This document shows, one piece after another, positions 1 to 47,638 of a stretch of DNA of 47,638 nucleotides (position 1 is its first letter; every line of letters starts with the position of its first letter). The notes below the pieces were generated by a model. The model saw only the letters and a list, made by a program, of their open reading frames with translations, was not told where the DNA came from and made no database searches. The DNA is from a virus: positions 1-47,638 of the IMG/VR virus record IMGVR_UViG_3300048833_000710; one strand, written 5' to 3'. The position numbers and the translations under genes were made by a program.

Positions 1-867
1 TCATCTGTCATCTCTAGGAAAATCCAAAAAGCATCCCTCGAAGGCCGAGAACGGGACCTTCAGCACTTCCCAAATACCGGCGCCTTCGTCCTTGGGCACG
101 TGGACTTTCATCTGATCGATAGTCAACACCGCAAGTTGAGGGCCGGCTGAAGCCAAGGTCCAAAGGTGAAACTGATGGGCCATGGAAGCCAATGCAGTCT
201 CCCACTCATTCCGGCTTAGGTGAAATGAAGCAAAGTCAGGGCCTCGCTCGCTCGTCTTTACTTCGATCGTCATGCGACGCGTATCCGTCTGCGAGACGCG
301 GGAAAGCACATCATATCCATCAGATGAACTTTCGAGCGCAATCCATTTAGGCACCACGCCCGTCCGGAGCCGCTCGTATTGAAGCGTCATACGCTCACCG
401 CGCCGCCCGATATCAAGAAGAACGCCGTCGCGAAGTCCTCGCGCACGTGCTGCCAGCCCATCCCAGAACTGAACAGTTTCCTCGTCTTCACCGTAAGCGA
501 GGCCGGCTTCAACAAACACCTGCCGAATGCTGGCAGGGGCCTGGAGTAACGTCTCCCGGCGGCCGTAAGGAATCAGCTGAAGCCATGGGGGCTGCTCGAT
601 CTCGATAAAGTCGATCAGCATGGTCCGGAGTCCTGCTTGGGGACCTGCAGCACTAGAAGCGCGTTCACCACGAACGGTAACGGCAAGGAGGCCATCAGGC
701 TGCACTTCGATCCAAGACAGATCGAGGCATGTTCGATAGATGGCAGATGAAGCAACTGAGCCCAGTGATAGGGAATGCACTCCACCAGGCGTCAACTGGT
801 TACGTTTGACGACTTCAAGAAGCTCGATACAGCCGAAGGCGATCCCAGGAGACAGAGGTTGCACCAC
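1..867 (-). CDS. DUF3883/NO VEIN-type nuclease-like protein, last gene of the defence-like operon
   Basis: This 288-residue protein is probably the nuclease or DNA-end-processing subunit of the cluster. The C-terminal third (about 175-288) looks like the DUF3883/NO VEIN fold. It has GYD at 184-186, the E-x-K core IEVK at 201-204, then the FHLSRNEWE stretch typical of that family, which fits a PD-(D/E)XK nuclease core. The first 170 residues are not recognised. The GTG start at 867 overlaps the TAG stop of the SNF2 gene by one base, so translation is coupled. The stop codon is the first three bases of the window. The nuclease role is inferred from fold and context; only the motif is seen. Confidence 0.72.
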   Translation of the reverse strand: MVQPLSPGIAFGCIELLEVVKRNQLTPGGVHSLSLGSVASSAIYRTCLDLSWIEVQPDGLLAVTVRGERASSAAGPQAGLRTMLIDFIEIEQPPWLQLIPYGRRETLLQAPASIRQVFVEAGLAYGEDEETVQFWDGLAARARGLRDGVLLDIGRRGERMTLQYERLRTGVVPKWIALESSSDGYDVLSRVSQTDTRRMTIEVKTSERGPDFASFHLSRNEWETALASMAHQFHLWTLASAGPQLAVLTIDQMKVHVPKDEGAGIWEVLKVPFSAFEGCFLDFPRDDR

Positions 868-2675
868 TAACCTCCGAGGGCCGCAAGCAGTGCTCGAACG
901 TCGCCCTCGTCGAGCCCACCAGCTCCATAACCCTCGTCCTCGTCGTCAGGCACGATCGGAACCGGAGAGATTTTCAACCCGGAGTCGTTCAACGCCGCGG
1001 CCATTTGCCCGACCTTAAACTCCAATCGCTGACGAACAGATTCGTCCACACTTCCAGCACATTCCACGATCTCGATGGTGGTATCTTGGTCTGGTGACAG
1101 ACCGAGGCGGTGAATACGATCTTCGGATTGAAGGTATTGGGCGGCGTTATAATTTCGGTCAAGATAGATGGCGTGGTGGCAAACCGTATGTAGGCTGATC
1201 CCCTCTCCTGCAGCTGCGGGGTTCGCAACCATGACCATCACATTAGGATCGTCGTGGAACAAGCGAATCTTCCCTTCTCGGGTCTCGTCGTCATTCTCGT
1301 CACCGGCGTCGACGCCGCCATGTATGTAGACCGCGCCTAGGTCTTGAAGACTGGTCGCGATGTGCTCAACGTTCTCGACAAAGGTTGACCAAATGAGAAC
1401 CTTTTTTCCTTCACGGGCAAGGCTTCGGGTTCTTTGCAGCACGTAGCGAAGTTTTGGGCCGCGTCCTTCTGCTAAGGCCATTGAAAGCTCATTGGAGTGC
1501 GCGAACGCGATGTCGTGCGCCAAGAGGGCCGGGTTTGACACGAACTGTAGAACTCGGGTTACGGACCGGCCCAATCCCCGAAATGCCTGCTTGCTCTTGA
1601 TTGTCAGTGCCTGTGCCGCTTCGCGAGCCAAAGCGCTCTTCATTAACTCGTATAGCCGATGTTGGAGTGGGTCCATCGGAAGCGTCTTCAATATCCGGGT
1701 GACCGGTGGCAGGTTCAGTTCACTCTTGTTGGTCCTGACATAAACTGGGCTGATAAGGTCAACGACCGTATCCTCATTTGCTTGAACTTCTGGATAAAGG
1801 AACCGGAACTGGGGTAAAAGGTCGCTGGTAGATTGCGGCATGGGAGTCCCGCTCATCACGAGCTTACTGGCGGGCAAGTGAGAGAAGCTGAGCACCGCAT
1901 CCGTCGAAATGTTATTCTGCCCCTTAATTCGATGGCTTTCGTCAAGGAAGACATGAACACGGCGACCAACAAGATGGTTTGCAATGACTTCCTTCACGCG
2001 TGCCAGCTGCTGATAGCCGATGATCATTAACTTTGGATCCGCAAGCAGCTGGAGCGGTATCTTGTCCGTCTTACGAAGCCGGACGAATTGCTGGCCGAAT
2101 GTCGGTAAGCATGTTGCTATTTGCTCGTCCCAGGCCGCAAAAGCGTTCTTCGGTGCGATAACCAACAACCGGTCGCCTGGTTCAGCGCGCAGCGTAAACG
2201 TTGCAAGGGCCTCTGTAGTCTTCCCCGCGCCCGGGACGGAAAACGTGGCGCCCGCAGGCAAGGGCGCCAATTTCGACACGTTCCTCAGTTGTTGATCCGT
2301 CAGACTTCGGGCGAACTTAGCCAATTGAAGTCGCTTGGTCACCTCGTCCGCAGTTAGTTGGCTTGCACCCGCCGCCGTGGCGTAGCCTTCGTCCCTTGAT
2401 CGGGCAAGGCGCAGATGTGCCCCAGCCCTTTCGGAAACCTGGTAGTCGACACCAGAAGCCAGCTGGAACCCTCGAATGAGATCAAAGATAGTCGGCCGCA
2501 GTCCAAGGAAAGACCACCACGGGAGCGAGACTGTATTCCCTCCCTCTTGGGATGACTCTTTCGAACCAGATAGTAGCACATCCCTTGCTATGCTCAGCCA
2601 CGGCGTGGCCTCATCGCTAGGAAGCCAAGAAACTACTGCCCTGCGGTCAACGCCTCGGTAATCAAAAACGAGCAA
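867..2675 (-). CDS. SNF2-family DNA-dependent ATPase/helicase
   Basis: This 602-residue protein has the SNF2 order of motifs: Walker A with PGAGKT near 148-153, motif II DESH near 245-248, motif III around MSGTP, and the C-terminal lobe ending with QSEDRIHRLG, the SNF2 motif VI signature. SNF2 proteins translocate on double-stranded DNA. In restriction and DISARM-like systems they feed a nuclease or remodel invading DNA. About 120 N-terminal residues precede the motor and are not recognised; they may contact a partner. The start is TTG at 2675, one base after the ParB-like gene's stop, so it is probably translated by re-initiation. Family assignment is firm; the defence role is inference. Confidence 0.88.
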   Translation of the reverse strand: MLVFDYRGVDRRAVVSWLPSDEATPWLSIARDVLLSGSKESSQEGGNTVSLPWWSFLGLRPTIFDLIRGFQLASGVDYQVSERAGAHLRLARSRDEGYATAAGASQLTADEVTKRLQLAKFARSLTDQQLRNVSKLAPLPAGATFSVPGAGKTTEALATFTLRAEPGDRLLVIAPKNAFAAWDEQIATCLPTFGQQFVRLRKTDKIPLQLLADPKLMIIGYQQLARVKEVIANHLVGRRVHVFLDESHRIKGQNNISTDAVLSFSHLPASKLVMSGTPMPQSTSDLLPQFRFLYPEVQANEDTVVDLISPVYVRTNKSELNLPPVTRILKTLPMDPLQHRLYELMKSALAREAAQALTIKSKQAFRGLGRSVTRVLQFVSNPALLAHDIAFAHSNELSMALAEGRGPKLRYVLQRTRSLAREGKKVLIWSTFVENVEHIATSLQDLGAVYIHGGVDAGDENDDETREGKIRLFHDDPNVMVMVANPAAAGEGISLHTVCHHAIYLDRNYNAAQYLQSEDRIHRLGLSPDQDTTIEIVECAGSVDESVRQRLEFKVGQMAAALNDSGLKISPVPIVPDDEDEGYGAGGLDEGDVRALLAALGG

Positions 2676-2676
2676 C

Positions 2677-4014
2677 TTAACCCCGCTTGCTGGTCACCCA
2701 GGCCTCGATTGCGTCTAGGTTGTCGCGTATGCCCTTGATTTGCATCTCAACCCCCTGGATTGAGCTTTCCGATCTGAGTCCGTGCGCCGTGACGTTCTGA
2801 ACTAGCGAATTCACTTTTTTAAGGGTCTTCAAAAGATAATCTGCCTGCTTTAGTTCCTCTTTCTGGTCATCCTGCGCGCGGATTGTCTCAAGGACAGTTT
2901 CGCGTGCTTTCCGGATTGAGCTTTCATCCTTTTTGATCTCGGCCACCAATGCGAGATCGGAATCTGGGTTCTTGGTGTTGGTTGCTGGGCCGCCAAACAA
3001 GTCTTGGGCGTCTTTGTCGGGTTCGGCAACTTTCACCGGGAACGCTTGAACCAGATCGTTTTTGATTTTGGTGAGATGCTCTTTGACCTTAGGAATCACC
3101 GCATAAAGGCGCTCTCCAACCTCTGCCGGATCGTCGATCAGTGCAAAACTTGCCTGCTTTACAAGTTCCCGGTCACTAGCCGAGCCTATGTTGACGAGCG
3201 TCTTGTAGAGCGTGCTGAACGCATACTTATCTTCGCGGACCAATGACCATGTGTTCTCCTTGCTGCGAGAGCGGAGATAATCCGCTGCTAATTCACGCAT
3301 GCCAAGGAGCTCATCGATCTCAGATTTCTTCTTGCCGTAAAGCCGAGCAATCTCTTGGGTTGAAAAGCCGTGAAGCCGCTGCTTTTGCAGAATCATATTG
3401 GCCTCAGCGTCCCAGGTGTAGTCGCTTCGGATGTCTCGATCGATCTGGAGCCGGGCTTCGAGACGGTCAAGTTCCTGATCATTGCAGTGCGGCAAGATCA
3501 CAACGTCAACATGCCCGAAGTGCGAGTACTTTGTTTGATCAGATAAATATAGTTCGCGCCAACAGCAAAGGCGCCTGTTGCCGTTCAAAGCGAACCCGTT
3601 TTCGTCCAATAGCAAGGGTTCTACCTGCCTCTGAACGGGGTCCTTGAACTTCTCCAGCAGACCTTCCTCCTTGATCATAGACCTGAGGATGTCGTGCTGC
3701 GCGATCTGAATTATTTCAAGCTCAGGGTCACCGGCATCGAAAAAGTCGATCGGCTCACCGTGTGTCGAAACCCATTCCTGCTGGGCGCTCGCCGTACGGC
3801 CGTTCGCGATGCGATACTTCGACAGATTGATCGGGATACGCACGATCGGTAGTGAAATCATGGAACCCTTAAAGTTTTCGACACGGAACGTATCTCCGCT
3901 AGCCGCTGAAACGAGCTTCTTGAACTCTTCCCGGCGGTCAGGAAGTGGCCACCCGTAGGGCGACTGGCGAGGCGGCGGCGGTATACGGTTCACATCGTTC
4001 AAAACTGACCTCAT
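2677..4014 (-). CDS. ParB/sulfiredoxin-fold (ParB N-terminal-like) protein
   Basis: In this 445-residue protein, residues 55-80 (NLSKYRIANGRT) and 130-155 (EPLLLDENGFALNGNRRL) match the ParB N-terminal/sulfiredoxin-like fold, whose GNRR motif binds a nucleotide in ParB proteins. A helix-turn-helix-like stretch around 210-240 (FSTQEIARLYGKKKSEIDELL) follows. The C-terminal 100 residues are charged, helical and probably coiled coil. There is no ParA partner nearby, so plasmid partition is unlikely. With an SNF2 motor and a methyltransferase next door, a clamp or NTP-switch role in DNA recognition is more likely. The start ATG overlaps the preceding gene's stop by 4 bases. Confidence 0.75.
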   Translation of the reverse strand: MRSVLNDVNRIPPPPRQSPYGWPLPDRREEFKKLVSAASGDTFRVENFKGSMISLPIVRIPINLSKYRIANGRTASAQQEWVSTHGEPIDFFDAGDPELEIIQIAQHDILRSMIKEEGLLEKFKDPVQRQVEPLLLDENGFALNGNRRLCCWRELYLSDQTKYSHFGHVDVVILPHCNDQELDRLEARLQIDRDIRSDYTWDAEANMILQKQRLHGFSTQEIARLYGKKKSEIDELLGMRELAADYLRSRSKENTWSLVREDKYAFSTLYKTLVNIGSASDRELVKQASFALIDDPAEVGERLYAVIPKVKEHLTKIKNDLVQAFPVKVAEPDKDAQDLFGGPATNTKNPDSDLALVAEIKKDESSIRKARETVLETIRAQDDQKEELKQADYLLKTLKKVNSLVQNVTAHGLRSESSIQGVEMQIKGIRDNLDAIEAWVTSKRG

Positions 4015-4472
4015 TCGAAAGAGAAAACTGCGATGGGCATGTGGATGACCCGACGAAATATCTTCAACTCTGCCGCTAAGCGATCAGCGTTTGCAATGTT
4101 GTCGCCCAGGTCACGCGAGGCTTTTGAGGTCGGTAGAATGATTCCACCACTTGAAATTGCATCCTCTAAGTAGAGCTTTTGGAGCTTTAACAGGTCGGCG
4201 TACATGCGAGACATGTTTCCACCCGTCTGCATGCACAAACCCACCCCATCTTTGAGCGATGCAATTGTTATCTTTGAAGGCGGCTCAACCTGAAACTCAT
4301 CCGGCCAACCGCTCTGTCCCAAGGATTTCACCAAGTGATCCCGAATGGATGCTGCTGACCCCCGTTCGATACGGATTGTGCAGGTGTCTATGGCTGCCTC
4401 GATCTCGTCACGAGCACCGTTCGGAAAAGCTTCTGAGGCACCTTGGTGCGAGTAAAAATAGTGTCGCATCAC
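4011..4472 (-). CDS. small BglII/BamHI-like protein, possible restriction subunit with altered active site
   Basis: The second half of this 153-residue protein resembles the BglII/BamHI-type restriction endonuclease core. A strand pair (SKITIASLKDGVGLCMQTG, 66-84) is followed by a helix with MYADLLKLQKLY (90-101), a strand ending in ILPT, and a final MPIAVFSF strand. In that family the second strand normally carries E-x-Q or E-x-K; here the matching place reads C-M-Q, so the catalytic Glu is missing in my alignment by eye. It may use other residues, or be a recognition subunit. It overlaps the methyltransferase and the ParB-like gene by 4 bases each, so it is certainly part of the operon. The fold call is tentative. 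Confidence 0.5.
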   Translation of the reverse strand: MMRHYFYSHQGASEAFPNGARDEIEAAIDTCTIRIERGSAASIRDHLVKSLGQSGWPDEFQVEPPSKITIASLKDGVGLCMQTGGNMSRMYADLLKLQKLYLEDAISSGGIILPTSKASRDLGDNIANADRLAAELKIFRRVIHMPIAVFSFE

Positions 4473-5473
4473 TGATCGTCCTGGTCGGGGCGGCGCGAAA
4501 GGCTGCTCTGCGTATGGTCGTACAAGGGTTTGTCATGTGGACGGTATTCGGCGCGCCCCTCCGAAGCCTCGATCAAGCGGCTATGCCCGATCTTTGCATA
4601 TGAAGTGTCCAACTCGCAGCCGAGAAACCGCCTTCCATGTACCAAGCTCGCGACTCCGGCGGACGCAACTCCCGAGAAGGGATCAAAGACGAGAGCACCC
4701 GGACGCGTCATCGACAAGACCAACCTTTCAATGAGGCCTACCGGAAACTGGCAAGGATGGTCAGTCTTCTCAATGTGGTTCGATTTGACGTTTGGGATGG
4801 ACCAAACATCTTCGGGGTTCTTGCCAAGAGGATTTCCGGAAAGCTCACCTTTTCGCGGACCTTTGAAGTGGCGTTTCGATGGATACTTCGAAGGCACCCG
4901 GACAGGGTCAAGATCAAAAAAGTAGGCGTCCGACTTTGTATACCAGAGCACAACTTCATACCGGCCCGAAAAACGCCGCCGGGTGTGAAGCCCGTGTCCA
5001 AAGGTCCAGATGATCCGATTGCGCAGCTGAAGCTTATGCTTTTTGAAGATCGGTGCAAACTCAAAGTCCAGAGGCGTAATCTGACCGTTGTCGACGAAGT
5101 TTCCGACCTGCCAGCATAGAGAACCATCATCTTTTAGCCGAGGAATGATTTCGTCTATAATCCTTTCCTGCCACGCCATGTAATCTGTCAGCGTACTCTT
5201 TAATTCATAAGCCTTGCCGATGTTGTAGGGTGGCGACGTCACAACTAGGTCAAAAATAGGCTCGCGCGGCAACTTTGAAAGAAACGCCTCAGAGTCCCCC
5301 CGCCAGATAGCCGACGGACCATCGAGAAGCGAACGCGGCGAACCGCGCTTGCTATCCACCAGCTTCGGCTGGGCGCTCAAGCCCCGTGGAGTGGTGGGCG
5401 CCGAAAGCACTCGCCTCTCCTCGTAATCTGTTTGGACTTGCAAGGCGGATTGATCTTCAGGGGGCAATGACAT
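4469..5473 (-). CDS. SPPY-type (beta class) DNA amino-methyltransferase
   Basis: This 334-residue enzyme transfers a methyl group from AdoMet to an exocyclic amino group of a DNA base. The catalytic motif IV is VVTSPPYNIGK at 78-88, and the AdoMet-binding motif I (FDPFSGVASAGVA) comes after it, near 265-280: the beta-class order. SPPY instead of DPPY is common in N4-cytosine enzymes, though it occurs in N6-adenine enzymes too. It is probably the protective half of the system, marking host DNA. The ATG at 5473 is the first possible start after an in-frame stop; its ribosome site is weak. An 11-codon reading frame (5457-5492) overlaps the start in another frame and could be a leader peptide. 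That peptide is speculative. Confidence 0.88.
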   Translation of the reverse strand: MSLPPEDQSALQVQTDYEERRVLSAPTTPRGLSAQPKLVDSKRGSPRSLLDGPSAIWRGDSEAFLSKLPREPIFDLVVTSPPYNIGKAYELKSTLTDYMAWQERIIDEIIPRLKDDGSLCWQVGNFVDNGQITPLDFEFAPIFKKHKLQLRNRIIWTFGHGLHTRRRFSGRYEVVLWYTKSDAYFFDLDPVRVPSKYPSKRHFKGPRKGELSGNPLGKNPEDVWSIPNVKSNHIEKTDHPCQFPVGLIERLVLSMTRPGALVFDPFSGVASAGVASLVHGRRFLGCELDTSYAKIGHSRLIEASEGRAEYRPHDKPLYDHTQSSLSRRPDQDDQ

Positions 5474-5532
5474 TGCGCAGTTTTCTTTTCATATACAGCA
5501 GGTTCTGTTTGCATTCGAATGGATGAACATCG

Positions 5533-5748
5533 TCAACTGACCGATGATTGGACGTTAGCTATCCGCGATACCGACGGCTTCTTGGGTGCCTCTGCGCCAT
5601 TGGCAAACAACCACTCCTGCAGGATGCCACGAACGAGAGCGGACGCCGTCACGTCTCGACTGGCAGCGGCGATTTTTACAGCCCTAACGAGCTCATCAGG
5701 CGCATAGATCATGAACTGCCGGGTGTTTTCGTCTGTTGGCGTCGCCAT
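5533..5748 (-). CDS. ribbon-helix-helix DNA-binding regulator
   Basis: The protein has 71 residues starting MATPTDENTRQFM. A beta strand (RQFMIYAP) is followed by two helices (DELVRAVKIAAASRDV, TASALVRGILQEWL), which is the Arc/MetJ/CopG ribbon-helix-helix pattern. I chose the ATG at 5748 over the one 33 bases upstream because GGAGGG lies 7-8 bases before it. It is first in the row of minus-strand genes and 59 bases ahead of the methyltransferase. It is therefore likely to be the cluster's autoregulator, as control proteins are in many restriction-modification systems. No toxin partner is adjacent. Confidence 0.65.
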   Translation of the reverse strand: MATPTDENTRQFMIYAPDELVRAVKIAAASRDVTASALVRGILQEWLFANGAEAPKKPSVSRIANVQSSVS

Positions 5749-5851
5749 CGGTCGCCCCCTCCGCTGTCTACAGGATGTCATGCTAGCACGCTATCTTTCC
5801 GGACTAAAGGTGCTTAGGTGCGGCTGGATGAAGTCACCTCGGGTCCTATTC

Positions 5852-5867
5852 CTATTGAAAGCAATAG
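5852..5867. promoter_or_regulatory. inverted repeat upstream of the ribbon-helix-helix gene (candidate operator)
   Basis: CTATTG-AAAG-CAATAG is a perfect 6-base inverted repeat with a 4-base spacer. It lies in the AT-richer 166-base gap between the recombinase module and the regulator gene. Its place about 100 bases before the regulator start fits an operator or a promoter-proximal site. No experimental basis; the repeat itself is seen. Confidence 0.3.
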
Positions 5868-5914
5868 AGAGCTCGCATTTGGCGAAGATTCTAGCGTCAC
5901 GGGATTTGTGTCGA

Positions 5915-6310
5915 TCAAGTCGGGCGGCGCAGCAGGTGTTTCTGCGCTTCCCACTCCACCGGGAACGGCTCGAATAATTGTGCAAGCGTGAGGCCCGGCC
6001 TCAGTGGCTTGCCATCTAGGATCGCTTCAACGATATCAGGCGCGAGCAGCGTCAAGCGCAGTAATCGGGTCATGTAAGACGGCGCGATCACCTCACGTTC
6101 AGCAAGTTCGGCAATGGTTGAGAATCTTCCCGAGTCCAGCATCTGCTTCCAACGGAAGGCCCGAGCCAGCGCTTTGACCTGCGTGTGGTCAGTCCTTTGC
6201 GGGTGCGAAATACTGTCCGGCAGTAGCATTTCCTTCCGCCCACCGCGTTTCACTAGGCGAAACGGCACGTGCACGCTGATTGTGTCGGGAACCGGTATCG
6301 TCCGTGTCAT
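5915..6310 (-). CDS. HTH protein of the serine recombinase module
   Basis: The centre of this 131-residue protein (about 55-100: VKALARAFRWKQML...TIAELAEREVIAPSYMTRLLRLTLLAP) is a KorB/ParB-like helix-turn-helix. It is followed by a short tail (LAQLFEPFPVEWEAQKHL) that I recognise from proteins encoded directly after large serine recombinases in alphaproteobacteria. The start overlaps the recombinase stop by 4 bases, so the two are co-translated. A role as recombination accessory factor or module repressor is inferred. No other phage repressor is visible in the window, so this is one candidate for that job. Confidence 0.6.
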   Translation of the reverse strand: MTRTIPVPDTISVHVPFRLVKRGGRKEMLLPDSISHPQRTDHTQVKALARAFRWKQMLDSGRFSTIAELAEREVIAPSYMTRLLRLTLLAPDIVEAILDGKPLRPGLTLAQLFEPFPVEWEAQKHLLRRPT

Positions 6311-7614
6311 GCAGCTTCTCCGAGTTCGGTGCGCATTTCGCGGGCCAATCCTTCCAGGCCGTTCGTTCGTAACCTCACGTGCAGACCGCCAGAGCTAATG
6401 TCGACCCTCTCGACTAGAAGCGTCACGATCCGCGCCTGCTCAGCCGGGAACAGCTCGTCCCACAGGGGATCAAGGTCGATCAGTCCGTCGCGCGCCTTGG
6501 CCTCGGTGACGTTGCGATTCTGTGCGCATGCTGTTTTCCAAGCTCCTGCAATGATCTCTGGTTGGCGGAACACGGCGCGCAGTTGGTTGATGACGGCGGC
6601 CTCGATCTCCCCAGCAGGCACGCGGCCAATGGGACAGGATCCGGCCCCGTGCTTCAATATCGTCTGGCTAACGTAGTAACGGTACAGCCGCCCGCCCTTG
6701 CGGGTGTGGGTTGGGGAAAATGCAGCGCCATCGGGACCGTAAAGCAACCCACGCAACAACGCGGGCGTCTCAGCGCGGGTCCGGGCAGCGCGCTTTCGCG
6801 GGCTTTCCGTCAGAATGGCGTGAACCTTGTTCCAGACATCGCGGTCGACGATCGCTGCATGTTCACCGGGGTAGCTGGTCCCTTTGTGCACCGCATCGCC
6901 GACGTAGACCCGGTTATTCAGCATTCGGTAGATGAACTTCTTGTCGATGCGGTGGCCACGGCTTGTGGTGACGCCCCGTTCGGCCAGTTCCCGCGCCAGC
7001 AGTGTGCCGGAACCAAGATCGATGAACCGGGCAAAGACCCAGCGAACATGCGCGGCGTCGGCAGGGTTTTCGACCAGTTTCCGGTTCTTGACCTCGTAGC
7101 CCAGTGGCGGGCAGCCGCCCATCCACATGCCCTTCATCCGGCTGGCGCGGACCTTGTCGCGGATGCGTTCGGCCGTCACCTCGCGCTCGAACTGTGCGAA
7201 GGACAACAGGATGTTTAGGGTCAGCCGCCCCATTGAAGTGGTGGTGTTGAACGACTGCGTCACCGACACGAAGGTCACACCGTTGCGGTCGAACACCTCG
7301 ACCAGTTTGGAAAAGTCCATCAGCGAGCGGGATAACCGGTCAATCTTGTAGACGACCACCACGTCGACCAGCCCATCCTCGATGTCGGCCAGCAACCGTT
7401 TCAGGCCGGGGCGTTCCAGCGTGCTGCCTGAGATGCCGCCGTCGTCGTATTGATCACGCACCAGTACCCAGCCTTCGGACCGTTGGCTGGCGATGTAGGA
7501 TTCGCAAGCCTCGCGTTGGGCGTGTAGGCTGTTGAACTCCTGCTCCAGCCCTTCCTCGGAAGATTTGCGGGTATAGACCGCGCAGCGCAGTTTGCGGACG
7601 ACGGGTTTGTTCAT
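6307..7614 (-). CDS. large serine recombinase (probable integrase)
   Basis: This 435-residue site-specific recombinase would cut and join DNA through a phosphoserine link. The N-terminal resolvase domain (about 8-155) shows the catalytic TRKSSEEG context, DGGISGSTLERP, and VYKIDRLSRS with the conserved arginines. The recombinase domain (about 165-270) follows, then a C-terminal region in which the usual zinc-ribbon cysteines are absent (LLRGLLYGPDGAAFSPTHTRKGG). The start is ATG 7614, which overlaps the DUF2924 stop by 4 bases; a longer open frame upstream is an overlap artefact. No tyrosine integrase is present in the window, so this is the likely phage integrase. The attachment site is not visible. 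Confidence 0.9.
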   Translation of the reverse strand: MNKPVVRKLRCAVYTRKSSEEGLEQEFNSLHAQREACESYIASQRSEGWVLVRDQYDDGGISGSTLERPGLKRLLADIEDGLVDVVVVYKIDRLSRSLMDFSKLVEVFDRNGVTFVSVTQSFNTTTSMGRLTLNILLSFAQFEREVTAERIRDKVRASRMKGMWMGGCPPLGYEVKNRKLVENPADAAHVRWVFARFIDLGSGTLLARELAERGVTTSRGHRIDKKFIYRMLNNRVYVGDAVHKGTSYPGEHAAIVDRDVWNKVHAILTESPRKRAARTRAETPALLRGLLYGPDGAAFSPTHTRKGGRLYRYYVSQTILKHGAGSCPIGRVPAGEIEAAVINQLRAVFRQPEIIAGAWKTACAQNRNVTEAKARDGLIDLDPLWDELFPAEQARIVTLLVERVDISSGGLHVRLRTNGLEGLAREMRTELGEAA

Positions 7615-8063
7615 GCCATCCTCCGATGATTTTTCAGCCCGAAGAAGACCCAGCCATTCCAGCGCGTGCCGGTGATGGCACGGGCGATGGCTGACAGCGA
7701 TTGGTAGGGCCGCCCCTGCCATTCGAAGCCATCTTGCGTCACGGTGACGATCTGTTCGACACCCTGCCATTCGCGGATCAGGCGTGTTCCAGCGATGGGC
7801 TTCATATCCGCCCGGATGCGGCGCGTGGTGATGTTGCCTCCGTCAAGCTGCTCGCCCAAGGCTTCCAGCCGTTTGATGGTTTCGGGTTTCAACCCGCCAT
7901 AGGCCAATTCTTGGATGCGATAGGCCAAGCGGCTTTCCAGGTAGCGCCGGTTGAACGGCGGCGGTTCGGCTTCGAACAGGTCGCGCCACTGCGCCTTCAG
8001 GTCGGGCGTGGTGGTCGTCTTCAGCGCGGCCAAGCGCGCAGGGATGGGATCGGGTTTGGTCAT
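7611..8063 (-). CDS. DUF2924 protein
   Basis: This 150-residue protein is of the DUF2924 family (ARLAALKTTTTPDLKAQWRDLF at the start; LIREWQGVEQIVTVTQDGFEWQGRPYQSLSAIARAITGTRWNGWVFFGL at the end). The C-terminal part resembles a small DNA-binding fold seen in several mobile-element proteins (G-x-W-N-G-W-x-FF pattern). It almost always sits next to a large serine recombinase and probably assists it. I chose the ATG at 8063, with GGAGCG just upstream, over a start 60 bases further up. It overlaps both neighbours by 4 bases. Confidence 0.82.
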   Translation of the reverse strand: MTKPDPIPARLAALKTTTTPDLKAQWRDLFEAEPPPFNRRYLESRLAYRIQELAYGGLKPETIKRLEALGEQLDGGNITTRRIRADMKPIAGTRLIREWQGVEQIVTVTQDGFEWQGRPYQSLSAIARAITGTRWNGWVFFGLKNHRRMA

Positions 8064-8263
8064 GCGTCGCTCCGGTGGGTTGGAGTTGCATGAAGGCATT
8101 GGTCGGGCGGACAGTGTAGGCAACTTTCTCCAGTCTGGTCAGAGACTTCGCCCGGCTCCCTCATCCGAAGCCGAATAAGGCCAAGTGCGAGCAACCCGCA
8201 CAGTTCAGCGCGGCGCTGGGACGGGGTCATTTGATAAGGTGGTAGGGCGTTGGGGCGTTTCAT
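8060..8263 (-). CDS. small conserved protein, first gene of the recombinase module
   Basis: The protein has 67 residues. The core MTPSQRRAELCGLLALGLIRLRM is a helix pair, and the tail SCLHCPPDQCLHATPTHR is Cys/His-bearing. I know it from memory as the usual companion of DUF2924 and the serine recombinase. The function is unknown. AAGGGA lies 7 bases before the ATG at 8263. The stop overlaps the DUF2924 start by 4 bases. It is transcribed away from the 719-residue gene, so the 136 bases between 8264 and 8399 must hold both promoters. Confidence 0.7.
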   Translation of the reverse strand: MKRPNALPPYQMTPSQRRAELCGLLALGLIRLRMREPGEVSDQTGESCLHCPPDQCLHATPTHRSDA

Positions 8264-8399
8264 GGCTGTCCCTTCGGTATCATCTCCACCCGAAAAGCCG
8301 CCTGAAGGGCCTAAATGGGACTTCCTCTATCAAAGAACCTTGTGGCGATAGCCGCTGTCGTCTTTACATGCTGAAGTTGATTGCGTTGGGGAGGCCTAA

Positions 8400-10559
8400 G
8401 TGCACCGGAAGTATAACCGCCTTGGGCGCGAGACCCTCGAAGTCGCCGAGACCATCTTTCTTCCGCTTTTCCAGCAGATACTGAAATTGGTTGATGACGG
8501 ATCTGCGGAACTGGTCGTTGAATGGCCGTCGGACCTGCTTGAGGACAATGTGCGGATTCAAGTTCTCGATCTTTTGGACCAATACTCTGTCGAGCAGTTG
8601 CAGCCAATCGAAGATCGGTGCCGTAGGATAAGACAGCTTGCGGCGGACAAAGGGCCCTCGTCGCTGAGCCACGTCACTGCGCAGCGCCTTGCGCATGATG
8701 AAATTGAAGAGCTGGGGACTCAACTTGACGCGCTTTGCAAGAGTGCTTGGGTGTTTCTGAACCATCCCGCCACCTTTGCTGACGCCGAAGCATTCCACGG
8801 TGCCAGGCAGTACCGCGATCTTGGCAAGATGTACGATGCGTTCGAAGTCGAGCCCTCGGGCACTGTTGGTGGAAAAGCGGCTCAGATCAGTGAGAACGAC
8901 CTTGCGTCTTTGTTGACCGCCAAGCTAGAGCTGCCGTCGCGCGTTGTAATCAGAACTCTTGATCTGGTGCCGACAGATAATCATGCCGCCTCCGTGTTGG
9001 TTATTGTGAGGCACGCCGGACCTCTTTCCAGCGTCCTGAATCATAAGGAAAATGGGTTGCGGTCTCCTATTTACTATCGGCCGCCAAACGAAGCCACGCT
9101 CATCTGGACACCGTCAGAAAACACAATTGAGATTTGCGGTCCGAGTCCCCAAGTCCGCCGCGCGGTAGCAGAAGGTTTTGCGCAAGTCGCCTTTAAAACC
9201 GATCTTTCAACCAAGCCGCTCACATGGCGATATTATGATCTTTCGCGATTTCACAAGTCCCTGAAACTGATGCCGCCGGTTTGGGAAGATGTCGAAATCC
9301 TTGCAACGAAGGTCATTGCGGTCGAGATGCGACTGGGCAATTGGTCGCGGAGACTGTCTCTAAAGGTCACGATTGACGATGACATAGAGCAGGTCGCGCA
9401 AAGTTTTCTTGGGGGAAGCAAGTTCTTAAAAAGGGCAGAAGGCTTCAGCCTTCTGACTGTTGCGGTCAAGTACAAACGAAGGGGTGAAAAACGAGAGCGG
9501 ACGATGGAAATCTCCTTCGGTGATCGCCGTTCAAATCTCCAAAGCAAAACCGACGCAGGCCAACGAGAGCTTGGCCATCGATTGCTTCAGCATTGGGGAA
9601 TTCTGAATAAGCTTCAGCCACTGCAATTCAGTGAGATTATCGAAATCCTGCCGAACCTGTTGGCGCTTCACGACATGATCAATGATGCTGTGTCAGGCGG
9701 GCGACTACGCACAATGGGTCTTGATCCGAAGCGGTTGATTGATGCAGGTGTGATTGCACATCGGAACCGGAGCAGAATGGTTCTTCTTGACGAAGGTGAC
9801 GAGGCATTAATCGAGATCGGGCCGCGCGAAGGCGAGATGCTGGCAACCGATCAGTTTGAGGAGGTGTCTGCGTCGTTGGGCGTCGATGACACGAGCGAAT
9901 ACGAGATCAAGCGGGATTGGCTCGAGGAAATCGTGATAAACGCCTTGCGGCCATTTGTCGGCAAGGGGCCCGTTGAGCGCCTGAGCGACAACCTTGGGTA
10001 TTTCGGCAAGTTGACCGCAGACGGTGGGAAGGTGCCGGTCTACCTTGTGCGTTGCCTCGATCAGATGGATGCGTTGCAGTCGGCCGATCTCATATTGCGA
10101 AGCCGACAAGACGGTGGCGTAGGCGTTGTACTTGCGGCAACAGAGACACCCCTGACGCACCTTGGACCAAACGTGGTTGTCCCTTTGCCAAGTGTCTTGG
10201 CCGGAACGGGCATCGATGACGATGCAGTTTCCAGAATTCTGGACCGCCACAAAACAGGTCGATGGCTTGCGCTCGGTGGTGCTGAAGTCGCCCTGATGAC
10301 CTTCGGCCCCCAGCTGGCTATGCTTTACATCCCCAGCAAGGTTCCGCTCGCAATAAGCGGTGCAAAGCAGGCACGGGTGATGGAGCGGCTGGTCGCTGCT
10401 CATAAGTCCGGCGCGCCCGGTGCACAAACCGGTCACTTAGTTGAAGGCACAGGGGTCAAGTCGCCCTCGGACGCCTGGAAGTCGACGGTGCGTTCATCGG
10501 TAGTTGGTGTCTACTTTGAACATGCCGGCCGGAACCTTTGGCGGTTGAAGGTCGACTGA
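8400..10559 (+). CDS. large protein of unknown function (719 residues)
   Basis: I do not recognise this protein. It is probably soluble: no signal peptide or membrane segment is seen. The first 150 residues are helical and end in an FADAEAFHGARQYRDLGKMYDAF stretch. The middle (about 290-400) alternates strands and has basic patches (KYKRRGEKRER). The part after 500 looks like a second alpha/beta domain (KVPVYLVRCLDQMDALQSADLIL). The start is GTG at 8400, well supported by GGGGAGG 8 bases upstream. It stands alone, divergent from the recombinase module and ahead of the early phage genes: the place where prophages carry cargo. A role in immunity or lysogeny is a guess from position only. Confidence 0.7.
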   Translation: MHRKYNRLGRETLEVAETIFLPLFQQILKLVDDGSAELVVEWPSDLLEDNVRIQVLDLLDQYSVEQLQPIEDRCRRIRQLAADKGPSSLSHVTAQRLAHDEIEELGTQLDALCKSAWVFLNHPATFADAEAFHGARQYRDLGKMYDAFEVEPSGTVGGKAAQISENDLASLLTAKLELPSRVVIRTLDLVPTDNHAASVLVIVRHAGPLSSVLNHKENGLRSPIYYRPPNEATLIWTPSENTIEICGPSPQVRRAVAEGFAQVAFKTDLSTKPLTWRYYDLSRFHKSLKLMPPVWEDVEILATKVIAVEMRLGNWSRRLSLKVTIDDDIEQVAQSFLGGSKFLKRAEGFSLLTVAVKYKRRGEKRERTMEISFGDRRSNLQSKTDAGQRELGHRLLQHWGILNKLQPLQFSEIIEILPNLLALHDMINDAVSGGRLRTMGLDPKRLIDAGVIAHRNRSRMVLLDEGDEALIEIGPREGEMLATDQFEEVSASLGVDDTSEYEIKRDWLEEIVINALRPFVGKGPVERLSDNLGYFGKLTADGGKVPVYLVRCLDQMDALQSADLILRSRQDGGVGVVLAATETPLTHLGPNVVVPLPSVLAGTGIDDDAVSRILDRHKTGRWLALGGAEVALMTFGPQLAMLYIPSKVPLAISGAKQARVMERLVAAHKSGAPGAQTGHLVEGTGVKSPSDAWKSTVRSSVVGVYFEHAGRNLWRLKVD

Positions 10560-10570
10560 TCCGTTTGCAT

Positions 10571-10606
10571 CCGCAAGAAAGGTCGGACGTTCGTCCGACT
10601 TTGCGG
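10571..10606 (+). terminator. imperfect hairpin after the 719-residue gene
   Basis: A 7-base perfect stem, GTCGGAC-GTTC-GTCCGAC, is extended outward by AAA/TTT and CCGC/GCGG pairs with small bulges, 12 bases after the stop codon. There is no T-run after it (a G-run follows), so it may be a weak terminator or an RNA-stabilising end. A further CCGTCCGAC copy lies at 10613. Confidence 0.4.
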
Positions 10607-10666
10607 GGGGGACCGTCCGACATTTGATGGTGCACTTGGGAAGCCTCAATCATGAGGAGCACCCGA

Positions 10667-10912
10667 ATGCCGACTCCCTTCCCCTCGCGCCAACCAGCCC
10701 CGTCGAGCTGGCCGACCGGCGCGAAACCCAAGCCCACCTCACTGAACCCGGAATGGCGCTGCACGCGCTGTGACAAGCTGCTCGGCGTTTGCCGGGACGG
10801 CCGCATGCACCTGCGTTTTGCGCGGGGGCACGAGTATTTTGTGGGCTTCCCCGTCCAGGCGACGTGCCGCGGCTGCGGTACGCTGAATCAGGCGTCCAGC
10901 CCCACGGGCTGA
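10667..10912 (+). CDS. Com-like zinc-finger protein (Mu Com family resemblance)
   Basis: This 81-residue protein has a disordered, proline-rich N-terminus (1-25) and a zinc-ribbon core: WRCTRCDKLLGVC, a spacer of about 30, then CRGCGTLNQ. In phage Mu, Com has the same CxxCxKLL...CxxC layout and switches on translation of the DNA-modification gene mom by opening an RNA hairpin. The ATG at 10667 has GAGGAG 6 bases upstream. The next gene, 100 bases down, starts directly after a perfect hairpin, which fits a Com-type role. Family resemblance is fairly good; the target is inferred. Confidence 0.6.
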   Translation: MPTPFPSRQPAPSSWPTGAKPKPTSLNPEWRCTRCDKLLGVCRDGRMHLRFARGHEYFVGFPVQATCRGCGTLNQASSPTG

Positions 10913-10984
10913 CGCGCCCCACGACCACCAACTCCCTGAAATCGCAGAGACGCGCGACGTCCTGACCTGGCCACGAGAAGGCGC

Positions 10985-11013
10985 TGGACGCCTGGCCGCA
11001 AGGCAGGCGTCCA
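10985..11013 (+). promoter_or_regulatory. perfect hairpin abutting the start codon of the sigma-like gene
   Basis: TGGACGCCTG and CAGGCGTCCA form a perfect 10-base stem around the 9-base loop GCCGCAAGG. The ATG at 11014 is the very next base. The only purine-rich ribosome-binding candidate (AAGGCAGG) lies in the loop and 3' arm, so the hairpin should block translation unless opened. It could instead be the end of the com-like transcript if the true start is the ATG at 11050. Confidence 0.6.
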
Positions 11014-11736
11014 ATGTCTTTCGCATGGCACGAGATCCGTGATCAAATCATGCATTCCGCTTCCACCCTCAGCTTCCAGCGCAGCTTCGATGCCATCCGG
11101 CGCGAACAGGGGCCGGTCCTAGGCTTCCGCGATCCGGCCGCCTTGCTGGATGCGCTGCACCATAAAGCGGGCAGCCCGGACCAGAAGAACCTGATCCTCG
11201 CAGCTCTTGCCCGCGCTGCGCATTCCGATGGGCACACGGGCGATTGCGCACTGACCCTGATGCTTCTGGCGCTCTGGCCCGGTCTCGACGCCATCCGGCG
11301 CCGGAGCATCTGGCGCAAGGTCGGCACCAGCGATGAAATCACCGCCGACATCCTTGGCCGCACCACTGAAGCAATTCGTAGTCTGGACCTGCAGCGGGTC
11401 AACTGGATCGCGGCCACCCTCCTGCGCAATGTCGAGCGGGATATCCTGCGCGCCCATCAGCGGGAGGCGGGCCGCCAAAGCCTGCGCAGCGAAACCGAGC
11501 CTGACGAGGTCGCTGCAGATGATGGTTCAGCCGACGCGGCGGTAACCGAGGCGCAACTGCTTCGCGATCTTCGGCTGCTGGTGGGTGCGGATGCAATCCT
11601 GGTGATCCGCGTCGCGGTCGAAGGCTTCAGCCAAGCCGAAGCTGGCGTCGAACTTGGCCTGTCCGAGGCGGCGGCGCGAAAACGCTACCAGCGCGCCACC
11701 CAGCGGCTGCGCGACGCCCTCCAGAAAATCCACTGA
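11014..11736 (+). CDS. sigma-70-like (ECF-type) phage transcription factor
   Basis: The last 60 residues of this 240-residue protein (RDLRLLVGADAILVIRVAVEGFSQAEAGVELGLSEAAARKRYQRATQRLRDAL) are a sigma region 4-type helix-turn-helix with the SQAEAGVELGLSEAAARKRYQRA recognition part. The middle (120-160) could be a sigma region 2 remnant. It may direct RNA polymerase to early or late phage promoters. Phages of this group often carry such a gene just before the replication genes. The start at 11014 follows a strong hairpin, and a second Met at 11050 is possible. It is followed at once by the first copy of the repeated structured leader. Confidence 0.6.
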   Translation: MSFAWHEIRDQIMHSASTLSFQRSFDAIRREQGPVLGFRDPAALLDALHHKAGSPDQKNLILAALARAAHSDGHTGDCALTLMLLALWPGLDAIRRRSIWRKVGTSDEITADILGRTTEAIRSLDLQRVNWIAATLLRNVERDILRAHQREAGRQSLRSETEPDEVAADDGSADAAVTEAQLLRDLRLLVGADAILVIRVAVEGFSQAEAGVELGLSEAAARKRYQRATQRLRDALQKIH

Positions 11737-11741
11737 CCATG

Positions 11742-11812
11742 ATGTCCCGATCCGGACAGCGCGGTGGCTTTTCCCATTCAGACGCCACCGCGCGTCTTCC
11801 TCCAACCGAAAG
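11742..11812 (+). repeat. structured leader repeat, copy 1
   Basis: About 71 bases shared with 13246-13318. It opens with ATGTCCCGATCCGG. The stem GCGCGGTGGC (11759-11768) pairs perfectly with GCCACCGCGC (11784-11793) around a loop that begins TTTTCCC. The tail is CTTCCTCCAACCGAAAG. It ends 9 bases before the next gene, so it is the 5' untranslated leader of that gene or an operator. No coding frame is shared by the two copies. Confidence 0.75.
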
Positions 11813-11821
11813 CCGACACGC

Positions 11822-12016
11822 ATGAACAGCATTGCCGACCTTTCGCCCACCGACCTCAAGCGCATCCCCGGCCTCTACCGGCGCTGGGAACTGACCGAGG
11901 TCTTCGAGGCGCACCGCAACTACCAGATCGAAGACGCCGGCACCCACGCCGACGGCACGCCGCTGCTGGCGATCTTCGTCAGCGATCCGGTTCCCGACAT
12001 CCCGGAGGCCACCTGA
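11822..12016 (+). CDS. small phage protein, unknown
   Basis: The protein has 64 residues. It is acidic and without membrane segments; the central part reads RIPGLYRRWELTEVFEAHRNYQIEDAG. It is not assigned to a named family. It is the first gene after structured leader copy 1, and its TGA overlaps the region of the next gene. GC-rich codon use and third-position bias match the neighbours, so it is probably real. It may be a small early regulator or a partner of the recombination proteins that follow. Confidence 0.5.
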   Translation: MNSIADLSPTDLKRIPGLYRRWELTEVFEAHRNYQIEDAGTHADGTPLLAIFVSDPVPDIPEAT

Positions 12017-12054
12017 TGCGCCTCTTCAATCACCTGATCACATGGAGAACTGAC

Positions 12055-12351
12055 ATGCCGGACCAGCCGGACGACATCACCCGTCTTCGCAAGTCGCACT
12101 ACGCCCTCGACGAACTGCCGGAAACCATCAGTTTTCCGAAGCATCCGAGCGAGCCCGCGCGGGAGCCGCTGCCCGTGATGGAGGCGACCGTCGACGACAT
12201 CGCCTTTGCGATCGTCGCGGCGGAACGGGAAATCTCGGCAGCCCTCGGACGGGCATCCGCACTGAAGCGCCTCCACAATCTTGCTCGTGAGGCAGGTGCC
12301 ATCGGGACTGACCGTGCCGCCGCCGCTGCCCTGAAGCGAGAGAAGCCCTGA
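12055..12351 (+). CDS. small phage protein, unknown
   Basis: The protein has 98 residues, starting MPDQPDDITRLRKSHYALDELPETISF. I chose the ATG at 12055 (GGAGAA 5 bases upstream) rather than 12016. The C-terminal half (DDIAFAIVAAEREISAALGRASALKRLHNLAREAGA) is a long helix. Its last stop base is the first base of the ATPase start codon (TGATG), so it is coupled to that gene. The function is unknown. The position suggests an accessory to the Sak4-like ATPase. Confidence 0.6.
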   Translation: MPDQPDDITRLRKSHYALDELPETISFPKHPSEPAREPLPVMEATVDDIAFAIVAAEREISAALGRASALKRLHNLAREAGAIGTDRAAAAALKREKP

Positions 12352-13226
12352 TGGCCCTCCCGATCATCAGCGCCGACGAACGGCTGGCGCAGCGCAAAGG
12401 CATCAAGGGCTGCATCTTCGGCCGTTCGGGCATCGGCAAGACCAGCCTGCTGTGGACGCTGAACGCCTCGACCACCTTGTTCATGGATCTCGAAGCCGGG
12501 GATCTGGCGGTCGAGGGCTGGGATGGCGACACGCTGCGGCCCCGCACCTGGAAGGAATGCCGCGACTTCGCCGTGTTCATCGGCGGGCCGAACCCGGCGC
12601 TGCGGGAGGACCAGCCCTACAGCCACGCGCATTTCGACGAAGTCTGCGGGCGGTTTGGCGATCCGGCGTTGGTGGACCGTTACGAGACGGTCTTCATCGA
12701 CAGCATCACCGTGGCGGGTCGGCTTTGCTTTCAGTGGTGCCGGGGTCAGCCCGAAGCCTTCTCGGACAAGACCGGCAAGCCGGATATCCGGGGAGCATAC
12801 GGGCTCCATGGCCGCGAGATGATCGCGTGGTTGACCCACCTGCAGCACGCGCGGGGCAAGCATGTCTGGTTCGTGGGCATCCTCGACGAGAAGCTGGACG
12901 ACTTCAATCGCAAGGTCTTTCAGCCGCAGATCGACGGGGCGAAGACCGGCCTGGAGCTGCCGGGGATCGTCGATCAGGTGATCACCATGGCCGACATCGC
13001 CGATGCCAATGGCCAGCCCCAGCGCACCTTCGTCTGCCAGACGCTGAACCCCTGGGGCTACCCGGCCAAGGATCGTTCAGGGCGTCTGGCCATGGTCGAG
13101 GAACCGCACCTCGGGCGGCTGATGGCCAAGATCCAGAGCCCGATCCGCCCGGCATCTGAACGCCTGAATTATCCGGCCGTCACGTCAGCCGATCCTGCCG
13201 CTGCGGAGGTGCCGGTCAATGGCTGA
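12351..13226 (+). CDS. Sak4-like RecA-fold ATPase (phage single-strand annealing/recombination)
   Basis: In this 291-residue protein, Walker A GRSGIGKTSL lies at 24-33. The acidic FMDLEAGD near 43-50 and the Walker B-like ETVFIDSI near 119-126 complete a short RecA core. This is the AAA_24/Sak4 type found in phage recombination modules. Such proteins anneal or exchange DNA strands together with an SSB. The next gene is SSB-like and a Cas4-like exonuclease follows, which makes the recombination role likely. There is no overlap downstream: structured leader copy 2 separates it from the SSB-like gene. Confidence 0.78.
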   Translation: MALPIISADERLAQRKGIKGCIFGRSGIGKTSLLWTLNASTTLFMDLEAGDLAVEGWDGDTLRPRTWKECRDFAVFIGGPNPALREDQPYSHAHFDEVCGRFGDPALVDRYETVFIDSITVAGRLCFQWCRGQPEAFSDKTGKPDIRGAYGLHGREMIAWLTHLQHARGKHVWFVGILDEKLDDFNRKVFQPQIDGAKTGLELPGIVDQVITMADIADANGQPQRTFVCQTLNPWGYPAKDRSGRLAMVEEPHLGRLMAKIQSPIRPASERLNYPAVTSADPAAAEVPVNG

Positions 13227-13245
13227 TCGCATCTTGCCAGACCCG

Positions 13246-13318
13246 ATGTCCCGATCCGGTCCCCGCGATGGCTTTTCCCGTTTGACGCCGCCGCGCGTCC
13301 TGACCTCCAACTGAAAGG
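13246..13318 (+). repeat. structured leader repeat, copy 2
   Basis: Second copy of the 11742-11812 element. The same ATGTCCCGATCCGG opening is followed by a stem CGCGATGGC (13264-13272) against GCCGCCGCG (13287-13295) with one mismatch and one wobble pair. The loop again begins TTTTCCC, and the tail is CCTCCAACTGAAAGG. It ends 9 bases before the ATG of the SSB-like gene, and AAAGGA at its end is that gene's ribosome site. Confidence 0.75.
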
Positions 13319-13327
13319 AACCGTGCC

Positions 13328-13948
13328 ATGTCCGGTATCTGGAACGACTTCAACTCCGCCCAATCCAACTCCAACGTCATCCCCAAGGGCACGCTGGCCA
13401 AAGTGCGCCTGACCGTCCGTCCCGGTGGTTTTGATGATCCGTCACAGGGCTGGACTGGCGGATTCGCCAAGCGCGCCGCGACCGGCGCAGTCTACCTCGA
13501 CGCAGAATACACGGTGGTCGACGGGCCCTATGCGCGCCGCAAGATCTGGTCGCTGATCGGCCTCTACAGCCCCAAGGGTCCGGACTGGGCCAATATGGGC
13601 CGCAGCCTGATCCGTGGCATCCTGAATTCGGCGCGCGGGATTTCCGACAAGGACAATTCGCCCGAAGCGCAGGCGCGCCGTCGCATCAACGGGTTCGGTG
13701 ATCTGGATGGGCTGGAATTCGTGGCCCGGATCGACATCGGCCAGGACACCAACGGCGATGACAAGAACGAGGTGCGGGGCGCTGTAACCCCCGATCACCG
13801 CGACTACGCCGCCCTGATGGGATCCAACGCCTTGCCGATCGGCACCACGGCCCCACAGGGTTACGCCCCGCAGCAGACGGCGGCCGTCCGTTCCAGCCAG
13901 CCCGCTTCCGCCCCCGGCAATGCCGGTCGGCCGAGCTGGGCCCAGTAA
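13328..13948 (+). CDS. phage single-stranded DNA-binding-like protein
   Basis: The first 160 residues of this 206-residue protein form a strand-rich domain (GTLAKVRLTVRPGG, AVYLDAEYTVVDGPYARRKIWSLIGLYS, DGLEFVARIDIGQDTNGDDKNEV). The last 40 are Ala/Pro/Gln-rich and disordered: the usual build of phage SSB-like proteins placed after a Sak4-type ATPase. It probably coats single-stranded DNA and recruits the recombinase. It starts at ATG 13328 with AAAGGA upstream. Assigned by architecture and position rather than by a diagnostic motif. Confidence 0.65.
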   Translation: MSGIWNDFNSAQSNSNVIPKGTLAKVRLTVRPGGFDDPSQGWTGGFAKRAATGAVYLDAEYTVVDGPYARRKIWSLIGLYSPKGPDWANMGRSLIRGILNSARGISDKDNSPEAQARRRINGFGDLDGLEFVARIDIGQDTNGDDKNEVRGAVTPDHRDYAALMGSNALPIGTTAPQGYAPQQTAAVRSSQPASAPGNAGRPSWAQ

Positions 13949-13961
13949 GGGGGGATCGGCC

Positions 13962-15650
13962 ATGCGCCTGCGCCCCCGCCAGAAAACCTTCGTCGAGCGC
14001 AGTGTGGCTGCGCTCGCCTCCCGCGGCAACACGCTGAGCGTGGCACCCACCGGTGCGGGCAAGACCATCATGCTGTCGGCGGTCACCGGCGAGATGATCG
14101 GCGATGGTGCCAAGGCCTGTGTGCTGGCGCATCGCGACGAGCTGACTGCACAGAACCGGGCCAAGTTCCAGCGGGTGGTGCCGGGGATTTCCACCTCGGT
14201 GATCGATGCCACCGAGAAATCCTGGGGTGGTCAGGTCGCCTTCGCCATGGTGCCCACGTTGGCCCGGGCTTGGAACCTGGCCGACATGCCACGCCTTGAT
14301 CTGCTGGTGATCGACGAAGCGCATCACGCGGTGGCCGACAGCTACCGCCGCATCATTGATCGGGTGCGCGATGCCAATCCCGATGCCCGCATCTTCGGGG
14401 TCACCGCCACGCCGAACCGGGGCGACAAGAAGGGGCTGCGCGAGGTTTTCGACAACGTGGCCGACCAGGTGCGGCTGGGCGAGTTGATCGCCTCGGGCCA
14501 TCTGGTGACGCCCCGGACCTTCGTTATCGACGTAGGCGTGCAGGACGAATTGCGGTCGGTCCGCAAGACCCTGTCGGATTTCGACATGGCCGAAGTGGCG
14601 GGCATCATGGACCGTGCCCCCGTCACCGATGAAGTGATCCGCCACTGGAAGGAAAAGGCGGGCGACCGGCAAACCGTCATCTTCTGTTCCACCGTGGCCC
14701 ATGCCGAACATGTCACCGAAGCTTTCCGCGCAGCTGGGATCACGGCGGCGCTGATCCATGGCGATCTGGCGTCCGACACCCGCAAGGCGATCCTAGCCGA
14801 CTATGCCGCGGGCAGCATCCGCGTCATCGTCAATGTCGCGGTGCTGACCGAGGGCTGGGATCACCCGCCCACCTCCTGTGTCGTGCTTTTGCGCCCCAGC
14901 TCCTACAAGTCCACGATGATCCAGATGGTCGGGCGTGGTCTGCGCATCGTGGATCCGGAAGAACATCCCGGCATCGTGAAAACCGATTGCGTCGTGCTGG
15001 ACTTCGGCACCTCCAGCCTGATCCACGGCACCTTGGAACAGGATGTCGATCTGGACGGCAAGACCGAGGTTGGCGATGCGCCGACCAAGACCTGCTCCGG
15101 CTGCGGCGCTGAAATCCCGCTGGCCGCAATCGAATGCCCGCTCTGTGGCGAGGTTTTCCCGCGGGAGGATGAAGACGGCGGCGAAGGTGGCGGCACGGCC
15201 CCGCTGTCGGGTTTCATCATGACCGAGATCGACCTGCTGAAACGGTCCAGCTTCGCCTGGGTCGACCTTTTCGGCACCGACGACGCGATGATGGCCACCG
15301 GCTTCACGGCCTGGGGCGGCATCTTCTGGCTGGACGGGGTCTGGTACGCCGTGGGCGGCGGCAAGAACGAACGCCCGCACTTGCTTGGCGTCGGTGAACG
15401 CACCGTCTGCCTCGCGCAGGCCGATGACTGGCTGAACACGCACGAAACCGACGAAAGCGCCTTCAAGACCCGTTCCTGGCTGCGCCAGCCGCCGACCGAA
15501 AAGCAGCTGCAATACTTGGCCCCCGAATGCCGCCATGACTTCGGCCTGACGCGCTACCGCGCCTCGGCGCTGATGACCTTCGGCTTCAACAAGCGCGCCA
15601 TCCGCCAGCTGATCGACAGCGCGGCCAGCCCCGAACGGAGGGCGGCATGA
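13962..15650 (+). CDS. superfamily 2 DEAD/DEAH helicase
   Basis: This 562-residue helicase has Walker A APTGAGKT at 28-35, DEAH near 119, FGVTATP (motif III/IV area), QTVIFCST, and MIQMVGRGLR as motif VI. Together these make a complete RadD/phage-type SF2 helicase. After the motor a four-cysteine zinc motif (CSGCGAEIPLAAIECPLCG, near 377-395) and a 150-residue C-terminal domain follow. It would unwind DNA during replication or recombination. The start at 13962 is chosen over an upstream in-frame Met because the first conserved residues (LRPRQ) follow it directly. A GGGGGGA stretch is nearby. Confidence 0.9.
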   Translation: MRLRPRQKTFVERSVAALASRGNTLSVAPTGAGKTIMLSAVTGEMIGDGAKACVLAHRDELTAQNRAKFQRVVPGISTSVIDATEKSWGGQVAFAMVPTLARAWNLADMPRLDLLVIDEAHHAVADSYRRIIDRVRDANPDARIFGVTATPNRGDKKGLREVFDNVADQVRLGELIASGHLVTPRTFVIDVGVQDELRSVRKTLSDFDMAEVAGIMDRAPVTDEVIRHWKEKAGDRQTVIFCSTVAHAEHVTEAFRAAGITAALIHGDLASDTRKAILADYAAGSIRVIVNVAVLTEGWDHPPTSCVVLLRPSSYKSTMIQMVGRGLRIVDPEEHPGIVKTDCVVLDFGTSSLIHGTLEQDVDLDGKTEVGDAPTKTCSGCGAEIPLAAIECPLCGEVFPREDEDGGEGGGTAPLSGFIMTEIDLLKRSSFAWVDLFGTDDAMMATGFTAWGGIFWLDGVWYAVGGGKNERPHLLGVGERTVCLAQADDWLNTHETDESAFKTRSWLRQPPTEKQLQYLAPECRHDFGLTRYRASALMTFGFNKRAIRQLIDSAASPERRAA

Positions 15651-15653
15651 TCC

Positions 15654-16064
15654 ATGACATCTCTCACCACCATCTCATCCGAGGACCGGCGGCGACTCTG
15701 GCATCCGCGTGGAACGCTCTGTGCTGTCTGCCGGCAACCCAGCCGTGGGTTTGGCTGGTTCGATCCGGTGCGGTCGAAACGGCGCCGCCCATCGGTCTGG
15801 TTCTGCTCGATGTCCTGCCAAGGCTTCTGGACGCGTTTGGCGCGGGGGCATTCGGCCATGGTTGATCTGACCGATGAAGAACGCGCCGCCATCGCCGCCA
15901 CCATGAAACGCGTCGCGCTGCTGATGGACGAGATCGGCTGGGCCACCCCGCTGGCCGGTCTGACCGAGGCACAGGTCCGCGCCCTCATCGAGGAATCCGT
16001 CGAGGGCTTCCGTGAGGCCATGTCCGACATCGCCAAAGCCAATGCGCCGGAGGTGCCGTTTTGA
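15654..16064 (+). CDS. DUF6511 zinc-binding phage protein
   Basis: This 136-residue protein has an N-terminal CAVCRQPSRGFGWFD...WFCSMSCQGFW pair of CxxC/CxxxC motifs, likely one zinc. A helical second half (DLTDEERAAIAATMKRVALLMDEIGW) matches the DUF6511 family of alphaproteobacterial prophages. The role is unknown. It sits between helicase and exonuclease, and its TGA overlaps the TTG start of the nuclease, so it is made with the recombination proteins. Confidence 0.7.
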   Translation: MTSLTTISSEDRRRLWHPRGTLCAVCRQPSRGFGWFDPVRSKRRRPSVWFCSMSCQGFWTRLARGHSAMVDLTDEERAAIAATMKRVALLMDEIGWATPLAGLTEAQVRALIEESVEGFREAMSDIAKANAPEVPF

Positions 16065-16831
16065 CGCTGGACTTCAACCATCGCCCCAGCTTCGCCGACC
16101 AGGTCAATGCCGCCGTCGACCAGGCGCTGACCGCCGATCAGGCGATCCGCACGCCCCGCGACTATCTGGGCGGGTCACGCCTTGGCCACGCCTGCGAGCG
16201 CGCTCTTCAGTTTGAATTCACGGCCACGCCGAAAGACGAGGGCCAGGACTTCAGCGGCCAGGCGCTGCGCATCTTTGCCATCGGTCACGCTCTCGAAGAT
16301 CTGGCCGTGGCATGGCTCCGTGGCGCAGGCTTTGATCTCTACACCCGGAAGGGCAACCGGCCCGATGGCGGCCAGTTCGGTTTTTCGGTCGCGGGCGGGC
16401 GCATTCGGGGCCATGTCGATGGCATCATCGCCGCGGGGCCCGAAGGCGTCGGGCTTGCCGTTCCCGCGCTTTGGGAATGCAAGACGATGAACGCCAAGAA
16501 CTGGCGGGCCTGCGTCAAGGACGGCGTGACGAAATCGAAGCCGGTCTATGCCGCGCAGATCGCCGTCTATCAGGCCTACATGGAATCCAGCGTGCCAGGC
16601 ATCAGCGCTGCGCCCGCTATCTTCACCGCGATCAACAAGGATACGGCCGAGATGCATCACGAGCAGGTGCCCTTCGATGCCGATCTTGCGCAGCGCATGT
16701 CGGATCGCGGGGTGCGGATATTGCAGGCGACCGCTGCGGGCGAATTGCTGCCGCGGATCGCCGCCAGCGCCGATTTCTTCGAATGCCGCTTCTGCCCATG
16801 GGCCGCGCGCTGCTGGAGGCTGGAGCGATGA
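16061..16831 (+). CDS. Cas4/AddB-like PD-(D/E)XK exonuclease with Fe-S type cysteines
   Basis: The catalytic residues of this 256-residue protein are in GHVDGII (near 117-123) and WECKTMN (near 138-144), the D...ExK core. One cysteine near 44 (HACERALQF) and three near 240-251 (FECRFCPWAARCW) match the four-cysteine iron-sulphur clamp of Cas4/AddB nucleases. It probably resects DNA ends for the Sak4-like annealing protein. The start codon is TTG at 16061, overlapping the previous stop and preceded by GGAGG, which decides the start. It overlaps the primase-helicase by 4 bases. Confidence 0.85.
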   Translation: MTLDFNHRPSFADQVNAAVDQALTADQAIRTPRDYLGGSRLGHACERALQFEFTATPKDEGQDFSGQALRIFAIGHALEDLAVAWLRGAGFDLYTRKGNRPDGGQFGFSVAGGRIRGHVDGIIAAGPEGVGLAVPALWECKTMNAKNWRACVKDGVTKSKPVYAAQIAVYQAYMESSVPGISAAPAIFTAINKDTAEMHHEQVPFDADLAQRMSDRGVRILQATAAGELLPRIAASADFFECRFCPWAARCWRLER

Positions 16832-19146
16832 GCGACGACAGCATCCTGCACTTCAATCCGTGGATGGATTTCAACGACGGCCCTCCGGCCGAAAACCCGT
16901 TCGGCTGCGATCCTGACCCCGACCAGATTTCCACCTTCCTCGACACCGTGTTCAGCTGGTGCGAGGGGTTGATCCCGCTGCGGGGCTTTGTCGACAAGGG
17001 TCAGGGCCGTGACGGCAAGCCGCACAACATCTGGATATCGGCAGACACGACCGCCCGCGAAAAGCTCGCGACCTTTGCCGCATGGGCGAACCGCGAGGGT
17101 GCGGCGGTCTATGTCATCCCCGGCACTGTCGCCGAACAGGGTCAGGCCCGCGCTGCAGATGTGCTGCAGATGCAGGCATTGGTCGTCGATCTCGACGCGG
17201 GCGACATCCCGGCCAAGCTGAACCACATCGTCAGCCACCTTGGGACGCCCACCCTGATTGTGGAGAGTGGCGGCCGCACGCCCGAGGGTGCTGCCAAGCT
17301 GCATGTCTGGTGGAAACTGACCGAACCCGCCGATGGCGAGGATCTGGCCACCCTATGCCGCCTGCGGGGCGACATTGCCGTAAAGGTCGGCGGTGACACC
17401 CATTTCCGCTCGGCGCACCAGCCGATCCGTGTGGCCGGGACCGTCTATCACAAGCACGGCCATCAGCGGTTGGTGCAAATCCGCGACCACAACCCGATTG
17501 AAGTAGACCTCTCAGATTTCGCGGAACGGGTGTCCGACATGCCACCGCTGCCGGGCGTAGGCATGGCCAGCGCGCCGCTGTCCACCGCCAAGCCGGGCGT
17601 CGATGCCGTTCTGACCACCCCGGTGCACGAGGGCGCAGTGGATGAATGGTCGCGGTTTCAGGGGGCGAGCGCCGCCATCGGGCATTACATCCGCCTGGTC
17701 CACGACGGCCGCATTGACCCTGCCGAAGGCTGGGAGGCGATCTGCGGCTACAACGCTGCCATGCTGCGCCCCGAATGGCCGGTTGATCGGTTGCAGGCCG
17801 AAGCCGAGCGGCTTTGGGCACTGCATGTGAAGCGCAATGGCCCGCCACTCATTCGTGCTGCCCGCCCCAACGCCCCCGCGAGCCCGCTGCAGACCTTCAG
17901 TCTTGGCGCGCTGCTTGATGATCGCAGCCCCATGCCCGATGACATCATCGCGCCACGCGTGCTGACGCCGGGCGGGCTGTTGGTGCTGGGCGGCGCGCCG
18001 AAGGTCGGCAAGAGCGATTTCCTGATCTCCTGGCTCGTCCACATGGCGGCAGGCGTGCCGTTTCTCGGCTTCACGCCGCCCCGGCCGCTGCGCGTGTTCT
18101 ATCTGCAGGCGGAAATCCAGTATCACTACCTTCGGGAGCGGATGCAGCAGATCAGCCTGCCGCCCAGCGTGATCGCGGCCGCCCGCGACACCTTCATCGC
18201 CACGCCCAAGCTGAAGCTGCTGCTGGATGCCGACGGGGTCACCCGCATCGTCGAAGCCATCCGGGCCGCATTCCTCGATGCACCGCCCGACATCATCGTC
18301 ATCGATCCGATCCGCAACCTCTTTGATGGCGGCCCTGATGGTGGCGGCGAAAACGACAACACCGCGATGATGTTCTTCCTGAAGGACAGGGTCGAGGTTC
18401 TGCGTGAGGCGATCAATCCGGACGCGGGCGTCATCTTAGCCCACCACACCCGCAAGGCCGCCAAACATCAGGTCAAGGACGATCCCTTCCTCGCCCTCTC
18501 TGGCGCAAGCGCGCTGCGCGGCTTCTACACCTCCGGTCTGCTCATGCACCGGCCCGACGAGGACAGCACCCAGCGCCGCCTGGAAATTGAGTTGCGCAAT
18601 GGCCCCGCGCTGCCGGGCAAGCTGATCGACAAGGTGGCGGGGCGCTGGGTCGAGCTGAACCCGATGAACGAGCGGCTCGTCCGAAAGGAGGTTGGGGCCA
18701 AGTTCGATGCCGAACGGCTGCGCAAGCACGATGTCATCCTCGGTATGTTGCTGGATGAGGCGGCGGGCGAGCGGCTCTACACCGCCATGCAGTTCGCTGA
18801 GACCTTCGAAAATCGGGGCGGTCTGGGCAGCAAGCACACCATCCGTGAACGCCTCTCTGTGCTCGCCACCAAGGGCTTCGTGAAGTTCCTGCGCGACCCC
18901 TCCGGGTTTGGTTTTCCCGTCACCCGGTCGCGGTTCGGCTATCTCTGCGTCGAAGGCATGCAGTTCGGTTTGCCCGTCGAGGAGATCGATCCGACCACTG
19001 GAGAGGTCACGACGGTCGCCCGTCCGGTCCTTCCCAGCCACTTCAAATGCCCCCAGTCCGGGCTCAGCCTTCAGGTCGAAAACCCCACTGTCTGGGTCTA
19101 CCAGGACGGCCCTGAGGACGACCTAACTCATATGAGTAAGGCCTGA
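16828..19146 (+). CDS. phage primase-helicase (PrimPol-like N-terminus, RecA-fold C-terminus)
   Basis: The N-terminal 250 residues of this 772-residue protein look like the PrimPol/RepB-type region (ALVVDLDAGD, HVWWKLTEPADGEDL, RSAHQPIRVAGTVYHK). These have the spaced acidic and histidine residues used for primer synthesis. The C-terminal ATPase has Walker A GGAPKVGKSD near 389 and Walker B DIIVIDP near 487, then HHTRK, as in RepA-type hexameric helicases. It would start and drive phage DNA replication. The ATG at 16828 overlaps the nuclease stop by 4 bases. The final codons run into a palindrome-rich stretch. The helicase assignment is firm, the primase part less so. Confidence 0.82.
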   Translation: MSDDSILHFNPWMDFNDGPPAENPFGCDPDPDQISTFLDTVFSWCEGLIPLRGFVDKGQGRDGKPHNIWISADTTAREKLATFAAWANREGAAVYVIPGTVAEQGQARAADVLQMQALVVDLDAGDIPAKLNHIVSHLGTPTLIVESGGRTPEGAAKLHVWWKLTEPADGEDLATLCRLRGDIAVKVGGDTHFRSAHQPIRVAGTVYHKHGHQRLVQIRDHNPIEVDLSDFAERVSDMPPLPGVGMASAPLSTAKPGVDAVLTTPVHEGAVDEWSRFQGASAAIGHYIRLVHDGRIDPAEGWEAICGYNAAMLRPEWPVDRLQAEAERLWALHVKRNGPPLIRAARPNAPASPLQTFSLGALLDDRSPMPDDIIAPRVLTPGGLLVLGGAPKVGKSDFLISWLVHMAAGVPFLGFTPPRPLRVFYLQAEIQYHYLRERMQQISLPPSVIAAARDTFIATPKLKLLLDADGVTRIVEAIRAAFLDAPPDIIVIDPIRNLFDGGPDGGGENDNTAMMFFLKDRVEVLREAINPDAGVILAHHTRKAAKHQVKDDPFLALSGASALRGFYTSGLLMHRPDEDSTQRRLEIELRNGPALPGKLIDKVAGRWVELNPMNERLVRKEVGAKFDAERLRKHDVILGMLLDEAAGERLYTAMQFAETFENRGGLGSKHTIRERLSVLATKGFVKFLRDPSGFGFPVTRSRFGYLCVEGMQFGLPVEEIDPTTGEVTTVARPVLPSHFKCPQSGLSLQVENPTVWVYQDGPEDDLTHMSKA

Positions 19147-19317
19147 CTCATATGACAGCGCCAACTGTGCACTCAATGAAATCAACGGGTTACGCGCAAA
19201 TAAGAGTTAGGTCCCTAACTCATGCCCGAAGACCTCATGAAGTCTTATTCCCAAACAAAATCAACGTGTTGACTCAGCTCGAACAGTTAGGTGCTGAACC
19301 CCCATACTACGTATGGG
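19126..19317. other. AT-richer palindrome cluster after the primase-helicase (candidate origin or control region)
   Basis: The 340 bases from 19147 to 19486 hold no convincing gene. Within 19126-19317 I see ACTCATATGAGT (perfect, 19126-19137) and a second CTCATATGA at 19147. GAGTTAGG/CCTAACTC arms lie at 19204-19221. AAGAC/GTCTT arms lie at 19229-19246, and CCCATAC-TAC-GTATGGG at 19301-19317. The base composition is clearly lower in GC than the flanks. A 76-codon open frame (19152-19382) crosses it but has no ribosome site. Next to the primase, a replication origin or operator array is plausible. Confidence 0.4.
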
Positions 19318-19397
19318 ATGGCCCCACCCCAGGGTGGGCCACTCATCCCATGCGTAAGGGCCTGGCGCGCGGGCCGCCCTGACAGGTCTCCCCATCC

Positions 19398-19448
19398 CCC
19401 GATCCGACGACGGCGGCCCGTACCGCCAAGCACATGACCGCCGTCGTC
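19398..19448 (+). promoter_or_regulatory. structured leader of the RuvC-like gene with two exclusive hairpins
   Basis: CCCGATCC is followed by GACGACGGCGG (19406-19416), which pairs perfectly with CCGCCGTCGTC (19438-19448). The same GGCGG can instead pair with CCGCC at 19423-19427. CTTCCACCA follows the stem. Order and flanks (CCCGATCC, stem, CTTCC-CCA) match the two leader repeats at 11742 and 13246, so this may be a third, diverged member. Confidence 0.5.
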
Positions 19449-19486
19449 TTCCACCAGGACCAGCCCCCCAAGACAGGAGAGCCATC

Positions 19487-20026
19487 ATGGCTGCGACGAC
19501 TCTGATCCCCAAATCCGACAGCGCAAGATTTGAATTGCTGCCCGTCAGCAGTTCAAGCCAGCGCTGCATCCTTGCCCTTGATCTGGGCACCACGACCGGC
19601 TGGGCCCTGCGCGGCCACGACGGTCTGATCACCAGCGGCACCGCCAGCTTTCGCCCCGGCCGCTTTGACGGCGGCGGCATGCGATACCTCCGCTTCACCA
19701 ACTGGCTGGGCGAGCTGGACCGTCTGTCCGGGCCCATCGCCGCGATCTGGTTCGAGGAGGTCCGGCGCCACGCGGGCACCGATGCGAGCCACATCTACGG
19801 CGGTCTCATGGCCACGCTGACCGCTTGGGCCGAACTGCGGGGCGTGCCCTACGAGGGCGTCCCGGTCGGCACGATCAAGCGCCACGCCACCGGCAAGGGC
19901 AATGCCGACAAGGATGCGATGATCGCGGCTGCCCGGGCCCGTGGCTTCAGCCCTGCGGACGACAACGAAGCTGATGCCATCGCGCTACTGCTCTGGGCCA
20001 TCGCAACGAATGGGGGTGTCGCATGA
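19487..20026 (+). CDS. RuvC-like Holliday junction resolvase-type nuclease
   Basis: This 179-residue protein has an RNase H-fold layout: ALDLGTTTGWAL near 30-41 (first catalytic Asp), WFEEV near 87-91 (Glu), and DDNEADAIALL near 161-171 (C-terminal Asp pair). This is the phage RuvC-like family that resolves branched DNA before packaging. AGGAGA lies 7 bases before the ATG. It ends in a 4-base overlap with the next small gene. Catalytic residues are all present. Confidence 0.8.
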   Translation: MAATTLIPKSDSARFELLPVSSSSQRCILALDLGTTTGWALRGHDGLITSGTASFRPGRFDGGGMRYLRFTNWLGELDRLSGPIAAIWFEEVRRHAGTDASHIYGGLMATLTAWAELRGVPYEGVPVGTIKRHATGKGNADKDAMIAAARARGFSPADDNEADAIALLLWAIATNGGVA

Positions 20027-20223
20027 GGTGGCATCCCCACGGCTACGGCGGCCAGCGCCGCGACGCCGAGCAGGTCAAGCGCGAGGGCTGGCACGAACAG
20101 GGCGTGCTTGCAGTGTCAGCTGACGATCAGCGGCTGACCTGGCCGGAGCGCGAACTGGTCCGCCAACTTGGCGAGAAGCTCTATGGGCGACGCCCGATGG
20201 GAAAGGAGGTTCGCCATGGCTGA
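20023..20223 (+). CDS. small phage protein, unknown
   Basis: The protein has 66 residues, rich in Arg, Gly and Trp (MRWHPHGYGGQRRDAEQ). The TWPERELVRQLGEKLYGRR stretch looks like one helix of a DNA-binding protein. The start overlaps the RuvC-like stop (ATGA), and the end overlaps the start of the DUF6362 gene by 8 bases. The tight packing supports it being real. The function is unknown. Confidence 0.6.
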   Translation: MRWHPHGYGGQRRDAEQVKREGWHEQGVLAVSADDQRLTWPERELVRQLGEKLYGRRPMGKEVRHG

Positions 20224-20593
20224 CCGCATCTGGACGGCCGACTGCGTCGCCGATCATTTCGAGGAAGCGTTCCGCACCCTGCGCAAGCTGCCACCGGTAA
20301 AGGCGCAGGGGTTCTTCAACGCCTGGCCGCAGATCGTGCGCACCAGTCGCGAGATCGCGGCGATGGAACCCGAGCCCATGCGGGTCTGGCCATCGGCCGC
20401 CGCCATCACCCGGCTGGAGCAGACCTCGGACTGGGTGCTGTGGATCGAGGAGGCCGAACGCAAGCTCGTGTGGTCGCGTGCGGCCCGGGTGCCATGGAAG
20501 CAGATCAGCGGTGAGCTGGGCTGCGACCGCACCACCGCGTGGCGGCGCTGGCAGCTGGCGCTGACCAAGATCGCGGCGCGACTGAATGCGTGA
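20216..20593 (+). CDS. DUF6362 helix-turn-helix protein
   Basis: This 125-residue protein carries WIEEAERKLVWSRAARVPWKQISGELGCDRTTAWRRWQLAL near 75-115, a helix-turn-helix (VPWKQISGELGCDRTTAWRRW) characteristic of DUF6362. It may be a regulator or a DNA-binding accessory. AAGGAGG sits 7 bases before the ATG at 20216 and decides the start against an earlier in-frame Met. It is the last gene before a terminator. Confidence 0.75.
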   Translation: MADRIWTADCVADHFEEAFRTLRKLPPVKAQGFFNAWPQIVRTSREIAAMEPEPMRVWPSAAAITRLEQTSDWVLWIEEAERKLVWSRAARVPWKQISGELGCDRTTAWRRWQLALTKIAARLNA

Positions 20594-20665
20594 GCGACTC
20601 CAATGTGTTGCAACACTTTTCTCTTCGACATCTGCAACATGTTCGTGCTATTCCGAAGGCAAGAT

Positions 20666-20706
20666 GGGGAGAGTGCGCCGAAGGGTTCGCTCTCCCCTTT
20701 GCTTTT
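20666..20706 (+). terminator. intrinsic terminator after the replication block
   Basis: GGGGAGAG (20666-20673) pairs with CTCTCCCC (20690-20697), with two more possible pairs inside. It is followed directly by TTTGCTTTT. Good stem and T-rich tail make this the clearest terminator in the window. It closes the replication/recombination transcript. A perfect GTGTTGCAACAC palindrome lies about 60 bases upstream of it. Confidence 0.75.
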
Positions 20707-20736
20707 GGGCGGATACGGCTGGATTTCGGATTGGTT

Positions 20737-20986
20737 TCCGGGGTCCGGGCGGGGTCCAATCGGCATCCATCTCGCTAACCCACTGATTTCTGGTTCCTTC
20801 CTGGCAACATTCGTATGCTGGCGGGCGAAGCGCGGCACATCGCTAGCGACAGGGCCGGGTTTTTGGGAAGCCAGCCGGAAGCCACCGCTGCCTGAACCCG
20901 CCTGAAACACCGCAAAATCAAACCCTTGAAGCTGGACACCCCCGGTGGCCGCTGGACCCCGCGTGGAGTCCAGTCCGGACCCCGGA
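20737..20986. repeat. 250-base gene-free segment bounded by inverted GGGGTCC/GGACCCC pairs
   Basis: No supported gene lies between 20594 and 21033. The segment is bounded on the left by TCCGGGGTCCGG then GCGGGGTCC (20737-20757). On the right it is bounded by their reverse complements GGACCCCGC (20954-20962) and CCGGACCCCGGA (20975-20986). The inner 200 bases contain no convincing frame. It could fold into one large structured RNA or be an inserted small element. It ends about 50 bases before the methyltransferase start. Confidence 0.45.
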
Positions 20987-21033
20987 TTCCGGAAGCCAAG
21001 GGCATCCATCCTGACCCGAGGAATGACCCGACG

Positions 21034-22383
21034 ATGACGCTGAGTTTTGCCCCGGATCGGATCGAGATGTGGCCGCTGGCCAAGCTCCAGCCCTATGCCC
21101 GCAATGCCAAGGCGCATGGCGCGGACCAGGTTGCGAAGATCGCCGCCAGCATGGCCGAGTTCGGTTGGACCGTGCCGTGCCTCGTGGCCGAGGATGGTGA
21201 GCTGATCGCGGGGCATGGCCGGGTGTTGGCGGCAACGCAGCTCGGGTTGACCGAGGGACCGGTGATCGTGCTGGGCCACCTGACCGAGGCGCAGCGCCGG
21301 GCATATCGGATCGCCGACAATAAACTGACTGAACTCGGCACCTGGGACGAGGCGCTGCTCTCGGCGGAATTGAACGATCTGTTGGCCGAGGATTTCGACC
21401 TGTCGCTTGTCGGTTTCTCCGACGGCGAGTTGGACAAGCTGTTGTCCTTCGTGCCGGAGGGGGACTGGCAAGAAGGTGGCACCGGGGGCTCGGTGCCTCC
21501 GGTGACCATCCCCGAACCACCGCGCAATCCGGCCTCGCGCACCGGCGACCTGTGGATTCTTGGCGACCACCGGCTCCTTTGCGGTGACAGCACCAGCGCC
21601 ACCGACGTGCGCCGTCTGATGAATGGCGAGCGGGCAATCCTGTTCGCGACTGACCCGCCGTATCTGGTGGATTACGACGGTTCCAACCATCCGACCCGCA
21701 ACAAGGACTGGTCGGCATCCTACGGCACGACCTGGGACGACAGTTCGCAGGGGGCCGAGCTTTACGATGGTTTCATCGAGGCCGCCGTGGCGGAGGCCAT
21801 CGCCGAAAACGCCGCCTGGTATTGCTGGCACGCGTCCCGCCGCCAGGCGATGTTGGAAGCCTGCTGGGAAAAGGCCGGGGCCTTCGTGCATCAGCAGATC
21901 ATCTGGGTGAAGGACCGCGGGGTTCTGACCCGCTCGCACTACCTCTGGAAACACGAACCTTGCTTCATGGGCTGGCGCCGCCCGAACCGGCCGCCGAAGG
22001 TGGCCGAGGAAACGCTGCCATCGACATGGGCGCTGCCGAGCTTCGCAAAAGACGAGCGGCCCGACCACCCGACACCGAAACCGCTCGATGCCTTCGGAAT
22101 TCCCATGCGCCAGCATGTGGCGCGGGGCGGGCTTTGCTATGAACCCTTCTCGGGCTCCGGCTCGCAGATCATGGCGGGCGAGGCAAACGGCCGCCGCGTC
22201 TTCGCGATGGAGATCAGCCCGGCCTATGTCGATGTCGCCGTGGAACGCTGGCAGGCCGAGACCGGCCGCGAGGCGATCCTCGACGGCGATGGCCGGACCT
22301 TTGCGCAAATCAGAACCGAGCGGCTTGGCGCTGACGTCGACGTCGAGTCCGAACCCACCGCTCCTTTGATCCCCGCCGCGTGA
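21034..22383 (+). CDS. ParB-domain N6-adenine-type DNA methyltransferase
   Basis: In this 449-residue protein, the N-terminal 120 residues are ParB/sulfiredoxin-like (LQPYARNAKAHGADQVAKIAASM; ELIAGHGRVLAA; AYRIADNKL). The rest is a beta-class amino-methyltransferase with TDPPYLVDY as motif IV near 205-213 and YEPFSGSGSQIMAGE as motif I near 370. DPPY suggests adenine N6 methylation. Fused ParB-methyltransferases are common phage proteins, thought to protect phage DNA from host restriction. The ATG at 21034 is preceded by GAGGAA at a long spacing; the frame stays open upstream to 20926 without conserved sequence. Confidence 0.88.
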   Translation: MTLSFAPDRIEMWPLAKLQPYARNAKAHGADQVAKIAASMAEFGWTVPCLVAEDGELIAGHGRVLAATQLGLTEGPVIVLGHLTEAQRRAYRIADNKLTELGTWDEALLSAELNDLLAEDFDLSLVGFSDGELDKLLSFVPEGDWQEGGTGGSVPPVTIPEPPRNPASRTGDLWILGDHRLLCGDSTSATDVRRLMNGERAILFATDPPYLVDYDGSNHPTRNKDWSASYGTTWDDSSQGAELYDGFIEAAVAEAIAENAAWYCWHASRRQAMLEACWEKAGAFVHQQIIWVKDRGVLTRSHYLWKHEPCFMGWRRPNRPPKVAEETLPSTWALPSFAKDERPDHPTPKPLDAFGIPMRQHVARGGLCYEPFSGSGSQIMAGEANGRRVFAMEISPAYVDVAVERWQAETGREAILDGDGRTFAQIRTERLGADVDVESEPTAPLIPAA

Positions 22384-22387
22384 GGCC

Positions 22388-23569
22388 ATGCATGACCTGG
22401 TTGTACCTTCCAACGGACGCGCTTCCGGAACCGGAAACGTGTGCCTTTTCGGCCTCTCCCTCTGCTCTGGCGCAGGCGGTCTCGACCTCGGGCTCGCCAT
22501 CGCCATCCCCGGATATCGTGCTGTGGGCCATGTCGAACGGGAAACCTTCGCCGCAGCCACTCTCGTGGCGCGGATGGAAGATGCGTCCCTGGATCAGGCT
22601 GTTGTCTGGGACGACGTTGGAACCTTCGACGGCCGCCCGTGGCGCGGCGCGGTGGATATCGTCAGTGCGGGCTATCCGTGCCAGCCGTTCTCGGTCGCAG
22701 GCCGACGGCTCGGCAGCGAGGATCCACGCCATCTCTGGCCGCATGTCGCCCGCATCATTGGCGAGGTCGAGCCGCCTTTCGTCTTCCTCGAGAATGTCGC
22801 CCATCATCTCCGCCTCGGCTTCCCCGAAGTCGCCAGCGGACTGGTCGGCATGGGCTACCGCCTTGCGGCAGGCCTCTTCACATCGGCGGAAGTCGGTGCG
22901 CCCCACCGGCGCGAACGTCTGTTCATCCTTGCCATCCGCGAGGGGGACGAGTTGGCCGACCCCGCGCGCCTGCTCTGGAACCCGGTCGAGTGGCGGGAAC
23001 CGGACGGAATTGCTGCGGCTCTGGCCGACGCCCCGTGCCAGTGCGAACGAGAACCGGCAGACGAAACCGACACCGTCGCAGGAAGCGGGGCAGCACGGGA
23101 TGAACCTCGCGACAACGGCAGCGCTCTGGCCGACACCGCAGATCGACAGTTTCCGCAGCCGGGGTGGCGAGCGGAAAGAGGAGAAGGGTCTGGACCGGAT
23201 GGCGCGGGACTGGCCGACTCCGATGGCGAACGACGGCTGCAAGCCGAGCGCGGGCAATCGGCGTACGGCCGACCTGACCCATGCGGCGGGAATGTGGATG
23301 ACCCCGACGACGCGGGATCACAAGGATGGGGCGACAACCTTAGCGAACACGCCGGTGAACGGCCTGCTTGGCCGCCAGGTCCTGGTGACGCCGATGGTTG
23401 GGAGCGATACCTCCGATGCGCGCCGGACCTTGAACCCGCTGTTCGTCGAGGCGCTGATGGGTTGGCCCACCGGGTGGACCGGCTTCGGCTCTGTGGCAAC
23501 GGCGTGGTCCCACTGGTTGCAGCGCATGCGCTCAGAACTTTGGCAGCTGAATTGCTGGCCGATGGATGA
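22388..23569 (+). CDS. DNA (cytosine-5-)-methyltransferase
   Basis: All C5 motifs are present in this 393-residue protein: I (LCSGAGGLDLG, 26-35), IV with the catalytic Cys (GYPCQPFSVAG, 95-105), VI (ENV, 135-137), VIII (HRRERLF, 173-179), and IX-X near the end (RLCGNGVVPLVAAHALRTL). The variable region 188-340 is Asp/Gly-rich with repeated LAD units (LADP, LADA, LADT, LADS). It should methylate cytosine at a short site to protect phage DNA. It lies 4 bases after the adenine-type enzyme and stops 9 bases before the DUF7220 start. Another open frame covers the whole gene and is listed separately. Confidence 0.92.
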   Translation: MHDLVVPSNGRASGTGNVCLFGLSLCSGAGGLDLGLAIAIPGYRAVGHVERETFAAATLVARMEDASLDQAVVWDDVGTFDGRPWRGAVDIVSAGYPCQPFSVAGRRLGSEDPRHLWPHVARIIGEVEPPFVFLENVAHHLRLGFPEVASGLVGMGYRLAAGLFTSAEVGAPHRRERLFILAIREGDELADPARLLWNPVEWREPDGIAAALADAPCQCEREPADETDTVAGSGAARDEPRDNGSALADTADRQFPQPGWRAERGEGSGPDGAGLADSDGERRLQAERGQSAYGRPDPCGGNVDDPDDAGSQGWGDNLSEHAGERPAWPPGPGDADGWERYLRCAPDLEPAVRRGADGLAHRVDRLRLCGNGVVPLVAAHALRTLAAELLADG

Positions 23570-23582
23570 GGTTGCGGCATGA
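22392..23582 (+). CDS. overlapping alternative-frame protein of the MTWLYLP/WPTP type
   Basis: This is a second open frame across the whole cytosine methyltransferase gene (396 residues from ATG 22392; a GTG at 22380 would overlap the previous stop as GTGA). It reads MTWLYLPTDALPEPE, PLSWRGWKMRPWIRLLSGTT, LEPSTAARGAARWISSVRA. Five repeats (WPTP, WPTP, WPTP, WPTP, WMTP) follow, and NPLFVEALMGWPTGWT comes near the end. From memory this is the layout of phage proteins usually annotated on their own as hypothetical. Its TGA overlaps the DUF7220 start by 4 bases, unlike the methyltransferase stop. Coding is supported by pattern and coupling but unproven, since GC-rich shadows can be long. Confidence 0.5.
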   Translation: MTWLYLPTDALPEPETCAFSASPSALAQAVSTSGSPSPSPDIVLWAMSNGKPSPQPLSWRGWKMRPWIRLLSGTTLEPSTAARGAARWISSVRAIRASRSRSQADGSAARIHAISGRMSPASLARSSRLSSSSRMSPIISASASPKSPADWSAWATALRQASSHRRKSVRPTGANVCSSLPSARGTSWPTPRACSGTRSSGGNRTELLRLWPTPRASANENRQTKPTPSQEAGQHGMNLATTAALWPTPQIDSFRSRGGERKEEKGLDRMARDWPTPMANDGCKPSAGNRRTADLTHAAGMWMTPTTRDHKDGATTLANTPVNGLLGRQVLVTPMVGSDTSDARRTLNPLFVEALMGWPTGWTGFGSVATAWSHWLQRMRSELWQLNCWPMDEVAA

Positions 23583-23788
23583 AGCAGTCACGCGCCATGT
23601 CGCTGGTCGAGTCGATCGCCAATGTAATCGTCGGCTACGGCGTCGCGGTGGCAACGCAGATCCTGATCTTCCCGGTCTTCGGGCTGCACACGACGCTCGC
23701 TCAGAACCTGAAGATGGGCGCGGTGTTCACCGTGGTCAGCATCGCGCGATCCTACGTTCTGCGGCGGCTGTTCGAAAGGTTCCATTGA
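23579..23788 (+). CDS. DUF7220 small membrane protein
   Basis: This 69-residue protein has two hydrophobic segments (IVGYGVAVATQILIFPVFG; NLKMGAVFTVVSIARSYVL) and a basic C-terminus (RRLFERFH), so it is probably an inner-membrane hairpin protein. It matches the DUF7220 pattern of alphaproteobacterial phages. The function is unknown; superinfection exclusion is one possibility. Its ATG overlaps the stop of the alternative frame at 23582. Confidence 0.78.
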   Translation: MKQSRAMSLVESIANVIVGYGVAVATQILIFPVFGLHTTLAQNLKMGAVFTVVSIARSYVLRRLFERFH

Positions 23789-24018
23789 CGCGATGCGGGA
23801 CGATCATTTATCCTCACTCTGCTGCGATTTCGGCTTTGGCCGACTTGAGTAAGCCAGCGGCTACTCTGACCTGAGGTCTTGTCCTGCAGGTTTCGCGGTC
23901 CGGCATGCGGAGCCACGGATCACCGGGCCTCGCGCGAGCAGGAGCTTCCAGCCGGGGAGCGTCCGTTACGGGCGTCGCGCATTCGCTTCTCACGAAGTCG
24001 AATGAAAGGACCCGTGTC

Positions 24019-24348
24019 ATGGGATCTGTTAAACGTATCCGTCAGAGGAAGATGATGGCCCAAGGTGGCCGCTGCTACTATTGCGGCCTGCCGATGTGGG
24101 ACGATGCTGCTGAAGCCGCATCTTCTCAACGAAACTACCAAACGAGGCGGACCCCAAAGGCGCTACGCTGCACCGCCGAGCATCTACACGCCCGCTCCGA
24201 CGGTGGTCGCGACACGGATGAGAACATCGTTGCGGCCTGCTGGTACTGCAATAGCCAGCGCCATAAGCGGAAGTGCCCGCCCTCGCCCGAAGAGCATCGC
24301 GTGTATGTCCAGAAGCGCATGGCAGCCGGAAAGTGGCTGCTGGCGTAG
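24019..24348 (+). CDS. HNH endonuclease
   Basis: This 109-residue protein has the HNH fold: GGRCYYCGLPMW (first CxxC) is followed by CTAEHLHARSDGGRDTDENIVAACWYCN, with the catalytic His-Asn pair and second CxxC, then QRHKRK. In many tailed phages an HNH protein next to the terminase nicks DNA during packaging. Here two minus-strand genes separate it from the terminase. The ATG at 24019 has AAAGGA 8 bases upstream. The 230 bases before it (23789-24018) show no supported gene. Confidence 0.85.
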   Translation: MGSVKRIRQRKMMAQGGRCYYCGLPMWDDAAEAASSQRNYQTRRTPKALRCTAEHLHARSDGGRDTDENIVAACWYCNSQRHKRKCPPSPEEHRVYVQKRMAAGKWLLA

Positions 24349-24400
24349 GTGTCATTGGTCGGTCTCACAGCTACACTGACGAGGCCATCGTGGATACAGG

Positions 24401-24423
24401 CCGCCGCCCGGTCTGGGCGGCGG
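24401..24423. terminator. GC hairpin between convergent genes
   Basis: CCGCCGCCC-GGTCT-GGGCGGCGG is a perfect 9-base stem between the HNH gene and the end of the minus-strand DUF3489 gene. No T-run follows on either side, but the position between converging genes suggests a shared transcript end. Confidence 0.45.
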
Positions 24424-24444
24424 AGTAGCGTTTCCGGCGTTGGG

Positions 24445-25017
24445 TCAGGCGGCGGGAAGCCTGTAGACCCGCCCGCGCCCCTCGACCTTCTCCGAGGTCA
24501 CCTCGAGCCCGAGCTTCTTCTTCAGAGCACCGGCCATCGCGCCGCGCACCGTGTGCGACTGCCAGCCCGTGGCGGCGGTGATCTCCTCGATGGTCGCGCC
24601 TTCTGGCGCGCGCAGCATGGCGATCAGCGTGGCCTGCTTGGTGCCCTCGCGCGGCGTGCGCGCCTTGGACGCGGCGTCTGGTTCGCTCGGGGTCTCGGGT
24701 GCGGGCCCTTCGGTCGGCGCGTCCGTCTCGCCCACGGGCGCGGTGTTTGCGTCCTCAGGCTCGATGCCGATGGCGGCAAGGCCTGCGTCGGTGGCAACCA
24801 GCGTGGTGCCGTGGCCGTCGCCGGTTTCGCGCCACATGGGTTCGCCCTTGCGCAGGTTGGCGTCGACTTCTTCGAGGTAGCCCTTGGCAATCATCGCGCC
24901 GACCACCTTGGCGGCGGCACCGCCGCGCAGGCTCTCGGGCAGCGGCAGGGCGATGCGCTCGGGCCGCTGAGCGGCGGCGCTCAGGATCATGGCTTGAGTG
25001 TCGGAAAGCTGGGTCAT
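24445..25017 (-). CDS. DUF3489 protein
   Basis: This 190-residue protein has an N-terminal winged-helix-like half (QLSDTQAMILSAAAQRPERIALPLPESLRGGAAAKVVGAMIAKGYLEEV), a low-complexity Pro/Glu/Thr linker (about 85-125), and the DUF3489 domain (KQATLIAMLRAPEGATIEEITAATGWQSHTVRGAMAGALKKKLG). The last is a second helix-turn-helix. It is probably a DNA-binding regulator. It is transcribed against the phage genes together with the 74-residue gene upstream, so it may be expressed in the lysogen. A hairpin (25068-25086) lies between the two genes. Confidence 0.82.
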   Translation of the reverse strand: MTQLSDTQAMILSAAAQRPERIALPLPESLRGGAAAKVVGAMIAKGYLEEVDANLRKGEPMWRETGDGHGTTLVATDAGLAAIGIEPEDANTAPVGETDAPTEGPAPETPSEPDAASKARTPREGTKQATLIAMLRAPEGATIEEITAATGWQSHTVRGAMAGALKKKLGLEVTSEKVEGRGRVYRLPAA

Positions 25018-25105
25018 CGTCGTCTCCGTGTCGGGGCGCGCGGGATGCGGGCCCTTCTACGAGGCCAAGCCCCGCTGGGCGGGGCTGGCGCGATGGTCGG
25101 GTTGA

Positions 25106-25330
25106 TTACTCGGCGTGCTCGCCCTCGCCGAAAAGGAAATCGGTGATCTTCTGGAGGTCGCTGGCGACGCTGCTGATCGAGCCGACGCTGCCCCAATTGA
25201 CCGCTTCCGGATCGAAGTTGAAATGGTCGTCGCTGAGCGCCTGAAGTCGGGCGAGCAGCGCGTCGATCTCGGCCTTCTTGCCGATGAAGGCGTCGAGGGC
25301 TTTGGTGTTGTCGGTCGCGCGGCGGGTCAT
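25106..25330 (-). CDS. small helical protein, unknown
   Basis: The protein has 74 residues: a Lys/Leu helix (KALDAFIGKKAEIDALLARLQALSDDHFNF) followed by NWGSVGSISSVASDLQKITDFLFGEG. It is not assigned to a named family. I associate it with DUF3489 genes in related prophages. It is first in a minus-strand pair and its start faces the terminase gene across a 111-base region with two palindromes. It may be the product that reads those sites or a partner of the DUF3489 protein. Confidence 0.65.
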   Translation of the reverse strand: MTRRATDNTKALDAFIGKKAEIDALLARLQALSDDHFNFDPEAVNWGSVGSISSVASDLQKITDFLFGEGEHAE

Positions 25331-25356
25331 CTTGGTGGCTCCTTGGTGAGTTGCAT

Positions 25357-25411
25357 CGTCCTTCTGAAAGGACGTTCGCTCTGTCCGCGATGCTTATCAA
25401 CTCGATAAGCA
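25357..25411. promoter_or_regulatory. two palindromes in the divergent region before the terminase genes
   Basis: CGTCCTT-CTGA-AAGGACG (25357-25374) and TGCTTATC-AACTC-GATAAGCA (25391-25411) are both perfect. They lie between a minus-strand regulatory gene pair and the late operon. The second has the size and spacing of a dimeric repressor operator. AT content is locally raised. It probably contains the late promoter. Confidence 0.5.
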
Positions 25412-25441
25412 CATGAATCGGAATGATAATCGGAGCCGCCA

Positions 25442-26002
25442 ATGCAGGGCATGAGCGAGCGCCAGTACGCCGCGCATGTCGGCCTGTCGCGGGGCGCGAT
25501 CCAGAAGGCGAAGACGGCCGAAAGGCTTGTGCTGTTCGCGGATGGCAGCATCGATGCCAAGGCCAGCGATGTGCGCCGGGCGGAAACGACCGATCCGTCG
25601 AAGACCCGGAAGCCGCCCGAACAGAAGATGAAGCCGGTTCCCGAGGCCGCCGTCGCTGCCGTGGGTGACACGCTGCGCGAACAGGGTCTGGCGGTGCCTG
25701 CGGTCGGTGGCAGCACAACGTACCTTCAGGCGAAAACCGCCAACGAGGTTCTCAAGGCGCAGGAGCGGCGCATCCGGCTGCAGAAGCTGAAGGGGGAGTT
25801 GATCGAGCGGGCCCGCGCGCTGTCGCTGGTGTTCCGGCTGGCGCGGGAGGTGCGGGACGCATGGGTAAACTGGCCTGCGCGGTCGTCGGCATTGATGGCT
25901 GCGGAACTCGGCGTGGAACCGGCCGCGATGCAGAAGGCCTTGGAAAGACATGTCCGTGCCCACCTCGAGGAACTTGCCGAGGTCCGGCCCGATTTCCGGT
26001 GA
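25442..26002 (+). CDS. terminase small subunit-like protein
   Basis: In this 186-residue protein, the N-terminal helix-turn-helix (MSERQYAAHVGLSRGAIQKAK) should bind the packaging site. A linker rich in Lys, Glu and Pro and a long helix (KTANEVLKAQERRIRLQKLKGELIERARA) for oligomerisation follow. This is the build of phage small terminase subunits, and it directly precedes and overlaps the large subunit by 53 bases. CGGAG precedes the ATG at 25442; the Met at 25451 is an alternative. Confidence 0.75.
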   Translation: MQGMSERQYAAHVGLSRGAIQKAKTAERLVLFADGSIDAKASDVRRAETTDPSKTRKPPEQKMKPVPEAAVAAVGDTLREQGLAVPAVGGSTTYLQAKTANEVLKAQERRIRLQKLKGELIERARALSLVFRLAREVRDAWVNWPARSSALMAAELGVEPAAMQKALERHVRAHLEELAEVRPDFR

Positions 26003-27956
26003 AGCTGGCGACGACCTGACCGATTTCGACGGCGCGACAGAAATCCTGCGCACCTGGGGTGCGGGGCTGACACCCGATCCGGATCTGACAGTCTCGCAAT
26101 GGGCGGACAAGCATCGGATGCTGTCGGGCCGGGCTTCTGCCGAACCGGGACGGTATCGCACGGCGCGCACGCCTTACATGCGCGAGATCATGGACCGGCT
26201 GTCGCCCGGCGATGTGATGCAGCGCATCGTGTTCATGAAAGCCGCGCAGGTTGGCGCGACCGAGGCGGGCAACAACTGGATCGGCTTTGCCATCCATCAG
26301 GCGCCGGGGCCGATGCTGGCGGTCCAGCCGACAGTGGAACTGGCGAAACGCAACTCGCGACAGCGGATCGACCCGCTGATCGACGAAAGCCCGGATCTTC
26401 GGGAGCGGGTGAAACCGGCCCGGTCTCGCGATGCGGGCAACACCATGCTGTCGAAGGAATTCGCGGGCGGCATCCTGATCATGACGGGGGCGAATTCGGC
26501 GGTCGGGCTGCGCTCGACGCCTGCACGCTACATCTTCCTCGACGAGGTCGATGCCTATCCGGCGTCCGCTGACGAGGAAGGTGACCCCGTCACGCTGGCC
26601 GAGGCGCGGTCGCTGACCTTTGCCCACCGGCGCAAGGTGTTCCTGGTCTCGACGCCGACGATCCGGGGGCTGAGCCGGATCGAGCGCGAATATGAAGCCA
26701 GCGATCAGCGCCGGTTCTTCGTGCCATGCCCCCATTGCGGCCTAGCGCAGTGGCTGAAGTTCGACCGGCTGCGCTGGCAGAAGGGCCGCCCGGAAACTGC
26801 GGAATATCACTGCGAGGGCTGTGATCAGTCCATCGGCGAGCATCACAAGACGGCGATGCTGGAGGCTGGCGAATGGCGCGCGACCGCCACGGCCGCCGAT
26901 CCGACCACGGTCGGGTATCACCTCTCGGCGCTGTACTCGCCAATCGGCTGGTTGAGTTGGGAGCGGATCGTGCGGTCATGGGAAGCGGCCCAAGGGTCCG
27001 ACGAGGCAATCAAGGCGTTCCGCAACACGATCCTTGGCGAAACCTGGGTCGAGACGGGCGAAGCCCCTGACTGGCAAAGGCTCTACGACCGGCGTGAGCG
27101 CTGGAAATCCGGCACGGTGCCAACGGGCGGGCTGTTCCTGACCGCCGGGGCCGACGTGCAAAAGGACCGGATCGAGGTCGATATCTGGGCGTGGGGTCGC
27201 GGGCTGGAAAGCTGGCTGGTCGATCACGTGGTGATCGAGGGCGGGCCGGACCGGCATGACGCTTGGTCGGAACTGACCGCTTTGCTGGACCGGTCCTGGC
27301 CGCACGAACGTGGCGCGCATCTTCGGATTGCGCGGCTTGCCATCGACACCGGCTACGAGGCCCCGGCGGTCTATTCCTGGTCCCGGGCGCAAGGGTTTGG
27401 GCAGGTGTCGCCGGTCAAGGGTGTGGAGGGGTTCAACCGCTCCAGCCCGGTGTCGGGGCCGACCTTCGTCGACGCGACCGAGGGTGGGAAACGCCTGCGG
27501 CGTGGCGCGCGGCTCTGGACCGTGGCGGTCTCAACCTTCAAGGCCGAGACCTATCGCTTCCTGCGGCTGGAACGGCCGACCGAAGAGGACACGGCTGAGG
27601 GGGCGGCGTTCCCGCCCGGTTCGGTGCATCTGCCGCATTGGGTCGAGAACGAATGGCTGAAGCAGTTCGTGGCCGAGCAGCTGGTGACGGTGCGCACCAA
27701 GCGCGGCTTTGCCCGGCTTGAATGGCAGAAGCTGCGCGAACGCAACGAAGCGCTGGATTGCCGGGTCTACGCCCGCGCCGCCGCCTGGATTGCGGGCGCG
27801 GATCGCTGGACCGACGAGAGATGGCGCGATATCGAGGATCAACTCGGGGTGGCGCCAACTGAAATGGATGGCGCGGGGCGGGTCAACCGGCCGCAAGCCG
27901 CACCTCAGGGAAAACGGCAGTCGGACTGGCTTGGCCGACGCGGAGGATGGTTCTGA
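25950..27956 (+). CDS. terminase large subunit (lambda gpA family)
   Basis: This 668-residue packaging motor and endonuclease has a Walker A-like KAAQVGATE near 95-103 and Walker B YIFLDEVDAY near 192-201. A zinc pair follows (PCPHCG near 259, HCEGCD near 287), and the nuclease domain starts with TAGADVQKDRIEVDIWAWG. This is the GpA order. It cuts concatemers and pumps DNA into the prohead. It overlaps the small subunit gene and ends 2 bases before the connector gene. Confidence 0.93.
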   Translation: MSVPTSRNLPRSGPISGEAGDDLTDFDGATEILRTWGAGLTPDPDLTVSQWADKHRMLSGRASAEPGRYRTARTPYMREIMDRLSPGDVMQRIVFMKAAQVGATEAGNNWIGFAIHQAPGPMLAVQPTVELAKRNSRQRIDPLIDESPDLRERVKPARSRDAGNTMLSKEFAGGILIMTGANSAVGLRSTPARYIFLDEVDAYPASADEEGDPVTLAEARSLTFAHRRKVFLVSTPTIRGLSRIEREYEASDQRRFFVPCPHCGLAQWLKFDRLRWQKGRPETAEYHCEGCDQSIGEHHKTAMLEAGEWRATATAADPTTVGYHLSALYSPIGWLSWERIVRSWEAAQGSDEAIKAFRNTILGETWVETGEAPDWQRLYDRRERWKSGTVPTGGLFLTAGADVQKDRIEVDIWAWGRGLESWLVDHVVIEGGPDRHDAWSELTALLDRSWPHERGAHLRIARLAIDTGYEAPAVYSWSRAQGFGQVSPVKGVEGFNRSSPVSGPTFVDATEGGKRLRRGARLWTVAVSTFKAETYRFLRLERPTEEDTAEGAAFPPGSVHLPHWVENEWLKQFVAEQLVTVRTKRGFARLEWQKLRERNEALDCRVYARAAAWIAGADRWTDERWRDIEDQLGVAPTEMDGAGRVNRPQAAPQGKRQSDWLGRRGGWF

Positions 27957-27958
27957 AC

Positions 27959-28168
27959 ATGACGGACTGGACGCAAACGGAGTTGGCGGCCCTGCGCCGG
28001 GCCTATGCCAGCGGCACGACCCGGGTCAGCTATGATGGAAAATCTGTCGACTATGGCTCGGCCGAGGATCTGCTGGGCCGCATCCGCACCATCGAACGCG
28101 CCATTGCAGCGACGACTCGACCCCTGCCGATTGCCGGGTTGGCGGGCTTCTCCCGTGGGGATCGCTGA
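27959..28168 (+). CDS. gpW-like head-tail connector protein
   Basis: The protein has 69 residues: TDWTQTELAALRRAYASGTTRVSYDGKSVDYGSAEDLLGRIRTIERAI, the gpW pattern of two helices around a short beta hairpin (VSYDGKSVDYGS). In lambda, gpW fills the portal opening so that tails can attach. The start at 27959 is chosen because GGAGG lies too close to the other Met at 27947. Its stop overlaps the portal start (TGATG). Confidence 0.85.
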   Translation: MTDWTQTELAALRRAYASGTTRVSYDGKSVDYGSAEDLLGRIRTIERAIAATTRPLPIAGLAGFSRGDR

Positions 28169-29700
28169 TGCCCGCGAACTGGATGGACCATGCCATCGCC
28201 TCCGTCGCCCCGCGCATGGCGGCGCGGCGCGTGCTGGCGCGGCAGGCCTTCGAAACCCTGACGCGCGGCTATGACGGCGCGACCAAGGGGCGGCGCACGG
28301 ATGGCTGGCGCGCGCCGGGATCCTCGGCCGACACCGAAATCGGCGTAGCCGGGGCGCTCTTGCGTGACCGGATGCGCGATCTGGTCCGCAACAACCCGCA
28401 CGCGGCCAAGGCCGTGGCGGTGCTGGTGAACAACATCGTCGGTTCGGGCATCATGCCCCGTGCGGCCAGCGGCGACGACAAGCTGGACCGGAAGGTCGAC
28501 GCCCTGTTCGAGCGCTGGACGGCGGATTGCGATGCTGACGGCCAGCTGGATTTCTACGGGCTGCAGACGCTGATTTGCCGCGAGATGGTCGAGGCGGGCG
28601 AAGTGCTGGTGCGCCGCCGTCTGCGGCGGGCCAGCGATGGTCTGGCTGTGCCGCTGCAATTGCAGGTGCTGGAGGCGGACTTCCTCGACGCCACCAAGTC
28701 CAGCAATGTCGGCGCGGGCCGCATCGTGCAAGGCATCGAATTCGACCCGGTCGGCAAGCGCCGCGCCTATTGGCTGCACCCGGAACATCCCGGCGATGCC
28801 CATGGTGCCTTGCGCGGTGGTCTGGACAGCCGCCCGGTTCCTGCGACCGAGATCGCCCATGTCTATGAAAAGCAACGCACGCAGGCGCGCGGCGTGCCTT
28901 GGGGCGCGCCGGTGATCCGAAGTTTGCGCGACCTCGACGACTATGAAGTGGCCGAACTGGTCCGCAAGAAGACCGAGGCCTGTGTCACCGCCATCGTCTT
29001 TGGCGATGACGAATCCCAGCAGGGCATCGCGCCCACCGTGGTGGATGCCGATGGCAACCGGGTCGAGCAGTTCGAACCGGGGCTGATCGCCTATGCACGC
29101 GGCGGCAAGGACATCCGCTTCAACCAGCCGTCCGCCACCGGTGGCTATAGCGAATACAAGCGGGCCAGCCTTCACACGATCTCGGCCGGGTTCCGGGTGC
29201 CTTACGAATTGCTGACCGGGGACCTGTCCCAGGTCAATTATTCCTCGATCCGGGCCGGGCTCGTCGAGTTCCGCCGCCAGATCGACGCCGTGCAATGGCA
29301 GCTGTTCATCCCGATGTTCTGCGCCCCGGTCTGGCGCTGGTTCACCGAAACAGCATGGGCGGCGGGCCAGATCCCGACACCTGACGTGCCGGTCGAATGG
29401 TCGCCGCCGAAGTTCGAAGCGGTCGATCCGCAGAAGGACGCGATGGCAAACCTGCTGTCGATCCGGTCGGGCACCATGACGCTGGCCGAAGTCATCGCCC
29501 GACAGGGCCGCAACCCCGACGCTGTGCTGGCCGAGATCGCCGCGACCAACGCCAAGCTGGATGCCCTCGGCCTCGTCCTCGACAGCGATCCGCGCCGTGT
29601 CACGAAAACCGGCAGTGCCCAGACCAGCGACCCCGCTAGCGATCCGGCCGCCGATCCGACAAACGACCCGGCGCAACCCAACGCCGCCCAACAGGACTGA
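28168..29700 (+). CDS. portal protein (lambda gpB family)
   Basis: This 510-residue protein carries lambda-type portal signatures: NNPHAAKAVAVLVNNIVGSGI near 71-91, RQIDAVQWQLFIPMFCAPVWRWF near 370, and the Asp/Pro/Ala-rich C-terminal tail. It forms the dodecameric channel at one head vertex through which DNA enters and leaves. It fits between the connector and the protease-capsid gene. Confidence 0.93.
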   Translation: MPANWMDHAIASVAPRMAARRVLARQAFETLTRGYDGATKGRRTDGWRAPGSSADTEIGVAGALLRDRMRDLVRNNPHAAKAVAVLVNNIVGSGIMPRAASGDDKLDRKVDALFERWTADCDADGQLDFYGLQTLICREMVEAGEVLVRRRLRRASDGLAVPLQLQVLEADFLDATKSSNVGAGRIVQGIEFDPVGKRRAYWLHPEHPGDAHGALRGGLDSRPVPATEIAHVYEKQRTQARGVPWGAPVIRSLRDLDDYEVAELVRKKTEACVTAIVFGDDESQQGIAPTVVDADGNRVEQFEPGLIAYARGGKDIRFNQPSATGGYSEYKRASLHTISAGFRVPYELLTGDLSQVNYSSIRAGLVEFRRQIDAVQWQLFIPMFCAPVWRWFTETAWAAGQIPTPDVPVEWSPPKFEAVDPQKDAMANLLSIRSGTMTLAEVIARQGRNPDAVLAEIAATNAKLDALGLVLDSDPRRVTKTGSAQTSDPASDPAADPTNDPAQPNAAQQD

Positions 29701-29704
29701 CCCC

Positions 29705-31738
29705 ATGGACACGATGATCGAACTGCCGGCCATGCGCCGGACGGCGGAGCTTGCGCCGAACACGGCCGATGCGCAGGCCCGCACCGTCGAAGTGGTCTGG
29801 TCGGCTGGGGCCCGCGTCCGCCGCGCCAGCTTCTTCGGCGAGCCTTACGACGAGGAACTGAGCCTCGACCCCGCGCATGTCCGGCTGGAACGGCTGAACG
29901 CGGGCGCGCCATTCCTGAAAGTGCATGAGTTGGGGGCGCTGGACGCCGTCATCGGCTCTGTCGTTCCCGGTTCGGCCCGCCTTGAAAACGGCCGGGGCAT
30001 CGCGCTGGTCCGGATCAGCGAACGCGATGATGTCGAGCCGATCTGGCGCGACATTCAGGCCGGGCACATCCGTGCAGTCTCCATCGGCTACCAGGTCCAC
30101 CGCTTCGAAGTTTCCAAACCCGATGGCGGCCGCGAGTTGTGGCGCGCCGTCGACTGGACACCCTTCGAGGTCTCCGCCGTGCCGGTCGGGGCCGACCCCG
30201 CCGCCGGTTTCCGCGCCCAGCAATCCCTTCACGACTGCGTCCTTCATCGCCGGGACGCTTCCAACACCCGACAAGGAGCATCCCCGATGACCGAACAGAC
30301 CCAGACCCCGGCCGCAGCGGCCGCCGAACCCCATGCGACCGAGGAGACCCAGATGACCGACCCCACCAATCCCGCGGCCGGACCGCAGGCGCGCGCGGTC
30401 GAAACGCGGGCGCTGCCGCAGGCCGCGCAAACGACTCCGCCCGACACCGAAGCCATCGCTACCCGAGCCCGTGAGGGTGAACGCGACCGCGTCTCCACCA
30501 TTTATGATCTGGCAGGTCGCCTGAACCTCGAACGCGGGTTTGCCGACGATCTGGTGAAGCGCGGCGTCACCGTCGACGAATCCCGCCGCCTGATCCTCGA
30601 CCAGGTCGCCGCCAGGTCGGATGAGACCCGGACGTTCCCGCATGTCTCGATCCCGCTCGGCGGCCGGGATGAACGCGTGACCCGCCGCGACGCCGTGGCC
30701 AATGCGCTGTTGCACCGCTACAGCCCGACGCTGTTCCAGCTGGACGACTCTGCCCGCCAATACCGCGGCATGTCGCTTCTGGAACTGGCCCGCGAAAGCC
30801 TGACCAATGCCGGGGTCAACACGCGCGGCCTGTCGCGCGACGAGGTGGCGACGCGCTCGCTGCATTCCACCTCCGACTTCCCCGAAATCCTGTCCGCCGT
30901 CACCAACAAGACGCTGCGCCAGGCCTACGAGACTTATCCCCGCACCTTCATGCTGTTCTGCCGCCAGGTGCTCGCCACCGACTTCAAGGCGATGAACCGG
31001 GTGCAACTGGGCGAAGCACCGCAACTGTTGGAAGTGGGCGAAAGCGGCGAGTTCAAGCGCGGCACGCTCGGCGAGAGCAAGGAAAGCTACAAGGTCAAGA
31101 CCTATGGCCGGGTGGTCGCGATCACGCGCCAGACCTTGATCAACGACGATCTGGATGCCTTCACCCGGATCCCGGCGATGTATGGCAATTCCATCGCCCA
31201 GCTGGAAAGCGACGTGGTCTGGGGCATCATCACCGCCAACCCGGCGATGGCCGACGGCAACGCGCTGTTCCACACCACCCACAAGAACCTGGCTGGGACC
31301 GGCACGGCGCTGGCGGTGGATGCGGTGGGGGCGGCGCGCGCCGCGATGGCGCTGCAGACCGGCTTTGACAAGAAGACGGTCCTGAACATTCGCCCCGCCT
31401 TCCTGATCGTGCCGGCAGCCCTTGAATTGAAGGCCGAACAGTTGGTGGCGCAAAACCTCGTGCCCGCCGACAGCACCAAGGTCGTGCCGCAATCGATCCG
31501 TACCCTCAGCCCGATCAGCGAGCCCCGACTTGATGCCGCAAGCGCCACCGCCTGGTATCTTGCAGCTTCCCCCAACCAGATCGACACCATCGAGTATGCC
31601 TATCTGGAGGGTCAGCAGGGTGCCTATATCGAGACCCGCAACGGCTTTGACGTCGATGGGGTGGAGATCAAGTGCCGCCTCGACTTCGGCGCCAAAGCCA
31701 TCGACTGGCGCGGCCTCTACAAGAACCCGGGCGCGTAA
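29705..31738 (+). CDS. prohead protease-major capsid fusion protein
   Basis: The first 190 residues of this 677-residue protein are a serine-type prohead protease: FLKVHELGALDAVIGSV carries the likely catalytic His, and AGHIRAVSIGYQVHRFE carries the Ser. A scaffold-like low-complexity linker (about 195-300) follows. From about 310 comes a capsid domain (NALFHTTHKNLAGTGTAL, ETRNGFDVDGVEIKCRLDFGAKAIDW). Protease, scaffold and shell are thus made as one chain and probably cleaved during maturation. The start is ATG at 29705, 4 bases after the portal stop. Confidence 0.9.
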   Translation: MDTMIELPAMRRTAELAPNTADAQARTVEVVWSAGARVRRASFFGEPYDEELSLDPAHVRLERLNAGAPFLKVHELGALDAVIGSVVPGSARLENGRGIALVRISERDDVEPIWRDIQAGHIRAVSIGYQVHRFEVSKPDGGRELWRAVDWTPFEVSAVPVGADPAAGFRAQQSLHDCVLHRRDASNTRQGASPMTEQTQTPAAAAAEPHATEETQMTDPTNPAAGPQARAVETRALPQAAQTTPPDTEAIATRAREGERDRVSTIYDLAGRLNLERGFADDLVKRGVTVDESRRLILDQVAARSDETRTFPHVSIPLGGRDERVTRRDAVANALLHRYSPTLFQLDDSARQYRGMSLLELARESLTNAGVNTRGLSRDEVATRSLHSTSDFPEILSAVTNKTLRQAYETYPRTFMLFCRQVLATDFKAMNRVQLGEAPQLLEVGESGEFKRGTLGESKESYKVKTYGRVVAITRQTLINDDLDAFTRIPAMYGNSIAQLESDVVWGIITANPAMADGNALFHTTHKNLAGTGTALAVDAVGAARAAMALQTGFDKKTVLNIRPAFLIVPAALELKAEQLVAQNLVPADSTKVVPQSIRTLSPISEPRLDAASATAWYLAASPNQIDTIEYAYLEGQQGAYIETRNGFDVDGVEIKCRLDFGAKAIDWRGLYKNPGA

Positions 31739-31812
31739 CGCCCCTATCCTGAACCCTGACACGCGGGCAGTCCTGACGGGCCGCCCTTCGTCTTTCCACA
31801 AGGATCCCCACC

Positions 31813-32148
31813 ATGAAAAACTACGTCCAGCCCGGCAATATCATCACCCTGACCGCGCCCTATGCCGTAGCATCAGGCGATGGCCTCCTCGTCGGTGCCA
31901 TCTTCGGCGTCGCTTCTGGCACCGCCGCCCTTGGCGAAGCGGTCGAGACCGCAGTCGAGGGCGTCTACGATCTGAAGAAGGTCGCCTCGCAGGCATGGGC
32001 TGCTGGCGACAAGATCTACTGGGACAACACGGCGAAGAACACGACCAAGACCCTGACCTCGAACACGCTGATCGGCGTGGCGACTGAGGCTGTCGCAGGC
32101 GGGGCCACCGACCTGATCGGCCGGGTGCGACTGAACGGCGCGTTCTGA
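31813..32148 (+). CDS. DUF2190 head decoration-like protein
   Basis: This 111-residue protein matches DUF2190: MKNYVQPGNIITLTAPYAVASGDGLLVG, DLKKVASQAWAAGDKIYWDN and IGVATEAVAGG. These small beta proteins often stabilise the capsid surface. It follows the capsid gene after 74 bases and overlaps the next gene by one base. AAGGAT is upstream of the ATG. Confidence 0.83.
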   Translation: MKNYVQPGNIITLTAPYAVASGDGLLVGAIFGVASGTAALGEAVETAVEGVYDLKKVASQAWAAGDKIYWDNTAKNTTKTLTSNTLIGVATEAVAGGATDLIGRVRLNGAF

Positions 32149-32459
32149 TGTCTGCCTTCGACGCCGCCGTTGGCGCGATCTTCGCCGACCATAACATGGG
32201 GCGGGATGCGGTCTACACTGCCGACGGCGGCGCGCCGGTGCTGGTGCGCATCGTCGCCCGGCGTGCGGATGCCGTCACCGACTTTGGCGATGCCCGGCTC
32301 TGGTCCGAAACGACGCGCGTCGATCTGCGCGCGGCCGAGGTGCCGAACCCGCGCCCCGGTGACCGAGTAGAGATCCACGGCGAGGTATTTCTCATTCAGG
32401 GCGAGCCTGTCCGTGATCGCGAACGGCTGGTCTGGACCGTCGATCTGCGCCCGGCGTGA
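32148..32459 (+). CDS. head-tail joining protein (gpFII-like)
   Basis: This 103-residue beta-rich protein (MSAFDAAVGAIFADHNMGRDAVYT; NPRPGDRVEIHGEVFLIQGEPVRDRERLVWTVDL) is of the gpFII/head-tail connector type. It would cap the connector and receive the tail. The ATG overlaps the previous stop. Its size and place between decoration protein and tail completion fit. Confidence 0.75.
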   Translation: MSAFDAAVGAIFADHNMGRDAVYTADGGAPVLVRIVARRADAVTDFGDARLWSETTRVDLRAAEVPNPRPGDRVEIHGEVFLIQGEPVRDRERLVWTVDLRPA

Positions 32460-32464
32460 CTGCG

Positions 32465-33091
32465 ATGAAACTGAAACTCGCCATCGATCCCGACATCGTC
32501 GCCCTGATGGCGGCCGAGGTCGCGGCCGGGGAACGCGCCGTCACCGCGGCCATGCGCGAGGCGGGCACCGGCCTGAAATCCGCCTGGCGCACTCAGATCA
32601 CCGGCGCGGGGCTGGGCACGCGCCTCGCCAACTCGATCCGCTCCGCCAGCTTTCCCAAATCCGGCGAAAGCCTGAACGCGGCGGCGCTGGTCTGGTCGAA
32701 CGCCCCGGTGATCATCGGCGCGCATGACACAGGCCCGCTGATCCGCTCCAAGAATGGCTTCTGGCTGGCGATCCCCACGCCAGCGGCAGGCAAATCCACC
32801 CGAGGCGGCAGGATCACCCCGGGAGAATGGGAACGCCGCACCGGCCTGCGACTGCAGTTCATCTATCGCCGCCGGGGACCGAGCCTGCTGGTGGCCGAAG
32901 GGCGACTGAACACCAAGGGTCGCGCCGTGGCGTCCCGGTCGAAAACCGGCCGTGGTGTCGTCACCGCACCGATCTTCCTGCTGGTGCCGCAGGTAAAGCT
33001 GCCGAAACGGTTGGATCTGGCAAGGGATGCAGAGCGGGCGGTGGACGGTGTGCCGGGCCTAATCGTAGCGAACTGGGTGGAGGGGCGTTAG
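32465..33091 (+). CDS. DUF6441 tail-completion-like protein
   Basis: The protein has 208 residues starting MKLKLAIDPDIVALMAAEVAAGERAVTAAM. An N-terminal amphipathic helix, a middle with SNAPVIIGAHDTGPLIRSKNGFWLAIPT, and a basic C-terminal part match DUF6441. This is probably a minor tail or tail completion protein like gpZ. A GTG at 32456 (GTGA overlap) is an alternative start. It would normally be followed directly by the tail terminator gene; here a minus-strand gene has been inserted between them. Confidence 0.72.
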   Translation: MKLKLAIDPDIVALMAAEVAAGERAVTAAMREAGTGLKSAWRTQITGAGLGTRLANSIRSASFPKSGESLNAAALVWSNAPVIIGAHDTGPLIRSKNGFWLAIPTPAAGKSTRGGRITPGEWERRTGLRLQFIYRRRGPSLLVAEGRLNTKGRAVASRSKTGRGVVTAPIFLLVPQVKLPKRLDLARDAERAVDGVPGLIVANWVEGR

Positions 33092-33125
33092 GAAGAACAC
33101 CAATTTCAATGGTTTAGTGGATCAT

Positions 33126-33842
33126 CTACCCGAAGACTTTGCTGGATAACTCAAGGTATTCGGGCCTGCTGAAGTCGGCCTGCTCCACGTTCTCAAAATG
33201 CCACAAGAAGTGTTCTGCTTCGGTACTGTGCGGCTGGATATGTGGCTTGAGTTGCGGGATAAACTCAGTTCCAGCACCAATGATGACCGGAATCGTATTG
33301 ATAAAAATCCGATGCCTTGGAACAGCATCTTGCTCGGCAAACCGCTCGAACTCTCCCGCAAAGATACGACCTCTAATTAGCTCCCGTGCATTTGCGCGCA
33401 GGCGACTTTGGTCCCTGGGCATATCTAGCAATGCCGAGAAGTCGCCCCAAGACGCGTAGTGGTCTATGAACCCACCACCTTCCTCACCTGCGCCAGCTGG
33501 GAAGTCGACCAAGAGCAAGTCCTCAGGTTCGTTACGTTGGGCGTAACGATGCACACTTCGGATGCCATGTGCGTTGTTGTGGTGTTTCGCGTTTCTGTAG
33601 GCAAGCACACAGCAGCAAAGCGGATTTGCATAGAAGTCGAAATCGACTCCCGGAGTTTCCCGAGATGCATCGTACAAGCTCGAAAAAGTGTCGAGCATGC
33701 TCTTGCATGCCAGTTCGACGTTTCCGATCGCTTCTTCTGCATCGATCAGAAACAGCTCCCGAAACCTGTACTTCTGCTCGATGAATACCCGCAAAGATTG
33801 GGCGAAGTCCTCAAATCGATCCGAGATCATGATGTTTCCCAT
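33126..33842 (-). CDS. cargo gene with HEPN RNase motif inside the tail operon
   Basis: This 238-residue protein does not belong to the structural set. It lies on the opposite strand, has visibly lower GC, and separates two genes that are normally adjacent. The first 95 residues are helical, and YRNAKHHNN contains R-N-x-x-x-H (R83, N84, H88), the catalytic HEPN ribonuclease motif. It is preceded by two helices, as in HEPN domains. The C-terminal half is unassigned (LLLVDFPAG, RHRIFINTIPVIIGAG). It may be an abortive-infection or exclusion factor expressed from the prophage. Starts at 33842 or 33830 (GGGA upstream of the second) are both possible. The HEPN call rests on one motif and predicted helices. 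Confidence 0.62.
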   Translation of the reverse strand: MGNIMISDRFEDFAQSLRVFIEQKYRFRELFLIDAEEAIGNVELACKSMLDTFSSLYDASRETPGVDFDFYANPLCCCVLAYRNAKHHNNAHGIRSVHRYAQRNEPEDLLLVDFPAGAGEEGGGFIDHYASWGDFSALLDMPRDQSRLRANARELIRGRIFAGEFERFAEQDAVPRHRIFINTIPVIIGAGTEFIPQLKPHIQPHSTEAEHFLWHFENVEQADFSRPEYLELSSKVFG

Positions 33843-33953
33843 TAAGTTAGTGGTTCAAGTTCTACCCGCCAATACGGGAGGGTGCCATCGCTGCGAGGTG
33901 CTTTTGTGCCCAACGCGACTGTTCTGTGATCGATTTCCAAAGGCAATCGCGTA

Positions 33954-34370
33954 ATGTCAGCAAGAGAAACCATCCTTGCCGCGCTGCACGCGCGGCTCTC
34001 GGCGTTGCCCGCCACCGCCCTGCGCGACGACGTGCTGCCGGAGCGCGTTCCAACCGCTGGCCTCCTGATCCTGCGCGACGGCGAGCCGGGGGAGCCCGAG
34101 GTCACGTTGTCGCCCCTGCGCTACCACTACCAGCACAAGGCCGAAATCGAGGCCGTCGTACAGGGTGCTGCTGGTGACACGACCTTCGACACCCTCTGCT
34201 CCAGCATCGGCGGGGCACTTGCCGCCGACCGCACGCTCGGCGGGCTTTGCGACTGGGTCGAGGCGGAAGCGCCGCGCCCGGTCGATCTTCCGATTGAGGG
34301 TGCCGCCAGCCTGAAGGCGGCGGTGATACCGGTCATTCTGCACTATTCCACGGCCGATCCACTGGCCTGA
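33954..34370 (+). CDS. tail terminator-like protein
   Basis: This 138-residue protein begins MSARETILAALHARLSALP, continues with a strand-rich middle (GLLILRDGEPGEPEVTLSPLRYHYQHKAEIEAVVQG), and ends with LKAAVIPVILHYSTADPLA. This is the alpha/beta pattern of gpU-type tail terminators that stop tail tube growth and join the tail to the head. It sits just before the tail tube gene. It is recognised by place and pattern; no diagnostic motif. Confidence 0.68.
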   Translation: MSARETILAALHARLSALPATALRDDVLPERVPTAGLLILRDGEPGEPEVTLSPLRYHYQHKAEIEAVVQGAAGDTTFDTLCSSIGGALAADRTLGGLCDWVEAEAPRPVDLPIEGAASLKAAVIPVILHYSTADPLA

Positions 34371-34394
34371 CCCCACTCACGACAGGAGAACACG

Positions 34395-35333
34395 ATGGCA
34401 CGAGCCCATGGGGCGCGGGCGCAAATGGCGCTTGCGTTCGAGACCGTCTATGGCACCGCGCCCGCCTCGGGCTATCGGACGGTGCCCTTTGCCAGCACCA
34501 CGCTCGGCTCCGAACAGCCGCTGATCGCCTCGGAACTCTTGGGCCAGGGGCGCGACCCGCTTGCTCCGATCAAGGAAGCGGTCACGGCCGATGGGGACGT
34601 CGTCGTGCCGATCGACGTCGAGAACTTCGGCCTCTGGCTGAAGGCGGCCTTCGGTCAGCCGACGACCACCGGCACGACGCCCAAGACCCACACCTTCCAG
34701 TCGGGGAACTGGACGCTGCCGTCGATGGCCATCGAGACGGCCATGCCAGAGGTGCCGCGCTATGCGATGTACACCGGCTGCGTCTGCGACCAGCTGTCCT
34801 GGCAGATGGCTCGGTCGGGGCTGCTGACGGCGACTGCGCGGCTGGTGGCGCAGGGCGAGAACGTCGCCGCCACCACGGCCGCCGGTACGCCTACCTCGTT
34901 GGCGCTGCAGCGGTTTGGCCATTTCAACGGGGCGATAACCCGGAACGGCTCGCCGCTCGGCAACGTCATCTCCGCCGAGGTGACCTATTCCAACGGCATT
35001 GACCGGATCGAGACCATCCGCTCGGACGGCCGCATCGAGGGGGCCGACCCCGGCATGGCCGCGCTGACGGGCCGGGTGGAGGTGCGCTTCGCCGACACCA
35101 CGCTGATCACGCAGGCCATCGACGGCACGCCGTGCGAGCTGGTCTTCGCCTGGAGCCTCGGCGCCAACGCCAGCTTCACCTTCACCGCGCATGCCGTCTA
35201 CCTGCCGCGCCCCCGGATCGAGATTCCGGGCCCGCAAGGCATCCAGGCCACCTTCGACTGGCAGGCCGCCAAGGCCGTCAGCCCCGCCCGCATGTGCACT
35301 GCCGTCCTCGTCAACACCGTTGTGAGCTATTGA
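34395..35333 (+). CDS. major tail tube protein
   Basis: This 312-residue beta-rich protein (ARAQMALAFETVYGTAP; NGIDRIETIRSDGRIEGADPGMAALTGRVEVRFADTTLI) is the phage tail tube type. The second half repeats strand units as in Ig-like or tube domains. It stacks as hexameric rings to form the tail. CAGGAGAA is a strong ribosome site ahead of the ATG, as expected for a highly made protein. Confidence 0.82.
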   Translation: MARAHGARAQMALAFETVYGTAPASGYRTVPFASTTLGSEQPLIASELLGQGRDPLAPIKEAVTADGDVVVPIDVENFGLWLKAAFGQPTTTGTTPKTHTFQSGNWTLPSMAIETAMPEVPRYAMYTGCVCDQLSWQMARSGLLTATARLVAQGENVAATTAAGTPTSLALQRFGHFNGAITRNGSPLGNVISAEVTYSNGIDRIETIRSDGRIEGADPGMAALTGRVEVRFADTTLITQAIDGTPCELVFAWSLGANASFTFTAHAVYLPRPRIEIPGPQGIQATFDWQAAKAVSPARMCTAVLVNTVVSY

Positions 35334-35335
35334 TC

Positions 35336-35773
35336 ATGATCAGACTGAACCTGACTGCCGCGCCCGCGTGGCTGACCCTCGCCCCCGGCCTGCGCCTCAA
35401 CGTGGCCCCGCTGACGACTGCCTTGATGGTTTCGGCCCGCGCCGATCCTGCAATCGAAGCCCTGCCAGATACGGCCACACAGGAGGAACTTGCGCTGGCA
35501 ATGGCCAAGGCCGTCGCCCGGCGCGCCGTGCTGGATTGGGAAGGGGTCGGCGACGACGCGGGTGATGCTGTCCCGGTTTCTCCCGAAGGCATCGATGCCC
35601 TGCTGGAAATCTGGCCGGTCTTCGAGGCGTTCCAGACCCAGTACGTCGCCAAGGGCCTGATCCTGGACGCGGAAAAAAACGTCTCCGCGTCCTCGCCGAA
35701 TGGTCTTTCGGCGGGGGCGACAGCTACTGCGCGGCATGCACGGGGCGCTGCCCCGATTGCCCCGCAAGACTGA
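35336..35773 (+). CDS. tail assembly chaperone, short (gpG-like) form
   Basis: This 145-residue protein is helical after residue 40 (TQEELALAMAKAVARRAVLDW; GIDALLEIWPVFEAFQTQYVAKG). It lies between tail tube and tape measure, where lambda has gpG. Such proteins hold the tape measure in a soluble form until the tube polymerises. The start ATG is 2 bases after the tail tube stop. After residue 115 the frame has a slippery site, so this is the form made without frameshifting. Confidence 0.75.
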   Translation: MIRLNLTAAPAWLTLAPGLRLNVAPLTTALMVSARADPAIEALPDTATQEELALAMAKAVARRAVLDWEGVGDDAGDAVPVSPEGIDALLEIWPVFEAFQTQYVAKGLILDAEKNVSASSPNGLSAGATATARHARGAAPIAPQD

Positions 35774-36000
35774 ACCGCCCGCAGACGGAAGATGGCTGGC
35801 AGGTCTGGGATCTGGTCGGCCGCCTTGGCGGACAGTTGCGCGTGATCCCCGGCGCGGTGCTGGGCTGGGACATGGGCGCGGCCTTGGCGATGGCCCGTGC
35901 CCTTGGGATCGACACTTTGATCGCCGCCGAACTGCTGCCCGAGATCGAGGCGGTGATGGTCCGCAAGCTGAACGAACAGATCGGAGACGGCCATGGCTGA
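35336..36000 (+). CDS. tail assembly chaperone, frameshifted (gpGT-like) form
   Basis: Ribosomes that slip back one base at 35674-35680 would continue as RLRVLAEWSFGGGDSYCAACTGRCPDCPARLNRPQTEDGWQVWDL... to a TGA at 35998-36000, giving about 221 residues. The extension has a CxxC-CxxC zinc-like cluster and a helical end (AALAMARALGIDTLIAAELLPEIEAVMV), as expected for the T part that binds the tape measure protein. This extension has no good start of its own, so frameshifting is the simplest way to make it. It overlaps the tape measure start. Confidence 0.75.
35674..35680 (+). other. -1 ribosomal frameshift site (A AAA AAC)
   Basis: The zero-frame codons here are GAA AAA AAC, which is the canonical X-XXY-YYZ slippery heptamer A-AAA-AAC. 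Slipping by -1 enters the frame that carries the conserved-looking tail extension. This is the classical lambda G/GT arrangement in its expected place. Confidence 0.85.
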
Positions 36001-38440
36001 GAAAAGGGTCAGTGTCCGGCTGGTCGCGGAAGGCGGCCGTCAGGTCCGGGCCGAGCTGGAAGGGATCGGTGAGGCAGGCACGCGCGGGTTTGGCCGCCTT
36101 TCGTCGGAAATGGAACTGGCCAACGCCCGGCTCGGAAGCTTTGCCCGCAAGGCCGGGATCGCGCTGGCGGCGGTGACGGCCGCTGCGGCCGCCGCCGGTG
36201 TGGCAATGGTCCGCTCCGGGCTCGACGTGATCGGCGCGCAGGCGGACATGGCCGCATCGCTGAAAACCACCGTCGAAAGCCTGCAAGTGTTGACGTGGGC
36301 CGGGGAACTGGCCGGTGTCTCGATGGGCGAGATCGAACAGGCCACCAAGAAGCTGACCACGCGGCTGTCGGAAGCTGCCACAGGATCCGGATCGGCTGTC
36401 GGTGCCTTGCAGCGGCTGAACCTGACGGCGGCGGAACTGCAAGCGCTGCCGCTCGACCAGCGCATCGTCGCCATCCAGGAAGCGCTGAACCAGTTCGTTC
36501 CGGAAGCCGAACGTGCCGCCGTGGCATCCGACCTCTTCGGTGACAAGGCGGCACTGGCGTTCCTTCGCATCGACCCGGCCACCCTGCGGGAGGCGGCACA
36601 AGATGTGCGCGACTTCGGGGTGGCGGTCAGCGCGGCCGATGCAGCCCAGATCGAACGTACCGGAGATGCCATCGCCAAGCTGAGCCTGATCTGGCTGGGC
36701 CTGACCAACCGACTGACCGCCGCCGTCGCCCCGGCGCTTGAAACGGTGGCAAACGCACTGGCCGACATGGCGCGCGGCAGCGGGCCCATCGGCGGCGCGA
36801 TCACGGCGGTCTTCGACAACCTCGCAAGGCTTGCAACCTATGCCGCGACCTTCGCCGCCTTCATGGCCGGTCGTTGGGTGGCCGGGCTGGCCGTTGCCGC
36901 CCTTTCGGTGCGTGGCCTTGCCACGGCACTCGTGTTCCTGCGCGGGGCGCTGATCCGGACCGGCATTGGCGCGTTGATCGTCGGCGCGGGGGAACTGGTC
37001 TATCAGTTCTCGCAGCTCGTCGCCCGGGTCGGTGGCGTGGGCGAAGCCTTTCGCCTACTGGGCGATCTCGCCAAGGAAGTCTGGTCGCGCATTGGTCTTT
37101 CTCTCGACGCAGCCTTTGCCAACATGGATGCGGGCTGGGAGGGGCTGAAGGCGGCCGGGCTCTCGGCCCTCGATGGCACTATCGCGGGCGTGGTCAGTTT
37201 CGGGGACCGGACGGCGGCGATCTTCCAGGGGGCTTATGATGCGGCTGTGGCAACCTGGGGCAGTCTGCCCGGCGCCATCGGCGACTTTGCCTTCCAGGCC
37301 GCGAACGGGCTGATTTCCGGCGTTGAGGCGATGCTGAATGGCGTCGTCACGCGAATCAACAATTTTATCAACGGCTTGAACGCCGCGCTGGACCTGCTGC
37401 CGGATTGGGCGGTTGGCGAGGGTGGGGTGCGGATCGGCACGCTGGACCCGGTGGAACTGGCGCGGATCGGCAACCCATTCGAGGGTGCAGCGACAGCGGC
37501 AGGGGCTGCTGCAGCGGATGCCTTCTCAGCCGCGCTATCCCAGACCTATCTCGAGCCACTCGACCTCGGGCTTGGTGCGATGGCTGACGACGCTCGCGGC
37601 CGGGCCGATGGCTATCGCGAGGCTGCTGACATGTTGGCCGATGCTGCCGGCCGTCCACTGGCCAGTTGGCAGGCCTTGCGCGACGCGGTCACCGGCACCG
37701 GATCGGATGCCGAAACGGCGTTGGCGGACACGGCCAGTTCGGCGGATGCTCTCAACACCGAATTGGACGACACCGCAGCCGCTGCCGGAAGCGCGGGCGC
37801 AGCCGCGCGCAACGCGGGGGCCGAAGCTGCCGCAGGTGCCGACCAGGCCGCGACCGGGTGGGGCGCAGTCACTGCGGCACTTGCCGACTACGCTACCAAG
37901 GCGCGCAACATCGGCGGCGATATCGGCCAGGCGCTGGTCGGGGCCTTCACCTCCGCCGAGAACGCCGTGGGCGAGTTCGTCAAGACCGGCAAGCTCGACT
38001 TCCGCGATCTGGTCACGTCGATGATCGCCGATCTGGCCAAGCTGGCGGCGCGGACATTCATCCTCGGGCCGATCGCCAACGCGCTGTCGGGAGCCCTCGG
38101 CGGTGCGGGTGGGATCTTCGCCAACATCCTGCATGCCGGTGGCATGGTCGGATCGCCAGGCCCCGGTCGCATGGTTCCCGCGCTGGCCTTTGCCAATGCC
38201 CCGCGCATGCACGCGGGCGGATGGGCCGGGATCAAGCCGGACGAAGTTCCGGCGATCCTGCAGCGTGGCGAGCGCGTGCTCTCCCGCCGCGAGGCAGCAG
38301 GTTACGGCCAAAGCCAGTCCAACGCGCCCTCCGTCAACGTCACCATCATGGCGCGCGACGCCGAAAGCTTCCGGCAATCGCGCACGCAGGTGGCGAGCGA
38401 CATTGTCCGCGCCGTGTCGCTAGGCCGGAGGGGCATGTGA
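35993..38440 (+). CDS. tail tape measure protein
   Basis: This is an 815-residue, Ala-rich, largely helical protein. Hydrophobic segments lie around 50-75 and 280-340 (AAFMAGRWVAGLAVAALSV), and there is a long helical region. The C-terminal part (FRDLVTSMIADLAKLAARTFILGPIANALSGALGGAGGIFANILHAGGMVG) is typical of lambda gpH-like tape measures. It sets tail length and enters the cell membrane during DNA injection. The ATG at 35993 overlaps the frameshifted chaperone by 8 bases. Confidence 0.92.
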   Translation: MAEKRVSVRLVAEGGRQVRAELEGIGEAGTRGFGRLSSEMELANARLGSFARKAGIALAAVTAAAAAAGVAMVRSGLDVIGAQADMAASLKTTVESLQVLTWAGELAGVSMGEIEQATKKLTTRLSEAATGSGSAVGALQRLNLTAAELQALPLDQRIVAIQEALNQFVPEAERAAVASDLFGDKAALAFLRIDPATLREAAQDVRDFGVAVSAADAAQIERTGDAIAKLSLIWLGLTNRLTAAVAPALETVANALADMARGSGPIGGAITAVFDNLARLATYAATFAAFMAGRWVAGLAVAALSVRGLATALVFLRGALIRTGIGALIVGAGELVYQFSQLVARVGGVGEAFRLLGDLAKEVWSRIGLSLDAAFANMDAGWEGLKAAGLSALDGTIAGVVSFGDRTAAIFQGAYDAAVATWGSLPGAIGDFAFQAANGLISGVEAMLNGVVTRINNFINGLNAALDLLPDWAVGEGGVRIGTLDPVELARIGNPFEGAATAAGAAAADAFSAALSQTYLEPLDLGLGAMADDARGRADGYREAADMLADAAGRPLASWQALRDAVTGTGSDAETALADTASSADALNTELDDTAAAAGSAGAAARNAGAEAAAGADQAATGWGAVTAALADYATKARNIGGDIGQALVGAFTSAENAVGEFVKTGKLDFRDLVTSMIADLAKLAARTFILGPIANALSGALGGAGGIFANILHAGGMVGSPGPGRMVPALAFANAPRMHAGGWAGIKPDEVPAILQRGERVLSRREAAGYGQSQSNAPSVNVTIMARDAESFRQSRTQVASDIVRAVSLGRRGM

Positions 38441-39066
38441 TGGCATTCCATGAAGTCAGGTTCCCCGACAACATCAGCCGCGGGGCGCGCGGGGGGCCGG
38501 AACGGCGCACGCAGATCGTCGAACTGGCCTCTGGTGATGAGGAGCGCAACGCCAGTTGGGCCAACTCGCGCCGCCGCTACGATGTCGCCTACGGCGTCCG
38601 CCGCGCCGATGATCTGGCGGCGGTCGTCGCCTTCTTCGAGGCCCGCAACGGTCGCCTGCACGGCTTTCGCTACAAGGACTGGGCGGATTACAAATCCTCC
38701 CTGCCGTCACAGACGGTGGCCCCGACCGACCAGCCCATTGGCACCGGCAATGGCGCTGTCATCACCTGCGCCTTGCTGAAGCGCTACACGTCCGGCGCAC
38801 AAAGCTGGACCCGCGCCATCGCCAAGCCGGTGGCCGGCACTGTCCGCATCGCCCTGAACGGCGTCGAGCAGATGTCCGGCTGGAGCGTCGATACCGCCAC
38901 CGGCAGCGTTACCTTCACCACTGCCCCCGGCGCGGGCGTAGCAATCACCGCGGGTTTCGAATTCGACGTCCCCGTCCGGTTCGACACCGACATGCTCGAC
39001 GTCACCCTCGATCTCGAGCGGCTGGGGTCGATCACATCCATCCCGCTCTTGGAGATCCGGCGATGA
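38440..39066 (+). CDS. DUF2460 distal tail protein (GTA-like)
   Basis: This 208-residue protein matches DUF2460: MAFHEVRFPDNISRGARGGPERRTQIVELASGDEERNASWANSRRRYD and FEARNGRLHGFRYKDWADYKS. It is the distal tail hub protein known from the Rhodobacter gene transfer agent. It starts the baseplate below the tape measure. The ATG shares one base with the tape measure stop. Confidence 0.88.
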   Translation: MAFHEVRFPDNISRGARGGPERRTQIVELASGDEERNASWANSRRRYDVAYGVRRADDLAAVVAFFEARNGRLHGFRYKDWADYKSSLPSQTVAPTDQPIGTGNGAVITCALLKRYTSGAQSWTRAIAKPVAGTVRIALNGVEQMSGWSVDTATGSVTFTTAPGAGVAITAGFEFDVPVRFDTDMLDVTLDLERLGSITSIPLLEIRR

Positions 39067-39413
39067 ACGAAGAAACCGGCTTTGTCGCCGCTGTGCTGCG
39101 TGACCTGGCGACCTCCACCGCCGTCATCCTGGCGGCCTGGGGCGCGCTTGGCGGGGCGACCAACGCCCTGACCACTCGGATGCGGCTCCGCGATGCCCTG
39201 CGCCACATCCTGCTCGGCGGTCTGATAGCGGCGGGGATGGGCAGCCTGTCGATGGCGGTGATCACCGCCTGGCTCGGCCTGCCGTCGCAGGCGATCCCGG
39301 CCGGGGGTGCGGCGGGCTCGGCCGCCTATCTCGTCGGCGTCTTTGGCCCCGCCTTCATCGAGGTCGTCCTCGCCCGACTGCGCAGTGGCAAAGGGGGCGA
39401 CGGCAATGCATGA
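39063..39413 (+). CDS. holin-like membrane protein
   Basis: This 116-residue protein has three probable membrane segments (TSTAVILAAWGALGGATNAL; ILLGGLIAAGMGSLSMAVITAWLGL; AGGAAGSAAYLVGVFGPAFIEVVL) and a short charged tail. It lies just before the endolysin, so it is a good holin candidate. It overlaps DUF2460 by 4 bases. Assigned by topology and place only. Confidence 0.65.
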   Translation: MNEETGFVAAVLRDLATSTAVILAAWGALGGATNALTTRMRLRDALRHILLGGLIAAGMGSLSMAVITAWLGLPSQAIPAGGAAGSAAYLVGVFGPAFIEVVLARLRSGKGGDGNA

Positions 39414-39540
39414 ACTTCTCCGCCTTGCGCGCGCCATCCGCTGCGACGCCGCCGATCCAGCACAGACCTTCAGCCACCGCCTGCGCATAGGCCTGCTGGT
39501 TGCCGCCCTGATCCTGTTCCTTACCTCCATCTTCGGGTGA
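39406..39540 (+). CDS. small single-pass membrane protein (lysis region)
   Basis: The protein has 44 residues: a basic N-terminal half and one membrane helix (IGLLVAALILFLTSIF). It overlaps the holin-like gene by 8 bases and precedes the endolysin by 4. It may assist or time lysis. Small size limits certainty, but spacing and the hydrophobic end support it. Confidence 0.6.
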   Translation: MHELLRLARAIRCDAADPAQTFSHRLRIGLLVAALILFLTSIFG

Positions 39541-39544
39541 TCCC

Positions 39545-40213
39545 ATGCACATGACAGACCGGGGGCTTCTGGCCCTCGTCCGGCACGAAGGACTCGTGCC
39601 CGGACCTTATCTCGACGTCAAAAACGTCTGGACCTTCGGCATCGGTCATACCGCTGCCGCCGGTCCGCCCGATCCGGCCCATATGACGCGTGGCATGCCC
39701 GCCGATCTCGACGCCGGGATCCGCGAGGCGTTCCGGCTCTTCCGCATCGACATCGTGGCCTACGAGGCCGAGGTGCTGCGCGCGGTAAAGGTGCCACTGG
39801 AACCGCACGAGTTCGATGCGCTGGTCAGCTTCCACTACAACACCGGCGGCATCGCGAAAGCGTCGCTGACCCGCCACCTGAACGCGGGCAACCGCGCCGC
39901 TGCCGCGCAGGGTTTCATGGGCTGGCTCCGACCCGCCGCGATCCGCACGCGCCGCGAGGCCGAACGCGATCTGTTCCGGGATGGCCGCTACCAGACCGGC
40001 ACCATTCCGGTTTGGGCGGTCGACCCCAACGGGCGGGTGGATTTCTCGCGACCGATCCGGCGACTGACCGAGGCCGAGGCGCTGGCATTGCTGCGCCCGG
40101 CGAGCACCCGCGTGCCTCCGACCGTGCCACTACCGGTGCCAACCCAATCGCCTGGCTCCCCGTCGTGGTGGCAGCGGCTGATGGAATTTTTTACAGGAAA
40201 GGCAACATCATGA
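39545..40213 (+). CDS. endolysin, GH24 lysozyme family
   Basis: This 222-residue protein has catalytic triad spacing as in T4 lysozyme: E15 (RHEG), D24 (YLD), T30 (WTFGIGHT), followed by the LEPHEFDALVSFHYNTGGIAKASL helix region. It would hydrolyse the peptidoglycan glycan chain to release phage. No clear signal peptide, so a holin is needed. The C-terminal 60 residues are Pro-rich and unassigned. It overlaps the next membrane gene by 4 bases. Confidence 0.9.
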   Translation: MHMTDRGLLALVRHEGLVPGPYLDVKNVWTFGIGHTAAAGPPDPAHMTRGMPADLDAGIREAFRLFRIDIVAYEAEVLRAVKVPLEPHEFDALVSFHYNTGGIAKASLTRHLNAGNRAAAAQGFMGWLRPAAIRTRREAERDLFRDGRYQTGTIPVWAVDPNGRVDFSRPIRRLTEAEALALLRPASTRVPPTVPLPVPTQSPGSPSWWQRLMEFFTGKATS

Positions 40214-40419
40214 ACTGGAACCTCGCACGAGGGCTGGTCTATCTGGCCTGTTTTGCCGCCTCTGGGCTGGCCATGGCCGGGCTGGCGGATTTCGATCTGG
40301 TGACCGGTAGCTTCGATCTGCGTCCGTTCAATCTCTACGCCCTGACTGGCACAGCCGGGGGCGTGGTCTCCTCGGCGCTGGCCTCGGTCGCCCTGTGGCG
40401 GGGCTGGGGGCGGAAGTGA
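40210..40419 (+). CDS. small two-pass membrane protein (lysis region)
   Basis: The protein has 69 residues with two hydrophobic segments (LVYLACFAASGLAMAGLADF; LYALTGTAGGVVSSALASVALW). It directly follows the endolysin with an ATGA overlap. It could be a second holin, an antiholin or a spanin-like component; the sequence does not decide. Confidence 0.65.
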   Translation: MNWNLARGLVYLACFAASGLAMAGLADFDLVTGSFDLRPFNLYALTGTAGGVVSSALASVALWRGWGRK

Positions 40420-41300
40420 AGGCGCTCCAACCTGCGCTGCAGGCCCATCTCGACGAGGGCACGACCACGTTGGCCTGGTGCTGGCGGATCGTGCGGGCCG
40501 ATGGGGTGACGCTCGGCTTCACCGATCACGACCTAACCCTGACGTTCGACGGCACCGATTTCGAGTCGGAGAGCGGCTTTGCGGCCTCGGAGGTGCGCTC
40601 CGGTTCCGACCTTTCTGTCGATGCGCAGGACGCCCAGGGCGTGCTGACCTCAGACCGGATCACCGAGACCGATATCCTCGACGGTCGCTGGGACAATGCC
40701 GCCGTCGAAGTGTGGCGGGTGAACTGGGCCGCGACATCCCAGCGCCTGCTGATGCGGCGCGGCGCTATCGGGCAGATCCGGCGCGGGCGTCTGGCCTTCG
40801 TGGCCGAGGTGCGATCATTGGCGCATGTGCTGGGCCAGACGGTCGGACGGACGTTTCAGACGAGTTGCGATGCCGCCCTTGGCGATGCGCGCTGCAGGGT
40901 CGATCTCGAAGCCCTTGCGTTCAAGGGCACCGGCACAATCATCGACGTATTGCGCGACCGGGCGTTCACTGCTTCCGGCATCGCTGCATTCACCAACAAT
41001 TGGTTCACCTTCGGCACCCTCGACTGGACGAGTGGAGCCAATGCCGGGCGGCGGGCCGAAGTGCTGTCGCATGATCTCGTCGATGGCATCGCTATCCTGA
41101 CCCTGCTGGAAGCCCCCGTGCGCGCCATCGCCGCGTCTGACACCTTCACGATCCGCGCCGGATGCGACAAGCGCATCGCGACCTGTGGCACGAAGTTCGC
41201 CAACGTCGCCAACTTCCGGGGCTTTCCCAATATCCCCGGCCAGGATGCGGTCCTTCGCTATGCCACCAAAGATGGCGGCCACGAGGGGGCGGTGTTGTGA
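40416..41300 (+). CDS. DUF2163/BR0599-type tail hub protein (GTA-like)
   Basis: This 294-residue protein starts at a GTG overlapping the previous stop (GTGA); its first residues are KALQPALQAHLDEGTTTLAWCW. The N-terminal DUF2163 domain runs to about 165 and the BR0599 C-terminal domain (GCDKRIATCGTKFANVANFRGFPNIPGQDAV) follows. It belongs to the baseplate set shared with gene transfer agents (hub protein). It is coupled to the peptidase gene by another GTGA overlap. Confidence 0.88.
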   Translation: MKALQPALQAHLDEGTTTLAWCWRIVRADGVTLGFTDHDLTLTFDGTDFESESGFAASEVRSGSDLSVDAQDAQGVLTSDRITETDILDGRWDNAAVEVWRVNWAATSQRLLMRRGAIGQIRRGRLAFVAEVRSLAHVLGQTVGRTFQTSCDAALGDARCRVDLEALAFKGTGTIIDVLRDRAFTASGIAAFTNNWFTFGTLDWTSGANAGRRAEVLSHDLVDGIAILTLLEAPVRAIAASDTFTIRAGCDKRIATCGTKFANVANFRGFPNIPGQDAVLRYATKDGGHEGAVL

Positions 41301-41731
41301 CGCCCGCCGATCCCGCTTTGGTAATTGCCGTCGCCCGGTCCTGGCTCGGAACGCCCTACCACGATCAGGCCAGCCTGAAGGGCATCGGCTGCGATTGCCT
41401 TGGCCTCGCGCGTGGCGTCTGGCGCGAGGTGGTGGAGCCCGAACCATTCCCGATCCCGCCCTACAGTCGGGACTGGGGCGAAAGTGGCCCGCGCGAGGTG
41501 CTGGCCGAGGGCGCGCGCCGCATGATGCCGGAGATCGCACCCGGCGATGCACCACCCGGGGCGCTGATCCTGTTCCGCATGATGCCCCGCGCCATAGCCA
41601 AGCATGTCGGCATAATGACCGGACCCGACACCTTTCTCCATGCCTACGAGCGGCTCGGCGTGATCGAGGAACCACTGACCCCGACGTGGCGACGACGCAT
41701 CGCCTTTGCCTTCCTCTTTCCCCAACGCTGA
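41297..41731 (+). CDS. NlpC/P60 tail-tip peptidase (GTA-like)
   Basis: This 144-residue protein carries WLGTPYHDQASLKGIGCDCLGLARGVWREV, which holds the catalytic Cys, and KHVGIMTGPDTFLHAYE, which holds the His. It is a cysteine peptidase that cuts peptidoglycan cross-links at the tail tip so that DNA can enter. Start GTG at 41297. It lies between hub and host-specificity proteins as in the Rhodobacter GTA cluster. Confidence 0.88.
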   Translation: MTPADPALVIAVARSWLGTPYHDQASLKGIGCDCLGLARGVWREVVEPEPFPIPPYSRDWGESGPREVLAEGARRMMPEIAPGDAPPGALILFRMMPRAIAKHVGIMTGPDTFLHAYERLGVIEEPLTPTWRRRIAFAFLFPQR

Positions 41732-41740
41732 GAGTTTTCC

Positions 41741-44700
41741 ATGGCCACGCTCGTCCTCGGCGCTGTCGGCACTGCCATCGGCGGGGCCTTTGGTGGCGCG
41801 ATCCTCGGTTTCTCCGGCGCGGCCATCGGCGGTTTCATCGGCTCGACCGTGGGCTCAGTGGTCGACAGCTGGATCGTGTCATCGCTGGCCCCCGCCCAGC
41901 GGATCGAGGGCGCGCGGCTCGACACGCTGCGCATCACCTCAGCCACCGAAGGTGCGGTGATCCCGAGGCTTTATGGCCGCATGCGGATCGGTGGCAACAT
42001 CATCTGGGCCACGGATTTCCGCGAAGAGACCAAGACCACCACCCAAGGCGGCGGCAAGGGCGGTGGGGGCGGCAAGGTCAAGACCACCGAATACCTCTAC
42101 TATGCCAGCTTTGCCGTGGCGCTCTGCGAAGGCCCGATCACCGGCATCGGCCGCATCTGGGCCGACGGCAAGGCGATGGACATGACCGGCGTGACCTGGC
42201 GCTGGTATCCCGGCAACGAGGTGCAAACCGCCGATCCGTTCATCGCCGCCAAGATGGGCGCGGCCAACACGCCCGCCTACCGCGGCACGGCCTATGTCGT
42301 GTTCGAGGATCTGGCGCTGGCCACCTTCGGCAACCGCCTGCCGCAACTCAGCTTCGAGGTCTTCCGTCCGCTGGCCGATGCCGACACTGCCGAAGGGCTG
42401 GTGAAGGCCGTCACCCTGATCCCGGCCTCGGGCGAGTTCACCTATGCCACCGACGCCATCCGCAAGGGAAGCGGCGGTGCCACGGTCGCCGAGAACCTGA
42501 ATGCGCTGCCCGACCGGACTGACATCGTCGTGGCGCTGGACCGGCTGCAGGCCATGGCCCCGGCGGTTGAAAGCGTCAGCCTCGTCGTGGCCTGGTTCGG
42601 CAATGATCTGCGCGCGGGATCCTGCAAGGTGAAGCCGGGTGTCGAGGTCGCCTCCAAGGCCACCACCCCCGCCAATTGGTCGGTGAATGGCGTCAGCCGT
42701 GCCAGCGCCCATCTGGTCAGCCGCGACTCCGAGGATCGCCCGGTCTATGGCGGCACGCCTGCGGATTTCGCGGTGGTGCAGGCGATCCAGGAGATGAAGG
42801 CACGCGGGCTGCGCGTCACCTTCTATCCCTTCCTGCTGATGGATGTGCCGCCCGGCAACACGCTGCCGAACCCCTACAGCGCCAATGCCGCCACGCCCGG
42901 CCAGCCCGCGTTTCCATGGCGCGGGCGGATCACCTGTTCCCCGGCGGCGGGCTTTGTCGGATCGGTGGACAAGACTGGTACTGCGGCATCGCAAGTGTCG
43001 GCCCTCTTCGGGGCGGCGACGCCGGGGAATTTCAGCGTGTCGGGCGAGAGCGTCAGCTTCACTGGCTCGCCAAGCGACTGGGGCCTGCGCCGCATGGTGC
43101 TGCACTACGCGCACCTCTGCGCGGCAGCGGGCGGGGTCGACGCCTTCCTGATCGGCACCGAAATGCCCGGCCTGACCACCATCCGCTCGGGGGCCAGCAC
43201 CTATCCCGCCGTCACCGCTTTCAAGACCCTCGCGGCCGACGTGAGCACCATCCTCGGGGTGGCCACCAAGATCGGCTATGCCGCCGACTGGTCGGAATAC
43301 TTCGGCCATCATCCGCAGGACGGCAGCGGCGATGTCTATTTCCACCTCGACCCGCTCTGGTCGGACACCAACATCGACTTCGTCGGCATCGACAATTACC
43401 TGCCGCTGTCGGATTGGCGCGACGGTTTCGACCATGCCGATGCGCTTGAAGGTTGGCCCGCGATCTACGACCGCGCCTATCTGCAGGCGAACATCGGGGG
43501 CGGTGAAGGCTTCGACTGGTTCTATGCCAACGCCGCCGACCGCTCTGCGCAAATCCGCACGCCGATCACCGATGGCGCTGCGGGCAAGCCGTGGGTGTTC
43601 CGCCCCAAGGACTTCCGCGCCTGGTGGACGAACCCGCATTTCAACCGGCCGGGCGGGGTGGAGAGCGGCTTGGCCACCGCTTGGGTGCCGCAATCGAAAC
43701 CGATCCGCTTCACCGAACTGGGCTGCCCCGCCATCGACCGGGGCACGAACCAGCCCAACGTCTTCTTCGACCCGAAGTCGTCGGAGAGCTTCACACCGTA
43801 CTTCTCGCGCGGCTGGCGGGATGACTCGATCCAGCGCGCTTATCTGGAAGCCAGCTACCTGCATTGGGGCGACCCGGCCAACAACCCGATCTCTGCCGTC
43901 TATGGCGGCCGCATGGTGCATGTGCCGGAATGCGCCGCCTGGACCTGGGACGCTCGACCCTATCCGTTCTTTCCGGAACTGACCGATGTCTGGACCGATG
44001 GTCCGAACTGGCGGCTGGGCCACTGGCTGACCGGGCGGCTGGGGGCAGTGTCGCTGGCGGCCCTCGTGCGTCATCTTTGCCTGCGTGCCGGGATGCCGGA
44101 GGCGCTGATCGACGTATCCGGCCTCTGGGGGGCTGTCGAAGGCTATGCCATCGCAGCACTTGAAGCCCCGCGTTCCTCGATCAGCACGCTGGCCCGGCAT
44201 TTCGGGTTCGATGCCATCGAGACCGAAGGCATGATCCGCTTCGTCATGCGCGGGCGGGCGTCTGTTTTGACCCTGGCGCATGACGACCTCGTGGCGTCGC
44301 GCGAAGGCGAGGCGTTGGAACTGGTCCGCGCGCAGGAAACCGAACTGCCGCAAGCCCTGAAATGGCAGGTCGCCCGCGCCGACGAGGACTATGACGCGGC
44401 TCTTGTCGAAGCCCGTCGCATCACCGTCGACACCACCCGCATCGCGTCCGAATCCTTCCCGATGGCAATCCCGCCCGAGGAGGCCGAACGCCGCTGCCGC
44501 CGCGCGCTGATGGAAGCCTGGATTGGCCGCGAGAGCGCCACCTTCCGCCTTCCGCCCTCGCGGCTGGCGCTGGACCCAGCAGACGTGATCCGGCTGGCCA
44601 ATGATGGCCGCGAGATCGAGTTGCGCCTCGTGTCCATCGCCGATTCCGATGGGCGGGGCGTCGAGGCCGTCCGTCAGGATCGCGCCGTCTATGACCTACC

Positions 44701-45706
44701 ACCCGGCGATCCGCGACCGGCTTCGCTGACCCGGTCCGTGGTGTTCGGCGCGCCGGATGTGGTGCTACTCGACTTGCCACAGCTTTCCGAAGACCAGCCT
44801 GCGCATCGGCCGATGGTCGCGGCGCATGCCGTTCCCTGGCCGGGCGAGATGGCAGTGTTCCGCAGCCCCTCCACCGATGGGTTCGCACTGCTGACCACCT
44901 TCGGCAGTCGGGCGCGGATCGGCACGCTCATGTCGGACTTCTACCCGGGCCCGACCTCGCGCTTCGATCTCGGCAATGCGCTGGTCGTCGATCTGGCTTC
45001 CGGCACGCTGGAAAGCGTCACCGACCTGACGCTGTTCGGCGGCGCCAATGCGCTGGCGGTGGAATCCGCGCCGGGCACATGGGAGATCGTACAGGCTGGT
45101 GCCGCCGAACTTATCGCCCCCAGCCGCTATCGCCTGACCCGCCTTTTGCGGGGCCAGCGCGGCACCGAAGCCGCGATGGGCAATCCCACCCCGGCCGGGG
45201 CACGGGCGGTGGTGTTGGACCTTGCTCTTACTCCACTGCCGATCGCCGAGGCCGATCTCGGTTTGCCGTGGAACTGGCGCATCGGCCCCGCGGCACGGTC
45301 CGTCAGCGACGCCAGCTACACCGCGCTGGCGTTCACGCCATCCAGTCGCGGCCTCGTGCCCTTCGCGCCGGTCCATGTCGCACAACCGTGGAGGACAGCG
45401 CGCAGTCCGGGCGATTTGACAATCCGCTGGACTCGGCGATCCCGCGCGCTGGTGGCCGATGCCTGGGAGCAGGTCGAGGTGCCGCTGGCCGAGGATGCCG
45501 AAAGCTACAACGTCCAGATCCTTGATGGGGTGGCCGTCAAGCGGACGCTGACCAGCAGCACGACATCCGTCCTCTACACCGCTGCCCAGCAGACCGCCGA
45601 CTGGGGTGCGCCGTTCGGCCCCGGCCAGACACTGGCGATCCGCATCTACCAACTCTCGAACCGCCTCGGTCGCGGCGATCCCGCCACCGTCACCCTCCAG
45701 TTCTGA
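41741..45706 (+). CDS. GTA-like TIM-barrel baseplate/host specificity protein
   Basis: This 1321-residue protein has a Gly-rich hydrophobic N-terminus (IGGAFGGAILGFSGAAIGGF) that precedes the hub region (IPRLYGRMRIGGNIIWATDF). The GTA TIM-barrel-like domain runs from about 430 to 760 (AFLIGTEMPGLTTIRSG; YAADWSEYFGHHPQDGSGD; FVGIDNYLPLSDWRDG), and the C-terminal part is a tail hub fold with a final Fn3-like stretch. It should form the baseplate and contact the cell surface. It is the largest gene in the window and complete. Confidence 0.92.
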   Translation: MATLVLGAVGTAIGGAFGGAILGFSGAAIGGFIGSTVGSVVDSWIVSSLAPAQRIEGARLDTLRITSATEGAVIPRLYGRMRIGGNIIWATDFREETKTTTQGGGKGGGGGKVKTTEYLYYASFAVALCEGPITGIGRIWADGKAMDMTGVTWRWYPGNEVQTADPFIAAKMGAANTPAYRGTAYVVFEDLALATFGNRLPQLSFEVFRPLADADTAEGLVKAVTLIPASGEFTYATDAIRKGSGGATVAENLNALPDRTDIVVALDRLQAMAPAVESVSLVVAWFGNDLRAGSCKVKPGVEVASKATTPANWSVNGVSRASAHLVSRDSEDRPVYGGTPADFAVVQAIQEMKARGLRVTFYPFLLMDVPPGNTLPNPYSANAATPGQPAFPWRGRITCSPAAGFVGSVDKTGTAASQVSALFGAATPGNFSVSGESVSFTGSPSDWGLRRMVLHYAHLCAAAGGVDAFLIGTEMPGLTTIRSGASTYPAVTAFKTLAADVSTILGVATKIGYAADWSEYFGHHPQDGSGDVYFHLDPLWSDTNIDFVGIDNYLPLSDWRDGFDHADALEGWPAIYDRAYLQANIGGGEGFDWFYANAADRSAQIRTPITDGAAGKPWVFRPKDFRAWWTNPHFNRPGGVESGLATAWVPQSKPIRFTELGCPAIDRGTNQPNVFFDPKSSESFTPYFSRGWRDDSIQRAYLEASYLHWGDPANNPISAVYGGRMVHVPECAAWTWDARPYPFFPELTDVWTDGPNWRLGHWLTGRLGAVSLAALVRHLCLRAGMPEALIDVSGLWGAVEGYAIAALEAPRSSISTLARHFGFDAIETEGMIRFVMRGRASVLTLAHDDLVASREGEALELVRAQETELPQALKWQVARADEDYDAALVEARRITVDTTRIASESFPMAIPPEEAERRCRRALMEAWIGRESATFRLPPSRLALDPADVIRLANDGREIELRLVSIADSDGRGVEAVRQDRAVYDLPPGDPRPASLTRSVVFGAPDVVLLDLPQLSEDQPAHRPMVAAHAVPWPGEMAVFRSPSTDGFALLTTFGSRARIGTLMSDFYPGPTSRFDLGNALVVDLASGTLESVTDLTLFGGANALAVESAPGTWEIVQAGAAELIAPSRYRLTRLLRGQRGTEAAMGNPTPAGARAVVLDLALTPLPIAEADLGLPWNWRIGPAARSVSDASYTALAFTPSSRGLVPFAPVHVAQPWRTARSPGDLTIRWTRRSRALVADAWEQVEVPLAEDAESYNVQILDGVAVKRTLTSSTTSVLYTAAQQTADWGAPFGPGQTLAIRIYQLSNRLGRGDPATVTLQF

Positions 45707-45715
45707 AGGCCCGTC

Positions 45716-47638
45716 ATGTCCGACACCTCCACCCACCTTGGCCTGCCATACCTGCTTGCGGCCCAAGCCCAGAAGCATGTCACCCACAACGAGGCCCTGC
45801 GCCTGCTCGATGCCATCGTGCAGCTGTCGGTCCTCGACCGCACGCGCACCACGCCGCCAGCCAGCCCCGCCGATGGCGACCGGCACCTCGTGGCATCGGG
45901 CGCGACGGGGCTCTGGGCCGGGTGGGATCTGAACGTGGCCTTCTGGATCGATGGCGTTTGGCTGCGCCTTGTTCCGCGGCAAGGCTGGCTGGTCTGGATC
46001 GCGGCCGAGCAGGTCTTTGTCGTCTGGAATGGAAGTGCCTGGGACCCGGTCGGCGTACCGCAGAATGTGTCTGACGCGATCTTCAGCCTCGTAAACGACG
46101 CCGATCCGACGAAGAAGGCGCTGTTTTCGCTGTCGGGGATCACCACCGGCACGACCCGAACCTTCAGCCTGCCGAACAGCTCCAGCGAACTGGCGATCCT
46201 GGCGGGCACCCAGACCTTTACCGGCAACAAGACCTTCTCCGGCACGCTGACCGCCTCGGGCACTGTCACCGTCTCGGCGGCATCGGCCAGCATCGGCACG
46301 GCGACGACGACCGCCACCTACGGCATGGGCAACGGGGCGACGACCACCGGCCTCACCAAGACCGTGAACCTCGGCACCGGCGGCGCATCCGGATCGACCA
46401 CCGTCGTCAACATCGGCTCGGCCACGGCAGGGGCCGGGGGCACCACGGTGGTGAACACGCCGACCGTGACTTTCGCTAATGCCGTCACGCAGGTTGGCAT
46501 GCCCCAGGCCAACCTGACCGCCCAGCTTCTGGGCCTCGGCGGGGCCACGGCCGACAGCTACAACCGCATGTCGGTTAACACCCCGGGGCTGCTGTTCAAC
46601 AACGCTGGCGCCGGGATCGAGGCCACCGTCAACAAGGCGGCCGCCGGGAACGACGCGGCCTTTGCCTTCAAGACCGGGTTTTCGGTCCGGGCGCTGATCG
46701 GGCTGCTAGGCAATGACGACTTCGGCTTCAAGGTCAGCCCGGATGGGTCTGCTTTCTTCGACGCAATCAGGATCGACCGTACTAATGGTCAGGTGGAACT
46801 GCCGCAGCCGACGATTTTGCCGGGCCTGAGTGCCGCACCATCCCCGCCACCTTCCGGCAAAGCGGCCGTCTATGCCCGTAACCGGGCGGGGGCCCCATGG
46901 ATCGACGTGATGCGCTCCTCCGGCCGCGACTTCCCGCTGCAGCCGCATTTCGGGGTCAACCGGATCGCCAACTGGTCGCCGTCCGTCACGACCACGATCA
47001 CGACGGAAGGCCTGCCGATCACCTCGGTCGGCACCGTCTCGCACCCGACGCTGGCCGCGACCAACCTTGCCGCCAGCATGCGCCGCTGGCGGCTGACATC
47101 GGCGGCGGTGGTGGACTCAGCGGCCGAACAGCGTTCTGCGGGTTGGGCCTGCTGGCGCGGCAATGCCGCGGGACTGGGCGGCTGGACCTTCGTCACGCGG
47201 ATTTCGCTCACGACACTGCAGGCGACCGGCATGGGCTTCTTCGGCCTCTATGGCTCTACCGCCGCGCTGGCAACCACACTGACTTTGGCCACGGCCATCA
47301 ACTGTATCGGCATCGGCTTCCAGCGCGGCACCCACACCCGCTGGCAACTGGTCTCGAACGACGGCACCGGTGCACCGACGTTGACGGACATGGGGGCGAG
47401 TTTCGCCATCGTGACGGGCGGGGTGCTAACGCTGTTCATTGCGGCACCACCGAACGGCAGTTCCGTCTGGGTGCGGGCGGTCGACGAGGTTTCCGGCGCG
47501 GTGTTCGAGCAGGAGATCACCGCCGACCTGCCTGCCGCGACGCAGTTCCTGTCGCCGAGGCTGTTCATGAACAACGGCGCAACGGCTGCGGCGGTCGCAT
47601 ACGACTGTTCGGGGGTCTACGTGGAGACGGATTTCTAA
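45716..47638 (+). CDS. DUF2793 tail fibre protein
   Basis: In this 640-residue protein, residues 1-105 are DUF2793 (LGLPYLLAAQAQKHVTHNEALRLLDAIVQ; GWLVWIAAEQVFVVWNGSAW), a fibre attachment domain. Residues about 150-260 are a Gly/Thr/Ala/Ser-rich repeat region (FTGNKTFSGTLTASGTVTV) as in trimeric fibres. The C-terminal part from about 385 is a separate beta domain that would bind the receptor. The stop codon is the end of the window, so chaperone or acetylesterase genes that may follow cannot be seen. Confidence 0.85.
   Translation: MSDTSTHLGLPYLLAAQAQKHVTHNEALRLLDAIVQLSVLDRTRTTPPASPADGDRHLVASGATGLWAGWDLNVAFWIDGVWLRLVPRQGWLVWIAAEQVFVVWNGSAWDPVGVPQNVSDAIFSLVNDADPTKKALFSLSGITTGTTRTFSLPNSSSELAILAGTQTFTGNKTFSGTLTASGTVTVSAASASIGTATTTATYGMGNGATTTGLTKTVNLGTGGASGSTTVVNIGSATAGAGGTTVVNTPTVTFANAVTQVGMPQANLTAQLLGLGGATADSYNRMSVNTPGLLFNNAGAGIEATVNKAAAGNDAAFAFKTGFSVRALIGLLGNDDFGFKVSPDGSAFFDAIRIDRTNGQVELPQPTILPGLSAAPSPPPSGKAAVYARNRAGAPWIDVMRSSGRDFPLQPHFGVNRIANWSPSVTTTITTEGLPITSVGTVSHPTLAATNLAASMRRWRLTSAAVVDSAAEQRSAGWACWRGNAAGLGGWTFVTRISLTTLQATGMGFFGLYGSTAALATTLTLATAINCIGIGFQRGTHTRWQLVSNDGTGAPTLTDMGASFAIVTGGVLTLFIAAPPNGSSVWVRAVDEVSGAVFEQEITADLPAATQFLSPRLFMNNGATAAAVAYDCSGVYVETDF

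Follow-up and report, generated by a model that had tools for sequence, protein, structure and literature searches.

Phage C5-cytosine methyltransferase genes that probably encode one enzyme as two polypeptides in overlapping reading frames

The DNA analysed here (the window) is itself a virus record of 47,638 bases. It contains a C5-cytosine methyltransferase gene (the MTase frame, alpha) that shares nearly all of its length with a second open frame at +1 (beta). Both frames are conserved and constrained, the frame that dominates selection alternates along the gene, the methyltransferase motifs are distributed between the frames, and the C-terminal part of beta is homologous to methyltransferase segments of actinophages. 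We conclude that the locus probably represents one phage m5C methyltransferase, composed of two polypeptides translated from overlapping frames. With somewhat less assurance, we propose that dual coding is obligate in a large, widespread group of C5 methyltransferases from phages and prophages: the specificity half would lie in the +1 frame over the catalytic half and be co-translated with it from a tandem start, and specificity would evolve in a different frame from catalysis.

Results

Two frames on the same DNA

The features of the locus are as follows (window positions).

22388 to 23569, plus strand: MTase frame (alpha), C5-cytosine methyltransferase, ATG start, 393 aa, with motifs I-VIII and X and without motif IX
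22392 to 23582, plus strand: second frame (+1, beta), ATG start, no stop inside, with the PTP-unit region assigned as target region and with motif IX
22454 to 22957, plus strand: catalytic core, motifs I-VIII, in the MTase frame; wobble at MTase codon position 3 over most of codons 19-186
22953 to 23378, plus strand: assigned target region with five [WM]-x-TP units, in the second frame; wobble at MTase position 1 (beta position 3) over codons 193-330
23430 to 23480, plus strand: motif IX (LNPLFVEALMGWPTGWT), in the second frame
23480 to 23566, plus strand: motif X (RLRLCGNGVVPLVAAHALRTLAAELL), in the MTase frame; wobble at MTase position 3
22380 to 22383, plus strand: GTGA overlap of an in-frame GTG of the second frame with the stop of the upstream gene (20926-22383)
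23579 to 23582, plus strand: ATGA overlap of the second-frame stop with the next ORF (23579-23788)
22388 to 22394, plus strand: tandem start ATGCATG, with the MTase ATG at 22388 and the beta ATG at 22392 (offset 4 nt) and GAGG upstream at 22382-22385

A sequence-only reading of the window had reported a C5 methyltransferase ORF and a second frame open across the same DNA; both were found where it had placed them, and the second frame has no stop. Position 1 of an MTase codon is position 3 of a second-frame codon; positions 2 and 3 are second-frame positions 1 and 2. Many other long ORFs in the window are spurious.

The MTase frame matched PF00145 over residues 23-189 (E=1.4e-29), the match ending at profile position 167, and phrog_363 over residues 23-385 (E=5e-55). 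SLCSGAGG, PCQPF, FLENV, APHRRER and GNGVVP can be read in it directly. It thus has motifs I, IV, VI, VIII and X of the PF00145 family, but motif IX and a target region are not in the same polypeptide; the DNA from 22953 to 23378 is LAD-rich when read in the MTase frame. The second frame matched phrog_1008 (E=1e-16) and phrog_27243 (E=7e-14), and matched no Pfam or NCBIfam model and no HNH family. Two profiles were split by frame: the second frame matched positions 40-203 of phrog_1008 and 33-58 of phrog_10223, and the MTase frame matched positions 294-319 and 64-100, respectively, the matches to phrog_10223 and the MTase-frame match to phrog_1008 being weak. Because each profile was matched partly by each frame, and in order, these results suggest one domain series divided between the frames.

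Distribution of the overlap

Searches by tblastn with the second frame gave matches in phages of Synechococcus, Komagataeibacter, Klebsiella, Salmonella and Lacticaseibacillus and in phage C75C1. Inspection of the frames showed the same +1 arrangement in these phages and in Acidovorax phage Alfacinha3, as well as in gene 58 of the laboratory phage N15 and in prophage L414 of E. coli. Relatives were gathered in four ways (with the second frame, with the MTase frame of low-GC phages, with the actinophage enzyme, and with the MTase frame in bacterial genomes), and the six-frame ORFs of 413 loci were scanned with HMMs representing the core (MTase frame) and the target region (second frame). Core and target region lay in ORFs overlapping at +1 in 355 loci and in a single ORF in 28; 20 loci had the core only, 6 the target region only, 2 another offset, and 2 both parts without overlap. 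Nearly all single ORFs (26/28) came from the actinophage set (30 loci fetched with the actinophage enzyme), and in an unrooted tree of the core (37 rows, 170 columns) the actinophage single ORFs formed one group among the overlapping loci. The second-frame arrangement is kept at 37-50% GC and across distant phages. Poly-G indels were observed in two loci (L180 and L189) and were considered as candidates for programmed slippage.

The sequence-only reading had described proteins with WPTP units as standing alone in many phages, and had considered that a whole stand-alone family was born as an alternative frame of methyltransferases. Neither idea agrees with the loci collected. Second-frame genes without an overlapping MTase frame were limited to the 6 target-only loci, which were mostly contig edges or broken copies (L063, L084 and L088 were inspected); a stand-alone family was rejected, since second-frame searches combined with the core/target HMM check found essentially none. 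Of 80 loci retrieved with the nested second frame, 79 kept an open MTase core in the overlapping frame; the 80 genome loci retrieved with the MTase frame all had the second frame. The second frame is "listed alone" because annotators choose one frame: among seven overlapping phage records inspected, three annotate the second frame only and four the MTase frame only.

Identity of the second frame

In the 351 complete overlapping loci, motif IX was recognized by pattern in the second frame in 330 and in the MTase frame in none, and motif X was recognized in the MTase frame in 339 and in the second frame in 8. In actinophages (e.g., IrishSherpFalk), the DNA between motifs VIII and X encodes the PTP units and LNPAFPEWMMGWPTGW in frame, and comparison of the second-frame family with this in-frame segment gave an hhalign value of 97.1% (E=5.7e-11). 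A short single-ORF relative (L242) covers positions 1-313 of the 324 of the PF00145 profile; its KLNAKFVEYMMGLPEGW aligns with KLHPRECARVMGYPDSY of M.HhaI, with motif X next. The HMMER segment is weak alone, and its position and spacing fit motif IX. The motif counts, the actinophage homology and the L242 alignment together indicate that motifs I-VIII and X belong to the MTase frame and that the second frame supplies the position of target recognition and motif IX.

Since the C-terminal part of the second frame is homologous to the in-frame target region and motif IX of actinophages, the LAD units of the MTase frame are the shadow of the WPTP units. The direction proposed from the sequence, in which WPTP was a shifted reading of LAD, is thus reversed. 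Origin of the second frame as a de novo overprinted gene, with no homologue outside the overlapped gene, was rejected on the basis of its homology to in-frame actinophage methyltransferase segments.

Selection alternates between the frames

Divergence by codon position was measured in 5,062 pairs at 80-97% nucleotide identity, drawn from 119 relatives of the window before identical proteins were removed. Divergence peaked at MTase position 3 in codons 21-180 and 361-380, and at MTase position 1 in codons 201-320. Steps of 6 codons assigned most of codons 19-186 to the MTase frame, codons 193-330 to the second frame, and codons from 361 to the MTase frame again. In five overlapping sets, the ratio of divergence at position 3 to that at position 1 was 2.9, 3.6, 1.5, 2.4 and 1.9 for the core in the MTase frame, and 3.1, 3.6, 3.6, 2.4 and 2.1 for the target region in the second frame; the target region was aligned in the second frame in these multi-group comparisons because the MTase-frame alignment breaks down there in divergent lineages. 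In the single-ORF actinophages, the ratios were 2.0 (core) and 3.2 (target region), both in the same frame. These findings point to the second frame as the one under selection between motif VIII and motif X.

Divergence at four-fold sites was 0.185 in the core and 0.204 in the second-frame target region, as compared with 0.367 in the upstream gene from the same pairs at similar amino-acid identity; this one gene is the only control, and its history may differ. Against that control gene, both frames appear constrained along the entire overlap. At the junctions (codons 189-196 and 349-371), nearly all codon positions are conserved; the first junction includes GAC CCC G.

Open frames relative to chance

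When MTase-synonymous codons of the window were shuffled, a mean of 1.23 second-frame stops was obtained and the probability of none was 0.15, so the openness of the second frame in the window by itself is unremarkable. Shuffles synonymous in the second frame gave a mean of 7.2 MTase-frame stops, with a printed probability of 0.000 for none (5000 shuffles), so that an open MTase frame is unusual here. The comparison of lineages gives much stronger evidence. The shuffle test was extended to 12 divergent lineages found by the MTase frame only and at most 60% alike in the core, in which it measures the length of the open stretch found, not a fixed region. Over the core, 0.8-5.4 second-frame stops were expected and none was observed (Fisher P = 4e-10); over the target region, 1.4-8.4 MTase-frame stops were expected and none was observed (Fisher P = 2e-15). 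Chance openness in GC-rich DNA is compatible with the window alone (P=0.15), but was rejected on the basis of the low-GC lineages and the codon positions.

The sequence-only reading had offered dual coding as one explanation, and had named second-frame stops, if common among relatives, as evidence against it. No such stop occurs over the core in the 12 lineages, and dual coding is supported by the codon-position divergence, by frames open beyond chance and by the constraint at four-fold sites.

Start architecture

The GTGA and ATGA overlaps with both neighbours, described earlier as a property of the second frame, are real; GTG 22380 is in frame and is an alternative possible start to ATG 22392. 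However, the start conserved among relatives is the ATG at 22392, not the GTG. The second frame starts with ATG in 172 of 175 relatives with a recognizable start peptide. An MTase-frame start codon, usually ATG (giving ATGnATG), lies 4 bases 5' of the beta ATG in ~160 of the 175; in others the two starts overlap as ATGTG. In the window, GAGG ends 6 bases 5' of the second-frame ATG. Among window relatives, the first 6 codons (CMTWLY in the second frame) evolve in the beta frame when examined in 6-codon steps.

In nested relatives, the second frame begins inside the core, and the Shine-Dalgarno signal there is weak, with controls giving artefact values. N-terminal parts of the second frame in nested lineages resemble the MTase shadow.

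Predicted structure

The AlphaFold2 model of the second-frame protein (71 sequences) had a mean pLDDT of 53 and was confident only at approximately residues 141-170 and 341-390, the latter stretch being motif IX and the helix after it. The PTP region of beta and most of its N-terminal half were predicted with low confidence. The model of a single-chain actinophage enzyme had a confident core and a confident C-terminal part with motifs IX and X, and a pLDDT of ~28 in the PTP region; Foldseek with this model retrieved M.HhaI, M.HaeIII and DNMT1. Identification of the PTP region as target region therefore relies on position, homology and selection rather than on the fold.

Discussion

Relation to known enzymes and annotations

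The small ORF of M.EcoHK31I sits inside the large one in another frame, and both polypeptides are required in vitro. M.EcoHK31I and M.AquI are natural two-polypeptide C5 enzymes: the former has motifs I-VIII and X in the larger polypeptide and IX in the smaller, and the latter is divided into a catalytic part and a target/IX part (PMC3404938). M.EcoHK31I has been called a naturally split methyltransferase (PMC3439449), and N- and C-terminal fragments of M.SssI, M.HhaI, M.BspRI and M.BsuRI complement each other in E. coli (PMC3404938; PMC3439449); division into two chains is thus tolerated by C5 enzymes. Judged by sequence and set against the published description, the window locus appears to share with M.EcoHK31I (YGGCCR) the placement of motifs I-VIII and X in one polypeptide and of IX in the other. 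It differs in that the region between motifs VIII and IX is selected in the small-subunit frame, whereas a review placed the predicted target domain of M.EcoHK31I in the large subunit (PMC3404938), and in having a full-length overlap, a tandem ATGnATG start and PTP units. It resembles M.AquI in the division into a catalytic part and a target/IX part; however, M.AquI beta also has motif X, which here lies with the core, so the locus falls outside the M.AquI type. Three actinophage splits (L245, L248 and L252) match M.AquI more closely. The single-ORF actinophage enzymes (IrishSherpFalk gp71; L008/L224) have the same core, LPTP units and the LNPAFPEWMMGWPTGW motif IX, but use one frame only, the others being closed, with wobble at one codon position throughout. 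In the ShiLan element, a second frame also occurs within a phage methylase gene, but it is an out-of-frame insertion of a mobile HNH endonuclease (PMC11855218), whereas here the second frame is probably part of the enzyme.

Both frames have been annotated as two genes in K1G (gp34/gp35), Bloom (Bloom_56/57) and Shelly (Shelly_55/56, "g55 internal gene"), in records that do not state function, motif split or generality. The earlier view that the arrangement was undescribed is thus correct in part: the two-polypeptide precedents and these double annotations exist, and a non-exhaustive search of open-licence literature found no description of the frame overlap of this family. The generality, the start architecture and the target-region assignment appear to be new.

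A two-polypeptide model and its alternatives

We infer that both frames are translated, that alpha and beta associate, that beta recognizes the target and that the product protects DNA. Alpha would supply catalytic motifs I-VIII and X, with an LAD-rich linker between them, and beta the target-recognition region (PTP units) and motif IX. From one ribosome entry site, initiation at either ATG of ATGCATG would yield both subunits from one message. Their association would rebuild the usual large and small domains, and the assembled enzyme would modify phage DNA, most likely against restriction.

The main rival to the two-polypeptide model is a single full-length methyltransferase produced by two programmed frameshifts, a +1 shift between motif VIII and the target region and then a return to the MTase frame after motif IX and before motif X. 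The frame of selection switches at those two places, the homologous actinophage enzymes are single chains, and the conservation of nearly all codon positions at the junctions, with GAC CCC G in the first, is what a frameshift signal would give. However, the junctions are also explained if both frames have conserved residues there. The mechanism would require two shifts in opposite directions, and it needs neither the second frame's own conserved ATG and start peptide, nor the avoidance of second-frame stops over the core, nor an MTase frame that is open and constrained over the target region. M.EcoHK31I, moreover, consists of two polypeptides. We therefore regard double frameshifting as unlikely.

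It is less probable still that both proteins are made and beta is not a subunit but has a separate role, e.g., in regulating or antagonizing alpha or in binding DNA independently. Such a role would accord with the full length and own start of beta in many lineages and with an N-terminal half that has no known domain, the frame matching nothing in Pfam or NCBIfam. However, what alpha lacks (motif IX and the target region) is present in beta and corresponds by homology to segments that single-chain enzymes carry in frame; beta without alpha was essentially not found. The poorest candidate, which we consider very improbable, is that the second frame is only a shadow of a conserved, GC-rich methyltransferase gene and is not translated or has no function. 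The spurious ORFs and the shuffle result of the high-GC window (P=0.15) would allow this, but it is contradicted by the shift of wobble to the second frame over the target region and by conservation of that frame at 37-50% GC and in distant phages.

Implications

If the two-polypeptide model is true, many phage methyltransferase records display half an enzyme, and the annotated ORF, expressed alone, should yield a protein that lacks activity or specificity. The missing specificity subunit would be found in proteins now labelled hypothetical or "DNA methyltransferase". M.EcoHK31I would no longer be an oddity but one instance of a widespread layout. The family would also offer a clear example from nature of long overlapping genes whose functions are segregated, selection passing from one frame to the other at each domain. 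For this phage and hundreds of related loci, a database entry limited to one frame appears to present half of the enzyme.

Variation in the target region and its separation from the core

The number of TP units in the second frame ranged from 0 to 7 per target region, a spread that might point to a modular target specificity or to several specificities. In loci L063, L084, and L088, the second-frame target region remained and the catalytic part was deleted or replaced; L088 appears to carry a deletion that starts in the upstream gene and extends into the target region. Relatives L180 and L189 had 8-G runs within the target region (at about 3221 and 3219, respectively). Both frames were shifted together at these runs, with indels that differed between the two loci; sequencing error, phase variation, and slippage are candidate causes.

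In actinophage relatives L245, L248, L252, and L249, the core ORF ended early (in L249, the position of change was close to motif VIII), and an overlapping ORF carried the target region and motifs IX and X. These relatives resemble the two-subunit methyltransferase M.AquI in having these three elements together on an ORF separate from the core. Another type of phage C5 methyltransferase was found in up to 14 metagenome contigs (L203-L216), with full reading for L210 only (about 2470-3900). The core ORF stops after motif VIII (...SPILLEQ*). A target/IX/X-like part follows in the -1 frame, overlapping the core ORF briefly; this type is a candidate split gene or -1 frameshift.

Upstream neighbour

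The upstream ORF served as control for synonymous rate. The antisense ORF covering it is probably a GC-rich shadow.

20926-22383: upstream ORF; ParB-like and DNA-methylase-like sequence
20254-22560 (-): antisense ORF of 768 codons

Copies associated with E. coli

Two copies had the overlapping two-frame arrangement of the window:

L419, 604-1599: phage N15 gene 58
L414, 1379-2281: E. coli prophage copy

The second frame of both carries LNPxHSRWLMGxPxEW. These copies are handy for laboratory tests.
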